Assembly (NCBI GenBank): GCA_029262355.1 | Contig: JAJCZO010000249.1 | Span: forward strand, 1-57,024 | Reading direction: 5' to 3' | Source: Deltaproteobacteria bacterium | GTDB taxonomy: Bacteria; Desulfobacterota; Binatia; UBA12015 | Length of the DNA stretch: 57,024 bases | Shown here: positions 1-57,024 of the stretch, piece after piece | How positions within the stretch are numbered: the first letter of the stretch is position 1 | How the letters are laid out: the number at the start of each line of letters is the position of its first letter | Program-made: the position numbers and the translations under genes | The notes under the pieces: model-generated | Databases searched by the model: none | Seen by the model: the letters and a program-made list of their open reading frames with translations, nothing else | What the model was told of the DNA's origin: nothing

Positions 1-2
1 GT

Positions 3-30
3 GGCGGGGCGCCCTTACGAGCGCCCCGCC
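3..30 (-). terminator. GC hairpin downstream of nrdJ
   Basis: A perfect 10-bp inverted repeat (GGCGGGGCGC and its complement) encloses an 8-nt loop. It lies about 130 bp past the nrdJ stop, with nothing coding between. There is no T-tract on either side, so it would be a weak or factor-assisted terminator; it could equally belong to a gene outside the window. Confidence 0.35.
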
Positions 31-157
31 CCCGGGCCCTACCTGGTCCGCCACCACTCCACCCCTGAGAAAGGCCCACACGACCCCACGCACCACCGTG
101 CCCTTCTCAATCACGACCGCGGCCAGGCACCCGCGACCGCAACACCGTCAAGTATTT

Positions 158-3010
158 CTACGAACAGCCGCTCGTGGCTCCGCAGTTCGAGCAGCGGTAG
201 CACGAGCCGTTTCGAATCATGATCGAGCCGCAGTCCGAGCAGCTCGGCGCATCCGATTGCGGCTGGAACGCCACCGACCCCTGATCGACGACACCAGTGA
301 CCGTCGTCGCCGCCACGCCGGGCCCCGAATCCGTCGCCTCGGCCGACTCGCCTTCCACCGCGAGGCCGACCAGGCTGCGCTTCTCCGCCGCCTGAAAGCG
401 GACCCCGAGGAAGCGGAAGATGTAGTCGGTGATCGTCTTGGCGTACGGAATCTCCGGGTTCTTGGTGAAGCCGGACGGCTCGAACCGCACGTGGCCGAAC
501 TTGCTCACCAGCGCATCCAGCGGCACTCCGTACTGGAGCGACATCGACGTCAGGGTGGCGATGGTATCCATCAGGCCGGAGATCGTGCTGCCCTCCTTCG
601 CCATCTTGATGAAGATCTCGCCCGGGGTTCCGTCGTCGTAGAACCCGACGTGGATGTACCCCTCGTGCCCGGCGACATCGAACTTGTGCCGAATCGACCG
701 ACAATCGGACGGCAGCCGCCGACGAACCGCCGTAGACTCGGCCGACACCGCGGCCTGCGGCGTCGCCGCTTCGGCCACGACCGGCACTTCGGCCGTCGCG
801 GCATCGGTCTTCTCCTTGCTCCGCGCGGTATTGAGCGGCTGCGTTCGCTTGCAGCCGTCGCGGTAGATCGCGACCGCCTTCAGACCGAGCTTCCAGGCCA
901 ACATGAAGGCGTCCTGGACCTGCCCCGGCGTCGTATCCGTCGGCATGTTGATGGTCTTGGAGATCGCCCCCGACAAGAACGGCTGGACGGCGCCCATCAT
1001 CCGCAGATGGCCGTCCGGAGCGATGGTCCGGCTCCCGCGCGCGGCCTTGAACGCACAGTCGAAGATTGGCTGGTGCTCGTCCTCGAGCCCAGGCGCCCCC
1101 TCGATCGTGTCCTCGGCCTCCAGGTACTCGACGATCGCCTGCACGTCCTTCGAGTCATAGCCGAGCCGCTTCAGCGCGCCCGGGACGGTGTTGTTCACCA
1201 TCTTGAGCATGCCGCCACCAACGAGCTTTTTGTACTTCACCAGAGCGATGTCCGGCTCGATGCCAGTCGTATCGCAGTCCATCATGAAGGCGATCGTGCC
1301 CGTGGGAGCCAGAACCGTGGCTTGCGAGTTGCGGAACCCCAGCTCGCGACCGGCGGCCAGCGCCTGGTCCCAGGTCGTCCGCGCTGCGTGGAGCAGGTCC
1401 AGGGGCACGTGCGTCGTCGAGAGCTTCATCGCGTAAGAGCGATGCCTCTCGATCACCCGGTCCATCGGCTCCTTGTTGACCGCATACCCCTCGAAGGCGC
1501 CCATCTCGCCGGCCACGCGGGCCGACTGAAGGTAGGCCTCGCCGCAAACCAGGGCCGTGATGGCCGCGGCATACTGGCGACCCGCCTCCGAATCGTACGG
1601 AAGACCCAGCTCCATCAAGAGCGCGCCCAGGTTCGCGTAGCCCAGGCCAAGCTCGCGGAACGCATGGGCGGTCCGGCCGATCTCCTCGGTCGGGTAGCTC
1701 GAGGCGTCGACCAGGATGTCCATCGCCGTAATCAAGATGCCGACCGCGTGGCGCAGCGACGCCGTATCGAGATCCCCGGATTCGTTCAGGAACTTCATCA
1801 GGTTGATCGACGCCAGATTGCACGCGGAGTCGTCCAGGTGCATGTACTCGCTACACGGGTTCGAAGCGTTGATCCGGCCCGTGTTCGGGCAGGTGTGCCA
1901 GTCGTTGATCGTCGTATCGAACTGCATGCCCGGATCGCCGCAGAAGTGCGCGGCCTCCGCGATCTGAGCCATCAGATCGCGGGCGCGGTACGTATCGACC
2001 TCGGCCCCGCTCGTCACGGCCTTCGTAGTCCAGGTGCCGTCGGCGTCGACGGCCTGCATGAAGTCCTCGGTGACGCGGACCGAATTATTGGCGTTCTGGA
2101 AGAAGATCGAGCTGTAGGCCGGGCCATCCAGAGAGCCGTCGTAGCCGGCGTCGATCAGGGCCCAAGCCTTGCGCTCCTCGTCGGCCTTGCACGAGACGAA
2201 GTCGAAGATGTCAGGGTGGTTCACGTCGAGCACGACCATCTTGGCGGCCCGACGGGTCTTGCCCCCCGACTTGATGACTCCGGCGGATGCGTCGGCCGCC
2301 CGCATGAAGGACACGGGGCCCGAGGCAGTGCCACCACCGGCCAGCGCCTCACGGGACGAGCGAATCTTCGAGAGGTTCACGCCCGAGCCCGAGCCGCCCT
2401 TGAAGATCACGCCCTCCCGGCGATACCAATCCAGGATCGAGTCCATGGTATCGTCGACAGAGAGGATGAAGCAGGCCGAGCATTGTGGGTTCTTCTCGAC
2501 ACCCACGTTGAACCAGACCGGAGAGTTGAAGGACGCCTTCTGCTTCACCAGCAGATGCGAAAGCTCGTCGGCGAACACGTCCGCCTGGGTCGGGGTCTTG
2601 AAATACCCCTGGTCCAAGCCCCAAGTTCGCACGGAGCCGACCACGCGGCCGATCAGCTGCTTCACGCTGGTCTCGCGAGCCGGCGTATTCAGCTGGCCAC
2701 GGAAGTACTTCGACGCGACGACATTGGTCGCCAACTGCGACCATTTGGTCGGGACTTCGACGTCCTTCTGCTCGAAGACGACGTCGCCGCCTTCACCCGA
2801 GATGACCGCCGCTCGACGCTCCCAGTCCTCGCTCTCGATCGGGTCGATGCGCGACCCGTCATCGGCCCGGGTGAATCGCCGCTCGATCTCGATGCCCCTC
2901 CCTCGCCGTTCGAGGGCCGGCGCAGCCGCCCCGGTGCCAGCCGAAGGACTGCCTACCGATGCCGCGCCGGATGAAGCTCCCGGTCGATCTTTCTGCGTCG
3001 AAGTCTCCAC
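158..3010 (-). CDS. nrdJ: Vitamin B12-dependent (class II) ribonucleotide reductase
   Basis: Reduces ribonucleotides to deoxyribonucleotides in the cytoplasm using adenosylcobalamin to make the thiyl radical, independently of oxygen. The protein is 950 aa, typical of the large NrdJ clade. Visible motifs are QCSACF (Cys177/180, reducing cysteine region), NPCSEY (Cys386 and Glu388, active-site loop) and a cysteine-rich C-terminus from about residue 924 (CSDCG...CYRCSNCG), which resembles a zinc ribbon and should help re-reduce the active site. The first 40 residues are Ala/Gly/Ser-rich and poorly constrained, so the exact start is uncertain. The gene is monocistronic in this window and is preceded by a 228-bp leader and two NrdR-like boxes. 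No cobalamin riboswitch is visible. No class I or III nrd gene is in the window. Confidence 0.95.
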   Translation of the reverse strand: METSTQKDRPGASSGAASVGSPSAGTGAAAPALERRGRGIEIERRFTRADDGSRIDPIESEDWERRAAVISGEGGDVVFEQKDVEVPTKWSQLATNVVASKYFRGQLNTPARETSVKQLIGRVVGSVRTWGLDQGYFKTPTQADVFADELSHLLVKQKASFNSPVWFNVGVEKNPQCSACFILSVDDTMDSILDWYRREGVIFKGGSGSGVNLSKIRSSREALAGGGTASGPVSFMRAADASAGVIKSGGKTRRAAKMVVLDVNHPDIFDFVSCKADEERKAWALIDAGYDGSLDGPAYSSIFFQNANNSVRVTEDFMQAVDADGTWTTKAVTSGAEVDTYRARDLMAQIAEAAHFCGDPGMQFDTTINDWHTCPNTGRINASNPCSEYMHLDDSACNLASINLMKFLNESGDLDTASLRHAVGILITAMDILVDASSYPTEEIGRTAHAFRELGLGYANLGALLMELGLPYDSEAGRQYAAAITALVCGEAYLQSARVAGEMGAFEGYAVNKEPMDRVIERHRSYAMKLSTTHVPLDLLHAARTTWDQALAAGRELGFRNSQATVLAPTGTIAFMMDCDTTGIEPDIALVKYKKLVGGGMLKMVNNTVPGALKRLGYDSKDVQAIVEYLEAEDTIEGAPGLEDEHQPIFDCAFKAARGSRTIAPDGHLRMMGAVQPFLSGAISKTINMPTDTTPGQVQDAFMLAWKLGLKAVAIYRDGCKRTQPLNTARSKEKTDAATAEVPVVAEAATPQAAVSAESTAVRRRLPSDCRSIRHKFDVAGHEGYIHVGFYDDGTPGEIFIKMAKEGSTISGLMDTIATLTSMSLQYGVPLDALVSKFGHVRFEPSGFTKNPEIPYAKTITDYIFRFLGVRFQAAEKRSLVGLAVEGESAEATDSGPGVAATTVTGVVDQGSVAFQPQSDAPSCSDCGSIMIRNGSCYRCSNCGATSGCS

Positions 3011-3238
3011 GTATCGTCCCCCTCCTCATGGCCGCGCGGGGCAGCGGGGCTCCGGCGGCGGCAGGGGCCTCCCCCATCCGCATCCGACCGAATCCCGAAT
3101 CGTGCCCGTTGCCGTCGCCTCTGTCCTTGCGTCCCCTCGAGCCGGCTGCCCTCGAGACCGGCCCTCCGGCCCCTGTCTCCAGGGTACCAGAAATCACCAT
3201 TTCCGGGGCCTCCGATCGGTAGCCGCCCCCCCGAGCGG
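3011..3238 (-). other. Long untranslated leader of nrdJ
   Basis: A GC-rich stretch lies between the nrdJ start and its predicted promoter. Short ORFs here are shadows with no recognisable domain. I looked for riboswitch signatures (B12 box, TPP pairs) and found none. It may simply be a long 5' UTR. Confidence 0.4.
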
Positions 3239-3254
3239 TCACCCGATCTTGTGT
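3239..3254 (-). promoter_or_regulatory. Promoter-distal NrdR box
   Basis: This 16-bp site matches the NrdR consensus ACACWATATATWGTGT at 11 of 16 positions, with a perfect GTGT end and a weaker left half. It begins exactly 32 bp (three helical turns) before the second box at 3271, the spacing known for tandem NrdR boxes. It would lie just downstream of the -10 region of the nrdJ promoter. Confidence 0.55.
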
Positions 3255-3261
3255 GCAGCGT

Positions 3262-3292
3262 GCATAAGCCACACAAGATGTAGTGCTGTCAA
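3262..3292 (-). promoter_or_regulatory. Predicted nrdJ promoter
   Basis: On the minus strand a consensus TTGACA (3287-3292) is followed 17-19 bp later by GCTTATGC, the only AT-richer hexamer region nearby and a weak -10. The position relative to the two NrdR boxes supports the assignment. Confidence 0.5.
3271..3286 (-). promoter_or_regulatory. Core NrdR box in nrdJ promoter
   Basis: ACACAAGATGTAGTGC matches the 16-bp NrdR consensus at 13 of 16 positions. It sits directly inside the -35 hexamer, in the -35/-10 spacer, where a bound repressor would block RNA polymerase. Parts of both boxes also form a perfect 10-bp inverted repeat (3246-3255 with 3270-3279). Confidence 0.65.
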
Positions 3293-3343
3293 ACGAGGAA
3301 GCCTCCGGCGATCCCTTGACTCTGGCAGCCCTGAGGTCAAGCC

Positions 3344-3853
3344 ATGATTATCCGCATCGCAGACCTCCTCGGCGGAACCCTGAAGGGCGCAGGGCTGGAA
3401 GCGACCTCGCTCATCTGGCAGATCGCGGAGAACTGGGCCGAAATCGTCGGTCCGCGTGTCGCGGCGCGCGCCGCACCGATCCGACTCCGCCGCAACGAAC
3501 TCATCCTTTCGGCCCCCGAGGCGGTCTGGCGTCAAGAACTAACTCTGCTCGGACCGGAGATCGCGCACAAAGTCAATCAGAAGATCGGCAAAGAGGTCGT
3601 CCGGCGCGTACGCCTCGTCTCCGGGCCCGCGCGAAGCCCAGAGCCCGCCAAGCGAAGACGCCGACTCCGCGTGCGCACCGCCACTCCCCCGCCCGCCGGG
3701 CCCGAGAAGGCCCGAATCCGCCCGGATTCGCAGGCGGCCTCGACCGGCCTCGCGGCTGCGCTCGAGGCTCTGGCCGAGGCGCGGTCGAGCCGACTCGCAT
3801 CGGATCAGCTGGCCCTCGAGCGCAAGCGCGCCCTCGTCCGGCGCAGGCGCTAG
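3344..3853 (+). CDS. DUF721 (DciA-like) family protein
   Basis: The first ~90 residues fit the DUF721 fold: an N-terminal helix, a W-xx-IVGP-x-VA segment (NWAEIVGPRVAARA), a strand giving L-x-L-x-x (NELILSAPEAVW), then helix and the KIGKEVVRRVRL strand. Family members include DciA, the helicase operator that loads DnaB in many bacteria lacking DnaC. The C-terminal ~75 residues are an Arg/Pro/Ala-rich, probably disordered tail. Start: ATG with GAGG about 8 bases upstream. It is divergent from nrdJ and transcribed toward the M23 peptidase gene, 218 bp away. Its role in DNA replication is inferred from the family only. Confidence 0.7.
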   Translation: MIIRIADLLGGTLKGAGLEATSLIWQIAENWAEIVGPRVAARAAPIRLRRNELILSAPEAVWRQELTLLGPEIAHKVNQKIGKEVVRRVRLVSGPARSPEPAKRRRRLRVRTATPPPAGPEKARIRPDSQAASTGLAAALEALAEARSSRLASDQLALERKRALVRRRR

Positions 3854-4071
3854 CGCACCCAGGCCCGCCCGTGGCGCACCCCAGACCATGCGGCCGTTCG
3901 CCGTCGATCGGCGGCCCGCGCGGGGAGCGACACCCGGCCGCGGGAATCCGCGATGAGCGAACGCGACGACCGGCGTCCACGAACCGTGCGACGCGGGGCG
4001 CGAACCCCTTGCGCCCCACCGAGGTCGGCGCGGGTCGACGGGTGGGCGGCGGTCCCCTATAGGTCGGCGCC

Positions 4072-5490
4072 ATGCGCGATTCCTTCGGTAGGCGTGAGCG
4101 CCCCCGTCGCCTCGGGCGGAGACTCCTGCTCTGGGTGATCCTCCTCGCGGTCGTCCTGGGGGGCGGCTGGATTCTCTGGTCCGGCACTGGGGGGCCGACG
4201 GCGCGCCTCGCGCGACCGATCGATGTGGTCGGCCAAGCCACGCCGCTCGAGGTGTCCCTGGGCGCCGGGCGGGCCGGACTCGCCAGCTACGAGATCATGG
4301 CGCGGCGACCCGACGGATCGCTCGTACTGCTCGCGGAGGAGCAGATTGCACAGGACGGCATGCTGGGGAGCGGCGTAGCCGTCCGCACCGTTCGTCTCGA
4401 CCTAGACGCCAAGGCCCTGGGGCTACCCGAGGGCCCGGGTGAGATCCAGGTCTACGCGACGGACCACGCGCCGACCGCCTTCCTACATCCACGCGAGCCG
4501 CTGCTGCAAATCCCTATCCGGGTCGACCTGAGCCCTCCGCGCATTCGGGTTCTGGGCGCCCAGCACTACGTCAGCCGCGGGGGAAGCGACCTCGTGGTCT
4601 ACGAGGTCGACCAAGATGCTGCCACATCAGGAGTGGAGGTCGCCGACCTCCACTTCGAAGGCCAGCGACCACCGCACCTGCCAGAGAACATTCGAGTCGC
4701 TCTGTATACGGTGCCCCACGACGCCGAGTCGGCCGTGGTCCCCAAAGTGAGCGCCGTCGACGCAGCCGGCAACCGCCGCGTCGTGTCCTTCCCCGTGGAG
4801 GTCCGCGCAAAAACTTTCCCGTCGGAAGAGATCGCCGTGGGCGACGGCTTCATCGACGGAACCGTCCGCCCCCTGCTGGAGGCGAACGACAAACCGGTGC
4901 CCGACGACGCGGTCGAGGCCTTCCTCGCCGTCAACAGTGTCATGCGACGCGCGAGCGAGAGACTCTTGAAGGACCTCACGGCCGAGTCCCGACCGCACCT
5001 CTCGCTTTCCGGCGCGTTCCGCCAGCAGCCAGGCACCAAGGTGGGCTCGAGATTCGCCGAGCGCCGCAGCTACGTCTACGACGATCAGGTCATCGATCAT
5101 CAATACCACCTCGGGTACGACCTCGCGTCGGTCAAACAGACTCCCATCCTCGCCGCGCAGACGGGCACGGTAGCGGCCGCCGTCGACCTCGGTATCTATG
5201 GCAACGTGGTGTTGATCGACCACGGGTTGGGCCTCTCCTCGCTGTACGCCCACCTCAGCAGCACGAGCGTCGAGGCCGGCGACGCCGTCGAGGTCGGGCA
5301 ACCCGTGGGCCGCAGCGGCCAGACCGGGCTCGCGTCGGGCGACCACCTTCACTTCAGCGTCCTCGTAGGCGGCGAACACGTCGACCCCATCGAATGGTGG
5401 GATCCCCGTTGGGTCCGCCTCCGAATCCAGGAGCCACTCTCTGAAGCGGGGCAGAGCGACGCGCTTCCGCAGCCCGGCTCGACTCGCTAG
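4072..5490 (+). CDS. M23-family (LytM-type) peptidase, membrane-anchored
   Basis: A zinc metallopeptidase-type protein for cell-wall remodelling, probably in the periplasm. One N-terminal membrane segment (about residues 14-36, LLLWVILLAVVLGGGWILW) follows an Arg-rich leader, as in a type II anchor. The next ~290 residues hold Ig-like beta-rich regions. The C-terminal M23 domain shows the metal ligands in HLGYD (His346, Asp350) and HLHF (His425, His427), with YAHLS between them, so it looks catalytically intact. The ~470-aa length is larger than a bare M23 domain. The next gene starts 10 bp after its stop, so the two are probably co-transcribed. Confidence 0.88.
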   Translation: MRDSFGRRERPRRLGRRLLLWVILLAVVLGGGWILWSGTGGPTARLARPIDVVGQATPLEVSLGAGRAGLASYEIMARRPDGSLVLLAEEQIAQDGMLGSGVAVRTVRLDLDAKALGLPEGPGEIQVYATDHAPTAFLHPREPLLQIPIRVDLSPPRIRVLGAQHYVSRGGSDLVVYEVDQDAATSGVEVADLHFEGQRPPHLPENIRVALYTVPHDAESAVVPKVSAVDAAGNRRVVSFPVEVRAKTFPSEEIAVGDGFIDGTVRPLLEANDKPVPDDAVEAFLAVNSVMRRASERLLKDLTAESRPHLSLSGAFRQQPGTKVGSRFAERRSYVYDDQVIDHQYHLGYDLASVKQTPILAAQTGTVAAAVDLGIYGNVVLIDHGLGLSSLYAHLSSTSVEAGDAVEVGQPVGRSGQTGLASGDHLHFSVLVGGEHVDPIEWWDPRWVRLRIQEPLSEAGQSDALPQPGSTR

Positions 5491-5500
5491 CCTCCGGGGC

Positions 5501-6706
5501 ATGAGCCGCAAGAAGAACGCCCGCGCCCCCGAAGCGCCCGACGCAGCCCGGCTATCGGCCAGGGGCCTCGACCCTGCCGATCCGAGAGCCGCACTCGCGA
5601 GCCTGGCCTCCAACTGGGGCTCGGAGCCCGAGTTGGAGGCGTGGGCAGTCCGTCTCTCAGGCGGCCTCGACGACGCCGACGTCGGTGGCATGCTTCACGG
5701 GCTCCAGAGCCGCACCAAGGCCAAGGCCGTGCACCGCGAGATCAAGCGCGCACTCTACAAACTCGAGCAGCGCGGACACTGGAGCCCGCCCACGAGTCCG
5801 ACACCGCCGAGCGCGCGCGAACTGCTCGGCCCAGACGTGGAGGACGCTCCGTTGGGTTGGTTGAGCCCGATCGACCCGACCGGAACACGTCTCGTATGGA
5901 TGGCGCGCCGGTCGGCCGGTGCCGTGGCCTCCTTGTCCGCCGTCCTCGCCGAAGATCACGGGGTACGCGAGTTCCACGCAGGCAAGACCACTCGCAAGGC
6001 GCTGCGCGAGGCGCACCGAGAGATCGCCCAGCGTAGCGGCATCCCACTCACCGAAGCGCCTTGGGAATGGGTCTACGAGCTCATCCGCCGCGCTCACGAG
6101 CAGACCAAGGAGGGTCAGCATCGCGAGGTGCCGCGCGTACTGAAGACTCTCGCGCCCGACGCACCCAGAGACCCCGCCCCGGCCGTCGACAGCCTCCTCG
6201 ACCGCGCGTCGGTCGCCGAGGACGAGGCCGCCCTGACCGCATCGGCCGAGCTCCTGGGCCAGCCCGAAGTCGGCGCGTGGCTGTTGCCCCTTCCGTGGAT
6301 GGACGAGACGCTCGGCAAGCTCAGCGAGACCGAGAGCTCCCTGCTCGTCGTGAGCCCCACCGCGCAAGAGGAACGGATGCGCGAGGTCTTCGATGAGGCG
6401 ATCGGCAACCTTCTCGACGACGGCGCGCGCCGCGAGCGCTTCGCAGACCGACTCGAAGAGAGCGCATTTCTCCTCGCAAAGCGCGGCGCAACGGACCACG
6501 CCCGCAGCTCGCTGGCAGCCGCGATCGCCGCGCGTGGAGGAAAACCGATCGCCGAGATCCCCGTCCTTGCGGAGATCACCCGTCGGAGCATCGCGCTCGG
6601 GCTGCAGGCGCGGGCGACCAAGAAGGTCGAGGAAGAGAAGAGTTCTCTCGTCGTCACTCCGCAACAGGCGATGGCCGAGGAACAACGAGCGAGGCGCGAG
6701 CGCTAG
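5501..6706 (+). CDS. Unrecognised charged helical protein
   Basis: I do not recognise a family. The 401-aa protein begins with a Lys/Arg-rich segment, has no signal peptide or membrane segment, and is rich in Ala, Arg and Glu with long predicted helices. The C-terminus (RATKKVEEEK...RARRER) is highly charged and coiled-coil-like. Codon third positions are strongly G/C as in its neighbours, and the ORF is the only sensible one on either strand here. It starts 10 bp after the M23 gene, so a joint role is possible but unproven. Its stop overlaps by 4 bp, tail to tail, with the acyl-CoA dehydrogenase on the other strand. Confidence 0.7.
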   Translation: MSRKKNARAPEAPDAARLSARGLDPADPRAALASLASNWGSEPELEAWAVRLSGGLDDADVGGMLHGLQSRTKAKAVHREIKRALYKLEQRGHWSPPTSPTPPSARELLGPDVEDAPLGWLSPIDPTGTRLVWMARRSAGAVASLSAVLAEDHGVREFHAGKTTRKALREAHREIAQRSGIPLTEAPWEWVYELIRRAHEQTKEGQHREVPRVLKTLAPDAPRDPAPAVDSLLDRASVAEDEAALTASAELLGQPEVGAWLLPLPWMDETLGKLSETESSLLVVSPTAQEERMREVFDEAIGNLLDDGARRERFADRLEESAFLLAKRGATDHARSSLAAAIAARGGKPIAEIPVLAEITRRSIALGLQARATKKVEEEKSSLVVTPQQAMAEEQRARRER

Positions 6707-7947
6707 CTGCGTGGACCGGTCGGGATCTTGGAGAACGGCACCCCCTTGTCGAGCCGAGGCTCGGCCGGGAGGCCAAGAACCCGCTCCGCCACGATGTTGC
6801 GCAACACCTCGTCAGTGCCGCCCGCAATGCGCCCCCCGGGCGACGCGAGGTACGCCTCCGAGAAGCTCGCCCCGATCGGCATCGCATCGGCGTCCACGAT
6901 GCCCCCTGCCACACCCAGGAGGTCGAGCGCGAAGCTCGCCATCTGCTGTCGGAGCGGCGCGCTCACGATCTTCCCAATCGAGCTCTCCGGACCGGGCGTA
7001 CCGCCCCGGGAGAGAGCCGAGAGCGACCGATACCGTGTGAACTGAACCCCCTTTTGGCGGACGTAGATGTCGGCCAGCCGAGCCCGAACGGCGTCGTCTT
7101 CGATCGCAACGCGCCCGCTCCGCCGCACGGTGCGCGACAGCTCGAAGAGCTCGTCGAAGCCAGGTCCGACACCACCGCCCGAAAGCGTCTGCCGCTCATT
7201 CATCAGCGTGGTGAGAGCCCCTCGCCACCCCTCGTCCACCTGGCCGACGCGATTGCTGTCTGGGACACGCAGATCACTGAAGAAGACCTCGTTGAACCCA
7301 CTCGCGCCGCTCATCTGACGAATCGGGCGCACCTCGATCCCCGGGGATCGCATGTCGACGATGAAGTACGTGATGCCGGAGTGCTTCGGGTTCTCGGGGT
7401 TCGTGCGCGTCAGGAGCATGCCATAGTCGCAGTACTGCGCGCCGCTCGTCCAGATCTTCTGCCCGTTCACGATCCAGTCGTCGCCATCGCGCACCGCGCG
7501 CGTTGCGAGTCCAGCGAGGTCCGACCCCGCCGCGGGTTCGCTGAAGAGCTGACACCAGACCTCGTCGGCACGGAGCATCGGCCCGAGGTAGCGGCTCTTT
7601 TGCGCATCGGTGCCATGCACCATGATCGTGGGTCCGAGCATGCCCTGCCCGATCGTGAACATGTTCGGCGGCGTCGGAAACTTGGCTTCTTCCTGCTCCC
7701 AGATGACCGACTCGATGCGGCTCGCGCCTCGGCCTCCGTGCTCCACGGGCCAGCCGATGCAGGCCCACTTGCCATCTGCCTTCTTCGCGGTCCACGCCTT
7801 GGAACGCTCGATTGCGTCGGGGCGTTTGCGGAACTCGGCGACCGACGAAGCCCTCTCGCCATCGCCGAGCCGAGCCGCGTTGTTCTCGAGCCAACTGCGG
7901 GCCTCACGGCGAAATGCCGCCTCCTGGGGAGTATCGTCGAAGTCCAT
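6703..7947 (-). CDS. Acyl-CoA dehydrogenase family protein
   Basis: An FAD flavoenzyme that introduces an alpha-beta double bond into an acyl-CoA; its electrons would go to ETF. The 414-aa length is normal. The N-terminal helical domain (MDFDDTPQEAAFRREAR) is followed by the FAD/substrate signature SEPAAGSDLAGLATRA, then GQKIWTSGAQ and the beta domain; the C-terminal helical domain ends with GGTDEVLRNIVAERVLG, the usual dimer/FAD-contact segment. It is the last gene of the leftward operon starting at 15419, 46 bp after the membrane glycosyltransferase-like gene. The substrate is unknown; the subgroup resembles dehydrogenases of branched, cyclic or steroid side-chain acids. Confidence 0.92.
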   Translation of the reverse strand: MDFDDTPQEAAFRREARSWLENNAARLGDGERASSVAEFRKRPDAIERSKAWTAKKADGKWACIGWPVEHGGRGASRIESVIWEQEEAKFPTPPNMFTIGQGMLGPTIMVHGTDAQKSRYLGPMLRADEVWCQLFSEPAAGSDLAGLATRAVRDGDDWIVNGQKIWTSGAQYCDYGMLLTRTNPENPKHSGITYFIVDMRSPGIEVRPIRQMSGASGFNEVFFSDLRVPDSNRVGQVDEGWRGALTTLMNERQTLSGGGVGPGFDELFELSRTVRRSGRVAIEDDAVRARLADIYVRQKGVQFTRYRSLSALSRGGTPGPESSIGKIVSAPLRQQMASFALDLLGVAGGIVDADAMPIGASFSEAYLASPGGRIAGGTDEVLRNIVAERVLGLPAEPRLDKGVPFSKIPTGPRS

Positions 7948-7993
7948 GCCGCCTCATACGACGGCACGGGCGGGGAAGGCCAGCCCCGTCGGT

Positions 7994-9919
7994 TCAGGAT
8001 TCGGGAAGCGGCGACGGTGCGTCGCGCCCCCGCTCACGGCCCCGCCGCAACTGGTCTTCGAGGCCATACTTCCGGAGCTGAGTCGCCAGTGCCTCGGACA
8101 GGGAGATCTCGTACAACACCGCGCCCGCCGGAGCCCGCCTCGGATCGATGTACCACTCGAGCAGCGCCCCCCCCTGGCGCCGCTGGACGACGCGAACTTC
8201 GGCATTCCGTTCGAGCCGCCGCAGACTCTCCCTGTCTCGTGCATCCAGCAGATAGAACGCCCGCCGCCCCTCGAGAAGGAATTGCACCGTCGCCTTCTCA
8301 CCGTTCACGCGCAGCAACGCGAGCTCTTCGATGTAGAACGCCTCCAGACGCGAGTAATGACGCAGGTTCTCGGACGGCCGTCCGAGACTCGTCGTCGTGA
8401 CGACGAGCGACCCCGGCGGCATCCGCTCGGCAACCGCTGCCCGGGCGCGTTCGACCTGCGGATACTGGAACGGATCCCGTCGACCGGCGCTCCGGCTGAC
8501 CAACACCAGGCCGAGCAGCGCGAAGGCCACCGCGGGCGCAAGAGCGACCAGGCGAAGCGGGCGGCCAGCAAGTCCTGGCGTCCAGCCGCGCAACGCAAGG
8601 AGCGCGACCGCCACCGCGAGCGCCGCACCCGCTCGGCCGGGTGCCGGAATCCACGTCGGCGCGACCCCGAAGGCGCGCGCCACCGGCACGGCGACTGCGA
8701 GCAAGACCAGGATGCGAACCAGGTTGCCCGCGCGCGCCACTGCTTCGCACATCAATGCGGCACCGATCGCAGCAAGCGGCATCAGGCACGCCGCGACGCC
8801 CGCGAGATAGCGGGAGTCAGGGTGCGACCAGCAGCTGTAGAATACGAACGCGACGAGAGCGTACGGCACGAGAGCTGCGACGAGGATCCGCTGACGACGC
8901 ACGCCCCAGACCACCGCGACGGCCACGAGTGCAGTGAACCAACCGAACGCCGAGAACAGGTAGACCGCGTTTCCGGGCAAAGTCGTCACGAGGTTGGAGA
9001 GCTGGAACGCTCCGCCCGACGGCAGAGCCGAAGCCGCCACGTTCACGATCCCGTCGGCGAGCGGCGCCATACCGAGCGCGTCGCGGAACTCCGAGCCCTG
9101 AGTGAACCGGAACGGGTTTCCCTCGACGACGAAGTTGTACAGCAGCACGGGGCTCGCAGTCACCGCAAAGGCACACCCGGCCGCGGCGAGCCGCCTGACC
9201 GGCGGGCGACTCAGAGCAAAGATCGATGCGATCGAGAGGAGGTAGAGTCCCGCATCCGGACGGATGGTGCATGCGAGGCCGAGGGCGCCCGCGCTCCAAA
9301 CCGGGGCCCGGCGCGCCGCGGCGGTGAGCGCAACGAGGCCGAGCATGTGGGCCGGCAAGTCGCGCGCCACGGTGATCCCCCACAGATGCACCCGGGTCGG
9401 GAGCAGGAGAAACAGCCAGATGACCGCCACCGCGGCACCGATCGCCACCGAGGGCGACGTCTCACGAACGAGGGTCCAGGTGAGTACGGCGAGTACGAGA
9501 AGCGTGACGAGATACAGGACCGGATTGAGCAGGTGTTGGGCACTCTCCCCGCCGAGGAGACCCGCGACTGCCAGCATGGTCGAAAAGCCAGGCGGATAGC
9601 GCGTAAACAGGGCCCCGTCGCGCCAGTAGTACGTCTGGGCGAGTGCGTCGTACGCCCAGTTCTCCCGTGGGTAAGGTTGGATGAGCTCCAGCGACCAATC
9701 GTCGTGGAACACCGTGCCGCGGCCGAGGTCTTCTGCCAGCGTCAAGAACGCGAACTGATCGCTCGCGAGATACCACGTGTTGAGCCGAACGAGACCCCAC
9801 GTCGCGAAGGCGAGCGCAAGCACGCCCAGGACGACCGCAAGCGTGACCGCCGAGGTCCCGACCGACTCCGTCGTCCGCCCGGCAGCGGGCTGGTCTTGCG
9901 CGGCGGGCGGATCGCTCAA
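7994..9919 (-). CDS. Multi-spanning membrane protein, GT39/GT-C glycosyltransferase-like
   Basis: 641 aa with roughly ten hydrophobic segments through residue ~450, followed by a ~190-aa soluble C-terminal region. Near the N-terminus lie acidic residues after the first membrane helix (WYLASDQFAFLTLAEDLGRG), as in GT-C enzymes that use a lipid-linked sugar donor; YYWRDGALFTRYPPGF is the type of loop seen in the PMT/GT39 clan. The start codon appears to be TTG, preceded by AGAAGGGG at good spacing. It is 16 bp after the crotonase gene, so it is co-transcribed with acyl-CoA catabolism genes, an odd context. The acceptor and function are unknown. Confidence 0.7.
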   Translation of the reverse strand: MSDPPAAQDQPAAGRTTESVGTSAVTLAVVLGVLALAFATWGLVRLNTWYLASDQFAFLTLAEDLGRGTVFHDDWSLELIQPYPRENWAYDALAQTYYWRDGALFTRYPPGFSTMLAVAGLLGGESAQHLLNPVLYLVTLLVLAVLTWTLVRETSPSVAIGAAVAVIWLFLLLPTRVHLWGITVARDLPAHMLGLVALTAAARRAPVWSAGALGLACTIRPDAGLYLLSIASIFALSRPPVRRLAAAGCAFAVTASPVLLYNFVVEGNPFRFTQGSEFRDALGMAPLADGIVNVAASALPSGGAFQLSNLVTTLPGNAVYLFSAFGWFTALVAVAVVWGVRRQRILVAALVPYALVAFVFYSCWSHPDSRYLAGVAACLMPLAAIGAALMCEAVARAGNLVRILVLLAVAVPVARAFGVAPTWIPAPGRAGAALAVAVALLALRGWTPGLAGRPLRLVALAPAVAFALLGLVLVSRSAGRRDPFQYPQVERARAAVAERMPPGSLVVTTTSLGRPSENLRHYSRLEAFYIEELALLRVNGEKATVQFLLEGRRAFYLLDARDRESLRRLERNAEVRVVQRRQGGALLEWYIDPRRAPAGAVLYEISLSEALATQLRKYGLEDQLRRGRERGRDAPSPLPES

Positions 9920-9935
9920 ACCGTTCGCCCCTTCT

Positions 9936-10727
9936 CTAGCGACCTTTGAACTCAGGCTTGCGGCGCTCGCGGAAGGAATTCATGCCCTCCTGCGCGTCCT
10001 CGGACCCCATCACCATCGATTGAATGAGCGCCTCGTCGTCGAGGCTCGTCTCGATGTCGACTTCCGTCCCGCGATTCAACAGTCGCTTCGAGCAGCCGAG
10101 GGCGAAGGTCGGGGCCTTCGCAAGTCGATCGGCCCACTCCTTCGTGGCGACCTCGAGCTGATCGGCCGGCACGACCTTGTTGATGACACCCAGGGTCAGC
10201 GCCTCTTCGGCCGTAAAACTATCTCCGAAAAACGCGAGTTCCTTCGCCTTGTGCAGCGGCAGGATGCGGGGCAGCAGATAGCCGCCCATCGCGTCGAGGG
10301 CAATGCCGCGCCTGACGAAGACCTCGATGAACCGCACTCCCTCGGCCGCAATGACGAGATCACACACGAGGGCGAGGTGGGCACCCAAGCCCGCGGCCGT
10401 GCCGTTCACCGCTGCGATGACGGGCTTCTCGATCTCCCAGAGCGCGCGGAGCATCCGGGCCCCACCCGTCCGCATCACTTCGCGAATCTGGCCGGCCCAA
10501 GGCGCCGGCGGGTTCTCGCCGCGCGGCGCAGAAAGGTCGGCTCCCGTACAGAAACCCTTTCCCGTTCCGGAGATCACGATGCCGCGCACCTCGACGTCCC
10601 CTCGCGCGAGCGCCAGCTCTGCCAAGATCTGGTTGCGCATGTCCACGGTGAGCGCGCCCATCTGCTCCGGGCGGTTCAGTGTGAGCCAGAGGATTCCGTT
10701 TTCGCGTCTGATTTCGAGATCGGCCAT
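9936..10727 (-). CDS. Enoyl-CoA hydratase/isomerase (crotonase) family protein
   Basis: 263 aa, the normal crotonase length. The oxyanion-hole segments are seen as GKGFCTGADL and NGTAAGLGAHLALVCD. The two glutamates used by classical enoyl-CoA hydratases are missing: the first position reads GLGAHL instead of GGGCEL, and the second region reads VRRGIALDAMGG, leaving an Asp as in PaaG-like isomerases/hydratases. The exact reaction is therefore uncertain, but a CoA-ester isomerase or hydratase step in beta-oxidation is likely. Start chosen at ATG with GGAG upstream; the open frame continues further 5' but without family similarity. It sits between an acyl-CoA dehydrogenase gene and the membrane protein gene in the same operon. 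Confidence 0.88.
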   Translation of the reverse strand: MADLEIRRENGILWLTLNRPEQMGALTVDMRNQILAELALARGDVEVRGIVISGTGKGFCTGADLSAPRGENPPAPWAGQIREVMRTGGARMLRALWEIEKPVIAAVNGTAAGLGAHLALVCDLVIAAEGVRFIEVFVRRGIALDAMGGYLLPRILPLHKAKELAFFGDSFTAEEALTLGVINKVVPADQLEVATKEWADRLAKAPTFALGCSKRLLNRGTEVDIETSLDDEALIQSMVMGSEDAQEGMNSFRERRKPEFKGR

Positions 10728-10765
10728 CGGTTGAGACTCCTTGTCGAGCTTGTGTACGGCGGCGA

Positions 10766-11935
10766 CTAGCCGCGCGGCAGCCCCAGCACACGCTGGGAGA
10801 GGATGTTTCGTTGCACCTCGGAGGTACCTGCGTAGATCGATGCGGCGCGCGACCATAGCAGCCCGTACTGCCAGCGGCCGTCGTCGATCGCCTGCGGGGC
10901 GTGCTCGTCGAGCAATGCGTAGGCACCCGAGATCTCGGACGCGGTTTCCATCAAGCGCTGCTCCAACTCGCTCCACAAGAGCTTCAAGATCGAACCTTCC
11001 GGCCCGGTGCGCCCCGTCCGCATCTGCTGGCTCACGCTTCGTAGGACCGTGAGCCGAAGCGTGTGGATTTCGGTCGCGAGCTTGGCGAGGCGCTGGCGCA
11101 CTCGGGGGTCTGCGATCTTGGGCGTATCGTCGGCAAGCCGTCTCCCCATCGCAACGACGTCGTCGAGTTCCTTCGCAAGACGAGGATACGGCGTCGACGC
11201 GCCGCGCTCCACACTGAGCGTGGTGATCGTGATGTCCCAACCCTTGTCGATCTCGCCGACGACGTGCTTCTTCGGCACGCGCACATCCTCGAAGAAGACC
11301 TCGTTGAACCAAGCAACCCCGGTCATCTCGACGAGAGGACGAATGGTGATGCCCGGCGTCTTCATGTCCAGCAGCACGAACGTGAGGCCTCGGTGCTTGG
11401 GCGCGTCTGGATTCGTGCGAACGATCAGGATGCACCAGTCCGCGTAGCGCGCGTAGCTGGTCCACACCTTCTGACCGTTGATGACGAGGTCGTCACCATC
11501 GACGACCGCGCGGGTCTGCAAGCCAGCGAGGTCCGAGCCGGCCCCCGGCTCCGAGAAGCCTTGGCACCACACCTCCTCGCCACGGAGGATCGGCCCGAGG
11601 AATCGCTCCTTCTGCTCTGCGGTGCCGTGGTGGATGAGAGTCGGCCCCGTCAACGCCGGGCCGACGCCGATGTCGATGAGAGGTGGCGCGCCCACGTCGG
11701 CGTACTCTTCGGCGAAGATCAGGTGCTCGATCGGTGAGAGATCCCGCCCCCCGTACTCACGAGGCCACGCCAATCCTGCCCAGCCACCGCCGTGCAGCAT
11801 CCGTGCCCACCGGCGCGCGTAGGCCACGCGCTCGCCCGCCTCGGCCGGGTATGGCTCGGACGGGAGATTCGCAGAGAGCCAGCCCCGCACCGAAGTGCGG
11901 AACGCCTGCTCATCGAGCGAGGGTGCGAAATCCAT
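10766..11935 (-). CDS. Acyl-CoA dehydrogenase family protein
   Basis: A second FAD-dependent acyl-CoA dehydrogenase, 389 aa from the chosen ATG (MDFAPSLDEQAFR). It shows GFSEPGAGSDLAGLQTRA, then GQKVWTSYARYADW, and the C-terminal GTSEVQRNILSQRVLG. Together with the one at 6703 it may form the heteromeric type of dehydrogenase seen in sterol or cyclic-acid pathways, where two dissimilar subunits are needed; this is inference. The frame stays open to 12007, where an ATG overlaps the stop of the upstream RND gene (ATGA), so translational coupling from that start, or from an ATG at 11953, is possible. Confidence 0.92.
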   Translation of the reverse strand: MDFAPSLDEQAFRTSVRGWLSANLPSEPYPAEAGERVAYARRWARMLHGGGWAGLAWPREYGGRDLSPIEHLIFAEEYADVGAPPLIDIGVGPALTGPTLIHHGTAEQKERFLGPILRGEEVWCQGFSEPGAGSDLAGLQTRAVVDGDDLVINGQKVWTSYARYADWCILIVRTNPDAPKHRGLTFVLLDMKTPGITIRPLVEMTGVAWFNEVFFEDVRVPKKHVVGEIDKGWDITITTLSVERGASTPYPRLAKELDDVVAMGRRLADDTPKIADPRVRQRLAKLATEIHTLRLTVLRSVSQQMRTGRTGPEGSILKLLWSELEQRLMETASEISGAYALLDEHAPQAIDDGRWQYGLLWSRAASIYAGTSEVQRNILSQRVLGLPRG

Positions 11936-12003
11936 CGCCGCGTTTCGTAGCATCCCCAGACCGGGCGCGCCCCATGGGCTCGGCGCGCCGCCCAGCCAGC
12001 AGA

Positions 12004-14433
12004 TCACCCCCGCGCCGGAACCTCGTCACCTTCGATACCCTCTTCGAGAACCCGTCGGTCATGATCGTCTGCGTACTTGATCGCGAACTTCGGCCGCAGC
12101 AGCGAGACCATTGGAGGAATGAAGAGCAATGCGCCGATCAGATGAAACGCGAGCAAAATGACCAGCAGGATCGCCATCTGAGCCTGGAACTTCATCGGGA
12201 AGAAGCACCAATAGATGACGCTCGCGGTGAGCGACATGCCGGTGAACAGCACCGTCTTGCCCGTGGTGTTGTACGCTCGCACGATCGCGTTGTCGAAGTT
12301 CCGATCCTTCGGATACTCCTCGACGATGCGCGACAACACGTAGTAGCCGTAGTCGATCCCTATCCCGATCCCCACCGCCGCAACGGGTAAGGAGTTGATG
12401 TTGAAATCGATCCCCAGGAAGTACATGCAGGCCTCAGAGAGGGGCTGCGAGATCAGTGACGGCAGCATCACGATGAACGCGCCGATGACCGACACGTACG
12501 TGAGATAGCTGAGGATGAATACCACGGTCAGAATCAGTGCCAAGTTCACCCGGTACGACCACTCGACCTCTTCGTTCGTCGCCGCGAGGATGCCGAGCAA
12601 GCCGCCCGCCAGCAAGTAGCGGACCGTATCATCCTCGGACACCTCCCCATCGATGAACTCCTTCGCCTTCGCGATCGAGTTCTTGATGATCTCGTGGTTG
12701 TAGTCCTTGTAGAAGATCGTCAGCGTCGCGTTGGTCATCGTCATGTCGAAGAAGCGATCCATCTCGCCTCGCGACGTGTTCGATGTGAGCAAGAAAAAGA
12801 GCTGCCCGACGTGATCGCTCGAGACCGGGAGGGTCTCCCATTTGGGGTCGCCCTCGTGGAAGGTGCGGAAGATCCGTTTCAGCATCGTGGTCGCCGAGAT
12901 CGTGCCGCCGACCGCGCCGGTTTCGTCACTGGACTTCATGTAACGCGCGAACATATCGAGCGAATTGAGCGAAGCCGCGTCCTTCAGAGCCTCGGGCTTC
13001 TTCCCCTCGGCGATCACGATCAACTGGCTCGCACCGACGAACTTGTCGTTCACGACGTCGAACGCGACGTTGTGCGGATGATCGTCGTAGAGCAGCGCCT
13101 TCCCGGGCGACGCATCCCCCGGCTTCACCTTCTGCGCGAAGTAGAACCCGAACAGTAGGAGGAAGACGAGAAGACCGGCCATCCAGCCACGCCTGGCCCC
13201 CGTCGAGCAGTAGATGAGGAACGCTTCGAACCGATCGTAGGCCCGGGCGAAAAGGCCCTTCTCTTCCTCCCCGTGGTCTTCCTTAAGCTTCGGAGGCTTC
13301 ACGTAGGCGAGGATGATCGGGTGAAGCGTCACCACGCTCACGAAGATGCTGATGATCCAGAAGCTACAAAGGATGGCCAGCTTTTGGATGATGGGAATCC
13401 GCGCGACGACCAGCGTGAGGATTGCGATCCCGTCGGCCGCGATCGAGACCATCGCCGGAGCGTAGATCTCGGTGTACGACTTCACGATCGCCGCGTCCTT
13501 GTCCTTCAGCCTGTGGAACTCCTCGTGGTAGCGCTCCATGGACTGGACGGAGTGTGAGTGCGCACGGGCCGAGATCAGCAGCGGGATCACGAGCACCAGC
13601 GGATCCAGAGAGAGGCCAAAGAGGCCGCCGAACCCGAGCCCCCAGATCGCGCTCAGCCCACCGGACAGAATCGGAATCACCACGCCCTGCCAACTGCGGA
13701 ACTCGAACCACAGGATGAGGATCATGGTCGCGATGCTCGCGAATAGGACCCACTTCATGGGCTCGACCATCGACATGAAGTACGCGTAGAGCACCGGGGG
13801 ACCGGTCACGTAGATCGTGTGATTCTCATCCGTTTCCCGCTCGACGATCTCCTCGATCTGCTTCAGCATCGCCGGGAGATCGAAGTACTCCTCCCAAAAG
13901 CCCGCGGTAATCAGGGTCGCCTTGTCGTCCATCGAGACGAAGAAGCCTCGAATCCCGTCGGTCGTGTAGACCTTGGTCTTCATGAACTCGAGGTCGGCTT
14001 CGTCCTCGGGTAGCCGCGGATACGTGAGGGGTACGACCTTGATGCCGGTCGCCGACGTGAGGGTAGTCTTCGTCTTCGGGTGCGTGATCGAGAGCACCTG
14101 CTCGCCGTTCACCCCGGGCACGTTCTGCAGGAGATCGATCGTGATGCGGTCTACCTTCTTGAACGTCTCCGGATCGTCGAAGATCGTGCCGTCTTTGGTC
14201 TCGACCACGATGACCAGCTGGTTGGCCGTACCGAACATCGAGCGGTACTTCGTGTAGAGCTGGATGTACGGGTGGCCCGGGGGGTAGAGATCGAAGAAGT
14301 TGGTAGCCACGGCCATGTGGAACCACATGAAGTAGAGGAAGAACGCGGTGACGGCGGCGATCAACGTCGTGATCTTCCCTTTGTGGCGCAGCAGGAAGAA
14401 GAGATACGCCTCGATCGTGTGCCTTGGGAGCAT
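12004..14433 (-). CDS. MMPL/RND-superfamily transporter
   Basis: 809 aa with the duplicated RND topology: one membrane helix at residues ~15-40 (FFLLRHKGKITTLIAAVTAF), a large periplasmic loop, five more helices, then the same plan again. Motifs after helix 4 of the second half read GIGIDYGYYVLSRIVEEY, the proton-relay region of MMPL proteins. This class exports or imports hydrophobic molecules such as lipids and hopanoids. The start is fixed by a TAATG overlap with the upstream YCF48-like gene, whose product is a likely partner. Gene context (ligase, dehydrogenases, crotonase) suggests movement of the hydrophobic substrate of this pathway. Confidence 0.9.
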   Translation of the reverse strand: MLPRHTIEAYLFFLLRHKGKITTLIAAVTAFFLYFMWFHMAVATNFFDLYPPGHPYIQLYTKYRSMFGTANQLVIVVETKDGTIFDDPETFKKVDRITIDLLQNVPGVNGEQVLSITHPKTKTTLTSATGIKVVPLTYPRLPEDEADLEFMKTKVYTTDGIRGFFVSMDDKATLITAGFWEEYFDLPAMLKQIEEIVERETDENHTIYVTGPPVLYAYFMSMVEPMKWVLFASIATMILILWFEFRSWQGVVIPILSGGLSAIWGLGFGGLFGLSLDPLVLVIPLLISARAHSHSVQSMERYHEEFHRLKDKDAAIVKSYTEIYAPAMVSIAADGIAILTLVVARIPIIQKLAILCSFWIISIFVSVVTLHPIILAYVKPPKLKEDHGEEEKGLFARAYDRFEAFLIYCSTGARRGWMAGLLVFLLLFGFYFAQKVKPGDASPGKALLYDDHPHNVAFDVVNDKFVGASQLIVIAEGKKPEALKDAASLNSLDMFARYMKSSDETGAVGGTISATTMLKRIFRTFHEGDPKWETLPVSSDHVGQLFFLLTSNTSRGEMDRFFDMTMTNATLTIFYKDYNHEIIKNSIAKAKEFIDGEVSEDDTVRYLLAGGLLGILAATNEEVEWSYRVNLALILTVVFILSYLTYVSVIGAFIVMLPSLISQPLSEACMYFLGIDFNINSLPVAAVGIGIGIDYGYYVLSRIVEEYPKDRNFDNAIVRAYNTTGKTVLFTGMSLTASVIYWCFFPMKFQAQMAILLVILLAFHLIGALLFIPPMVSLLRPKFAIKYADDHDRRVLEEGIEGDEVPARG

Positions 14434-15419
14434 TAGCCGTCGCCTTTGTGCAGGCGAACGTCGCCCTTCTCGAACCGAGCGGTGAGCCCGTTGGCTCCCG
14501 CGACCACCGCGTGGTTCCCCGGCGCGGCGGACACGCCGCGCACCCAATAGAGTGCCATCTCATCCGGTAGCTTGCGCTCGGACCAGGTCTCTCCGCCGTC
14601 ATCGCTGACGAGCATCATTCCAATGTCGCCGACCACGTAGCCGTAGCCGTCGGAGAACGAGATGTCGTAAAGCCCGGGATTGCGAATCGCTTCGAGTGCG
14701 CCCAACTCCGCGAGCGAAGACGATGCTCGCTCGCCCCGCTGCAACTCCCACGTTTCGCCACTATCCCTGGTGCGCAGAATGAGACCATCCATTCCAACGA
14801 CCCACGCGTCCTTCGCGGAAGAAAAGTCGACCCCGAACAAGGTCTTATCGGTACCTAGCTGACTCGGCGTCCATGTCTCGCCGCCATCCTCAGTGAGTCG
14901 CACGTTGCCGAACTCGCCGACGAGGGCACCGTGCTTCGCATCTCCCCACGCAATGTCGTTGAGAACGATGTCCTCCGGAAGGGTACGATCCACCCAGGTC
15001 TTGCCACCGTCGCCCGAGACGAACACCGCCCCCCAATCGCCCACCGCCCAAACGTCATCCGGGCCAGCGAAAGCCACGGCGAAGAGACTCCGATCTGTGC
15101 CGCCGTCGACGCGGATCCACGTGGCGCCGCCATCTTCGGTCACGAGGATCGTCCCGGCCTTCCCCACCGCGACCCCATGGTTCCGTGACACGAAGTCGAT
15201 TCCGAACAGGTCGTCGAGAGTCGGCGTCTCTTGCGACTCCCACGTCCCACCGCCGTCGGTCGTCTGATAGATGACCCCGAACGCACCGACGACCCAGCCA
15301 TGATCGGCGTCGAGAAGCTTCGCGCCAAAGAGGTTCTCGACGAGACGAGCGCCGTGGGCGGGTGCGGTGAGAACAAGGCCCGCCACGACCGCCGCGGACA
15401 ACAAACGCATCAAGATCAT
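14433..15419 (-). CDS. YCF48-like / BNR-repeat secreted beta-propeller
   Basis: 328 aa with a signal peptide (MILMRLLSAAVVAGLVLTAP, then AHGA). The mature protein has about six blades, each marked by a D-G-G-x-T-W box (DGGGTWE, DGGATW, DGGKTW, DGGETW, DSGETW, DGGETW). YCF48/HCF136 relatives assemble photosystem II in phototrophs; in non-phototrophs similar propellers often neighbour MMPL/RND transporters and probably serve as periplasmic partners. Start chosen at ATG with AAGGA nine bases upstream; the longer open frame lacks similarity. It is the first gene of the leftward operon, with a 55-60 nt leader after the promoter at 15481-15509. Confidence 0.88.
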   Translation of the reverse strand: MILMRLLSAAVVAGLVLTAPAHGARLVENLFGAKLLDADHGWVVGAFGVIYQTTDGGGTWESQETPTLDDLFGIDFVSRNHGVAVGKAGTILVTEDGGATWIRVDGGTDRSLFAVAFAGPDDVWAVGDWGAVFVSGDGGKTWVDRTLPEDIVLNDIAWGDAKHGALVGEFGNVRLTEDGGETWTPSQLGTDKTLFGVDFSSAKDAWVVGMDGLILRTRDSGETWELQRGERASSSLAELGALEAIRNPGLYDISFSDGYGYVVGDIGMMLVSDDGGETWSERKLPDEMALYWVRGVSAAPGNHAVVAGANGLTARFEKGDVRLHKGDG

Positions 15420-15480
15420 GAATTTCCTTGGTGGTGAGGTCGCAGCAGTACGCATCCGAGGTGCGAAAGCTGTCCCGAAC

Positions 15481-15509
15481 GTATAATTTTGCTCCGCGAA
15501 AGGTGTCAA
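15481..15509 (-). promoter_or_regulatory. Promoter of the leftward catabolic operon
   Basis: On the minus strand a perfect -35 TTGACA (15504-15509) is followed by 17 bp and TTATAC (or 18 bp and TATACG) as -10. It lies about 60 bp upstream of the YCF48-like start and 90 bp from the divergent ligase gene, in the AT-richest patch of this intergenic space. No clear repressor palindrome was seen. Confidence 0.6.
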
Positions 15510-15597
15510 GTCCGCCCCCCGGGTAAGAAAGCCGGCCTCGTAGGCAACCGCCACGGAGCTTGACGCTCGGATCACGCGGGACGTAGGAGCCACTGCA

Positions 15598-17247
15598 TTG
15601 ACCAGAGCCGAGCACGAAAAGGCCGCCGGAGGGCTGGCCACGTACTACCGAAGCGAGGGCCTGTGGCGCGACGTAGCGCTGGGACACTCGTTCGAGGCGA
15701 CCTGTGCCCATCGGGGGGACGGCCTCGCGGTCGCCGATGGAGCCACCACCCTGGGGTTCGACCAATTGCACCGCGCCGTCAGTCGATGCACGGCCGGCCT
15801 TTCCCGTCTGGGCATCCTTGCGGGCGACACCGTGGCCTACCAGCTGCCGAATTGGTGGGAAGCCGTCGTCCTGCTCCTCTCTACGGTCCGCCTCGGCGCA
15901 ATCTCGGTTCCCATCGTCCCGTTTCTGCGCGCCCGCGAGGTCTCGCAGATCCTGGCCGAGACCCTTCCCAGAGTCATCGTGGCCCCGGAAACACTGGGCA
16001 AGACGGAGTACGTCGCGCTGCTGCGCGACGCGATCTCGGCCCAAGCCCAGCCCTATGAGCCGCGCATCGTCCTCACCCGCCCGAGCCGGCCCGCCGACGG
16101 CGGGGCCGACGACTTCGCCCACCTGCTTGCGGCAGCCGAGACCGCGCCGCCGCCGGTCGACGCCGCCAGCCTCGCGGTCATCATCTATACATCGGGGTCG
16201 ACGGCGGCGCCGAAGGGGGCGATGCACACGCACGAGACCCTGGACGCCGAGCTCCGCAGCCTCCGCCAGGTCCACGGCCTCGGGCCCGGCGATCGCGTCT
16301 TGATGCCGTCACCCCTGACGCACATCTCAGGCGTCATTCACGGAATCCTCGCGCCCGCACTACTCGGCACGAGCGTCGTTCTGATGGATCGCTGGGAGCC
16401 GGGCGCCGCGCTGGAACACATCGAGGCGCACCAGGTCACCTACATGGTCGGAGCGCCGACCTTCCTTCAGGAGATGCTCGCCCATCCGGACCTCGACCGC
16501 CGGGACCTTTCGAGCCTTCGCCTGTTCTCATGCGGTGGCGCGAGCGTCGCGCCCGAGCTGATTCGACTCGCGCGAGAGAAGTTGCCCGGTCTCGTCTCAA
16601 AGCGCGTCTACGGCTCGTCGGAGTTTCCCACGGTGTCTACGACCAGCGCCGACGACGCGCAGGCCCGCGGCCTCGGCACCGAGGGACGACCGCTCCCGGG
16701 CGTCGAACTGATCATCTGCAACGACGACGGCATCCCTCAGCCTGCAGGCATCGAGGGCGAGATCCGCGCGCGCGGCCCAGATTGCATGGTCGGTTACGCC
16801 GACGCTCGACTGAACTCCGAGACTTTCGACGACCATGGCTTCCTACACACGGGCGACCTCGGCGTCGTCGATCACGACGGCTATCTCACCGTGACCGGTC
16901 GCGCGAAGGACATCATCGTGCGCAAGGGCGAGAAGATCAGTGCTCGCGAGATCGAGGATTTGATCAGCCAGCACCACGCCTTCGCCGAAGTCGCGGTGAT
17001 CCCGCTCGCGGACCCAACGTCAGGCGAGATCGCGTGTGCTTGCGTTCGCCTCACACCTGGCGCGCGCGCTCCGACTCTCGACGACCTCGTCGCATTCCTG
17101 CGCGGCCACGACTTGACGTCACGGAAGCTCCCCGAGCGGCTCGTCGTCCGTGAGGGCTTTCCCCGCGCCCCCAGCGGAAAGATCCACAAGAAGCGCCTAC
17201 GGGAGGATGTCGAACGGCTCCTCGCGGACGGCGCCGCCGGTCGTTAA
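15598..17247 (+). CDS. Acyl-CoA synthetase (AMP-binding)
   Basis: Activates a carboxylic acid to its CoA thioester through an acyl-AMP intermediate. All ANL-family core motifs are present: TSGSTAAPKG (A3, about residue 198), YGSSEFPTVST (A5), HTGDLG (A7), GRAKDIIVRKGEKIS (A8) and the catalytic Lys in PSGKIHKKRL (A10) near the C-terminus. At 549 aa it is full length. The start is a TTG preceded by GTAGGAG at correct spacing. It heads a rightward operon with two hot-dog dehydratase genes (gap 9 bp), divergent from the dehydrogenase/transporter operon. The subgroup resembles cyclohexanecarboxylate-CoA ligase-like enzymes; the actual substrate is not readable from sequence. Confidence 0.92.
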   Translation: MTRAEHEKAAGGLATYYRSEGLWRDVALGHSFEATCAHRGDGLAVADGATTLGFDQLHRAVSRCTAGLSRLGILAGDTVAYQLPNWWEAVVLLLSTVRLGAISVPIVPFLRAREVSQILAETLPRVIVAPETLGKTEYVALLRDAISAQAQPYEPRIVLTRPSRPADGGADDFAHLLAAAETAPPPVDAASLAVIIYTSGSTAAPKGAMHTHETLDAELRSLRQVHGLGPGDRVLMPSPLTHISGVIHGILAPALLGTSVVLMDRWEPGAALEHIEAHQVTYMVGAPTFLQEMLAHPDLDRRDLSSLRLFSCGGASVAPELIRLAREKLPGLVSKRVYGSSEFPTVSTTSADDAQARGLGTEGRPLPGVELIICNDDGIPQPAGIEGEIRARGPDCMVGYADARLNSETFDDHGFLHTGDLGVVDHDGYLTVTGRAKDIIVRKGEKISAREIEDLISQHHAFAEVAVIPLADPTSGEIACACVRLTPGARAPTLDDLVAFLRGHDLTSRKLPERLVVREGFPRAPSGKIHKKRLREDVERLLADGAAGR

Positions 17248-17256
17248 CCTGCCCCC

Positions 17257-17727
17257 ATGTCGTTCGAAGACATCGACAAGAGCGTCATCGGAGAGGTCTA
17301 CGACCGTTACACGTACCAGGAGATCAAAGCCGACGATCTCATCGCGTACGCGCGCACCCTCGGCATCGAAGATCCGATCTACCTCGACGAGGAAGCGGCG
17401 AAGGCAGGCCCCCACAGCGGCTTGGTGGCGTTTCCTACCTACGTGGTGAAACTGCGTGGCGGGCAGTGGATGCCGCCAGAAGTCATGAAGCACATGACCC
17501 GCGACGGATTCGATGCCGGCAAGGATATCGAGCTCGGCGTGCCGCTCTGCGCCGGCGATCAGGTCACGGCCACCTCGACGATCACCGAGATCTACGAGAA
17601 GACCGGCCGCAGCGGCTCCATGTGGTTCGTCGTCTTCCGCCAGGAGATTCGCAACCAGGCCGGCGAGCTGATCGCCAACGTAGACTCGCGCCTCATGCAG
17701 CGCGCGGCGAAGAAGGAGTCCGCATGA
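17257..17727 (+). CDS. MaoC-like dehydratase, N-terminal (FAS1-type) hot-dog subunit
   Basis: 156 aa, a single hot-dog fold of the FAS1-like dehydratase type. Recognisable features are the opening IGEVYDRYTYQEI, then DDLIAYARTLG, and the loop YLDEEAAKAGPHSGLVAFPTYV. This half usually lacks the catalytic Asp/His pair and works as a heterodimer with a MaoC subunit, here encoded by the next gene, which overlaps by 4 bp (ATGA). The likely reaction is hydration of an enoyl-CoA (R-specific) in the pathway of this locus. Confidence 0.85.
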   Translation: MSFEDIDKSVIGEVYDRYTYQEIKADDLIAYARTLGIEDPIYLDEEAAKAGPHSGLVAFPTYVVKLRGGQWMPPEVMKHMTRDGFDAGKDIELGVPLCAGDQVTATSTITEIYEKTGRSGSMWFVVFRQEIRNQAGELIANVDSRLMQRAAKKESA

Positions 17728-18137
17728 GCGCAAGCTTCGAGGCGCTCGAGCCCGGCGACGAGCTCGAGCCGGTCACGATCGATCTCTCATCCGACTTCGT
17801 CCGCGAGCACGCGATCGCGATGGACATGAACGCCGATCGCTTCACCAACGACGAGCGCGCGAAGCAGGAGGGACTGCCCGGCCAGATCACGCCCGGCAAC
17901 ATGTCGCTCGGACTGTTGTCGCGCACGCTACTCGCCTGGCTCCCCGGCTCGCGCCTCCAGCGCATCGGCACGACCTTCCGGGGCCTCGCTCGCGCCGGCG
18001 TACCCGCCAAGGTTCAGGCGATGATCACCGAGAAGGACGACGACACGCGCCAGGTCGAGTGCGACGTCTGGATGGAGAACGAGGGCGGCGACCGACTCGT
18101 GGTCGGCACCGCAACGCTTCACTTCCCTTCGGCCTAG
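17724..18137 (+). CDS. MaoC-like dehydratase, second hot-dog subunit
   Basis: 137 aa. The sequence (DRFTNDERAKQEGLPGQITPG) fits the MaoC hot-dog region that carries the active-site loop, although the canonical D-x(4)-H is replaced by D-RFTN-D, so catalysis may differ from R-hydratases. Start fixed by the ATGA overlap with the upstream gene. Expected to form a heterodimer with the 156-aa protein. Ends tail to tail, overlapping by 4 bp, with the convergent gene at 18134. Confidence 0.82.
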   Translation: MSASFEALEPGDELEPVTIDLSSDFVREHAIAMDMNADRFTNDERAKQEGLPGQITPGNMSLGLLSRTLLAWLPGSRLQRIGTTFRGLARAGVPAKVQAMITEKDDDTRQVECDVWMENEGGDRLVVGTATLHFPSA

Positions 18138-18616
18138 TCCGTCTTCGCGTCGGCCGGACGAAGCTTCACGCGATAGGCGACCGTCTTCCCCTCGGTCACG
18201 CGGTCCGCGCGCGGGCGGAAGAACCCGATCCAGGCGATCCAGTACTTGTCAGAGTACTTTTCGCCCATCATCGTCACCGTCTCTGGATCGGTGACCCGCT
18301 CGGCCTCGCCGATCAAGTAGGGGCCATCTTCTTCTCCGACCCAGACGTGCAGCGGGCTCCCGCGCTCGAGGCGTTTCGCCTTCCAGCTATCGGGCGCCGT
18401 GCTGGTGTAGAGCACGTCGCTGTCGCCGTCGGACCAGAACCAGATGGGAGCGGCCGAGCTCGTCGAACCATCTTTGCGCTCGGTCGCGGTGTAGATCAGA
18501 TCCGAATCAGCCAGCGCCTCGCGCGTAGGCGCGTCCAGCTCCACAGAAGCCGCCGACGCGGACAATGCGAATACGAGGACCATCGAGCACGCCATCGAAT
18601 ACAAAGCTCGTCGCAT
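18134..18616 (-). CDS. Secreted PNPOx-like (split beta-barrel) protein
   Basis: 160 aa. Residues 1-23 form a signal peptide (RRALYSMACSMVLVFALSAS). The rest resembles the pyridoxamine-5'-phosphate-oxidase-like flavin-binding barrel: APIWFWSDGDSDVLYTSTAP, WKAKRLERG and the final KYWIAWIGFFRPRADRV. Most members of this fold are cytoplasmic FMN or F420 proteins, so a secretion signal is unusual. The start lies at the first ATG that gives an intact signal peptide. It is divergent from the RND gene at 18968 and separate from the MaoC operon. Confidence 0.68.
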   Translation of the reverse strand: MRRALYSMACSMVLVFALSASAASVELDAPTREALADSDLIYTATERKDGSTSSAAPIWFWSDGDSDVLYTSTAPDSWKAKRLERGSPLHVWVGEEDGPYLIGEAERVTDPETVTMMGEKYSDKYWIAWIGFFRPRADRVTEGKTVAYRVKLRPADAKTD

Positions 18617-18967
18617 CGCCGGGAGCCTACTGCGACCCATTTCATAAGTACAGGGCATGGATTCACTTGCGTTTCGGCCCGAAGGCCCGCCAAGTGGAGC
18701 CATGCCGCTGGTGGGTCTCGAAAGCCACCGCGCCCTGTCGCGGCGCAGGTCCAGACGCCCTGGTTCGGAGATCGTCTCTCTACGGAGCTCGTCGCCACCC
18801 GAGGCATCGAGCCCGGCGACGCGCTGGCGCGTGAGCGCGATCTTTGCGTGGACGGATGCGGTTCGCCTCGAACCGAGCCTGCTCGGCACTCTTGGTGATC
18901 GAGGCTCCCTCGTTGAACAACACGAGAGCAACAGCCGGACGTACGGCCGGGTGACGTACACGTTCTG
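18617..18967. other. Divergent intergenic region with a 14-bp palindrome
   Basis: 351 bp between the PNPOx-like gene and the RND gene. ORFs here are shadows. A near-perfect palindrome GCCGGACGTACGGC (18934-18947) lies 20 bp before the RND start and could be an operator. No convincing sigma70 promoter was found. Confidence 0.35.
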
Positions 18968-21313
18968 ATGGGATCTCAGCACTTCAGACGCTGGGCGACG
19001 TTCGTCGTGGGCAGGCGCCTCGGAATGATCGCTCTCCTCACCGCCATCTCGGTGCTGCTGGCACTGGGCGTGCCGCGGCTTCGCCTCGAGGTCGACCCCG
19101 ACGCAAACCTTCCTCCCGGTCACGAAGCCATTCGCGCGCTCACTGAGCTGAACCAGCGCTTCGGCGACAAGAACCTGATCGTCATCGGGCTCTTCCCCAA
19201 AGACGGGGCGGTCTTCACTCCCGAGTTCCTCACGAAACTGGTCGACGTCAGCACCCATATCGAAGCGCTACCGGGAGTGATCCATCCCTTGTTCCAGAGC
19301 ATCGCATCGCCGTCGATGAACGACGTCCGGGGCTCCGACCTCGGCATCGAGGTCGAGCCACTGCTCTCGGGTCCACCCCGGTCACAACGCGAGGCCGACG
19401 AGGTGCGGGCACGGGTGTTTGCGAATCCCTCGTACGTGGACACTCTCGTATCTGCCGATGGCGCTGCGGTAGCCATCTACGCAACGTTCGACTTGACCGA
19501 AGAACTCCCGACCTACGAAACGCTCTACGCACGCGTACACGCGGAGGTCGACGCGCTCCGTGACGACTCGTTCGAGTACGCACTCTCCGGCCCGGTCGTG
19601 CTCGCGGGGGCCCTCGGCCTGGAGTCGGCGCGCATCGCCGGCTTCTTGCCCTTGGCCCTGCTCCTGATCGGGCTGATCCACTATCACGCGTTCCGGACGC
19701 TCCAAGCGATCTTCTTGCCGTGGCTCACCGCAGTTCTTGCCGTGCTCTGGGCAGTGGGGGCCATGGGTCTTCTCGATGTCCCACTCGACCCATTCACGAC
19801 CACGACTCCGATTCTGATTCTCGCCGTGGGCGCCGGCCACGCCGTCCAGATCCTAAAACGCTACTACGAAGAGTATGCGCGACTCGGCGACAGCCACGCC
19901 GCGGTAATCGAGTCGATTGCGCGGGTCGGCCCGGTCGTCGTTGCGGCCGGGACGATCGCGGGACTCGCGCTCCTCTCCTTGACCACCTTCGACCTCGCGA
20001 GCGTTCGGACGTTCGGGCTCTTCGGCGCGATCGGCATCGCATCGACGCTCGCGATCGAGCTCACCCTGATCCCAGCTGTTCGGGCGATCCTCCCGCCGCC
20101 AGCCGAGGAGGAGGCAGCGCGCGAAAGCGCCCACCCCCTGGTAGACCCGCTGCTCGCCCGCGTGTGCAACGGCGTGCTGGGATCGTGGCCGCGCCCGATT
20201 CTGATGGTCGCCGCCGCGCTGCTCACAATCTGCCTACTGCTCGCGACCCGGATCCACGTCGACACCAGCTTCAAACGAAGCTTCGCTCCCGGCACTGAGG
20301 TGTTCGAACACGACGAGCGATTGAATGATGCGTTCGCCGGAACGAACACCCTCGTCTTCCTGATCGAGGGCCCCGCACCCGGCGCCATCCTCACGCCCGA
20401 AGGCCTCACCGCCATCGCCAGCTTCGAGCGTCGAATGGAGAAGCTCCCCGGAGTCGGCAAGGCCACCTCCGTCGTCGATACTCTCCACCACCTCTACCGT
20501 GCACTCGAGAACGACCCGAATGCCCCGCTGCCCGACCGCGCCCGCCTCGCGAAACAAATCCTCCTTCTCTACGAATCCGGTGGCGGCTCGGTAACGACGG
20601 AGATCACCCCCGACGATCGCATCGCGAAGGTCGTCGTGTTGCTCGACGACGACAGTACCCGTTTCGGCGAGAACCGGATCGCCGCTGCGCGTGCCCTCCT
20701 CGACGAGGTGCTTCCGGAGGGCTTCGACGCACGGATTGCCGGAACTCTTGCGTCGAATGCCGCGCTGACCGAGGTCGTCGTCGAGGGAAAGCTCCTCAAC
20801 ATCGCGCAGGTCGCGCTGGTGACCTTTCTCGTCGCGAGCCTCCTGTTGCGCAGTGCCCTGGCGGGACTACTCGTCGTGGCGCCGCTCGCTCTGGCCGTCG
20901 CCGTCGACTTCGGAGTCATGGGCGCCTTCTCGATCTCGCTCGATGTGGTGACGGCGCCGGTCACCGCGCTCGCGGTCGGGATCGGTGCGGACTACGCTGC
21001 CTACTTCCTGTTCCGTCTCCGCGAGGAAGCCGGGAGGCACGCCGACTTCGACGACGCGATGCGCGCCACTTTTGCAACCTCGGGCAAGGCCATCGTGTTC
21101 GTCGCGAGCGCCATCACCGTCGGGTACGCGACGCTGGCGCTGTCGACTTTCTCCGTCCACCGACAGCTGGGAGTGCTGGTGGCCGTGGCCATGATCACGG
21201 CAAGTATCGCATCACTCACCGTGCTCCCGGCACTCGCCCGGCTGGCCCATCAGAGCCGGTTCCGCTCAGCTCTTCTTGGTACCGTCCTTGAACGGCCCCA
21301 AGGCCGGGCGTAG
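18968..21313 (+). CDS. MMPL/RND-superfamily exporter
   Basis: 781 aa, twelve predicted membrane helices in the duplicated RND pattern; helix 1 spans about residues 18-38. Large periplasmic loops follow helices 1 and 7. The second-half motif AVGIGADYAAYFLFRLREEA matches the region that carries the proton-relay acidic residue in MMPL proteins. It is about 30 aa shorter than the other RND protein in this window and not closely similar, so they are not a recent duplication. No periplasmic adaptor or outer-membrane gene is nearby. thiC starts 9 bp after its stop, so both may share a transcript. Confidence 0.88.
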   Translation: MGSQHFRRWATFVVGRRLGMIALLTAISVLLALGVPRLRLEVDPDANLPPGHEAIRALTELNQRFGDKNLIVIGLFPKDGAVFTPEFLTKLVDVSTHIEALPGVIHPLFQSIASPSMNDVRGSDLGIEVEPLLSGPPRSQREADEVRARVFANPSYVDTLVSADGAAVAIYATFDLTEELPTYETLYARVHAEVDALRDDSFEYALSGPVVLAGALGLESARIAGFLPLALLLIGLIHYHAFRTLQAIFLPWLTAVLAVLWAVGAMGLLDVPLDPFTTTTPILILAVGAGHAVQILKRYYEEYARLGDSHAAVIESIARVGPVVVAAGTIAGLALLSLTTFDLASVRTFGLFGAIGIASTLAIELTLIPAVRAILPPPAEEEAARESAHPLVDPLLARVCNGVLGSWPRPILMVAAALLTICLLLATRIHVDTSFKRSFAPGTEVFEHDERLNDAFAGTNTLVFLIEGPAPGAILTPEGLTAIASFERRMEKLPGVGKATSVVDTLHHLYRALENDPNAPLPDRARLAKQILLLYESGGGSVTTEITPDDRIAKVVVLLDDDSTRFGENRIAAARALLDEVLPEGFDARIAGTLASNAALTEVVVEGKLLNIAQVALVTFLVASLLLRSALAGLLVVAPLALAVAVDFGVMGAFSISLDVVTAPVTALAVGIGADYAAYFLFRLREEAGRHADFDDAMRATFATSGKAIVFVASAITVGYATLALSTFSVHRQLGVLVAVAMITASIASLTVLPALARLAHQSRFRSALLGTVLERPQGRA

Positions 21314-21322
21314 AACTCCACC

Positions 21323-22957
21323 ATGACTCAGCTCGAGAGTGCTCGGAAAGGCCAGATCACCCCGGAAATGCGCCGCGTCGCAGAGCGGGAGGGCATCACA
21401 CCCGACGTCATCTGCGCCGAGGTCGCTCGCGGTCGGCTGGTCATTCCCGCCAACGTGCGGCACCTGGCCGGCAGCGCCGGGCAGCCGCCCCGGGTCGACG
21501 CGCAGCCCGACCACGTCTCCACGCTCGTGGGACATCCTGGCGCCACCGCCCAGGCGCAGCTCTGGGTGAACCAGACGTCGCCCCAGCGCCAGGCAGAACT
21601 CGAAGATGACTCCACGCTGCGGGGCGAGCAGGCGCCGAAGCGCCTGGATCCGACCGGCATCGGTCGGACGATCACCACCAAGATCAACGCCAACATCGGC
21701 GCCTCCCCGGTCTCGAGCAACACCGACGAGGAGGTCGAGAAGCTCCGGTGGGCACAGCGCTACGGCGCGGACACCCTGATGGATCTCTCCACCGGCGGCG
21801 ACCTCGCCGCCTGCCGCCAGGCCATCATCGATCACAGCACGATCCCGATCGGAACGGTGCCGATCTACAGCATGATCATCGGGCGCACGATCGAAGAACT
21901 GACGTACGACAAGATCCTCGCAGAAGTCGAGTACCAGGCGCAGCAGGGCGTCGACTACTTTACGATCCACGCCGGGGTGCTTCGCGAGCACCTCTCGCTG
22001 GTCCGGCCCCGCATCACCGGTATCGTCTCTCGCGGCGGCTCACTGCTGGGCAAGTGGATGATCCACCACAACAAGCAGAACCCGATGTACGATCTCTTCG
22101 ACGAGATCAGCGCGATCATGCGCGAGTACGACGTCACATACTCGCTCGGAGACGGCCTGCGGCCCGGCTGCCTGGCCGACGCATCCGACCCCGCGCAACT
22201 TGCCGAGCTGAACACACTAGGCGAGCTCGTGCACCGCGCGCGCGACGCCGGCGTTCAAGTCATGGTCGAAGGCCCCGGCCACGTGCCCATGGATCAGATC
22301 GGCTTCAACATGCAGCTTCAACAGAAGGTGTGCGACGACGCGCCATTCTACGTACTCGGCCCGCTCGTGACCGACGTCTTCCCCGGCTACGACCACATCA
22401 CGAGCGCCATCGGCGCGACCGAGGCCGCCCGCCACGGTGCAGCGATGCTCTGTTACGTGACGCCGAAAGAGCATGTCGGCCTCCCGCGGCCCCAGGACGT
22501 GAAGGAAGGCTGCATCGCGTACAAGATCGCCGCACACGCCGGCGACATTGCCCGCGGCATCGACGGCGCCCGCCAGTGGGACGACGACCTGTCACGCGCC
22601 CGCGCCGCACTCAACTGGCCGCGCCAGTTCGAGCTTGCCTTCGACGGCGAGACAGCTCGCGCGCTGCACGACGAAGACCTCGATGTCGACACCGACTTCT
22701 GCGCGATGTGTGGCCACGACTGGTGCAGCATGCGCATCTCGAAGGAGATCGTGGAGTTCGAGAGCGGCAAGGATCCCGAGTATCAACCCGAGCGCCGCGC
22801 AATGCAGAGCCCGGGCGTTGGCGACGAAGGACGCGGTCTCCTCGGGCGCCGCGGCCACGACCTCCCGACGGTGGGCGACAAGAACGCCTGCCACAGCGAC
22901 GTGGAGCCGGAGCGCACATCGGCCGAAGCCGTGCAGGAAGGCCCCGAAGCAACCTAA
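21323..22957 (+). CDS. thiC: Phosphomethylpyrimidine synthase ThiC
   Basis: Radical-SAM enzyme converting aminoimidazole ribotide to HMP-phosphate in thiamine synthesis. The core is clear: [88 protein letters not shown], and the iron-sulfur motif CAMCGHDWC near residue 470. It belongs to the short type lacking the proteobacterial N-terminal domain. Two oddities: about 50 extra residues (roughly 48-105, GQPPRV...RLDPTG) lie between PANVRH and GIGRT, and about 60 low-similarity residues follow the cluster. No TPP riboswitch precedes it; it sits 9 bp after an RND gene, which is unusual. Confidence 0.95.
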
Positions 22958-22983
22958 TAGGCTGTTGAAAAGCTTCTCCCGGC
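22958..22983 (+). repeat. Intergenic repeat copy A
   Basis: A 26-bp element with core GTTGAAAAGC starts directly after the thiC stop. It matches 23 of 26 positions with copy B at 28342-28367, with all three differences C/T transitions. The GGCTGTTGAAAA-type sequence resembles insertion-sequence ends, so it may be a fossil end or a small dispersed repeat. Confidence 0.55.
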
Positions 22984-23061
22984 TCCGATCGCCCGCCGGC
23001 CCGTCCGCGCGCACATGCGGCGGTGGACGCCCTCTCGATCCTCGCCTAGGTTCGACCGCGA

Positions 23062-24393
23062 ATGCGCGTCACCGTCACACTGCTGGTCCTGCTAGCCACG
23101 CTTGGCGCATGTACACGGGCGGGGCCCGAGGCCGAGCAACCACCGAAGGCTTCCGTCTCCAACCGGACCAGCGTGATCCTGCTGTCCATCGACAACCTTC
23201 GTCCGGACCGGCTGGGAGTCTACGGGGAGGATCGGCCCACGTCCCCGCAGCTTGACCGCCTGGCAGCGCAGAGCGTCGTCTTCGACAACGCCTACGCGAC
23301 GGCCCCTTGGACCCTGCCGTCGCACATGTCGATGTTCAGCGGGCTACACCCCAAGAGCCACCGCGCCGTGACCGCTCTCGCCAAGGCGGCACCGGAAATT
23401 CCCATGCTCGCGGAGATCCTTCGAGCGCACCGGTACCGCACCTTCGCCGTCACCGGTGGGGGCTACGTCGGCGCGGCGTTCGGATTCGACCGAGGCTTCG
23501 AGCAATATGAGGTCGCGTGGGCGACCAGACGCGTCGTGCGCGAAACACTCGACCGATTGCGGGACACCGACCAGAGCGATCCGTACTTCCTGTTCGTTCA
23601 CACTTTCGGGGTGCACTGCCCGTTCAACGTCCCTCCACGCTACCGTGAGCAGTTCGACCGACGTCCGCCGGCCGACCACGTGGACGTACTCGGCAAGTGC
23701 GGTGACACCCACTACTCGAAGATGGAGTTGACGCCGGGGCAGATCTCCTTCATCTCCGACCGGTACGACGCCGGGATCCGACGCACGGACGACGATCTCG
23801 CGCCGCTCTTCGAGCTTCTCGAGGAACGGGGCGACCTGGATCGCGCCATCTTGATCGTGACGTCCGACCACGGCGAGGAGTTCGATGAACACGGCCGGAT
23901 GGGGCACGGACGCGCCCTCTATTCAGAGTCCCTTCGCGTCCCGCTTCTCATTCGAATCCCCGGGGTCGCACCCCGTCGCGTCGCAACCCCGGTTTCCCTG
24001 GTGGATCTCGCGCCGACCGTCCTAGACCTGCTCGACCTCCCTGCCGACGGCATGGAGGGGCAAAGCCTCGCCCCCTTGCTCGCACATGGTGACGCCGCAG
24101 CCGACGGCCGACCCCTCTATGCCGAAACGGAATTACGTGGCGAGTCCGGAAGGACCGTGATCTTCCGAGGATACCAGCTCATCACCGACGACGTTCGGGA
24201 CCGCACCGAGCTGTTCGAGCTCCGAAGCGACCCCGAGCAGAAGCGGCCGCTCGGCGAAGCCAGGGCTCAACGAGCAGAGCTCGCAGGAGTTCTGGAAGAC
24301 CACTTCCCACGGGGACGGCCGCGCCCGATCACCAAGGCGGATCCACCCGCCGAGAGACTCGAGCAACTCCGAGCACTCGGATACATCGAGTGA
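23062..24393 (+). CDS. Sulfatase-fold lipoprotein
   Basis: 443 aa with a lipoprotein signal (lipobox LGAC, Cys17), so probably anchored facing the periplasm. The alkaline phosphatase/sulfatase fold is clear: metal ligands in SIDNLRPDRLG (Asp44) and SDHGEEFDEHG. The nucleophile region reads WTLPSHMSMFSG (Thr84) instead of the C/S-x-P-x-R that is converted to formylglycine. It may therefore act as a phosphodiesterase/phosphotransferase or an atypical sulfatase rather than a formylglycine enzyme. Its stop overlaps the start of the next gene by 4 bp (GTGA), implying joint translation with the large membrane protein. Confidence 0.85.
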   Translation: MRVTVTLLVLLATLGACTRAGPEAEQPPKASVSNRTSVILLSIDNLRPDRLGVYGEDRPTSPQLDRLAAQSVVFDNAYATAPWTLPSHMSMFSGLHPKSHRAVTALAKAAPEIPMLAEILRAHRYRTFAVTGGGYVGAAFGFDRGFEQYEVAWATRRVVRETLDRLRDTDQSDPYFLFVHTFGVHCPFNVPPRYREQFDRRPPADHVDVLGKCGDTHYSKMELTPGQISFISDRYDAGIRRTDDDLAPLFELLEERGDLDRAILIVTSDHGEEFDEHGRMGHGRALYSESLRVPLLIRIPGVAPRRVATPVSLVDLAPTVLDLLDLPADGMEGQSLAPLLAHGDAAADGRPLYAETELRGESGRTVIFRGYQLITDDVRDRTELFELRSDPEQKRPLGEARAQRAELAGVLEDHFPRGRPRPITKADPPAERLEQLRALGYIE

Positions 24394-26513
24394 ACAATCC
24401 CGCGGAAGGTTGCAACCTGGACCGCCGCGAACCATCCCCGGCTCGGCTCTCTGGTGAACTCGCCATCGCGGTCGGACTCTATGCGCTCCTTGCCATGCTG
24501 ATGCTTTGGCCTCTGCCCGCGAGAATGAGCGACCACCTCGCGTACCCGGCCGGAACCCTCCTCGAAGCCGATGCGCAGCTCATCGTCTGGGCCCTCGCTT
24601 GGGATTCGCACGCGATCGTGACGGAACCGGCGAAACTCTTCGCCGCCAACTCCTTCTACCCCTCGACGAACTCCCTCGCGTTCTCCGAGCACTTCTTGGG
24701 ATACGTTCCTCTGTTTGCGCCCACGTTCTGGCTGACCGGCAACCCGGTCCTCGCCGCGAACATGCTCATCTTTCTCTGCTTTCTCTTCACACCAGCCGGG
24801 ATGTACCTCCTCGCTCGCCAGCACGCGGGGCCGGGCCCGGCGTTCGTTGCGGGTGCGCTCTATGGATTCTACCCCTGGAGGCTCGCCTCACTCCCCCATA
24901 TGCACCTGCTCGGAGTGCAGTATCTACCGCTGCTGCTCTTCTTCTCCGATCGTTGGCTCCGCGGCGGCCGCTCGGTGAACGTCGTGTTCGTAGCGTCCGC
25001 CCTCGTGCTCCAGTCGCTGTCGTCCGTCTACCTGGCCGCGGCAGCCGCCTTCACCTATGCGGCATACCTGCCGCTGGCCCTCTGGAGATGGCGCTCGACG
25101 CTGTCGGCATCGCGACTCGCCGTTCTGGGGATCGCCCTGGGACTCGGCAGTCTGCCCTTCGTGGCGGCGAGTCTGCCGTACGTACAGTTGCGCCAACAGG
25201 GGATCATCCCGTCTGGCGGGCCCGGGATGTCGTGGGCGTTTTACCCGGACGTCATCGCGAGCGTTCGGTGGCTCGTACTCGTCTCGAGCGGCATCGGCTG
25301 GACGGGGTTTCTCCTCGCCGCCGCGGCATTCCTCCCGCCATGGCGACAGCGGCGCTACGGAGTGCTCCTCGGGATCAGCTTGATCCTGATCGGGCTCGTC
25401 GCCTCCGCCGGCCCCAATCTCATGATCGGCGGATGGAACGTATGGACCCCGTACGGCCTGCTGTACGACTTCGTTCCCGGCATCTCATCGCTCCGAACGG
25501 GTAGCCGGTTCTTGGTCACGTCCCAGCTCGGACTGTCGCTGCTGGCGGCCGTCGGGCTTCAAGCGCTGCTGGAGTTCACGCCAAGCCGCTTCGCGAGCCC
25601 CGTGGTGGCCCTCGCGGCCGGCCTTGCGATCATGACGCTGCCCAGCCGCACCGAGGAACTCCAACTGCACGAAATGCCGGTTGGGAAGAACGTGCCAGCC
25701 CCGTACGTGCACCTTGCCGAGACGAAAGGACTCGATGACCCACCCGGCGTACTCTTCGAAGTGCCGCGAGGTGGCCCCCTCGTGCAGGCGCGTCGGATGT
25801 ACCTGAGCATCTTCCATTGGCTACCCATCGTGGGCGGGTACTCCGCCTACCCACCAAGAGTATCCGACTACATTTATCGGCTCGCCTTCTGGCTGCCCGG
25901 TCAGGCCGCGATGGCGGCGATCACCGGCCTCCTCGACATCGATTGGATCCTGGTCGATCGGTCCCAGTACGGGTCCGACGACCTCGCCGAACGATGGGAC
26001 ACCCCGCCGTCAGGGTTGGAGCTGGTCCAGGAATCCGGTGACTACCTCCTTTTTCGCGTGAGCTCGCCGGCGCCCGCCTCGGCTGCGAAGCGCTTGCTTC
26101 GCAGCGACTTCACACTGGGGGGGGTCCCACTGCGGCCCGTCGGAGCCAGTTGCCCCGGGTCGATCGTCGCGACGGCCGGGGTACTCGCCGAGGTCGCGAA
26201 CAGTACCGTTCTTCGGCTCGGGCTGGTCGTGACGAACGAGAGCCACCAGCCGTGGCCCGGCCTCGCGTTCATCCCTCGTCACCTCGTCCAGATCACGACC
26301 TGCTTCGCACGCGAGGGAGAGCGCCAATGCAAGGCTGAGCCCAAACCATTGTACGCAGACATCGGCGGTGGAGAGTCGGTGCCCATCAAGCTGCGGTTGA
26401 CGACACCGCGGTTCCCGGGAGCCTATGCGCTGCGGGTAGATCTCGTGCAGGGACAGCGACCCCTCTCCGAATGCGGATTCACCCCGCTCGAGATCCCCGT
26501 CACCGTGAACTGA
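24390..26513 (+). CDS. Large polytopic membrane protein, GT-C-like
   Basis: 707 aa. Residues ~20-420 carry ten or more hydrophobic helices; the rest is a soluble, beta-rich C-terminal region of ~280 aa. After helix 1 there is an acidic periplasmic loop (GTLLEADAQLIVWALAWD) and a repeated aromatic pattern typical of GT-C glycosyltransferases or YfhO-like proteins. I cannot name a specific family. The start is GTG, overlapping the sulfatase stop. Together with the sulfatase-fold lipoprotein it may modify a surface glycan or lipid. It ends 36 bp from the convergent beta-helix gene. Confidence 0.72.
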   Translation: MNNPAEGCNLDRREPSPARLSGELAIAVGLYALLAMLMLWPLPARMSDHLAYPAGTLLEADAQLIVWALAWDSHAIVTEPAKLFAANSFYPSTNSLAFSEHFLGYVPLFAPTFWLTGNPVLAANMLIFLCFLFTPAGMYLLARQHAGPGPAFVAGALYGFYPWRLASLPHMHLLGVQYLPLLLFFSDRWLRGGRSVNVVFVASALVLQSLSSVYLAAAAAFTYAAYLPLALWRWRSTLSASRLAVLGIALGLGSLPFVAASLPYVQLRQQGIIPSGGPGMSWAFYPDVIASVRWLVLVSSGIGWTGFLLAAAAFLPPWRQRRYGVLLGISLILIGLVASAGPNLMIGGWNVWTPYGLLYDFVPGISSLRTGSRFLVTSQLGLSLLAAVGLQALLEFTPSRFASPVVALAAGLAIMTLPSRTEELQLHEMPVGKNVPAPYVHLAETKGLDDPPGVLFEVPRGGPLVQARRMYLSIFHWLPIVGGYSAYPPRVSDYIYRLAFWLPGQAAMAAITGLLDIDWILVDRSQYGSDDLAERWDTPPSGLELVQESGDYLLFRVSSPAPASAAKRLLRSDFTLGGVPLRPVGASCPGSIVATAGVLAEVANSTVLRLGLVVTNESHQPWPGLAFIPRHLVQITTCFAREGERQCKAEPKPLYADIGGGESVPIKLRLTTPRFPGAYALRVDLVQGQRPLSECGFTPLEIPVTVN

Positions 26514-26549
26514 GCGGCCGCGCGTTCCCCCGAAGGTCCAGCCCTGGCA

Positions 26550-27584
26550 TCACGAAGCAGCTCCCGGAGGCGGTGGAACCACGTCCACCCCGGACATCTC
26601 GTTCCCAAACGACTCCACGCCGCCGGCCGCGTCGTCCTGCCGTAAACGACATCCCGAGACCTGGACATCGACCACGACGTTGTCACTGGCGCCGCGGAAC
26701 CGGAAGCACACCTTCGAGTCCCGGACCGACCCGCCGACGACTCGGTTCAAGGTGGGGACACCCACCATCTCGCCATCGGGCTTGGTCGCGGCAAAGACGT
26801 AGCCCGACTCGACCAACTCGTTGTCCTCGAAGAGGTTCCGCTCGGACTGCCCCCGGATCTTGACGAGGGAGCCTCGGACGGAATTGCGCAGATAGCGCCC
26901 ACTGATCGAGTTCTTGAGATCGATCGCCGCCGCCGAACTGCCGGCGATCGTATTCCCGATCGCCTCGCACTTGCGGCAGGATTCGATCACGAGCCCCTCC
27001 TCGCCGCTGTCGAGGATCGTATTCTCCTCGATCACGGTCCGCGCGGTTCCCGCGCCGATGTGGATCCCGTCTCGCGTACTTCCGAGCACACGGTTGCCCG
27101 AGATCCGGTGCCCTTCGCTCCGTCCGCCGTCGGTCTCGCCGGCCACCTCGATCCCGTAACCATTGCCCGAGACCTCGTTGGCGATGACACCGTTCTGACC
27201 CCCTCCGCGAATGCGAACGCCTCTGGAAAAGCCCGAGATCCGGCAGTTGCGCACATCGGCCTGCTCCACGCCATCGAGGCGTACCCCGTAGCCCGACGCG
27301 CCGCCTTCACGGCCGCGGATCTCGTGGCCCGCGCAATCCAGCTTCGCAAAGGGCGCAAGCCGTACACCATGGTGATCACAACCCAGAACATCGCGGTCGA
27401 GAACGAGATCGCCCTGGACCGTCCAGCCGCAGCGCACGCCATCGTCGAGCCAGCTCCGAATCGAATCGCGCGAGAAGAAGACGCCGAGACCGACCAGCGC
27501 GGCAACGAAGAACAGACGCCGGCCCCATCGTGGGCGGGCCTGCCGCGCTTCCCACGGATCGATCGATCGCTGGTCTCGGACCAT
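26550..27584 (-). CDS. Membrane-anchored right-handed beta-helix protein
   Basis: About 344 aa. A short basic N-terminus and one membrane segment (RRLFFVAALVGLGVFF) precede a series of about ten 22-24-residue coils of the parallel beta-helix (PbH1/NosD) type, with patterns such as NRVLGSTRDGIHIG and NTILDSGEEGLVIESC. Such folds occur in polysaccharide lyases, epimerases and adhesion proteins; no catalytic residues can be assigned. Several cysteines (RCGW, LGCDHH, DCAGH, CRKCE) could form disulfides outside the membrane. The start could also be a GTG at 27599. It is convergent with the membrane protein gene and stands alone. Confidence 0.75.
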   Translation of the reverse strand: MVRDQRSIDPWEARQARPRWGRRLFFVAALVGLGVFFSRDSIRSWLDDGVRCGWTVQGDLVLDRDVLGCDHHGVRLAPFAKLDCAGHEIRGREGGASGYGVRLDGVEQADVRNCRISGFSRGVRIRGGGQNGVIANEVSGNGYGIEVAGETDGGRSEGHRISGNRVLGSTRDGIHIGAGTARTVIEENTILDSGEEGLVIESCRKCEAIGNTIAGSSAAAIDLKNSISGRYLRNSVRGSLVKIRGQSERNLFEDNELVESGYVFAATKPDGEMVGVPTLNRVVGGSVRDSKVCFRFRGASDNVVVDVQVSGCRLRQDDAAGGVESFGNEMSGVDVVPPPPGAAS

Positions 27585-27915
27585 GGCGGAGCATGACACG
27601 CCAACCGGCGGCCCGCGAACACCATCCCCCTGTCACACGGGGCTCCTCGCAGGCGCGGGCTATGGCGCGGTGAGCATGACCGTCGCTGGGGTGCCGTCGC
27701 TCGCCGAGGGGCGAGGGGCACCGTTGAACACCGTCAGGAACAGCATGCGCGGCCTACTCGTTGCTGCGAGCTGCCGGCTCTACTCACTCGAGGGCGGCGA
27801 GAGCGCGAGCACCGTTCGCTCTCTAGAAGTGGGCCCGTGGCGCAAGAAGCCCGACTCGTCGGCCACTCCAGCCGCCCGGTCTCGGCACGGTTGACGCACG
27901 CCACCGAAGAGCGCA
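27585..27915. other. Intergenic region with a two-part hairpin
   Basis: 331 bp between divergent genes. ORFs here have no family similarity. A compound inverted repeat (GGTGCC/GGCACC enclosing CTCGCC/GGCGAG, 27690-27722) could form a stable hairpin. I see no clear promoter. Confidence 0.3.
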
Positions 27916-28341
27916 ATGAAGACGACGATGAGCGGAACGGCACCACGAGGCGGCTTTCTTACACTGATGACGGTCCTGTTCAGCGTGCTCGCCGCTTCGA
28001 ATGCGCTGAAGGCGGTCCAACACACGTTCGCCGACAACCTAGGCTTCGTGTTGTTCGGGGTCCGGTTCGACTCCTTTGCGGCCAACCTCGCGCTCGGTCT
28101 TCCGTTCGCGGCTCTTCTGGCGACGTATGCCCGCGGCATCTGGACCATGCAGCGCTGGGTCATACCGATCTCGATCGCCTACGCGTTCTATGTCCCCACG
28201 AACCTGGTCCTGTTCTGGTTCTTCGACGCGGCATTGGAAGCACGTCCCGTCGCCGGAATCCTCGTGTACCTCTTCTTCGCACTTGGCGGCTCGATCGGCA
28301 CCGCCCTCTACCTCTGCTGGCACCACGACCGCCTCCACTAG
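27916..28341 (+). CDS. Small four-helix membrane protein
   Basis: 141 aa with four hydrophobic segments (about residues 14-34, 50-70, 80-103 and 110-133) and short loops; no family recognised. ATG start within a weak purine-rich context. It stands alone between an intergenic hairpin region and recX. The gene ends exactly where repeat copy B begins. Confidence 0.65.
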   Translation: MKTTMSGTAPRGGFLTLMTVLFSVLAASNALKAVQHTFADNLGFVLFGVRFDSFAANLALGLPFAALLATYARGIWTMQRWVIPISIAYAFYVPTNLVLFWFFDAALEARPVAGILVYLFFALGGSIGTALYLCWHHDRLH

Positions 28342-28367
28342 CAGGCCGTTGAAAAGCTCCTCCCGGC
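28342..28367 (+). repeat. Intergenic repeat copy B
   Basis: Second copy of the 26-bp element at 22958 (23/26 identity, core GTTGAAAAGC, same orientation, also immediately after a stop codon). It fills precisely the gap between the convergent stops of the small membrane protein gene and recX. Confidence 0.55.
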
Positions 28368-28368
28368 G

Positions 28369-28881
28369 TCAGGCGTCGAGATCGACGTCCAGGCCGATTA
28401 CCTGGCGGGCGATGGCGTAGGGGAAGCCGCGCCGGACCAGCAAGCGTACGGCCTTCTCGAGCAGCTTGGGGTCACCGTCGAAGCCGCTGGGATAGCGACG
28501 CGAGAGGAGATCCCGCGCACGCAGCAGGTCCCCCTCGCCGCTCTGTTCCACCGCAGCCGCTGCCACGTCACCCGGCACGCCACGATGCAGCATCTTCTGC
28601 GCGACCCGGCGACTACCCAGATTGCGACGCTCCGCCTCGCGTACGATCACGTCGGCGACCGCCGCTTCATCGAGATACCGCTGCTCGCGTAGTCGCCTGA
28701 GAGTGTGCTCGATCACCTCCGCCGAATACTCGCGGCGGGCGAGAAAGGCCTCGATTTCGGTGGCAGTTCTCGGCCGCCGCGCCAGCGAACGCACAGAGCT
28801 CGCGAACGCACGCTTCTCCTGGGTCTTGCGATCGCCGAGCGTGCCGACGCCGGGCCCCTCACGCCGCTTCGTCCACGCCAC
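28369..28881 (-). CDS. recX: Regulatory protein RecX
   Basis: 170 aa, a normal length for RecX, which binds RecA filaments and modulates their activity. Three-helix repeats are visible: AFASSVRSLARRPRTATEIE, RRLREQRYLDEAAVADVIV, GSRRVAQKMLHRGVP and the C-terminal LVRRGFPYAIARQVIG. The start is a GTG preceded by GGAG. recA lies 2.5 kb upstream on the same strand but is separated by a sulfotransferase gene on the other strand and by pilT, so the two are not one operon, unlike the usual recA-recX arrangement. Confidence 0.9.
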   Translation of the reverse strand: MAWTKRREGPGVGTLGDRKTQEKRAFASSVRSLARRPRTATEIEAFLARREYSAEVIEHTLRRLREQRYLDEAAVADVIVREAERRNLGSRRVAQKMLHRGVPGDVAAAAVEQSGEGDLLRARDLLSRRYPSGFDGDPKLLEKAVRLLVRRGFPYAIARQVIGLDVDLDA

Positions 28882-29059
28882 GCGCTCCTTCTACCACGCC
28901 GCCTGATGAAAGTGTGATGTCCCGGACTCATACGGTCACTGTCGCCGCTAAGGCGGACCGCGAAGCCGCGACGATGCCGAAGTTGCAACGAACGGCTCCT
29001 CTCTGTTCTGGTAGTACCGTGCCGCTTGTGCCCAACGCAGCCCCGGAGCTCGGAGCGGC

Positions 29060-29752
29060 ATGAGCCTCCCGAAACTGGCATCGAGCTTCGCGCGTCTTCG
29101 ACACCGACGTCGCACGCGCCAGATTCGCGCGGTCTTCCTGCACATCCCCAAGACCGCCGGCCAGAGCGTGCGGCGCGTGCTCGCGCCACACCGCTTCATC
29201 CTGAGCAACACGAAGCAAGCGTGGCTCGGATGGGAGAGCAGTTACACCCACGAGCGCTGGGCGACGCACGGCTACAGCCGGATCATCCGCGAAGAACTGG
29301 GCGAAGACGTCTGGGATCGAGCGTTCACCTTCTCGTTCGTACGCAACCCTTGGGCGCGTGCCGTGTCGGCCTGGAAGTATCTCGACCGACCGGGAGACCT
29401 CGCTTTCGGGTTGACGTTCGAGGAGTTCCTCTCGCTCGTCCAAACGCTCAGGCCCCGTTACGCACCGAACGACCGCGCACGGAACAAATTCTCCTGGCAC
29501 GTCGCGCCGCAGGCCCCGCAACTCCTGGACGCGAATTCTCGGTCCCTCATGGACTTCGTCGGCCGAACCGAGAACCTCGACGCAGACTTCGCCGAGGCAT
29601 GTCGACGGCTCGGCATCCCCGGCAGAGACCTACCCCGCGTGAACACGACCAACCACGGCAGCTACCAGATGTATTACGACGACCACTCTCGACGCACCGT
29701 TGCCGAGCTCTACCAGCAAGACATCGAGACGTTCGGGTACACCTTCGGTTGA
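29060..29752 (+). CDS. Sulfotransferase family protein
   Basis: 230 aa. Transfers sulfate from PAPS to a hydroxyl or amine of an acceptor, often a carbohydrate or lipid. The 5'-phosphosulfate loop is VFLHIPKTAGQSVRR (about residues 30-45) and the 3'-phosphate site is FSFVRNPWARAVSAWKYL (about 95-112). The length and the HIPKTAG signature fit the sulfotransferase-2 family. The gene stands alone between recX and pilT, both on the opposite strand. The acceptor is not deducible. Confidence 0.85.
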   Translation: MSLPKLASSFARLRHRRRTRQIRAVFLHIPKTAGQSVRRVLAPHRFILSNTKQAWLGWESSYTHERWATHGYSRIIREELGEDVWDRAFTFSFVRNPWARAVSAWKYLDRPGDLAFGLTFEEFLSLVQTLRPRYAPNDRARNKFSWHVAPQAPQLLDANSRSLMDFVGRTENLDADFAEACRRLGIPGRDLPRVNTTNHGSYQMYYDDHSRRTVAELYQQDIETFGYTFG

Positions 29753-29760
29753 GACGGGTC

Positions 29761-29780
29761 GGCGGGCCCGAGGGCCCGCC
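29761..29780 (+). terminator. Hairpin after the sulfotransferase gene
   Basis: GGCGGGCC and its complement form a stem of 8-9 bp starting 8 bp past the stop codon. No T-tract follows, so termination would be imperfect. Confidence 0.45.
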
Positions 29781-29931
29781 TCCCTGCGTCGAGCAACCAG
29801 GATGTCCGGGCGAGCGCGCTCGAGGAGGCCACCCCCAAACTCGCGGCCTCCTCGATCGCGGCACCCGAGGCTCTCCGATCACTCTCCCGGTCGATGGGTC
29901 GAAACTCGGAGCCGCAAGAAACGTCCTGGAT

Positions 29932-31143
29932 TCAGAAGCGCTTTACCAGGCGCGCGGCCACGGGCGGAGGGGTGAGTCGACCGGCGCGACCACTGGCCGC
30001 GGTGGGTTGCGAATCGGGGTCGGGGGTCGCTTCGGGATCGAAGTTGTCCCAACGCGCATCGGACGTCGAGCTGATCCCGCGCACCTGTAGTGCGAAGTCG
30101 TCGGGGTTCGTCGCCTGCGAGAGAGCTTCGTCGTAGGTGATGAGCTCGCGTCGGTAGAGACTCATCAACGACTGATCGAACGTTTGGGTGCCGTAACTGA
30201 TGTTGCCCTTGCCGATCGCGTCGGTGAGCTCGCGCGGGCTGCGCTCGGGATCCTTGATGATGTCGCGCACGAGAGCGGTGTTGACCATGACCTCGACCGC
30301 AGGCACGAGGCCGTTGCCGTCAGCGCGCGGCACGAGTCGCTGACTGATGATGCCCTTCAAAACCGACGACAGCACGATGCGGATCTGCTCCCGCTGATGA
30401 TCGGGGAACGCCTGAATGACGCGAGTCACCGTCTCCGGGGCATCGAGAGTGTGCAGCGTGCTCATGACCAGATGGCCCGTCTCGGCGGACATGATCGCCG
30501 TCTCGATCGTCTCGAGGTCACGCATCTCACCGACGAGAATGACGTCTGGGTCCTGACGAAGTGCGCCCTTCAGGCCGGCCGAGAAACTCGGCACGTCGAC
30601 CCCGACCTCGCGTTGACTGATGATCGAGAGACGATCGCGGTGCGTGTACTCGATCGGGTCTTCGACCGTGACGATGTGCAGCGCCTCGCGCTGGTTCATG
30701 AGATCGATCATCGACGCCAGCGACGTCGACTTCCCAGAACCGGTCGTACCGGTCACCAGAATGAGCCCGCGAGACTCCTCGGCCATCTTCGCAACGATCG
30801 GCGGCAGCTGCAGTTCTTCGAGGTTCTTCACCGAGCGCGGGATCGCGCGCATCGCGATCCGCATCTCGCCCCGCTGGTGGTAGATGTTCACGCGAAAGCG
30901 CCCGAGCTCGTCCGTTCCGTAGCCCAGATCGACCTGGCGGTCAGCCGTGAGACGTGCGCGCTGATCCTCGTCGGCGAGCTGCTTGACGATGTCCTGCAGA
31001 TCGAGCTCGCCGAGCGGCGGAAACTGCTCCTCCGGTCCGAGGTGGCCAAAGCGCCTGAGGAACGGCGGTGCGCCGAGCTTCAGATGAATGTCTGAGGCTT
31101 CGCGGTCCAGCGCGTGCCGCAGGATGTCGTCGATCATCAACAT
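29932..31143 (-). CDS. pilT: Type IV pilus retraction ATPase PilT
   Basis: 403 aa hexameric ATPase that powers pilus disassembly. The N-terminal PAS-like domain (RHALDREASDIHLKLG) is followed by the Walker A VTGTTGSGKSTSLA (about residue 130), the Asp box, DPDVILVGEMRDLET (Walker B) and the His box MSTLHTLDA. The C-terminal ~60 residues after YRRELITYDEAL are Ser/Pro/Arg-rich and extend past usual PilT. It is probably the retraction motor or a PilU-like paralogue. ATG with AGAGGGG upstream. No other pilus gene is in the window. Confidence 0.93.
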   Translation of the reverse strand: MLMIDDILRHALDREASDIHLKLGAPPFLRRFGHLGPEEQFPPLGELDLQDIVKQLADEDQRARLTADRQVDLGYGTDELGRFRVNIYHQRGEMRIAMRAIPRSVKNLEELQLPPIVAKMAEESRGLILVTGTTGSGKSTSLASMIDLMNQREALHIVTVEDPIEYTHRDRLSIISQREVGVDVPSFSAGLKGALRQDPDVILVGEMRDLETIETAIMSAETGHLVMSTLHTLDAPETVTRVIQAFPDHQREQIRIVLSSVLKGIISQRLVPRADGNGLVPAVEVMVNTALVRDIIKDPERSPRELTDAIGKGNISYGTQTFDQSLMSLYRRELITYDEALSQATNPDDFALQVRGISSTSDARWDNFDPEATPDPDSQPTAASGRAGRLTPPPVAARLVKRF

Positions 31144-31305
31144 GAAGACCCCTCTTCGCCGGGAGCCGCCCTATCCGCAGACGCACGAACGCGACAGCTC
31201 CCCCAAGGATCATCGGACGGCGGAAGTTCGGTCATGAGGCGATCCACCCGGGTTTCTGGCCGCCAGGCCCCCGCACGGGGTCAGAGGCCCAAAACGACAC
31301 GAGGC

Positions 31306-31330
31306 CGGCGGGAGCGATGCGCTCCCGCCG
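31306..31330 (-). terminator. Terminator-like hairpin after recA
   Basis: Perfect 11-bp stem (CGGCGGGAGCG and its complement, 3-nt loop) 38 bp after the recA stop. A short GTTTT run follows about 15 bp later in the direction of transcription. Likely ends the recA transcript before pilT. Confidence 0.6.
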
Positions 31331-31367
31331 ACCCCGCGGTCGAACTCTTGCGGCCGGGCTGCCGCGC

Positions 31368-32540
31368 TCAGGTCTTCGTTCCCCCGGCGACCGCCGCGCG
31401 CACGGCGGGCTCCTCCTCGTCGGCGAGCTCGATGGGCGCCACGCCATCCACGTCGACATCCTCGCTGGCGGGTGCCTTAGGGGTCGCCGACGGCACGCCG
31501 CGCTTCTCGCGGATTGCCCCTTCGATATCCGCGGCGATCTCGGGGTGATCGCGCAAGAACTCCTTCGCGTTCTCCCGCCCCTGCCCGATTCGCTCTCCGG
31601 CATACGAGTACCAAGAGCCAGACTTCTCTACGATGCCATCGTCCGCGCCAAGGTCCAGGATCTCACCCTGCCGGGAAATCCCTCTGCCATAGAGGATGTC
31701 GAACTCGGCTTCGCGGAACGGCGGCGCGACCTTGTTCTTCACGACCTTCACCTTGGTGCGATTGCCGACGACCTCGTCGCCCTGTTTGATCGCGCCAATG
31801 CGACGGATATCCATCCGGACGGACGAGTAGAACTTGAGCGCATTACCGCCCGTCGTCGTCTCCGGGTTTCCGAACATGACGCCGATCTTCATGCGGATCT
31901 GGTTGATGAAGATCACGATCGTGCGCGACCGCGCGATCGTCGCGGTGAGCTTCCGGAGAGCCTGGGACATCAGCCGCGCCTGCAAGCCCATCTGCGGGTC
32001 GCCCATGTCACCCTCGAGCTCCGCTCGCGGCACCAGGGCCGCCACGGAGTCGACGACCAGTACGTCGAGCGCCCCGGAGCGCACCAACGTCTCAGCGATC
32101 TCGAGCGCCTGCTCGCCGTTGTCGGGCTGGGAGATCAGCAGATCTTCGAGCTTTACGCCGAGCTTGCGCGCGTACGTCGTATCCAGCGCGTGCTCCGCAT
32201 CGATGAAGGCACTCGTGCCCCCATCTTTCTGGGCCTCGGCGATGATTTGTAGCGCTAGGGTGGTCTTGCCGGACGACTCCGGTCCGTAGATCTCGATGAC
32301 GCGACCACGAGGGACGCCGCCCACTCCCAGAGCGATGTCGAGCGACAGCGAGCCGGTCGAGACCGCCGTCACGTCGGCGGCGATCGCGTCGGCGCCGAGC
32401 TTCATGATGGCGCCCTTACCGAACTGCTTCTCGATCTGGCTCATCGCCAGTTCTACCGCGCGTTCTCGATTGCTCTCGTCTGCTTGTACCACTTGGCCCA
32501 TTTGCCCCTCCGACTTCCGTTTCCCACCCTTGCCTGCCAT
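31368..32540 (-). CDS. recA: Recombinase RecA
   Basis: 390 aa. DNA-dependent ATPase forming filaments for strand exchange and LexA cleavage. Walker [10 protein letters not shown], the strand [17 protein letters not shown], loop L1 [15 protein letters not shown] and loop L2 [22 protein letters not shown] are intact. The C-terminus is ~40 residues longer and acidic ([12 protein letters not shown]). ATG start (MAGKGGKRK) chosen over an in-frame GTG four codons upstream. It follows pgpA and cinA on the same strand, a widespread order, with a 254-bp gap that can hold its own promoter and two short palindromes. Confidence 0.97.
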
Positions 32541-32594
32541 GTCGCGCCCCACCGTCCTTCCTCAGATCTGCCCTGAACCCTACACGCGGCATCG

Positions 32595-32607
32595 GACAAC
32601 CATTGTC
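32595..32607 (-). promoter_or_regulatory. Candidate operator upstream of recA
   Basis: GACAACCATTGTC is a perfect 5-bp inverted repeat with a 3-bp centre, 55 bp before the recA start. It is a candidate LexA-type site, but does not match a LexA consensus I can name with certainty. Confidence 0.35.
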
Positions 32608-32627
32608 TATCTCTTGGCCGCGCCCAC

Positions 32628-32639
32628 GTTCACTGGAAC
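32628..32639 (-). promoter_or_regulatory. Second palindrome upstream of recA
   Basis: GTTCACTGGAAC is a perfect GTTC-N4-GAAC palindrome 21 bp upstream of the first. It is the mirror of the Gram-positive SOS box (GAAC-N4-GTTC) and may be chance or a regulator site. Confidence 0.25.
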
Positions 32640-32794
32640 CATGCCGGGCCCTTACCGACGAGCAACGATGACGGGGACAAACCCGCATCTCTCTCCGGTG
32701 GATCCCGACCGACCTTATGGCCGCTTTCGGAGCCGATTGCATCGCCGGGGGCGACAAAATCAGCGCCGTTATTCTTCTTCGCCTTTTGTTCGTA

Positions 32795-34087
32795 TCATGA
32801 GCGAAAGCCGGATTCCAGCACCGGAAGGCCCAGGCCCCATCGCCGCACCCAGTCGAGGGCGATCTGCGAAGTGAGCAGTTTGATCCACGCCCGCGTCCCC
32901 CAGAGTTGGTGACGACGCGACAGCTGCACCCCATCGGCATCCAGGCCAAAGCAGACCGTGCCAACCGGACGCTCCTTCGTCCCTCCATCGGGCCCGGCGA
33001 CGCCGCTCGTCGCGACAGCGACGTCGGCACCCGAGAGCCTTCGGGCCCCGGCCGCCATCTCTCGGACCGTCTCCTCGCTTACCGCACCGAACGAGTCGAG
33101 TGTCTGCGCCGACACCCCGAGCACGCGCACCTTCGCCTCGTTCGAGTACGTGACGAAGTCGGCCAGGAAGTACTGCGAACATCCGGGCACGTCGGTCACA
33201 CGGTGACCAATGAGGCCGCCCGTGCACGATTCCGCCGCCGCCATGGTCGCGTTGTTCGCCCGGAGTACGCGACCGACCTCCTCCTCCATCGTCGCCTCGC
33301 CCTCGGCGTAGATCACCGGGCCGAGCGCTTCGCGAACGCGGACCGCAAGCCCCTCGACGCGCTGCTCTGCTCCGGCCAAGCTCCCGGCGAGGATCAGCTT
33401 CACGGCGATCTTCGGAAAGCTCGCACGGTAGCTCACCCGTACGTCTTCCATGCCAAGGAGACCGCTCACACGCTCTCCGAGCGCCGACTCGCTCATGCCG
33501 AAGGTTTGGAACACCCGCGTCACCGGCGCCGCGCCAACGCCGGGCAAGCTCGTGAGCCACGGTAGAACCCGCTCATCGAACATCGGCTTCATCTCGCGCG
33601 GGACGCCGGGCATCACCACCAGGTGACGAGTGATCCACTCCCCGCCGATGTCGCGCTCGCACGTCACTCGGTAGCCCGGCGCCGTCCCCATCGGGTTCTC
33701 GAGAATCGTTGCGCTCTGGGGGAAGTAGGCTTGGCGTAGATTGCTCTCGGGCATTTCGCGATTCATGCTCGCGAACAGCTTGCGTACCTGCTCGGCCGAG
33801 GCTTCGTCGAACCGAAGCGACTCGCCGAGCAACGCGGCCACGGTCTCGGTCGTCAGATCGTCCGTGGTCGGCCCCAGGCCACCGGTACACACGACCAGGT
33901 CGGCGATATCGAACGCCCTCTCCCAGGCCCACGTGATTCGCTCACGGTCGTCCCCCACCACCAGCACCGCGGCAACGTCGATGCCGAGCCCGAAACAGCG
34001 GTCGGCCAGCCATTGAGCGTTCGTGTCGGCGATCTTGCCGGTGGTGAGCTCTTCGCCGGTGGACAGGATCGCTACGCGCAGGGACAT
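32795..34087 (-). CDS. cinA: CinA family protein (competence/damage-inducible, NMN deamidase-type)
   Basis: 430 aa with two domains. The N-terminal MoaB/MogA-like domain (MSLRVAILSTGEELTTGK, VVCTGGLGPTTDDLT) covers about residues 1-170 and has ADP-ribose pyrophosphatase activity in studied homologues. The C-terminal PncC-like domain (AAESCTGGLIGHRVT and TSGVAGPDGGT) is the NMN deamidase domain that recycles NMN. Good GAGG ribosome site. It lies 18 bp after pgpA and upstream of recA, the pgpA-cinA-recA order common in bacteria. Linked to DNA repair or NAD recycling. Confidence 0.93.
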   Translation of the reverse strand: MSLRVAILSTGEELTTGKIADTNAQWLADRCFGLGIDVAAVLVVGDDRERITWAWERAFDIADLVVCTGGLGPTTDDLTTETVAALLGESLRFDEASAEQVRKLFASMNREMPESNLRQAYFPQSATILENPMGTAPGYRVTCERDIGGEWITRHLVVMPGVPREMKPMFDERVLPWLTSLPGVGAAPVTRVFQTFGMSESALGERVSGLLGMEDVRVSYRASFPKIAVKLILAGSLAGAEQRVEGLAVRVREALGPVIYAEGEATMEEEVGRVLRANNATMAAAESCTGGLIGHRVTDVPGCSQYFLADFVTYSNEAKVRVLGVSAQTLDSFGAVSEETVREMAAGARRLSGADVAVATSGVAGPDGGTKERPVGTVCFGLDADGVQLSRRHQLWGTRAWIKLLTSQIALDWVRRWGLGLPVLESGFRS

Positions 34088-34105
34088 CTCGACCTCGCAG
34101 TTGCG

Positions 34106-34498
34106 TCACACGAAAAGTCGCATGAGGAGATTCGCATAGATCCCGCTAACGACGTCGTCCAGCACGACCCCTGCGCCGCCCGGCATCCGACGGTCGATCT
34201 CGCCGGCCGGCCAGGGCTTCACGATGTCCAAGACCCGAAACAGCACAAAGGCGATGACCAGGTTTGGGATCGTAGGAGGCACCCAGAGCAGTGCGACAAC
34301 CATGCCGACGATTTCATCGATGACGATTTCGCCGCTGTCGTGCTCCTCGAGAACGCGCTCCGCCATGCCCGCAATCCAGCAAGCGACGACAATGCACGCG
34401 CCCACCAAGACCAGGGTGGGCACCAGCGAATCGGTCACGTGCAAAATCGCAAGGTACAGCGGAATGCCCAGAAGCGACCCGAACGTTCCCGAGGCCAC
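34106..34498 (-). CDS. pgpA: Phosphatidylglycerophosphatase A, start uncertain
   Basis: Dephosphorylates phosphatidylglycerol phosphate in the inner membrane. Family motifs are visible: GTFGSLLGIPLYL, DEIVGMVVALLW and FRVLDIVKPWPAGEIDRR, then GAGVVLDDVVSGI, with three or four membrane helices. From the GTG at 34498 the protein is 130 aa. The same frame continues 23 codons upstream (GLIRFLASGFGLGFAPV), which matches the family N-terminus, but meets a TAG at 34568-34570 without an ATG, GTG or TTG. The true start may be an AUU (34540) or CUG (34531) codon, or there may be a sequence error. Confidence 0.85.
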   Translation of the reverse strand: MASGTFGSLLGIPLYLAILHVTDSLVPTLVLVGACIVVACWIAGMAERVLEEHDSGEIVIDEIVGMVVALLWVPPTIPNLVIAFVLFRVLDIVKPWPAGEIDRRMPGGAGVVLDDVVSGIYANLLMRLFV

Positions 34499-34567
34499 GG
34501 GGGCGAATCCCAGCCCGAACCCCGAGGCCAGAAACCGAATGAGTCCGGAGCGTCCGATCGGCGGCTT

Positions 34568-35028
34568 CTACCCTGGAAACCAAGGTCTGTCCACGATTCA
34601 CGGGTTGATGACGCTGTGCAACAAGAAACCGCCACGCGGAATTTGGCTCTCCACTCGTGCGGGCGCGAGGCACTGGCAGACCCGAATGTGCCCGGCGAAC
34701 TCGGAGCGCAAGTTGTACTTCCGCACGGCCTGGGACCTGTCTTGCACTTTTGCCCGATCGCGAAGTCACGTTTTCCATGGGTTTTACTGGCACCGAGCTT
34801 GCTGCTCTACAGGGTTGACCGGGGGATCTACCGGAACCTAGATCCTGGCTCACGCACCCGAGCAAGCCGACCTCCTCCGCCCACATATTGATCCGTACCC
34901 TCAGATCCCACCTCTTCTGGATCCCCCGGTCATGTTTTCTCCCCCCAGCGCGCCTTGCGCGCTCAGCCAGCCAGCCTGCCCATTTCGCCCCGCTCCGCGG
35001 CACCGAGCACCATGCTAGGGTTGTGGCG
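34568..35028. other. Gene-free region with nested inverted repeats
   Basis: About 460 bp between pgpA and the DCC gene. No ORF shows family similarity. Within 34797-34867 a 7-bp outer stem (GCTTGCT/AGCAAGC) encloses a 7-bp inner stem (GGATCTA/TAGATCC, 34824-34845). This lower-GC island could be a small RNA or leader, but I cannot assign it to a known class. Confidence 0.35.
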
Positions 35029-35475
35029 ATGGCCCTCGAGTGGAGAACGCCCCTGCCAGGCCCTGTCGTCTTCATCGACGGTGAGTGCCTGCTCTGCAAT
35101 CATACCGTCGCATTCCTAGCCGAACGCGACCCCAAGGGGATTCTGCACTTCGCTCATCTCCAGGGCGAACTGGCCGCGCAGTGGCTCGCGCCCGCAGATC
35201 TCGACGTCGGGCGAGGCGGTGCCGTTGTGCTGATAGAGCCCGACCGGGCCGGGCGCATGAGCAAGCGTAGCGCCGCGATCCTTCGCACACTGGGCCGACT
35301 GGGCCGCGGCTGGGCGCTTCTTGCGCCGCTGGCGTCGATTCCCGGCGTACCCGCCGTAGGCGACATCGCCTATCGCTTCATCGCGAAGAACCGCGACCGG
35401 TGGTTCGGGCGCGACGAGAAGTGCCTCATCCCCAACCCGGCGCTGCGCTCGCGCTTCCTGGAGCCTCAGTCGTAA
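35029..35475 (+). CDS. DCC-family thiol-disulfide oxidoreductase (DUF393)
   Basis: 148 aa. Signature VFIDGECLLCNHTVAFL holds the D-x-x-C-x-x-C motif (Asp17, Cys20, Cys23), typical of DUF393 proteins with a thioredoxin-like fold. YRFIAKNRDRWFGRDEKCL near the C-terminus is also characteristic of the family. Start chosen at the first ATG that precedes the domain (MALEWRTPLPG). It converges with the aminotransferase gene, with the last 10 bp overlapping. Biological partner unknown. Confidence 0.85.
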   Translation: MALEWRTPLPGPVVFIDGECLLCNHTVAFLAERDPKGILHFAHLQGELAAQWLAPADLDVGRGGAVVLIEPDRAGRMSKRSAAILRTLGRLGRGWALLAPLASIPGVPAVGDIAYRFIAKNRDRWFGRDEKCLIPNPALRSRFLEPQS

Positions 35476-36596
35476 AAGGACGCGATCGCCCGGACGACCC
35501 GATCCTGCTCGTCTGGCCGAAGCTGCGGGAAAATCGGCAGAGCCAGCACCTCCGCCGCCGCCCGCTCCGCCTCCGGAAAGTCTCCCGCGCGATAGCCCAG
35601 CGATTCGAAACACGGTTGCAGATGTAGCGGCCGCGGATAGTGGATCGCGCTGCCAACACCCTGCTCGCCCAGATGCGCCTGAAGGTCGTCGCGGCGGGGC
35701 GCGCGGATCACGTACTGGTGAAACACGTGCGTGGCGTCCGGCGCGACCAAAGGCAACGTCAAGACACTGTCGAGTCCGGCCTCACGGAACAACGCACCAT
35801 ATCGCGCAGCAAGTGCGATGCGTGCAGCGTTCCAATCCCCCAGGTGGCGGAGCTTCACTGACAGGGCGGCCGCCTGTACGCCATCGAGGCGCGCATTCCA
35901 ACCAACCTCCAGGTGCTCGTACCGACGCTCCGAGCCGTGATCACGCAGGAGACGAACGCGCGACGCGAGACGATCGTCCGCCGTCGTCACGAGCCCGGCC
36001 TCTCCGCACGCCGCGAGGTTCTTCGTCGGATAGAAGCTGAAGCATCCGAGATCGCCGAACGCACCCGCACCAAAGCGACCTCGGCGCGCACCGATTGCTT
36101 GCGCGGCGTCTTCGATGATCGCAATGCGGTTCGTGCGGCCGATCGCGTCGAAGACGTCGGGGTCGACGCACTGCCCGTACAGCTGCACGGGCATGATCAC
36201 CCTGGTGCGATCCGTGACGACGCTGGCCACCGCGACCGGGTCGAGCAAGAAGTCCGCGGCCGAGATGTCCGCGAAGACAGGCTGAGCACCGAGGCGAGTA
36301 ATCGCGGAGACCGTGGCGAAGAAGGTGAACGGCGTGGTGACGACTTGATCGCCGGGCCCGACATCGAGTGCCGCCAATGCGAGCAGCACGGCATCCGAGC
36401 CCGACGACACTCCGATCGCATGTTCGACCCCGAGAAACGACGCGACCTCCTCTTCGAACCGCGCCGCGGCGGGCCCCAGGACGTACGCCTGAGACCGCAG
36501 GACCTCGAGAACCGCAGCCTCGAGTTCGCTCGCGACCGTCTCGTATTCGCGAGCGAGGTCGAGGAAGGGAACCGGAGTCGGGACCGCGGCGCTCAA
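35466..36596 (-). CDS. DegT/DnrJ/EryC1/StrS family sugar aminotransferase
   Basis: 376 aa PLP enzyme transferring an amino group to a keto nucleotide sugar for surface polysaccharide. PLP-binding residues: the Schiff-base Lys192 in SFYPTKNLAACGE, Asp163 in IEDAAQAIGA, and GSDAVLLAL around residue 66. A four-base overlap joins it to the upstream sugar-phosphate transferase gene (start 36596, neighbour stop 36593). It is the last gene of a leftward glycan operon (38129-39271, 36593-38089, this gene). The exact sugar is not deducible. Confidence 0.93.
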   Translation of the reverse strand: MSAAVPTPVPFLDLAREYETVASELEAAVLEVLRSQAYVLGPAAARFEEEVASFLGVEHAIGVSSGSDAVLLALAALDVGPGDQVVTTPFTFFATVSAITRLGAQPVFADISAADFLLDPVAVASVVTDRTRVIMPVQLYGQCVDPDVFDAIGRTNRIAIIEDAAQAIGARRGRFGAGAFGDLGCFSFYPTKNLAACGEAGLVTTADDRLASRVRLLRDHGSERRYEHLEVGWNARLDGVQAAALSVKLRHLGDWNAARIALAARYGALFREAGLDSVLTLPLVAPDATHVFHQYVIRAPRRDDLQAHLGEQGVGSAIHYPRPLHLQPCFESLGYRAGDFPEAERAAAEVLALPIFPQLRPDEQDRVVRAIASFYD

Positions 36597-38089
36597 TGCG
36601 CGTCCCTATCGCGCAACACTGCGAGCAGCGTGCGCAGGACGATCGTGAAGTCGAGCCGGAGCGACCACCGATCGATGTAGTCGAGATCGGCGTGCAGGCC
36701 GGTGAGGAACGGATCCCCCAACGTGTGACTCACTTGCCAGAGCCCCGTGATCCCCGGATGCATCGAGAACCGCTTGCGTTGCCAGGACGCGAAATCCACG
36801 ATCTCGCTCGGGAGCATCGGCCGCGGCCCGACGAGTGTCATCTGTCCCGCGAGCACGTTCAGCAGCTGCGGGAGCTCGTCGAGATCGAAGCGCCGCAGGA
36901 TGCGGCCGACTCGCGTCACGCGCGGGTCGAGTCGAACCTTGAAGATCGGCCCGTCGGCCTCGTTCAACTCGTCCATCGACGACCGCTGCTGCTCCGCGTC
37001 CTCGGACATCGTCCGAAACTTGAGCATCCCGAAGCGTCGCTTGTTCAACCCGATCCGCTCCTGGCGAAAGAAGGCCGGCCCCTGTGAGTCGGCTTTGACC
37101 GCGAGTACGATGACCAACCACAACGGCGCCGAAAGAACGAGAAGGATCGGTGCAAAGACGAAGTCGAGCGCCCGCTTCACCGCGCGGCCCCAGGCCGAGT
37201 GCACCTGGGGATTGATCGACAACATGGGGACGTCGGCCATGCGTTCGAGCGTCGCTCGCTCGAGGCCATGACCCAGCGCCGCCACCGCAACGTGCAGATG
37301 CACGCCCTCCCGGTCGCAAGCAGCCACCAGACGAGAGAGATCTGCTGCCCGAAGATCTTGGGTGGCAACCGCCACTTCATCGATGGCTTCGCGGGCCAGG
37401 ATCTCGTCGAGCGCCGGAAACTCGGCGCCGGACTCGTCGGACTCCGTCACCCGCCGCAGCGCGGCGACCGAGAACCGGTCGACGACGGCGATGCCGAAGG
37501 GCGACTCCGCTTCGAGCACACCCGCGAGATGGGCGGCCTCGCCTTCACTGCCTACGAGGAGCACACGCGGGGCCGCCTCTCCCGATTCACGCGCTCGCGC
37601 GATCACCGGGCGCAGGCTGATGTGCACACCGATCAGAAGAACCGTGCTGGTCGCGCCGTAAAGCGCAAGAAAGAGGCGACTCACGTAGCTGAGCTTGAAC
37701 GCGTAGAGAACGGTCGCGCCAAACACGAGGGCCAACCCGACCGACAGGACTACCGCGCCGACGATCACGCCGAGAGAACGCGTTTCGGCCGCCGTATGCG
37801 CGCCGCGGCGCTCGAGCACGAACAGCGTCGCCATGGCCACCATAGCGGCCGGGACCGCGTAGACCTCGGGGGCGTACAGCGGCGTCAGATCCGCCGGCAG
37901 GAGACGCGTCTTCGCGAGGTACGCGAGCGGGAACGCCAGCGCCAGAACGAAGCCGTCGGCAAGTAGCGCCAACTGGCGAAAGTACGCGCCGGGCCCCCCA
38001 CGAGTCTCGACGCGCGTGGCAGATCGTCCACTTCGCCCGGACTCCGAGCGGGTACGCCCCTCGAGGGCCTCTTTAGCGACCACGGCCAT
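36593..38089 (-). CDS. Polyprenyl glycosylphosphotransferase (initiating sugar transferase)
   Basis: 498 aa. Residues ~35-150 contain four membrane helices (QLALLADGFVLALAFPLAYL first), residues ~165-285 a Rossmann-like CoA-binding fold, and the C-terminal ~200 residues the bacterial sugar transferase domain: KRALDFVFAPILLVLSAP (membrane anchor), FFRQERIGLNKRRFGMLKFR and DLDELPQLLNVLAGQMTLVG. It transfers the first sugar-1-phosphate to undecaprenyl phosphate at the inner membrane. It starts 39 bp after the GT4 gene stop and overlaps the aminotransferase gene by 4 bp. Confidence 0.93.
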   Translation of the reverse strand: MAVVAKEALEGRTRSESGRSGRSATRVETRGGPGAYFRQLALLADGFVLALAFPLAYLAKTRLLPADLTPLYAPEVYAVPAAMVAMATLFVLERRGAHTAAETRSLGVIVGAVVLSVGLALVFGATVLYAFKLSYVSRLFLALYGATSTVLLIGVHISLRPVIARARESGEAAPRVLLVGSEGEAAHLAGVLEAESPFGIAVVDRFSVAALRRVTESDESGAEFPALDEILAREAIDEVAVATQDLRAADLSRLVAACDREGVHLHVAVAALGHGLERATLERMADVPMLSINPQVHSAWGRAVKRALDFVFAPILLVLSAPLWLVIVLAVKADSQGPAFFRQERIGLNKRRFGMLKFRTMSEDAEQQRSSMDELNEADGPIFKVRLDPRVTRVGRILRRFDLDELPQLLNVLAGQMTLVGPRPMLPSEIVDFASWQRKRFSMHPGITGLWQVSHTLGDPFLTGLHADLDYIDRWSLRLDFTIVLRTLLAVLRDRDAH

Positions 38090-38128
38090 CGCTTCGCCTG
38101 CGGTACCCTAGCCCCGACACCGACGCAA

Positions 38129-39271
38129 TCAAGACTTGGCCAGCCGGGCAGCGAGACTCTCGTAGGAGCGAGCCACGCGGTCCCAATCGTACTCTGTGCG
38201 AACACGATCCAATGCCGCCGCGGCGCGGCTCGCACGGACCTGAGGGTCACCGAGGATCACCTCACGCAACCGCTCCGCGAGGTCCGCTACGGAGTTCTTC
38301 TCGTAGTACCAGCCGGCGTCCGCCAGGACCTCGCGATGCTCGGGGATGTCGTTCGCGACGACGGGCAGCCCCGCGGCCATCGCTTCGAGCAGCGCCGGGT
38401 GGGTGCCGCCGACCTCGGTCGCCTGAACGTAGCAGCGAGCGTTCTTACGAAGCTGGTCATAGCCCTCTCCGAACAGAAAGCCGGCGAAGCGCACACGGCC
38501 GTCGGCACCCGCGAGTTCGGAAAGGCGGGTCTTGTACGAGTCCGCGTACGGGGCATCGCCCACGATCACGAGGTGACCAGGCACGCCGGAGGCGCGGAAG
38601 GCTTGAATGACCACGTCTGCGTTGTTCTCTGGTTCGAGCCGGCTGACATACAGTACGTACCCGCCCGATGTGACCCCGAGACGGTCGAGGGCATCGTGCC
38701 CCACGGTCTCAGGTGGCTCGGCGCCGTAGGGGATCATCTCGACCCGGTCCGCGCCGCGCTCGCGATAAAAGTTCTCGATCACCCGACAATCGGCGATCAG
38801 CGCGTCGGCGAGCCGGGGCCCGAGCCAGGACGCCACCCGGTAGAAGGTCCGTCCCGCCAGGCCCCACTTTCGCCGCGCACTCTCGATGCCGTCGATCGCG
38901 AGCACGGTCGGCGTTCCCCCCTTGCGCAGAAGTGGCAACGCGGGGAAGTTCGCGCTGTTGCAAACGACCGCCAGATCGAACCGCTCCCCTCGAGCCCACC
39001 AGGCGGAGCGCATCGTGTGCAGCACGGTCTCGAAGTGCTTCGAACGAGGCGCGGGCAAGACCACCAGACGGACACCTCGATGGAAGTGCCCGTGCAGAGC
39101 TGGGTCGACGCTGCCGCTACGCCCGAAGACCGTGACCGAGTGACCACGCTCCACGAGGCGCGATCCGAGCTGTTCTGCGAACGTCTCGAAGCCGCCATAC
39201 GACGCCGGGATGCCCCGCGTCCCGAACACGCCAATCCGAAGCCGGCGCCCCTGCTCCCCCGCTCCGCTCAT
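38129..39271 (-). CDS. GT4-type glycosyltransferase with DUF1972 N-terminus
   Basis: 380 aa. The N-terminus RLRIGVFGTRGIPASYGGFE is the DUF1972 hallmark found in rhamnosyl and related transferases; the C-terminal half carries the GT-B glycosyltransferase group 1 domain, with the E-x7-E-type segment EVGGTHPALLEAMAAGLPVV near residue 300. Uses a nucleotide sugar in the cytoplasm to extend the lipid-linked chain begun by the sugar-phosphate transferase. Start chosen at ATG (MSGAGEQGRR); the longer frame lacks similarity. It is the first gene of the three-gene operon. Confidence 0.9.
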   Translation of the reverse strand: MSGAGEQGRRLRIGVFGTRGIPASYGGFETFAEQLGSRLVERGHSVTVFGRSGSVDPALHGHFHRGVRLVVLPAPRSKHFETVLHTMRSAWWARGERFDLAVVCNSANFPALPLLRKGGTPTVLAIDGIESARRKWGLAGRTFYRVASWLGPRLADALIADCRVIENFYRERGADRVEMIPYGAEPPETVGHDALDRLGVTSGGYVLYVSRLEPENNADVVIQAFRASGVPGHLVIVGDAPYADSYKTRLSELAGADGRVRFAGFLFGEGYDQLRKNARCYVQATEVGGTHPALLEAMAAGLPVVANDIPEHREVLADAGWYYEKNSVADLAERLREVILGDPQVRASRAAAALDRVRTEYDWDRVARSYESLAARLAKS

Positions 39272-39463
39272 CCTGCCCCACCATAGCAGGGCGACGTCCG
39301 TTGCAACGCTCTCGACCACACAGAGAACTCCCGATCAGCCGTGGCGATCGGTCGTGAGCGCGCGGCCGCGCCAAGATCTTGCAGTTTCGCCAGACCGAGG
39401 CCAGCGAAAAGGCCAGACAAAACAACGCGCGCGTTGGACCCGCGGTTGCAAAAGTGAGCTCGC

Positions 39464-39790
39464 GTGGCGACTCTCTCCACCCCTCTGGCGCGCCTGCGCG
39501 CACTCTTTCTGGCCAACCTGAGCCTCCAATTCCTGGACGGCTGGGTGACGTACGCCGGGATCAGCCGCGGAGTTCCCGAGGGCAACCCGCTGGTCGCCCT
39601 CGCCATGTCTTCCATTGGGCCGATGTACGGAATCGCCTCCGTGAAAGCCCTGGCCGTGTGCCTGCTGTTCTTGGTCTACCAGCGGCGCGAGCACCCAGTG
39701 GTCGAGCCAGGCCTCATCTCGCTCGCCGTGACCTACACCTTCCTCGCCGTCGTCCCGTGGACGGTGATCCTCGCCAACACGCCCCGATAG
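39464..39790 (+). CDS. Small membrane protein, DUF5658-like
   Basis: 108 aa with three membrane segments (LANLSLQFLDGWVTYAGI, IASVKALAVCLLFLVYQ, LISLAVTYTFLAVVPWTVI). The D-x-x-x-T placement in the first helix followed by EGNPLVA matches small proteins of the DUF5658 type. GTG start. It converges on the sirtuin gene, 10 bp away. Function unknown. Confidence 0.7.
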   Translation: MATLSTPLARLRALFLANLSLQFLDGWVTYAGISRGVPEGNPLVALAMSSIGPMYGIASVKALAVCLLFLVYQRREHPVVEPGLISLAVTYTFLAVVPWTVILANTPR

Positions 39791-39800
39791 CCGGCAGCGC

Positions 39801-40559
39801 TCATGCACCGCCGTCGAGGACGCCGGCTACGATCTGCGGCAGGCAGGTACCCAGTGGGTGGTCGAGCTTCGCGTCGGCCATCGCGTCGTAGGGGGTGCTC
39901 GAGCGGGTCATCACGATGACCTTCGCGCCGTGCTCCTTCGCCACGTCGACCAGCGACGCCGCCGGCTGGACCTGCAATGAAGTACCCAGCGCCAGCAGAC
40001 AGTCGGCGCCCCTGGTGAGCTCCATCGCCTGGCGGAGCACATCGGGGGGGAGCATCTGACCGAACGAGACCGTCGCGGGCTTCAGCGCGCCGCCGCATCG
40101 CTCGCATTTCGGGATCTCTTCGCCCGCCTCGAGACGCGCAATGACCGGTTCGATCGGCTCTTCGGCGCCGCACTGCAGGCAGACCGCTCGGCGGTTCGTG
40201 CCGTGAAGCTCGAGGACGTTTCGACTGCCCGCCGCCTGATGAAGCCCGTCGATATTCTGGGTGATCACGGCAGTCAGACGACCTGCCTCTTCCAACCGGG
40301 CGAGCGCGTCGTGCGCTGGATTCGGGCGGGCCTCGAGCATGGGCGGGATGGTCGCGCCCTTGTACTTCCAGTGCTCACGACGGGCGTCTTCCGAGCGTTG
40401 GAAGTCGGCGTACTCGACCGGCTTGTACTTCTCCCAGACCCCGCCGGGACTGCGGAAGTCGGGGATGCCCGATGCGGTCGACAGGCCTGCGCCTGTCAAG
40501 GCCACCACTCTGGCGCTGCACGCCACGAGCTCGGTCGCCCGCACGACCAGATCTGCCAC
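39801..40559 (-). CDS. cobB: NAD-dependent protein deacylase (sirtuin)
   Basis: About 252 aa. Removes acyl groups from lysines using NAD. Signature motifs: VVALTGAGLSTASGIPDFRS, TQNIDGLHQAAGS with the catalytic His in LELHGTN, and the zinc-binding pairs CLQCG and CERCG. Start placed at a GTG (MADLVVRATEL) with GGGGG upstream; GTG at 40571 or ATG at 40649 are alternatives. It is divergent from the wax ester synthase gene at 40719. AcCoA synthetase is the classical CobB target; an acyl-CoA synthetase is in this window, but a link is only speculative. Confidence 0.92.
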   Translation of the reverse strand: MADLVVRATELVACSARVVALTGAGLSTASGIPDFRSPGGVWEKYKPVEYADFQRSEDARREHWKYKGATIPPMLEARPNPAHDALARLEEAGRLTAVITQNIDGLHQAAGSRNVLELHGTNRRAVCLQCGAEEPIEPVIARLEAGEEIPKCERCGGALKPATVSFGQMLPPDVLRQAMELTRGADCLLALGTSLQVQPAASLVDVAKEHGAKVIVMTRSSTPYDAMADAKLDHPLGTCLPQIVAGVLDGGA

Positions 40560-40718
40560 TCCATCCCCCACGAAACGAGCGTACCCCGGACTTCTCACCA
40601 CGTCACGCGCCTCCCGGCGCACTCCGGTGCGCAACGTCAACCTTGACATCGGGCGACGGAACAGGAATCTGCCCCCTTCACTTCGTTCTCGCTCGTTCTG
40701 GTCGGACCCCACTTCAAC

Positions 40719-42185
40719 ATGGATCAAACCCAATCGGCGGAGCCGCTGTCAGCGCTCGACGCGGCCTTCTTGTTCTTCGAGCGGCCGGAACAGCCGCTCG
40801 TGGTGGGTTGCATCGCCGAGCTCGAAGGAGCGATCGATCCGCCGCGACTCCTCGACCAGCTGGAGAACCTCGTCCGTGCGCACCCCCGGTTCCGACAGCG
40901 CCCGGTACGCATCCCGCTCGACCTCGAGCGACCGGCGTGGGAGGACGACCCCGAGTTCGCCCTGATCCGACACTTCCGCTCGACCCAGTGGCCCGACGGT
41001 GGCCTGAGCGACGTCACCGAGGCGGTGCTGTCGTCGTCGCTGCGCCCCGACCGACCCCTGTGGGAAGTCGTTTCGGTCTCTGGTGGCCCGGACGGTCGCG
41101 GCGCGGTGATCCTGCGCGCGCACCACTGCATGCTCGACGGCATGAGCGGCATGGGGATCATCGAACTCCTGACGGACAGCGAGGACGCGCCTAGGCCCAA
41201 GCGACACGCGAAGAGTCGCACCCGGGCTCGCGGTTCGGGCGCAGGGGCAGACGCGTGGGGGAATCCGTTCGGTCAGACGAACGCCGGAGCACCCGTGTGG
41301 GACCACATGCGGGACATGGCCGAGCTCACGTCCACCGTCGTGTCGCTTCTGCACGACGATCCCGCGCCACCGACCGTGCTGAACGCGCCACTCACGAGCC
41401 GTCGCCGCGCCACCTGGGCAACACTCGACCGGGGGGAGTACGGCCCGATCTGCGCCGAGACCGGCGCGACGGTAAACGACATCGCGCTCTCCGTGATCGC
41501 CGGCGCACTACGACGCTATCTATGGCGCCACCACCGCGCGTCGAGCGGCAAGCCCTTACGTACGCTCGTACCCGTCAGTCTCCGAACCGGCACCGACGAC
41601 CCGAGTCTCGGCAACCTCATCTCGGCCATGTTCCCACGACTGCCCGTCGAGATCTCCGATCCGCTCGAACGCCTCGAGCGCATCGCAGGCGAGATGCGGA
41701 CCCTTCGCGCGCGGGGCCAGCCGCGCGCGACGGCATACGGACTTCGCATGATGGGAGCACTACCCCCCGTCGTAGAGGCAGCGCTCCCAATGCTCGTACC
41801 GCCGACCCCAATCGTGAACACCGTGTGCACGAGCGTGCCGGGACCGACGACGGCACGCACGCTCGCGGGCAGCCGGATCACCGGCCTGCACGGCATCGTG
41901 CCGCTCTTTCACGGAATGGGCGTCGAGTTCGCGATCCTCACGCAGCAGAATCGACTGTCGATCTGTGCCCACCTCGACCCGAACGTCGTGCGGCACGGAG
42001 ACGAACTCGCCGGCGATCTCGAACACGCCTTTGCCCAACTGAAGCGGGCAGAGAAACGAACCCGCAAGCATCGGCGCGAGATCAAGAGACTCGGCGCGCT
42101 CTTGCGGCCCGTGTCTCGAGCGGCCCCGAACGAGGCCGATTCGAAGAAGACTTCGCGCCGCCCGAGTCGGCGTGGCGCGAAGTAG
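40719..42185 (+). CDS. Wax ester synthase/diacylglycerol acyltransferase
   Basis: 488 aa, the usual WS/DGAT length. Esterifies long-chain alcohols or diacylglycerol with acyl-CoA to make storage wax or triacylglycerol. The catalytic HHxxxDG is present as HHCMLDGMSG (about residue 135). The conserved PLW block is seen in RPLWEVV, and the C-terminal VCTSVPGPTTARTLAGS matches the family NVPGP segment. The C-terminal 40 residues are Lys/Arg-rich. ATG start. It ends 12 bp from the convergent phasin-like gene. A second, distinct WS/DGAT lies 2 kb away. Confidence 0.93.
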   Translation: MDQTQSAEPLSALDAAFLFFERPEQPLVVGCIAELEGAIDPPRLLDQLENLVRAHPRFRQRPVRIPLDLERPAWEDDPEFALIRHFRSTQWPDGGLSDVTEAVLSSSLRPDRPLWEVVSVSGGPDGRGAVILRAHHCMLDGMSGMGIIELLTDSEDAPRPKRHAKSRTRARGSGAGADAWGNPFGQTNAGAPVWDHMRDMAELTSTVVSLLHDDPAPPTVLNAPLTSRRRATWATLDRGEYGPICAETGATVNDIALSVIAGALRRYLWRHHRASSGKPLRTLVPVSLRTGTDDPSLGNLISAMFPRLPVEISDPLERLERIAGEMRTLRARGQPRATAYGLRMMGALPPVVEAALPMLVPPTPIVNTVCTSVPGPTTARTLAGSRITGLHGIVPLFHGMGVEFAILTQQNRLSICAHLDPNVVRHGDELAGDLEHAFAQLKRAEKRTRKHRREIKRLGALLRPVSRAAPNEADSKKTSRRPSRRGAK

Positions 42186-42196
42186 AGTTCGCTCCG

Positions 42197-42496
42197 TCAG
42201 TCGGTGAGATCCGGGCGAGACTCGTCGCCGTGCGAGTGCGTCCGCGGCTCCGCCCGCTCCGCCGCCTCACGCACCGCATCGATCGTGTCACGCGCTATGT
42301 CGACGCCCTCTCGCGCGGCTGCCTCGATCAAGGCCTCGAACGACACCGCGACCCGCCGCGCGTCGCGCACCGCTTGACCAGCGAGCTCCGCCGCAGACCC
42401 GGTGGCGCGTTCCGCCAGCGTCGTCGCCGCGTCGACCACGTCGCCGATGAAATCACCCAGGGACTCCCGATCGTATTCATGTCTCGTCGTTGCCAT
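42197..42496 (-). CDS. Small amphipathic hendecad-repeat (phasin-like) protein
   Basis: 99 aa. From residue ~20 to ~84 the sequence falls into six 11-residue units (VVDAATTLAER, ATGSAAELAGQ, AVRDARRVAVS, FEALIEAAARE, GVDIARDTIDA, VREAAERAE) with Ala/Val at shared positions, the pattern of long amphipathic helices in phasins, apolipoproteins and LEA proteins. The C-terminus is short and acidic. Start chosen at ATG with GGAG 9 bases upstream. It overlaps the upstream RHH gene by 20 bp and is encoded next to two wax ester synthases, so a coat protein for lipid inclusions is a reasonable hypothesis. No established function. Confidence 0.72.
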   Translation of the reverse strand: MATTRHEYDRESLGDFIGDVVDAATTLAERATGSAAELAGQAVRDARRVAVSFEALIEAAAREGVDIARDTIDAVREAAERAEPRTHSHGDESRPDLTD

Positions 42497-42914
42497 CGCT
42501 CTTCTCCTCGATACACCCGAGACACCGCATGGGTCTCGGCCCTGCCCCCTCGACGATGGCGATCGCACCACGCGATCCCTTCTCGAGGACGGTGTTGCAG
42601 CGGTCACAGACCGCGTTCATGTTCAGAATAGCTTCCTGCCAACCAAGCACTCGGCCCGGCGCGCCCGCTTGCGCGGACGCGGAGTTTGCCGACTTGGGCT
42701 GCGGGGCCACCTTGCCGCCCGTAGCGGACCGCGCCACCCCGGCGGTATCGGCGATGATCTCGTCGACCAGCCCGACCGCATTTTGCAGGACGTTCCGGAC
42801 CAGGTTGGAGACCGACAGCCCGAGCTGCGCCGCGTGCTCCCGGATCTCCTCGTCGAGGGATTCGGGAATCCGTGCGTGCAGAACCTTCTCTTTCTTTTCC
42901 TTCTCGTCAGCCAT
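42477..42914 (-). CDS. Ribbon-helix-helix protein with C-terminal zinc ribbon
   Basis: 145 aa. Residues ~10-52 form an RHH fold: strand KVLHARIPESL, helix DEEIREHAAQLGL, helix SVSNLVRNVLQNAVGLV. A flexible Ala/Ser/Pro linker (60-90) leads to a C-terminal ribbon with Cys103-x2-Cys106 and Cys131-x2-Cys134. The combination of an RHH DNA-binding domain and a four-cysteine ribbon suggests a metal- or redox-responsive repressor. GGAGG ribosome site directly before the ATG. It is co-transcribed with the phasin-like gene. Its own promoter is covered by repeats that are probably its operator, implying autoregulation. Confidence 0.78.
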   Translation of the reverse strand: MADEKEKKEKVLHARIPESLDEEIREHAAQLGLSVSNLVRNVLQNAVGLVDEIIADTAGVARSATGGKVAPQPKSANSASAQAGAPGRVLGWQEAILNMNAVCDRCNTVLEKGSRGAIAIVEGAGPRPMRCLGCIEEKSDGNDET

Positions 42915-42929
42915 GGCCTCAAAGCCTCC

Positions 42930-42956
42930 GTATCACTTGGTGATACTTTGTGATAC
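42930..42956 (-). promoter_or_regulatory. Operator with three GTGATAC half-sites
   Basis: Perfect inverted repeat GTATCAC-TTG-GTGATAC (42930-42946) plus a third GTGATAC at 42950-42956 in direct orientation to the second, exactly 10 bp on. A degenerate fourth (GTGTCAC) begins at 42961. Half-sites on one helix face fit cooperative binding of RHH dimers. It reaches from the -10 region to the GGAGG ribosome site. Confidence 0.72.
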
Positions 42957-42978
42957 ATCCGTGTCACACCGCTGTCAA
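42950..42978 (-). promoter_or_regulatory. Promoter of the RHH/phasin-like operon
   Basis: Minus strand: consensus -35 TTGACA (42973-42978), 17-bp spacer, -10 TATCAC (42950-42955). The -10 is itself part of the third operator half-site, so repressor and polymerase would compete directly. Leader about 30 nt. Confidence 0.65.
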
Positions 42979-43065
42979 GGGACCTTTCCGGGCAAAAGAC
43001 TCCAAGAGACGCGGGGCCCGGCAAGCCCTGGGCCTCGAGGGAGGCGCCTGGGACCGCTACGCCGG

Positions 43066-44379
43066 TCAGCTCGCGGCGGCAGACGCGGGAGCCGGACGAC
43101 GGGCGGTCGCCCGCAGATCGAGGCGAAGAGACGTCAGGCCGCGCAGCACCAGCGACCTCTTCCACGAGGTGGGGCTTCGCTCGCCGTCGAGGTCGGGGAA
43201 GCGGCGCAGGAGCCCCGTGATGCCAATCTGGCCTTCGAGCCGCGCGAGCTGTGCACCCAGGCAGAAGTGAACCCCGTGGCCGAAGGCGAGGTGCTGGTTG
43301 TCCTCGCGACCGACGTCCAGCCGGTCGGGATCGGGGAACTGGTCGGGGTCGCGGTTCGCCGATGCGAGGAGGACACCCACGATGTCTCCCTTCTTCACGC
43401 GGCGTCCGTGAAGCTCCAGATCGTCCAGCGCGACCCGGTCCGTCATCTGAATCGGGCTGTCGAAGCGCAGCATCTCCTCGACCGCGGTGCGGGCGAGAGC
43501 GGGGTCGTCCTGCAACCGACGCCGCTCGTCCGGGTGGCGCAACAGCGCCAGCACGCCGTTGCCAATCAGGTTCGTGGTCGTCTCGTTGCCGGCGACCAGG
43601 ATGAGCAGGCAGAGCGAGATGAGCTCGGCTTCACTCAGTACGTCGCCCTGCTCTTCCACCGCGACGAGGGCACTGACCAGATCCTCCCGAGGCGTGGCGC
43701 GGCGGTCGGCGAAGACCCCTTGGAGGTGATCGGCCAACCCGTCGAACGCCTCCTCGATCGGCCTGAGCCCACCCTCTCCCTGAAGGGGGTCGAGAATGCT
43801 CACGGCGGCGTTGGACCAGCTCTTCAGCTGTGCGCGATTTTCTACCGGCACGCCGAGCATCTCGGCGATCACGAGCAGTGGGAGAGGATCGCCCAGGTCG
43901 CGAATGAGATCGGGATCGGGCTTGTGTGCCATTTCATCCAGAAGCTCCTCCACGAGTTCCTGGACGCGCGCGTGAAGCTGCCCGATCACCCGCGGGGTGA
44001 ACGCGCGGCTGACGAGGCGGCGCAGCCGCGTGTGATCGGGCGCGTCAATCATCAACAGCGACTTGGTGACGGCCTCTCTCAGAGCCGGCGCGAGCGCCTC
44101 GAACATCCCCATGCGTTGAGCGATGCGCGACTTCGTGCGATCGGCACCGAAGCGTTCGTCCTGCAAAAGCGAGGCGACGTCACCGTACCGACTGAGCACC
44201 AGCGACTGAAGCACGGGGCTCTTGTATACGGGAGCGGTCTCTCGAAGGCGGCGGTAGACGGCGTATGGATCTCGCCGGAACTCGGGATGGAAGGGATTGT
44301 ACTTCCCGATGAGCGGCGACAGCAGACGCACCGGCCACTCGCGGCGAATCAGACCCTGGGCAATCTCGAGAGCGTTCAT
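43066..44379 (-). CDS. Cytochrome P450
   Basis: 437 aa monooxygenase. I-helix AGNETTTNLIG, ExxR in EEMLRFDSP, and the heme loop FGHGVHFCLGAQLAR with Cys373 as axial ligand are all intact. The N-terminus has no membrane anchor, so it is a soluble bacterial P450, which needs a ferredoxin and reductase not found here. The subgroup resembles CYP107/CYP125-type enzymes acting on fatty acids, terpenes or sterols, but the substrate cannot be fixed. It begins 24 bp after the second WS/DGAT gene, so both are likely one operon. Confidence 0.95.
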   Translation of the reverse strand: MNALEIAQGLIRREWPVRLLSPLIGKYNPFHPEFRRDPYAVYRRLRETAPVYKSPVLQSLVLSRYGDVASLLQDERFGADRTKSRIAQRMGMFEALAPALREAVTKSLLMIDAPDHTRLRRLVSRAFTPRVIGQLHARVQELVEELLDEMAHKPDPDLIRDLGDPLPLLVIAEMLGVPVENRAQLKSWSNAAVSILDPLQGEGGLRPIEEAFDGLADHLQGVFADRRATPREDLVSALVAVEEQGDVLSEAELISLCLLILVAGNETTTNLIGNGVLALLRHPDERRRLQDDPALARTAVEEMLRFDSPIQMTDRVALDDLELHGRRVKKGDIVGVLLASANRDPDQFPDPDRLDVGREDNQHLAFGHGVHFCLGAQLARLEGQIGITGLLRRFPDLDGERSPTSWKRSLVLRGLTSLRLDLRATARRPAPASAAAS

Positions 44380-44403
44380 CTCCGTCTCCCCGCCTCGCGC
44401 GCC

Positions 44404-45888
44404 TCAGCTCTTGATTACGACCTGAAGTGGGGCCGACGTGCCGTCGGCCAACTCAGACGACTCCGCGGAAAGCTGATAGCCACTCGCCGCGAGCCCCTTC
44501 AACTCATCGAACGCCTCTTCGGTGGCCCGCACGATCGCGGGCAGGTCGGGCAGAAGGTCATAGTCCGCGTTGAAGCCCCAACAGAGTTTCCCGTCGTAAC
44601 TCATCTGTGCCAAGCCGAGGCCCATGTTGTCGACGAGCGGCACGAGGGGATACGTGCGCAGGAGCCTGGCACCGAGCATGTACATCGGCAGTTGAGGGCC
44701 CGGGACGTTCGTGACGACCAGGTTGAACGGCAGCACACGCGAGATGTTACGGGCGCCCAATGCCAGTAACGTCGAAGAACCCCACTCCGCGGCGTCGGTC
44801 AGAACCGTCGCGCCCACCGCGCTGCGCTTCTCCTTGAGCTCACTGGTTCGCGCCGCAATCAGCCGAATCTGCTCGCGCGGGTCGACTTCCCCGATCGGCA
44901 GCTCGAGGATCCAGGCCGAAACTTGATTGCCGAGCGCTCCTTGTTGGTCTGCGGACCGCACACTCACGGGCGACATCACCTTGAAATCGACCGACGCCGG
45001 ATTCAACTGGCGTCGTTCGAGGAAGCGCTGCACGGCGCCCGTCACGACCGCCAGAACGACGTCGTTGATGCTGCAGCCGAACGCTCGGCGGATCGACTTG
45101 ATCTCTTCCAGGTCCATCGTCAGCCAGTCGAAGCGACGGTGCGGGCTCACAGGCTCGTTCAGGGGCGTGTCCGGCGCGAGCGACAGGGTCGAACCGACCA
45201 TTTCGTAGGCCGAGCGAAGGCGCGCGAAGGTCTCGCGTCGCGCATCTTCGGCCTCCGAGACCAGCGCCCGCACGCCGTTGACCAACTGCAGCGGCATGAA
45301 GACACGGCGCAGCATCTCGTCGCGCCACAACTCGAACGGCGACGGAGCGCGGCGGGGCAAGAACCGGGTCCTGCCCAGCTCGTGGGCGTCGGGCGTTGGG
45401 GAGAGCAGGATCTTCAACAGATCCACGCCCGACACCCCATCGATCATGCAATGATGCACCTTGGAGATCAGCCCAAACCGGTCTCCGTCGAGCCCTTCCA
45501 CGACCCACGTCTCCCAAAGCGGCCGCGAAGGGTCGAGGGGCTGCTCCATGATCCGCGCAGACAGACGCTTCAACTGCTCGTCGGTCCCCGGACGCGGCAA
45601 GCTGGTGTGGCGGACGTGGTACTCGATGTTGAACCGATCGTCGTCGACCCAGACGGGGCGCGACGTGAACGGAATCCAGCGAAGCTTCTGACGGTAACGC
45701 GGGATGCGATGCAACTCGCTCGCCATGTGCTGTTTGATCCGCTCGGCGTCGATCCCACCGTCTTCGGTACGCAAGCCCTCCCCTTCAAACGTGAGCGTCG
45801 AGGCCACGTGCAACGGAGTGTGTCGCTTCTCCAGAAGAAGGAACGAACTGTCGAGCGCCGTCAGCCGCTCATAGAAACTACGCGCCAT
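44404..45888 (-). CDS. Wax ester synthase/diacylglycerol acyltransferase
   Basis: 494 aa, a second WS/DGAT. Catalytic HHCMIDGVSG (about residue 140), PLWETWVVEGL and the C-terminal VTNVPGPQLPMYMLGARL and GLAQMSYDGKLCWGF are classical family features. It is more canonical than the one at 40719 and not closely similar to it. It is the first gene of an operon with the P450. Divergent from the cytochrome c gene, 83 bp away. Produces storage lipid at the inner membrane. Confidence 0.95.
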   Translation of the reverse strand: MARSFYERLTALDSSFLLLEKRHTPLHVASTLTFEGEGLRTEDGGIDAERIKQHMASELHRIPRYRQKLRWIPFTSRPVWVDDDRFNIEYHVRHTSLPRPGTDEQLKRLSARIMEQPLDPSRPLWETWVVEGLDGDRFGLISKVHHCMIDGVSGVDLLKILLSPTPDAHELGRTRFLPRRAPSPFELWRDEMLRRVFMPLQLVNGVRALVSEAEDARRETFARLRSAYEMVGSTLSLAPDTPLNEPVSPHRRFDWLTMDLEEIKSIRRAFGCSINDVVLAVVTGAVQRFLERRQLNPASVDFKVMSPVSVRSADQQGALGNQVSAWILELPIGEVDPREQIRLIAARTSELKEKRSAVGATVLTDAAEWGSSTLLALGARNISRVLPFNLVVTNVPGPQLPMYMLGARLLRTYPLVPLVDNMGLGLAQMSYDGKLCWGFNADYDLLPDLPAIVRATEEAFDELKGLAASGYQLSAESSELADGTSAPLQVVIKS

Positions 45889-45971
45889 GCCGAGAGATGT
45901 ACCCCATCCTCTGAACCCTCGCCATGCCGGTCCCTTGACATTGCGTCGACAGGAGCGCAGCGGTTGAGGCG

Positions 45972-46319
45972 ATGATGAGCTCCTCGACGACCTTCATGAG
46001 CAGCCTCGTGGTCGCTCTCGCGTCCACCGTGGCGCCCGCCTGGGCGGACGCCGATCTGGCCAATGGGAAGAAGCATTTCGAAGGCATCTGCGCCCAATGT
46101 CACCGCACGGACGCCGAGGGGATTCAGGGCATGGGCGTGAACCTTCGGGAGGCCCCGCTGGTGAAGAACGGCAGCCCGGGCGCGATTGCGAAGTTCATCG
46201 CAACCGGACACGGACCGACCAAGGAATTCCCCCTCGGCATGCCTGCGGGCGGCGGCGAAAGCCTCTCCGCCACCGACCGGACCGACATCGCAGCCTACCT
46301 AAAAGGCCTCACGAAGTAG
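45972..46319 (+). CDS. Class I c-type cytochrome (periplasmic)
   Basis: 115 aa. Signal peptide residues 1-25 (SLVVALASTVAPAWA), then a single heme site CAQCH (about residues 40-44) and an axial Met in the GMPAGGGESLSATD segment near 92. A one-heme electron carrier in the periplasm. ATG with GAGG immediately upstream. The ferritin-like pair follows about 100 bp later on the same strand, but a separate promoter candidate lies between. Confidence 0.9.
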   Translation: MMSSSTTFMSSLVVALASTVAPAWADADLANGKKHFEGICAQCHRTDAEGIQGMGVNLREAPLVKNGSPGAIAKFIATGHGPTKEFPLGMPAGGGESLSATDRTDIAAYLKGLTK

Positions 46320-46417
46320 GGCCCCGGATCGTTCGAGCGGCCGGCCGGAAACGGGTTTGACCGGCTCGGCCGACGGGATACTCTCGCGTCAAGAAATCAC
46401 CCTTTCAGGAGAGAGTC

Positions 46418-47374
46418 ATGAAACGCTTCATCGATCACCAGGAACTCGCCCGCGACTCACGGTTCGTCCGGCAGGAAAACACCCTGTCCACCGTGATGTC
46501 CGAACTGCCCGACGACGTCGACAAGGTCGTCGAAGTCTTCGAGGCATTCGATCCGATGATCGAGAAGGCGACGCGCGGCACATCAGCCGAGGCGCTCTAC
46601 GACGAGTACGGGCCGTCGTTCGCCCTGGTCGCGGTGAACGACCCCCTCAAACCGACCGACAGCGCCGTGAAGACGCGACTCATGATGCGGATGCACGGAA
46701 TCTTCGTCGGCGAGTTGCAGGCGCTCGAGGGTGCCGGCCGCTCTCTGTGGGACTTCCCCGATGCCCCGTGGGAGTTCAAGATGAACATGGCCCGCCAATG
46801 TTGGGACGAAGCGCGCCACGTGCAGATCTTCGAGAAGCTTCTGGACCACGTCGGTGCAAAGCCGGGCATGTACCCGGAGAGCACGTTCCTGTTCGAGTGC
46901 GCGTGCTCCGACGATCCCGCGATGCGGGTCGCGGGCGTGAACCGAGGACTCGAAGGTCTCGCCTGCGACGTCTTCCGCGACATGATCCGGTACGCAGAAG
47001 AGACCGACGACGAGAAGATGAAACAGGCCATCGACTACGTGCTGGCCGATGAGCTCACCCACGTGCGCTTCGGCAGCGAGTGGGTTCGTGAATTCACGAA
47101 GGGCGATCCCGAGCACTACGAGCGAGCACAGGACTTCCGCCGCCAGGTCGACAAGCAGTTCAGCTTCGGCGGCTCGCGCTCCGACCGTGAGGACGCGGCG
47201 ATCCCAATCGCGACCGAAGTACGGAAGGAAGCCGGCTTCACCGAAGAGGAGCTCAGCGAGCTCTCGACGCTGTCGGCCGATGGGCCGTCGCGCGTTACGA
47301 TCAAGGCAGCCGCGAAAATTCTGCGGGAGCGCCACAAGGCGAGGGTCGCCGCGCGGGAAGGAGCACCGGCATGA
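46418..47374 (+). CDS. Ferritin-like di-iron protein (DUF455-like)
   Basis: 318 aa. Four-helix-bundle iron ligands are visible: GELQALEG (Glu99/Glu104), WDEARH (Glu131, His134), GLEGLACD (Glu179) and DELTHVRFGSEW (Glu212, His215), each pair two helical turns apart. This is the pattern of di-iron oxidases or oxygenases. The family is usually annotated DUF455; function is unknown. ATG with AGGAGAG ribosome site and a weak TTGACC/TACTCT promoter (46357-46384). It overlaps the downstream gene by 4 bp. Confidence 0.83.
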   Translation: MKRFIDHQELARDSRFVRQENTLSTVMSELPDDVDKVVEVFEAFDPMIEKATRGTSAEALYDEYGPSFALVAVNDPLKPTDSAVKTRLMMRMHGIFVGELQALEGAGRSLWDFPDAPWEFKMNMARQCWDEARHVQIFEKLLDHVGAKPGMYPESTFLFECACSDDPAMRVAGVNRGLEGLACDVFRDMIRYAEETDDEKMKQAIDYVLADELTHVRFGSEWVREFTKGDPEHYERAQDFRRQVDKQFSFGGSRSDREDAAIPIATEVRKEAGFTEEELSELSTLSADGPSRVTIKAAAKILRERHKARVAAREGAPA

Positions 47375-48051
47375 GCGAAGAACAGCGCATGTACCCGGGG
47401 ATCGGGCGCGATGAACGCACCACCTTCGCCCCCTACTCCGCCTTCGACATCCCCGAAGACCTCCGAGAGCTCCACGGGCAGTACGATGTCGCCGCGACCG
47501 CCAAACGCGTACGCAACTTCCGCTACACGCACGAGTGGATGACGATGATGATGGGCGGCTGGCTCGCCACGATCCCCGAGCTTCCGGTCAAGACAGGGCT
47601 TGGCAAGCTCATCTGGGAGAGCGCCCAGGCCGCGGACGAGCTTGGGAAGCGCCTGCCCGAGCTTCGCGCCGGCCGCAACCCAGCCACCGCTTCGCAAGCT
47701 TCCAACCAGGGCTACGCCGACCTGATTCAGAACATCGCCGGCCCCGAGTCGCCCGACCGCACGATCGAAAAGCTCACCGGCCTCTGCGACGTCCTCATGC
47801 CCCACCTGATCGAAGTGTACGAAGTGACGATGCGCGAAACCGATCAGATCTGCGACGCACCGACCATCGAACTCCTCGACGACGCCACCCGTAAGCTCCG
47901 GCGGCACGTCGCCTGGGGCAAGGACGTCCTCGACCGCCTCTGCGACACGGACGGCAGACGCGACCGCCGCGTCGCCCGCACGCGCGATGTCACAGCTGCC
48001 CTGCGCGCCTGCGGCGGCGTCACGGGCGACCTCCCGGCCGACGCTGGCTGA
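47371..48051 (+). CDS. Ferritin-like companion protein lacking iron ligands
   Basis: 226 aa. The helices align loosely with the neighbouring di-iron protein: WESAQAADELGKR stands where WDEARH is, and DDATRKLRRHVAW where DELTHV is, so the Glu/His ligands are replaced by Ser/Ala and Ala/Lys. This looks like a catalytically dead paralogue or partner subunit. Start set by the ATGA overlap with the upstream gene, implying joint translation. No known family name. The C-terminus is Arg/Asp-rich. Confidence 0.7.
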   Translation: MSEEQRMYPGIGRDERTTFAPYSAFDIPEDLRELHGQYDVAATAKRVRNFRYTHEWMTMMMGGWLATIPELPVKTGLGKLIWESAQAADELGKRLPELRAGRNPATASQASNQGYADLIQNIAGPESPDRTIEKLTGLCDVLMPHLIEVYEVTMRETDQICDAPTIELLDDATRKLRRHVAWGKDVLDRLCDTDGRRDRRVARTRDVTAALRACGGVTGDLPADAG

Positions 48052-48155
48052 CCTTGGCAAATACCCATCCTAGGGGCCGCCACCGAACGCCCCGACGGGA
48101 CCTGGCCTCGTCTGCCGGGGGAGCACATCGAGAGCAACGGCGGGAGCCGCGCTCG

Positions 48156-48680
48156 CTACCCGACCAATAGCCGCAGGACGTCGTCGATCACGGCGTCGGC
48201 CCGCGCCTCGACCTCGAGCCCGGAGATCGCGCCAAGCGGATGCTCGATCACGGCCAGCCGCGCATCGGGCAGTCCGTACGACTCACTCTGACTCCGCGCC
48301 AGAGGGACAAACGGCTCCGTGGCGAGAAGCACGGCAGGCACTCCGCGGCGTTCCATCTCTACTTGGTCGTGGACACTCCACGACGTGCAGGAGCCTCAAT
48401 CACCGCTCCCGGTCAGCACCACATCGGCTTCGGCCCCGAGCTTGTCGAGAAGATCTGTCTCGCAGCGCACGGCCGCGTTGCTCTTCTGGAGGGCCAGCGA
48501 GACCGACGCCCCGGTCCGCTGCGCGAGGCGTTGCGCAACGCGGGCAAGCAAGACCCCCGCGTTCGGCTTGCGATTGTCGAGTAGGCCGATGCGACGGCCG
48601 GCGAGAAGATCGGGCCTCGCAGAGAGTCGCATTGGCTGTACGCCGAGCGCACCTTCGGGACAAAAGATCCGGATCGACAT
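48156..48680 (-). CDS. UGSC-family selenoprotein (in-frame TGA = Sec95)
   Basis: 174 aa with selenocysteine encoded by TGA at 48396-48398. Standard gene calling splits it into two ORFs, but the frame continues past the TGA as U-GSCTSWSVHDQVEMERRG, and the first half ends DVVLTGSGD, the conserved sequence before U-G-S-C in the UGSC family, which includes selenocysteine and cysteine forms. Sec95 and Cys98 form a redox CxxC-like pair. An 8-bp perfect hairpin follows at SECIS distance. Start ATG (48680) with AGAGG; a TTG one codon upstream is an alternative. It is the last gene of an operon, 9 bp after the 351-aa protein gene. The enzyme activity of UGSC proteins is not established. Confidence 0.88.
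48366..48384 (-). ncRNA. Bacterial SECIS hairpin
   Basis: In the mRNA, 11 nt after the UGA, GUCGUGGA pairs perfectly with UCCACGAC around a 3-nt GUG loop. The loop starts about 19 nt after the UGA and begins with G, both within bacterial SECIS rules (loop 16-37 nt downstream, G in the first two loop positions). It lies inside the coding sequence, as expected for SelB-dependent insertion. Confidence 0.8.
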
Positions 48681-48689
48681 CAATTCCTC

Positions 48690-49745
48690 TCAGACGTCGA
48701 GCGGCAACGTGCGGCTTTTCGTCACGCCCCAACTCGGAATCACACAGGAATGTTTACCTGCTCCACCCGCGACGAGCACGCGATAATTGTCGGGGTGATC
48801 GGTCATCGGAATTCGCTGCTCCACGTCCCGAATCTCCTGCATCCACGGCCGCCACCGTCGTTGCTCAAAGGCACGGCGGAAGACGGCGACCGGAAGGCGC
48901 GCCCGCTCGAACAGGAAGCTCTGGACGTCCCGTCTCGACCACCCCGCACGAGCGATCGTCGCCGCGTGCTCGGGACAGAGCACGACGAAGCACTCCCCCT
49001 CGCTGATGCACGCATTGTTGCTCCCCAGCGACGTAAACGCCGACGCACCCTTCTCCAAGATGCGCGACGCGCTCTCGCTCTCCATGTCGTGGAAGTTGTG
49101 GGGACCCGCTCCGCAGTGAATCGTCACCGCACTCGGCGCGTCCACGCCGCACCATCGGTGATACGCCTCCCAAGGACTCTCCGGTGAGTTCTCCGCGATG
49201 CAGTAGGTATACTTCGCCGGCTGCCCTTGGGTGGACTGATCTCCCCGGCCCGGATAGGCGCCGCCCACGTGGAGGAGCGCGAGGCGAACCGCGCGCCCGA
49301 CCGTGGCATTCGCGCGCACGCCCGGCCCGAAGGTGCCCAGGCCGGCATTGAAGCCCAGCGTGGACACCGCCTCGCCGTGCACGATGACCAGCGGCGCCAC
49401 CGGGTGCGTCGTCGCCTGGACGCCCTGAAGATTGACCTCGTCTCCTGCAAGCGCGCGAATCGCGGTCGTGACGACGGGGAACACCGCCGGCGCACACCCC
49501 GCCAGAACGGCGTTCACGGCCAGAGCCTGGCAAGTTGCCCGGCCGAAGCGTGGAGGGAGAACCGCAACCTCCTCGTCCGGGTCTCGCCGGGCGAGCATCT
49601 CGCTCACACGAGCTTCGGTTGGAGCGACCAGGGGAAGACCGTCCCCCCACCCGCGTTCCTCAAAGAGCGCGAGCACCGCCTCCGGCGACTCGTCAGTGAG
49701 ATCGATCAGGTCGGGACCGCCGTCCGGGTCATCTCGCGTCGGCAT
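48690..49745 (-). CDS. Unrecognised cysteine-containing protein in selenoprotein operon
   Basis: 351 aa from ATG (MPTRDDPDGG). I do not recognise a named family, but the sequence looks conserved in style: GLPLVAPTEARVSEML, then APLVIVHGEAVSTLGFNAG, GTFGPGVRANATVGRAVRLA and SLGSNNACISEGECFVVLCP. Nine cysteines are scattered, several in polar loops (IHCGAGPHNFHD, HSCVIPSWG). No signal peptide or membrane segment. It precedes the UGSC selenoprotein gene by 9 bp and overlaps a 65-aa gene upstream by 17 bp, so the three proteins probably act together. Confidence 0.75.
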   Translation of the reverse strand: MPTRDDPDGGPDLIDLTDESPEAVLALFEERGWGDGLPLVAPTEARVSEMLARRDPDEEVAVLPPRFGRATCQALAVNAVLAGCAPAVFPVVTTAIRALAGDEVNLQGVQATTHPVAPLVIVHGEAVSTLGFNAGLGTFGPGVRANATVGRAVRLALLHVGGAYPGRGDQSTQGQPAKYTYCIAENSPESPWEAYHRWCGVDAPSAVTIHCGAGPHNFHDMESESASRILEKGASAFTSLGSNNACISEGECFVVLCPEHAATIARAGWSRRDVQSFLFERARLPVAVFRRAFEQRRWRPWMQEIRDVEQRIPMTDHPDNYRVLVAGGAGKHSCVIPSWGVTKSRTLPLDV

Positions 49746-49926
49746 CGAAGCTCGGCCCCGCTTCCTGCGCCAACAAGGGCGCCAGCGGGAGATCGTTCTC
49801 CAGAAAGACCCGGACGAAGGACAACTCCCCGCGCTCCACACGAGCGTGCACCTCGTCCTGCTCGAAAACGAGAGAAGGTCCTCCGTCGGAACGGGGATGG
49901 CCGGTGTGGGAGACCGCATGGCTCAT
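49729..49926 (-). CDS. Small acidic protein heading the selenoprotein operon
   Basis: 65 aa (MSHAVSHTGH...FDADAR). Predicted strands around VHARVERGELSFVRVF and helix LAPLLAQEA; no family recognised. The region is also covered by the 5' part of a longer frame of the next gene, but that frame is Ser/Arg-rich and nonsensical, whereas this one is a plausible protein. ATG with GAAGAAG upstream. It overlaps the 351-aa gene by 17 bp and is divergent from the Rieske gene. Confidence 0.55.
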   Translation of the reverse strand: MSHAVSHTGHPRSDGGPSLVFEQDEVHARVERGELSFVRVFLENDLPLAPLLAQEAGPSFDADAR

Positions 49927-50000
49927 GACTTCTTCAAGTAGACCGTCGGCCGCCGTGTGTGCAACGACCGGCTTGGCGCGCCGTCGGGACGTTCGATATC

Positions 50001-50381
50001 GTGGCCAGCGTGACGACGCGAGAGGACCAGAGCCCCGAGGGCACGCGCGTGTGCCGTGCGGACGAACTCGCCGATGGCAAGTCGTGCAAGTTCCGGGTGC
50101 CGGACGGCGACCGATACGTGGACTGCTTTGTGGTCCGTTACCAGGGCACCCTGCACGCCTACGTGAACGAGTGCCGCCACGTCTCGATGTCGCTCGATTG
50201 GGTCGAGAACCAGTTCTTCACTGAGGAGGCCGACTACCTCCTGTGCCCAACGCACGGAGCCTGGTACACGCCCGACACGGGAGAGTGTGTCGCGGGCCCG
50301 CCGTGCGGAAAGCTCCTCCACCGCGTTCCCCTCGTCGAACGGGACGGCACGATCTTCGCGCTCGCGCCGGAGTGGTCCTGA
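50001..50381 (+). CDS. Single-domain Rieske [2Fe-2S] protein
   Basis: 126 aa from a GTG at 50001; GTG at 49959 or 50010 is also possible. Cluster ligands are Cys and His in ECRHVSM and CPTHGAWY (C-x-H and C-x2-H), followed by GPPCGKLLHRVPLVERDGT. Such small Rieske proteins are electron carriers for dioxygenases or P450-like systems. No oxygenase subunit is adjacent; the gene is divergent from the selenoprotein operon. Partner unknown. Confidence 0.85.
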   Translation: MASVTTREDQSPEGTRVCRADELADGKSCKFRVPDGDRYVDCFVVRYQGTLHAYVNECRHVSMSLDWVENQFFTEEADYLLCPTHGAWYTPDTGECVAGPPCGKLLHRVPLVERDGTIFALAPEWS

Positions 50382-50391
50382 GCCGGCAGTC

Positions 50392-50826
50392 TCACTCTTC
50401 GAGCGTCGTCACACCCGTCTGGAACGTCCGCACCGCCAGATACAAAAGCAACCCGAGCGGACCCAGGAGGAAGGTGAAGAGCAGACACGGCACGACCCAC
50501 AGGTGCGAGATCTCGCGTCGACGGGCATCACGCACCTCCCAGGCGCCGACGAACAAGTCGAACACGAGGTAGTGAATCCACCCTGCCAGTGCCGCCGTCG
50601 GGGAGCCGAACAGTCGCATCACGCCAGTCAGCGTCGAGAAGCCTCCGCCCTCGGGGGCGCCGGGCCCCATCAACAAGAGTCCGGCGTATGCGCCGCCGAG
50701 GAGCAACGGGATCCAGCCGGCGTGAACCAGCTGCTGGGTCCACTTCCAACCCGGCGCGAAGACGAGAAGCAGCCAGGCCGGGAGGACGAGATTGTTCGCG
50801 AGAGCGAAGAGCGTGTCGGCGGTCAT
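50392..50826 (-). CDS. ABA4-like (DUF4281) membrane protein
   Basis: 144 aa with four membrane helices (NLVLPAWLLLVFAPGW, GWIPLLLGGAYAGLLL, WIHYLVFDLFVGAWEV, VVPCLLFTFLLGPLGLLLYL). W-x-H-x-x-x-F-D-L-F-x-G-x-W is the family signature. Plant ABA4 takes part in neoxanthin formation; the bacterial role is unknown. Convergent with the Rieske gene. Confidence 0.82.
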   Translation of the reverse strand: MTADTLFALANNLVLPAWLLLVFAPGWKWTQQLVHAGWIPLLLGGAYAGLLLMGPGAPEGGGFSTLTGVMRLFGSPTAALAGWIHYLVFDLFVGAWEVRDARRREISHLWVVPCLLFTFLLGPLGLLLYLAVRTFQTGVTTLEE

Positions 50827-50878
50827 GCGCCGACGTGTAGCGGATTTCGAGGGCCGCCGTCAGTGCCCGCGGCCGAGA

Positions 50879-51127
50879 CTACTCCGGCTCGTCGCCGAAG
50901 TGTGCGCGAATGATCCGCTGCTTCAAGTAGTCGAGCGTCCCGAGATCTTCGACGATGTCACCACCGGTGTCATAAAAGAAGATCTCGCCGTTCTTGTTGC
51001 GCCCGACCGCGACCAGCCACTCGAGGTCGTCGCGATCTTCGAGCAGATAGTTGATGGTCTGCGCAACTCCGCGGCCCGGGATGATCGTGATCTTCGGTCG
51101 AAGCGTCGACTTCTCTTGTTTCGCCAT
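50879..51127 (-). CDS. Small hypothetical protein
   Basis: 82 aa (MAKQEKSTLRPKITIIPGRG...). Alternating strands (KITIIPG, LEWLVAVGRN, GEIFFYDT) and a helix DYLKQRIIRAHFG at the end. No family recognised, no signal peptide. It stands alone between the methyltransferase and ABA4-like genes, all on the same strand, with gaps of ~50 bp on each side. Confidence 0.6.
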   Translation of the reverse strand: MAKQEKSTLRPKITIIPGRGVAQTINYLLEDRDDLEWLVAVGRNKNGEIFFYDTGGDIVEDLGTLDYLKQRIIRAHFGDEPE

Positions 51128-51184
51128 GGGTTCTCGCAGAGCGGTCTCGCGACCCCCCTATGTCTCACGATAGGGACCGCCGGG

Positions 51185-52540
51185 TTACCAAGTCAACCTG
51201 AATACACCTAGCACTTCGGCACGATAGGTCTGTGGCGTGAGGTCGATCAAACGAAGCGACGAGAAGCTCCAGCCCGCGGCCAGAATCGCTCTCGCGTCCC
51301 GGCCGAAGGTCGCCACGTCACACGAGACGTACACCAGCACCGGGGGCCGCAGCGCCAGCACAGCCGGCAACACCGCCGCCGCCCCCGCACGTGGCGGATC
51401 GAGGACCACGACGTCCGGCCCTTCCGTGAGCCGCGCAAGCGCCCGGTCATCGGCGACGCCCACTTCGAAGCGAGCCCGGTCGGCGAGGCCCAAGGACACC
51501 GCCGACGCCGTCGCTGCAGCAATCGCGACCTCGTCCACATCGAGGCCCACGACGTGGGCGCCGGCACGCGCCAGAGGTAGACTGAAATTCCCAGCGCCGC
51601 AGTAGAGATCGACGACTCTTCGGTCCCCGCCCCCCGCGGACGCATCGACGACCGCCGAGACCAGCGCGCGGTTCAGTTCTCCGTTTACCTGCGTGAACGC
51701 CCCCACCGGCACGCCGATCTCCATGTCAGGTGCCACACCGATGCGCTGCATGACGTCCCCGGCGGCAACGCGCCAGCCCGCGGCCGGGTCGCCCGGCTCG
51801 AGCACGAGCCCCGCGTACGCACCGCCCCGAAGATCGAGCTGCTCAGCCCAGCCGCTCAGACTCGAGTGCAGCGCGTCCACATCCGGCGGCCCCGACGACG
51901 AACACACCCCGCGCAGTCGCAGCTGGGCTCGGCCGTCGATCGAGAGCTCGATCTCCCGGATCGCCTTCTGTTGCCTCGCCAGGAGCCGCGCCAGGGGCAG
52001 CGCCGCCACGAGCTCCTCGCGTGCAATCGCGCAGTCCCCGATGGGCACGACCTCGTGAGCGCCTCGCGCGCGATAGCCAATCGCCGGCTCGGCATCCGAG
52101 TGCCTCATGACCGCCAAGCGGATCCGGTGACGGGCGCGCCATTGCGGACCGACGATCGGCTCCAGCATGGCCTGCGGCGGACTGCCGCAGGCGCGCTCCA
52201 CCTCGCGCAGAACGACGTCCTGCTTCGCCTCGACCTGGCTTTCGTACTCCAGCGCCTGCCAAGGACATCCACCGCACAGAGCCACCACCGGACAAGGAGG
52301 AGCCCGGCGCGCCTGCGCCGGCGGGTCGAGGGTGCGAACGACCCGGGCGCGCAAGAACCCCTTCCGCTCGCTCTCGACCTGCGCACGAACACGCTCTCCG
52401 GGCAGGCCCTCATCAAGGAACACCACACGACCGTCAGGGGCCCGGGCCATCGCGCCCGGGCCGTTCACCAACCGCTCGACCTCGAGCTCCAGCTCCTCCC
52501 CTGCCGGGCGCCGGACTCGCCCCTTTCGTCGTCCCGCCAT
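51185..52540 (-). CDS. RlmD/RumA-like RNA (uracil-5-)-methyltransferase
   Basis: 451 aa. N-terminal TRAM-like beta barrel (about residues 15-70), then four iron-sulfur cysteines (PCPVVALCGGCPWQ plus PIGDCAIA), as in RumA/RlmD. The C-terminal methyltransferase shows the SAM motif VDLYCGAGNFSLPLARAG, VVLDPPRAGA and the catalytic-Cys block VYVSCDVATFGRDAR. Methylates uridine in 23S rRNA or tRNA; the exact site cannot be told. ATG start (MAGRRKGRVRR). Confidence 0.92.
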   Translation of the reverse strand: MAGRRKGRVRRPAGEELELEVERLVNGPGAMARAPDGRVVFLDEGLPGERVRAQVESERKGFLRARVVRTLDPPAQARRAPPCPVVALCGGCPWQALEYESQVEAKQDVVLREVERACGSPPQAMLEPIVGPQWRARHRIRLAVMRHSDAEPAIGYRARGAHEVVPIGDCAIAREELVAALPLARLLARQQKAIREIELSIDGRAQLRLRGVCSSSGPPDVDALHSSLSGWAEQLDLRGGAYAGLVLEPGDPAAGWRVAAGDVMQRIGVAPDMEIGVPVGAFTQVNGELNRALVSAVVDASAGGGDRRVVDLYCGAGNFSLPLARAGAHVVGLDVDEVAIAAATASAVSLGLADRARFEVGVADDRALARLTEGPDVVVLDPPRAGAAAVLPAVLALRPPVLVYVSCDVATFGRDARAILAAGWSFSSLRLIDLTPQTYRAEVLGVFRLTW

Positions 52541-52617
52541 GAACGCCTCGATGGTAGGTGAAAGGGGCGCCTTTTTCAGCCACGCGACACCTATGCTAAC
52601 GACCGAGGCGCACGGTC

Positions 52618-53082
52618 ATGGGAGAGAAGCGCTCAAGAACCGCGAACGCGACACGCGTGCGTCGCGCCCGTCGCGAGGACATCGCAACCCTGGTCGAGTT
52701 CGTGGGCGGCCCCCCGGCGGGCCGGGTTCGAGCCCTTCGACGCCTGCTCAAGACGCTGACGACCGACATCTACGTGATCGACCGAGACGGCGCGCTCAGC
52801 GGCGTCATCGCCCTGCACTATCGGCGCAGCCTCGCCCACGGTGGACTGCTGGCAACGATCGATGCAATGCTGTCGTTGCGCTCGGGTGACGATGCCACGG
52901 GCGAAGACCTCGCCCTGCTGGCCGACTGCGCGCACACACGGGCCCTCAAGCGCGGCTGCGTTGGAATCGACTCCAGCGTCTCCGCACCGGACGCCCGCGA
53001 CACACTGCGCAAGAACGGATTCGAAGTAGGGCCGCAACAGCTGGGCCGGTCGCTCAGGTTGGAGGAGGAGGACGAAGGATGA
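52618..53082 (+). CDS. GNAT-like acetyltransferase
   Basis: 154 aa. GNAT-type pattern: R-RARREDIATLVEFV at the N-terminus, strand IYVIDRDGALSGVIAL, a central LATIDAMLSL strand and the final helix LADCAHTRALKRGCVGID, with NGFEVG closing the fold. The acetyl-CoA pyrophosphate loop is not well conserved, so activity is uncertain. Start ATG. It overlaps the next gene by 4 bp. Confidence 0.65.
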   Translation: MGEKRSRTANATRVRRARREDIATLVEFVGGPPAGRVRALRRLLKTLTTDIYVIDRDGALSGVIALHYRRSLAHGGLLATIDAMLSLRSGDDATGEDLALLADCAHTRALKRGCVGIDSSVSAPDARDTLRKNGFEVGPQQLGRSLRLEEEDEG

Positions 53083-53570
53083 CGAAGTTCATCATCGGGT
53101 TGCTGCTGGGATTGATCGTCGGAATCGGAGGAACGGCTACGTTCCTCATCAGCGCCGGCGGTGGCGACTACCTCGTCGGGACCAGTCCGCGCGTTCGCGA
53201 CCTGGAATCGTCCCTCAAGAACGCGGATCAGGAACGCGAATGGCTGCGCGGGCAGCTGCGTGACTCGAGCCAGATGATCGTAAAACTCGAATCGCGCTTC
53301 ATCGCGCTCGCGACGCGATTCGAGGATCTCGGGTCACATGCGGCGACCTTGCTGGGCGCGCCACCCACCGCCGACGAGACGAGCGACGGTCCACCCGCGA
53401 CCGGGGAGGCTACGGCCCCTGCTCCGCAACCAACCGCGACGCCGATGCCGACCCAGGACCCAACCACGCCAACGCCGCAGGCCGCGGACGCCCATTCCAC
53501 GGGTCAGCTCGACCCAGACACTGCGCCCGAGGGGCACGGCGCAGCCACCGCGCCCCACGAAGACGACTGA
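53079..53570 (+). CDS. Membrane-anchored coiled-coil protein with Pro/Thr-rich tail
   Basis: 163 aa. One N-terminal membrane helix (FIIGLLLGLIVGIGGTATFL), then a coiled coil (RVRDLESSLKNADQEREWL and following, about residues 38-85) and a disordered Pro/Thr/Ala-rich tail that starts near residue 93. No family recognised. It could be a structural anchor on the outside of the inner membrane. Start overlaps the GNAT-like stop (ATGA). Confidence 0.68.
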   Translation: MTKFIIGLLLGLIVGIGGTATFLISAGGGDYLVGTSPRVRDLESSLKNADQEREWLRGQLRDSSQMIVKLESRFIALATRFEDLGSHAATLLGAPPTADETSDGPPATGEATAPAPQPTATPMPTQDPTTPTPQAADAHSTGQLDPDTAPEGHGAATAPHEDD

Positions 53571-53585
53571 GTAACGGCAGGAGGC

Positions 53586-55409
53586 CTACTCGACCTTGCA
53601 GTTCGTGACGTACCGCTTGTCCGGGTGCCGGGTGATGCATGACATCCGGCCCGATGCGCTCTCGGCCGGGAACGACACTCGAACCTCCAACTCTTCGTCG
53701 ACCAAATCAGCCAGCATGCGATCCTTGACGCGAAGAGCGATCCGAGTCGCGTTTGGTCCGTACTTGCGCAGCGTCGCCGCCACGTTGTCCTGGTCGTAGT
53801 GTCCGGTCGTCCCGCTCTTGTTCAACCGAATCTGACTTCCGGGAATCGATGCACGATAGGTGCTCGTACTCGAGACCAGGTCGATGACCACATCCTGTCG
53901 AAGATCCTTGACCCACGGAGGGAACGTCACCCGAACGACGGCGTTCGCCTTGCCCCATCGGTTGACTACGATCCTCGCGTTGCCCTCGAGCGAGGTGCAG
54001 GTCGCACTCGGATCGGCCGAAGAGTCACAGGCGTCACACAGGTCACCCATGCCGTCCGCATCCGCGTCCCCCTGCAGCGAGTTCGGCATGTCCGGACAGT
54101 TGTCCTGAGCGTTGTCGACTCCGTCACCATCGGCGTCTGTTACCGCCGGAGTCGGCGGGCCGGGTGCCGGCGTGGGTGTCGGTGTCGGTGTCGGCGATGG
54201 GCCCGGCTGTCCCTCGTTGTCGTAAAGATAGGCCACGGCACCCTTGTCGTAGTCCTTCAAACCGCCGCCACGGCCGTCGAAATGCGCCATCCAGAACATC
54301 GTGGCGTCCGTGATGAACGGATCGTTCGTCGTGCCGAGGTGACCATCCCACGAGTGCGCGAACCCGATCGCGTGCCCAACTTCGTGGGTCACGATCTCGT
54401 GCAGGTTCGTCTCGTTCCAGAACCAGCAGCTATTCCAGCCGTCGTTGAAGACGACCGCGCCGCCGGTGATCTCTCGGTACGGGGTACCGCCCCTGGCGCT
54501 TGCCGTGGCGCAGAAGCCACCTACGGCAAGAGCGCCGCCACCGCAGCCGGTAGGGTCGGCGACCTGCTCCTTGGGATCGTCGAAGCTCACCGTGATGTGG
54601 CCCGGATTACACACGAAACCGGGCCCCTTCTTCGTGCCCTGATAGTCGATCTGGAACTCGGAACCGGCTTGGCCGTTCCACGCGTCGGCCCCCTGCTCGA
54701 CGATCCGTTCGCCCGCCTGCTTGCCGAGAGCCCGATCGCCCGCAACGTCACCCCAAATCGCAACCGGAAGATCGAACCAACGAGACCCAGGTTCCATCAG
54801 TCGGAAGTTCGCCTGCGCCTGCGAGATGCCCTCGAGGCGCGGCGCGTTAGGCTGGAGTCGACCCGCGAGTCGAACGGCGCCGCGCGCACGACGGTTGCCC
54901 GTCGCAAGGCCACGCTGAAAGGAAGAGAGCGTCTGTCGGCTACGCCCACCGCCTTTGCGAATACGTGACAACACGACTCGACCGTCGTCGAGGATCTCGG
55001 TATCGAGTTTTCCGATCGCCATGTGCTGCGTGCGCAGGCGCCCACGTCCCGCGCGCTCCACATACGCGACTACGGTCTCGCCCACTCGATACTCCGGCGA
55101 CCCAAACGCCCACTGCGTGTCGAGGCCCACGCGCCCGCCGACCTCATGAAGCACCAGACGCTCACCGGCAACGGCGCCCTTGTAGCCTTCCTGCACGTGC
55201 AGTGTCACTTCCGTCGTGATCTGCGAACGATCGAGTTCCGCAACACTGCGAATTCGTTCGACCGTCGCAAGCACCACTGCATCCGCGGCGTCGGCCATCT
55301 CGTCTGGATCAGGTACGATCCAGGACGTCGCTGCCGCGGGCACGGCGGCAAGCGTGATGGCGACGACGAGCGCGAGTCCCCAATTCCCCAGTCTCAGTCG
55401 CATGGACAT
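53586..55409 (-). CDS. Secreted matrixin-type metalloprotease with thrombospondin-3 repeats
   Basis: 607 aa. Signal peptide residues 1-28 (GLALVVAITLAAVPAAA). The zinc site is THEVGHAIGFAHS (His342, Glu343, His346, His352), the long HExxHxxGxxH form of metzincins; the ATMFW segment near Met371 may be the Met-turn. After a PT-rich linker (405-420) comes a calcium-binding thrombospondin type-3 repeat (DADGDGVDNAQDNCPD) and a ~150-aa C-terminal beta domain. An exported protease; substrate unknown. It is monocistronic and opposes the coiled-coil protein gene. Confidence 0.9.
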   Translation of the reverse strand: MSMRLRLGNWGLALVVAITLAAVPAAATSWIVPDPDEMADAADAVVLATVERIRSVAELDRSQITTEVTLHVQEGYKGAVAGERLVLHEVGGRVGLDTQWAFGSPEYRVGETVVAYVERAGRGRLRTQHMAIGKLDTEILDDGRVVLSRIRKGGGRSRQTLSSFQRGLATGNRRARGAVRLAGRLQPNAPRLEGISQAQANFRLMEPGSRWFDLPVAIWGDVAGDRALGKQAGERIVEQGADAWNGQAGSEFQIDYQGTKKGPGFVCNPGHITVSFDDPKEQVADPTGCGGGALAVGGFCATASARGGTPYREITGGAVVFNDGWNSCWFWNETNLHEIVTHEVGHAIGFAHSWDGHLGTTNDPFITDATMFWMAHFDGRGGGLKDYDKGAVAYLYDNEGQPGPSPTPTPTPTPAPGPPTPAVTDADGDGVDNAQDNCPDMPNSLQGDADADGMGDLCDACDSSADPSATCTSLEGNARIVVNRWGKANAVVRVTFPPWVKDLRQDVVIDLVSSTSTYRASIPGSQIRLNKSGTTGHYDQDNVAATLRKYGPNATRIALRVKDRMLADLVDEELEVRVSFPAESASGRMSCITRHPDKRYVTNCKVE

Positions 55410-55674
55410 GGCTGGGAGAGCAACGGAGATGCCATGACTGGATCGACGACATTCAACGGGGAAAGCCGCATTTGGCCCCCAGACCCGATAGTCTGTTGGG
55501 GGTCTTCCCGTGACACGCGGCGAAACCGTGACGATTGCCGAGCTGCGTCACCCCCCGGATCGACCGAACGCCTTGCGTAGGCGGAAGGACGACCCCCCAC
55601 GAGACCACATGCCAGGAAGGAATTCAGCCGCGCCACCGCTTCTGCAAGGCGATGAAGTGTGGTTGAATCTTGGC

Positions 55675-56418
55675 GTGGCGATCGACCTCACCTGCCTCGG
55701 CACCAGTGACGCCTTCGGATCCGTCGGCCGACACAATGCGGGGTACCTCGTCGAAACCGGAGCGACGAAACTGCTGCTCGACGCCGGCCCCAGCATCCTG
55801 GCCTCCATGAAGGGGCAGGGACGGGCCCCGGACGAGATCGACGCGGTCGTGATCAGCCATCTGCACGGCGACCACTTTGCGGGAATTCCGTTCCTGCTGC
55901 TCGAGTTCACCTATCAGTCGCGACGCCAGAGACCTCTGGAGATCATCGGGCCACCCGGCACCGAGGAGCGCGTCTACACGCTCTATCAGACGCTCTACTC
56001 AGAGCGCCGCGGCGAGGCACCGCCCTTCCCCATTCGCTTCACCGAGGTGCGGGACCGCAGTGTGATTGAGGTGGCGGACGCGCGCATCGAGAGCTTTCAC
56101 GTGCCGCATCAAGAGGCCGAGCTCTCGCTCGGTCACCGCGTCGTCGCGGGCGGGACGTCCCTCGTCTACTCCGGGGACACCCCATGGACGGATGACCTCA
56201 TCCGTCAGTCCAGCGGCACCGACCTCTTTCTCTGCGAGTGCTCGGCCTTCGACAGCGACGTCCCGCGCCACGTGCGCTACGTCGAACTCGAGCGAAATCG
56301 GAAGCGCCTGGAGTGCGAAGAGCTTCTACTGGTCCACATCGGCAGTGAGGTCCGCCAGCGCGCCAAGGAGATCGAGCTGCCCCTCGCAGACGACGGAATG
56401 AAGAAGACCGTCGGCTAG
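55675..56418 (+). CDS. MBL-fold (RNase Z-like) metallohydrolase
   Basis: About 247 aa from GTG at 55675 (start not certain; the frame is open to 55510, but the extra 55 residues look non-coding). Metal ligands are the HLHGDHFAG motif, His in VPHQEAELSLGHRV, Asp in YSGDTPWTDDL and His in LLVHIGSEVRQR, as in RNase Z and arylsulfatase-like proteins of this fold. The N-terminus IDLTCLGTSDAFGSVGRHNA is typical. The substrate cannot be assigned. Convergent with the glycosyltransferase gene at the window end. Confidence 0.83.
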   Translation: MAIDLTCLGTSDAFGSVGRHNAGYLVETGATKLLLDAGPSILASMKGQGRAPDEIDAVVISHLHGDHFAGIPFLLLEFTYQSRRQRPLEIIGPPGTEERVYTLYQTLYSERRGEAPPFPIRFTEVRDRSVIEVADARIESFHVPHQEAELSLGHRVVAGGTSLVYSGDTPWTDDLIRQSSGTDLFLCECSAFDSDVPRHVRYVELERNRKRLECEELLLVHIGSEVRQRAKEIELPLADDGMKKTVG

Positions 56419-56419
56419 G

Positions 56420-56443
56420 CGCGCCCGGCCGGAGCGGGGCGCG
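56420..56443 (+). terminator. Hairpin after the MBL-fold gene
   Basis: CGCGCCC pairs with GGGCGCG around a 10-nt loop, 1 bp after the stop codon. There is no T-tract; it may end transcription weakly. Confidence 0.35.
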
Positions 56444-56485
56444 TACCCGATGCGACCCGCATCCAGAGGAGGGGGCAAGAACGGC

Positions 56486-57024
56486 TCACTGGCGCCGACG
56501 ACGGCCTTCCGCGATTGCGTCGTCGAGCAGTGCCGAGACCTCGTTGGCCTGGTGGCGCCGATCGAACGTCTGGATCACGTCTTCGTTGGCCCGCGCTGGG
56601 ATACCACCGTTTCGATACTCATAAACGAACTGCGCGAGCTCAGCGCGAATCCCCGCGACATCGTTCGGATTCACCACGCGACCAACGCCTGCGCGATCCA
56701 GGATCGACGTCGTGGATCCCGGGATGGTCAGCGCCAGGATCGGCTTGCGCGTGTACAGGTACTCGAACATCTTGCCCGGAAGCTTCACGCCGCCCGACTC
56801 CTTCGCGGGAATCTGGCACAACATCAACGCGTCGCTCTCCGCGACGAGTTGCACGACGCGCTCGTGGGGCATGTACGCGTGAAAGCGAACGACGTCACCG
56901 ATGCCGTACTCCTCGATCGCGCTGTCGTAATGGGGCTGCCGCTTCGTGCCGAGGAAGTTGATGCGGAGGATCTTTCTCGCCTCCGGGTCGGCCTCCAGAA
57001 GCTGATTCACTGCCCGCAAGAACG
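56486..57024 (-). CDS. Glycosyltransferase family protein, 5'-truncated by window edge
   Basis: Only the C-terminal ~179 residues are in the window; the open frame runs off the right end, so the true start lies beyond 57024. GT4-type features: VRFHAYMPHERVVQLVAESDALML, a substrate loop ESGGVKLPGKMFEYLYTRKPILAL and a final helix. Belongs to lipopolysaccharide, exopolysaccharide or protein glycosylation. The window does not show a neighbouring glycan cluster on this side. Confidence 0.85.
   Translation of the reverse strand, partial: FLRAVNQLLEADPEARKILRINFLGTKRQPHYDSAIEEYGIGDVVRFHAYMPHERVVQLVAESDALMLCQIPAKESGGVKLPGKMFEYLYTRKPILALTIPGSTTSILDRAGVGRVVNPNDVAGIRAELAQFVYEYRNGGIPARANEDVIQTFDRRHQANEVSALLDDAIAEGRRRRQ

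Follow-up and report, generated by a model that had tools for sequence, protein, structure and literature searches.

Within the 57,024 nucleotides analysed here (the window; contig JAJCZO010000249.1 of assembly GCA_029262355.1, Deltaproteobacteria bacterium), there is a minus-strand frame that starts with the ATG at 48680, runs for 94 codons to a TGA at 48398-48396, and then stays open for another 79 codons to a TAG at 48158-48156. The question that this locus raises is whether a gene has been cut here by a stop codon or whether there is a single gene in which the TGA is read as selenocysteine (Sec). The original prediction, that of a selenoprotein, had placed the TGA correctly within this frame, and the residues before it, given as GTGSD, are actually LTGSGD. 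It had also expected ORF calling to split the gene in two; indeed, a program-made list of ORFs contains both pieces, with the first starting at an upstream TTG and 95 aa long. Joined, with the TGA as Sec95, the translation of 48156-48680 (including the TAG stop) is 174 aa.

The joined protein carries the UGSC motif and belongs, as had been proposed, to the UGSC family, scoring above both curated cut-offs (138.2 bits against NF041046, cut-off 125; 167.1 bits against PF24696, cut-off 25). The TGA at 48396-48398 is the U of the motif, and the codon at 48387-48389 encodes the other residue of the UxxC motif, Cys98, which is invariant in an alignment of 28 of 32 UGSC sequences and is present in at least 90% of an alignment of 55 (the window protein with 54 of 59 others). 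The family itself is already known, with its function unassigned, and the gene in the window adds another member.

Directly upstream on the same strand is a second gene, here called the partner (48690-49745), of 351 aa from ATG 49745, which ends in a TGA (48692-48690) nine bases before the UGSC ATG. The 9 nt gap between the two (48681-48689) contains a GAGG that resembles a ribosome-binding site. The partner frame is open back to ATG 49919 (409 aa), with similarity to the rest of the family beginning near residue 70, which makes ATG 49745 the likelier start. A promoter and terminator scan of 48000-50100, which was uninformative, found none. Two further UGSC genes in this genome, on contigs C270 and C321, each have one in-frame TGA and each lie beside a partner, which makes three UGSC genes in the genome, all with a partner. 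The upstream partner, these two paralogous modules, and the kinship to GrdB and PrdB that is described below were all missed in the earlier reading.

Across the phylum, PF24696 is found in 38 of 395 genomes with at least 86 matches, where up to 8 candidates were scored per genome, and a TGA is present in 79 of the 86; of these, one also has a TAG and a TAA, and one overlaps a GrdB gene. When named genomes were scanned with a partner profile, at least 585 loci were confirmed, the best 80 of which were retained. The profile was derived from partners adjacent to UGSC, and linkage to UGSC may be less frequent among more distant partner genes. Of the 80, 78 were read, two MAGs under the name Bordetella parapertussis (L103 and L133) being omitted by choice. 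There is a UGSC domain in 74 of these 78 loci and a Sec column in 73; these 73 contribute 78 domains once two matches with E >1e-5 are dropped. L087 has part of a UGSC domain without the Sec column, and no UGSC domain is present in the stretches fetched for L079, L080, L094, and L116, where L080 at least is truncated by the end of its contig. L094 and L116 may have a partner without the Sec protein, or the UGSC gene may lie further away.

The partner loci listed are from Acidimicrobiales, from delta-, beta-, alpha-, and gammaproteobacteria, from Rokubacteria, Chloroflexi/SAR202, Nitrospinota, and Acidobacteria, and from the archaeon Natrialba asiatica. Of the cultured hosts, Actinomycetospora straminea JCM 17983 has the Sec form and Natrialba asiatica DSM 12278 the Cys form. 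The partner is fused after the UGSC domain in 17 of the 78 domains from the partner loci and in 9 of the 32 loci from the phylum survey and the window's own genome; in the others it is a separate neighbour. As judged from these sequences, UGSC is usually accompanied by one constant, unannotated partner, which is a new observation here.

At the codon aligned with the TGA, the 78 domains from the partner loci have TGA in 70, TGC in 6, TGT in 1, and GGC in 1, which bears out the expectation that the family occurs in selenocysteine and cysteine forms. Homologues with neither TGA nor Cys had been named as evidence that would count against a selenoprotein; 77 of the 78 have one or the other, with L095, which has GGC, as the exception. 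In this fused UGSC/partner protein (L095:1107-2843) there is a Gly at the Sec position and GNPTAK replaces GSCTSW, and it is possibly a non-redox branch. For further comparisons 109 sequences were assembled, 32 from the phylum survey and the window's own genome and 77 from the partner loci, after one domain truncated by a contig end and L036 (a copy of L009) were dropped; 107 are distinct. Among the distinct sequences that lack the TGA, 8 of 9 have Cys at the Sec position. On a tree of the 107 (three branches are long, and of the 103 inner ones 42 are weak), 6 changes between Sec and non-Sec are required, which would suggest that Sec and Cys have been exchanged several times within the family.

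An in-frame stop usually signals decay, and in a draft genome of 453 contigs a stop codon might also be generated by sequencing error. The fact that 98 distinct sequences have a TGA at the same codon makes either a pseudogene or an error extremely improbable here, as does the copy in the same genus (L152), in which the TGA is kept and the 30 bases that follow it are identical. Compared with L152, dN is 0.144 before the TGA and 0.071 after it, and dS is 1.227 and 0.743, so that dN/dS is about 0.1 on either side, a rough ratio given the high dS. Six more distant relatives have similar codon-position identity on both sides of the TGA, and the decay of the downstream half that had been named as a possible objection is therefore absent. 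While a downstream frame of 79 codons could conceivably arise by chance, the low dN relative to dS both before and after the TGA shows selection at the protein level on both halves. The two sides form one conserved protein, so the TGA must be read through.

The original prediction held that the genome should carry selA, selB, selC, and selD, and that a lack of selB and selC would speak against it. All four are present in this 7.77 Mb assembly (92.9% complete). There is a tRNA-Sec of 75.6 bits, for which ARAGORN gives the anticodon tca; a second match marginally above the cut-off (48.7 bits) is identified by ARAGORN as a tRNA-Leu. SelB (338 bits, with SelB winged-helix domains) adjoins SelA (541.5 bits) on contig C204, and SelD (286 bits) is on contig C260. 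Since matches below threshold are also seen in control genomes, presence is based on matches above the cut-offs, and by these the genome has the full bacterial Sec machinery. The SelD on C260 (L021:31-2331) follows, in one fused protein, a pyridine-nucleotide-disulphide oxidoreductase domain, a fusion of the Ndh-SelD type described in PMC2398784.

The ORF list, with both pieces in it, might also be taken at face value, with translation stopping at the TGA and restarting at ATG 48356 to give proteins of 94 aa and 66 aa. The sequence GSCTSWSVHD, directly after the TGA and upstream of that ATG, is strongly conserved; the Cys relatives have one open frame, and the machinery to insert Sec is there. 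Restart is for these reasons very improbable.

Downstream of the TGA there is a hairpin of the bacterial SECIS type (48366-48384, minus strand), GUCGUGGA-GUG-UCCACGAC, with a stem of 8 bp and a loop, at 48374-48376, that begins with G. The stem and loop are as had been predicted, while the distance, given as 11-30 nt after the TGA, is 12-30 nt when measured. The apical loop, at 20-22 nt, falls within the UGA-to-loop distance of 16-37 nt that PMC10778597 gives for bacterial SECIS. On RNA folding the hairpin by itself is unremarkable (z -1.97 against dinucleotide shuffles of a 40 nt piece), with 12.7% of synonymous recodings folding equally well, and Rfam has no match over 48100-48750 up to an E-value of 1. 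Such statistics on a single hairpin are too weak as proof of a SECIS, and comparative tests were used instead; these support it.

Because the stem joins three codon third positions to three other third positions, the structure can be tested apart from the protein. Counted from the TGA, positions 12-30 form a Watson-Crick pair in 61 of the 98 distinct TGA-type sequences (48.5 expected), positions 15-27 in 89 (74.9), and positions 18-24 in 93 (64.2), the expected values being those of shuffles that preserve the amino acid of the shuffled codon; the observed counts were reached in 0 of 5000 shuffles at each pair. The effect of relatedness stays in these shuffles, and it is also retained when one arm of the stem is slid against the other. 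The full 7 bp stem is in register in 68 of the 98, as opposed to 0 or 1 after sliding one arm by 1-4 bases. Where sequences have Trp or Cys at one codon and Val, Ile, Leu, or Met at the other, TGG goes with a C-ending codon in 59 of 61 cases and TGC with a G-ending codon in 22 of 22, a clear illustration of how a SECIS can covary by way of synonymous codons. A formal covariation count, which is illustrative given that its 22 sequences were picked by hand from the 98 used for the full test, gave 0.171 against 0.050 (0 of 500 shuffles); of its five measures one, that for further pair types, is unexceptional, with 41 of 500 shuffles reaching the observed value.

The loop is similarly constrained. 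Its G and U come from a Ser codon, AGT (48375-48377). Among sequences with Ser at this position, AGT is used by 78 of 78 of the TGA type and AGC by 3 of 3 non-TGA relatives, and where there is a Cys instead, the codon is TGT in 9 of 9 TGA-type sequences and TGC in 5 of 5 non-TGA relatives. Elsewhere in TGA-type genes the ratio of AGT to AGC is 25:150, a background drawn from the partner loci and excluding the phylum loci. In L155 and L156, Cys relatives from the GTDB family of the window's genome, the loop base and the 18-24 pair have been lost. L156 is identical to L106 over 3334 of 3334 bases. The in-register stems, compared with those after sliding, and the covariation at three third-position pairs show that the hairpin is more than chance, and is a SECIS hairpin under selection. 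The stem is weak in register (fewer than 6 of 7 pairs) in 12 of the 98, some of which have a hairpin in another register a few bases downstream. A predicted hairpin shifted downstream by a few bases is also seen in L050, L054, and L055, a subgroup of fused UGSC proteins, and is perhaps a shifted SECIS.

These features of the TGA forms also bear on the possibility that the TGA is read as some other residue, through a variant code or a suppressor. While any read-through would yield one protein, nothing specific favours this version. The SECIS features that accompany the TGA forms, the Cys in 8 of the 9 non-TGA relatives, and the use of TGA as the stop of the partner gene itself (48692-48690) speak against it, and it is hardly credible. 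The gene seemingly cut by a stop is very probably one gene in which the TGA is read as selenocysteine, and it illustrates how plain ORF calling splits selenoprotein genes in two.

With the TGA accepted as Sec, the relationship of the UGSC domain to other proteins can be considered. In a profile comparison by hhalign, the alignment of 55 UGSC proteins matches that of 10 GrdB proteins with a probability of 95.8% (E 7.5e-9) over 89 columns, from just before the Sec to beyond the HPLG of GrdB, with which His147-Pro148 (48237-48242) are aligned. These two residues are invariant among the 55, and among the 28 Pro is invariant and His is present in at least 90%. The fused UGSC/partner family matches GrdB at 95.0%, while two control comparisons with the partner gave 0.2% each. 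The GrdB proteins were fetched through PF07355, and 10 of 12 GrdB loci were used, one near-copy and one unusable read-through being left out. From the Sec to beyond the HPLG, the UGSC domain thus appears, on the profile comparison, to be homologous to the Sec-containing C-terminal domain of GrdB.

Family searches point in the same direction. At E <=0.1, and next after the UGSC family itself, the 28 UGSC proteins match TIGR01917 (14 proteins), sarcosine GrdF (11), TIGR01918 (6), PrdB (4), and betaine GrdH (3) in NCBIfam, the best match of the GrdB type having an E-value of 6e-5; six unrelated families each match one UGSC member, with E-values down to 0.0017. In a Pfam scan of the same proteins PF07355 (GRDB) is not listed, while 3 of the 28 match PF01497, a periplasmic binding protein family (best 5.3e-5), and 1 matches PF09338, at 0.01. 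In the GrdB loci that were read, the PF07355 matches end at the TGA, which would suggest that this model may lack the Sec domain. In genome G358, the end of a GRDB match is overlapped by an in-frame PF24696 match of 24.8 bits that spans a TGA.

UGSC is nonetheless distinct from GrdB (TIGR01917, NF040794, PF07355). Both have the Sec domain, a U-G-[ST]-C-T motif, and a gene for another subunit just upstream, while the long N-terminal part of GrdB is absent from UGSC and the UGSC partner is not detectably GrdE. The window protein is far below the GrdB cut-off (15.0 bits against 602.2 for TIGR01917). For PrdB (TIGR04483) there is, by profile score, a weak match over the Sec region among the UGSC members (15.2 bits, E 0.011), below the cut-off of 300. 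The UxxCxxC of GrdB is not present in the window protein, which has UGSCTSW with a Trp at the second Cys, although 23 of the 98 TGA-type sequences do have Cys there. PF09338, of the GrdE/PrdA type, lies directly before GrdB in 6 of 6 GrdB genomes searched; it has no match in the window's genome. There is likewise no GrdA match in the window's genome, in a search to which no positive control responded. No mention of kinship was found in the available text of general papers and reviews that deal with UGSC together with GrdB, PrdB, or glycine reductase, and the kinship is a new point here.

The kinship has to be weighed against an earlier suggestion about the fold. In 2008 a thioredoxin-like fold was suggested in PMC2398784 for the protein that appears as 'UGSC-containing protein' in the Global Ocean Sampling selenoproteome; PMC13188914 is ambiguous on this point. 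The AlphaFold model of the UGSC protein (pLDDT 95.9, pTM 0.89) has alternating strands and helices, with Sec95 just after strand 3, and from this alternation alone we call the predicted domain Rossmann-like. Foldseek finds general alpha/beta folds with TM-scores up to 0.54; the 50 PDB matches listed, of 1766, name no thioredoxin. Model and profile comparison do not support a thioredoxin-like fold for UGSC and make it less likely, the absent match being in itself weak evidence. PDB sequence searches with the UGSC, fused, and GrdB profiles gave nothing convincing, and found no GrdB structure.

The fold matters for function, since the protein could be a genuine selenoprotein and yet be a thioredoxin-like thiol/disulfide or peroxide reductase, with the partner as its protein substrate or chaperone. 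The UxxC is a redox motif, this type of protein is what the literature suggests, and 3 of 18 partners scanned match the NCBIfam thioredoxin model. Given the predicted strand and helix alternation, the Foldseek result, the profile kinship to GrdB and PrdB, the varied and often catabolic neighbours, and the many copies in some genomes, such a reductase is unlikely, and the reading in which UGSC is related to GrdB is the one followed below.

The partner has no family in Pfam or NCBIfam at E <=0.01, and at E <=0.1 its sole match is a sub-threshold one to DUF2619 (E 0.064). In the alignment, the partners of L010, L045, L048, and L037 begin with a thioredoxin-like domain containing CPTC or CATC, which is a candidate built-in electron donor for UGSC; the window's own partner has no thioredoxin domain in the Pfam and NCBIfam scans. 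For L075, a natural fused protein (pLDDT 89.8, pTM 0.91), the model has no PDB match at E <=0.001, a limit that the general matches of the UGSC part also fail to reach, and this only hints that the predicted partner fold is one not yet solved. The partner was also tried as a relative of GrdE (hhalign 0.4%) and of GrdB (0.2%), and both were rejected; the fused profile matches GrdE at 2.6% (E 0.018) through its UGSC part, which is too weak to use. A fusion of UGSC with a domain called 'Unknown_1' is reported in PMC2398784, and this domain may be the partner family.

As a whole, the locus is best explained, and with good confidence, as a minus-strand module of a partner followed by a UGSC selenoprotein that has a SECIS and a Sec domain homologous to that of GrdB. 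More tentatively, UGSC might be a selenol enzyme similar to GrdB and PrdB with a different substrate subunit. SelB bound to the hairpin would deliver Sec-tRNA-Sec to the UGA, a step for which the case is strong. The selenolate of Sec95, where a helix of the Rossmann-like domain is predicted to begin, would then attack a substrate bound by, or together with, the partner, which would take the part played by GrdE or PrdA as substrate subunit. The substrate would be cleaved reductively, possibly at a C-N, C-O, C-S, or carbon-halogen bond, Cys98 of the UxxC would resolve the oxidised selenium, and a donor of the thioredoxin type would re-reduce it. The attack by Sec95, the role of Cys98, and the thioredoxin-like donor are proposed by analogy with GrdB-type enzymes. 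In these, according to PMC10838667, a Schiff base makes the C-N bond polarised and open to nucleophilic attack near the Sec, and cysteines protect the Sec; an enzyme similar to GrdB is there assigned to C-F cleavage of monofluoroacetate. For GrdB itself, PMC13188914 states that glycine is bound and ammonia released, and that GrdA and thioredoxin share in the reduction.

The genes around the module are mixed and often catabolic, and fit organic-acid catabolism. Among 127 neighbouring ORFs scanned, picked by hand from 274 of at least 150 aa in a crude ORF list that may include false ORFs, there are 8 TctC receptors, 5 class III CoA-transferases, and 4 acyl-CoA dehydrogenases. In the 5 actinobacterial relatives scanned for it a short-chain dehydrogenase lies directly after UGSC, with other genes in this position in L058 and L059. 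As a pointer to a single substrate the neighbours are too mixed. Large expansions of the UGSC/partner module within a single genome are seen in G198, G033, G208, and G252, and partner matches number 12 in G198 and 7 in G408. Such expansions suggest substrate diversification.

UGSC and its partner may form a separate and widespread class of Sec-dependent, reductive bond-cleaving enzymes in soil and marine microbes. If this is true, the Sec domain of GrdB and PrdB has been combined with a new substrate subunit, perhaps of unsolved fold, and multiplied within genomes for different substrates. Given the kinship to GrdB and PrdB, the constant partner, and the often catabolic neighbours, what was 'some redox protein' becomes an enzyme hypothesis that can be tested.

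Near the module in the window (43066-45888, minus strand; 49959-50381, plus strand) are genes for a cytochrome P450, a wax ester synthase/DGAT, and a Rieske-domain protein, which nothing ties to it. Convergent to UGSC is an ORF of 226 aa (47371-48051, plus strand) without a Pfam or NCBIfam match, and the gene before it on the same strand, for a DUF455 protein (46418-47374), overlaps it by 4 bases.
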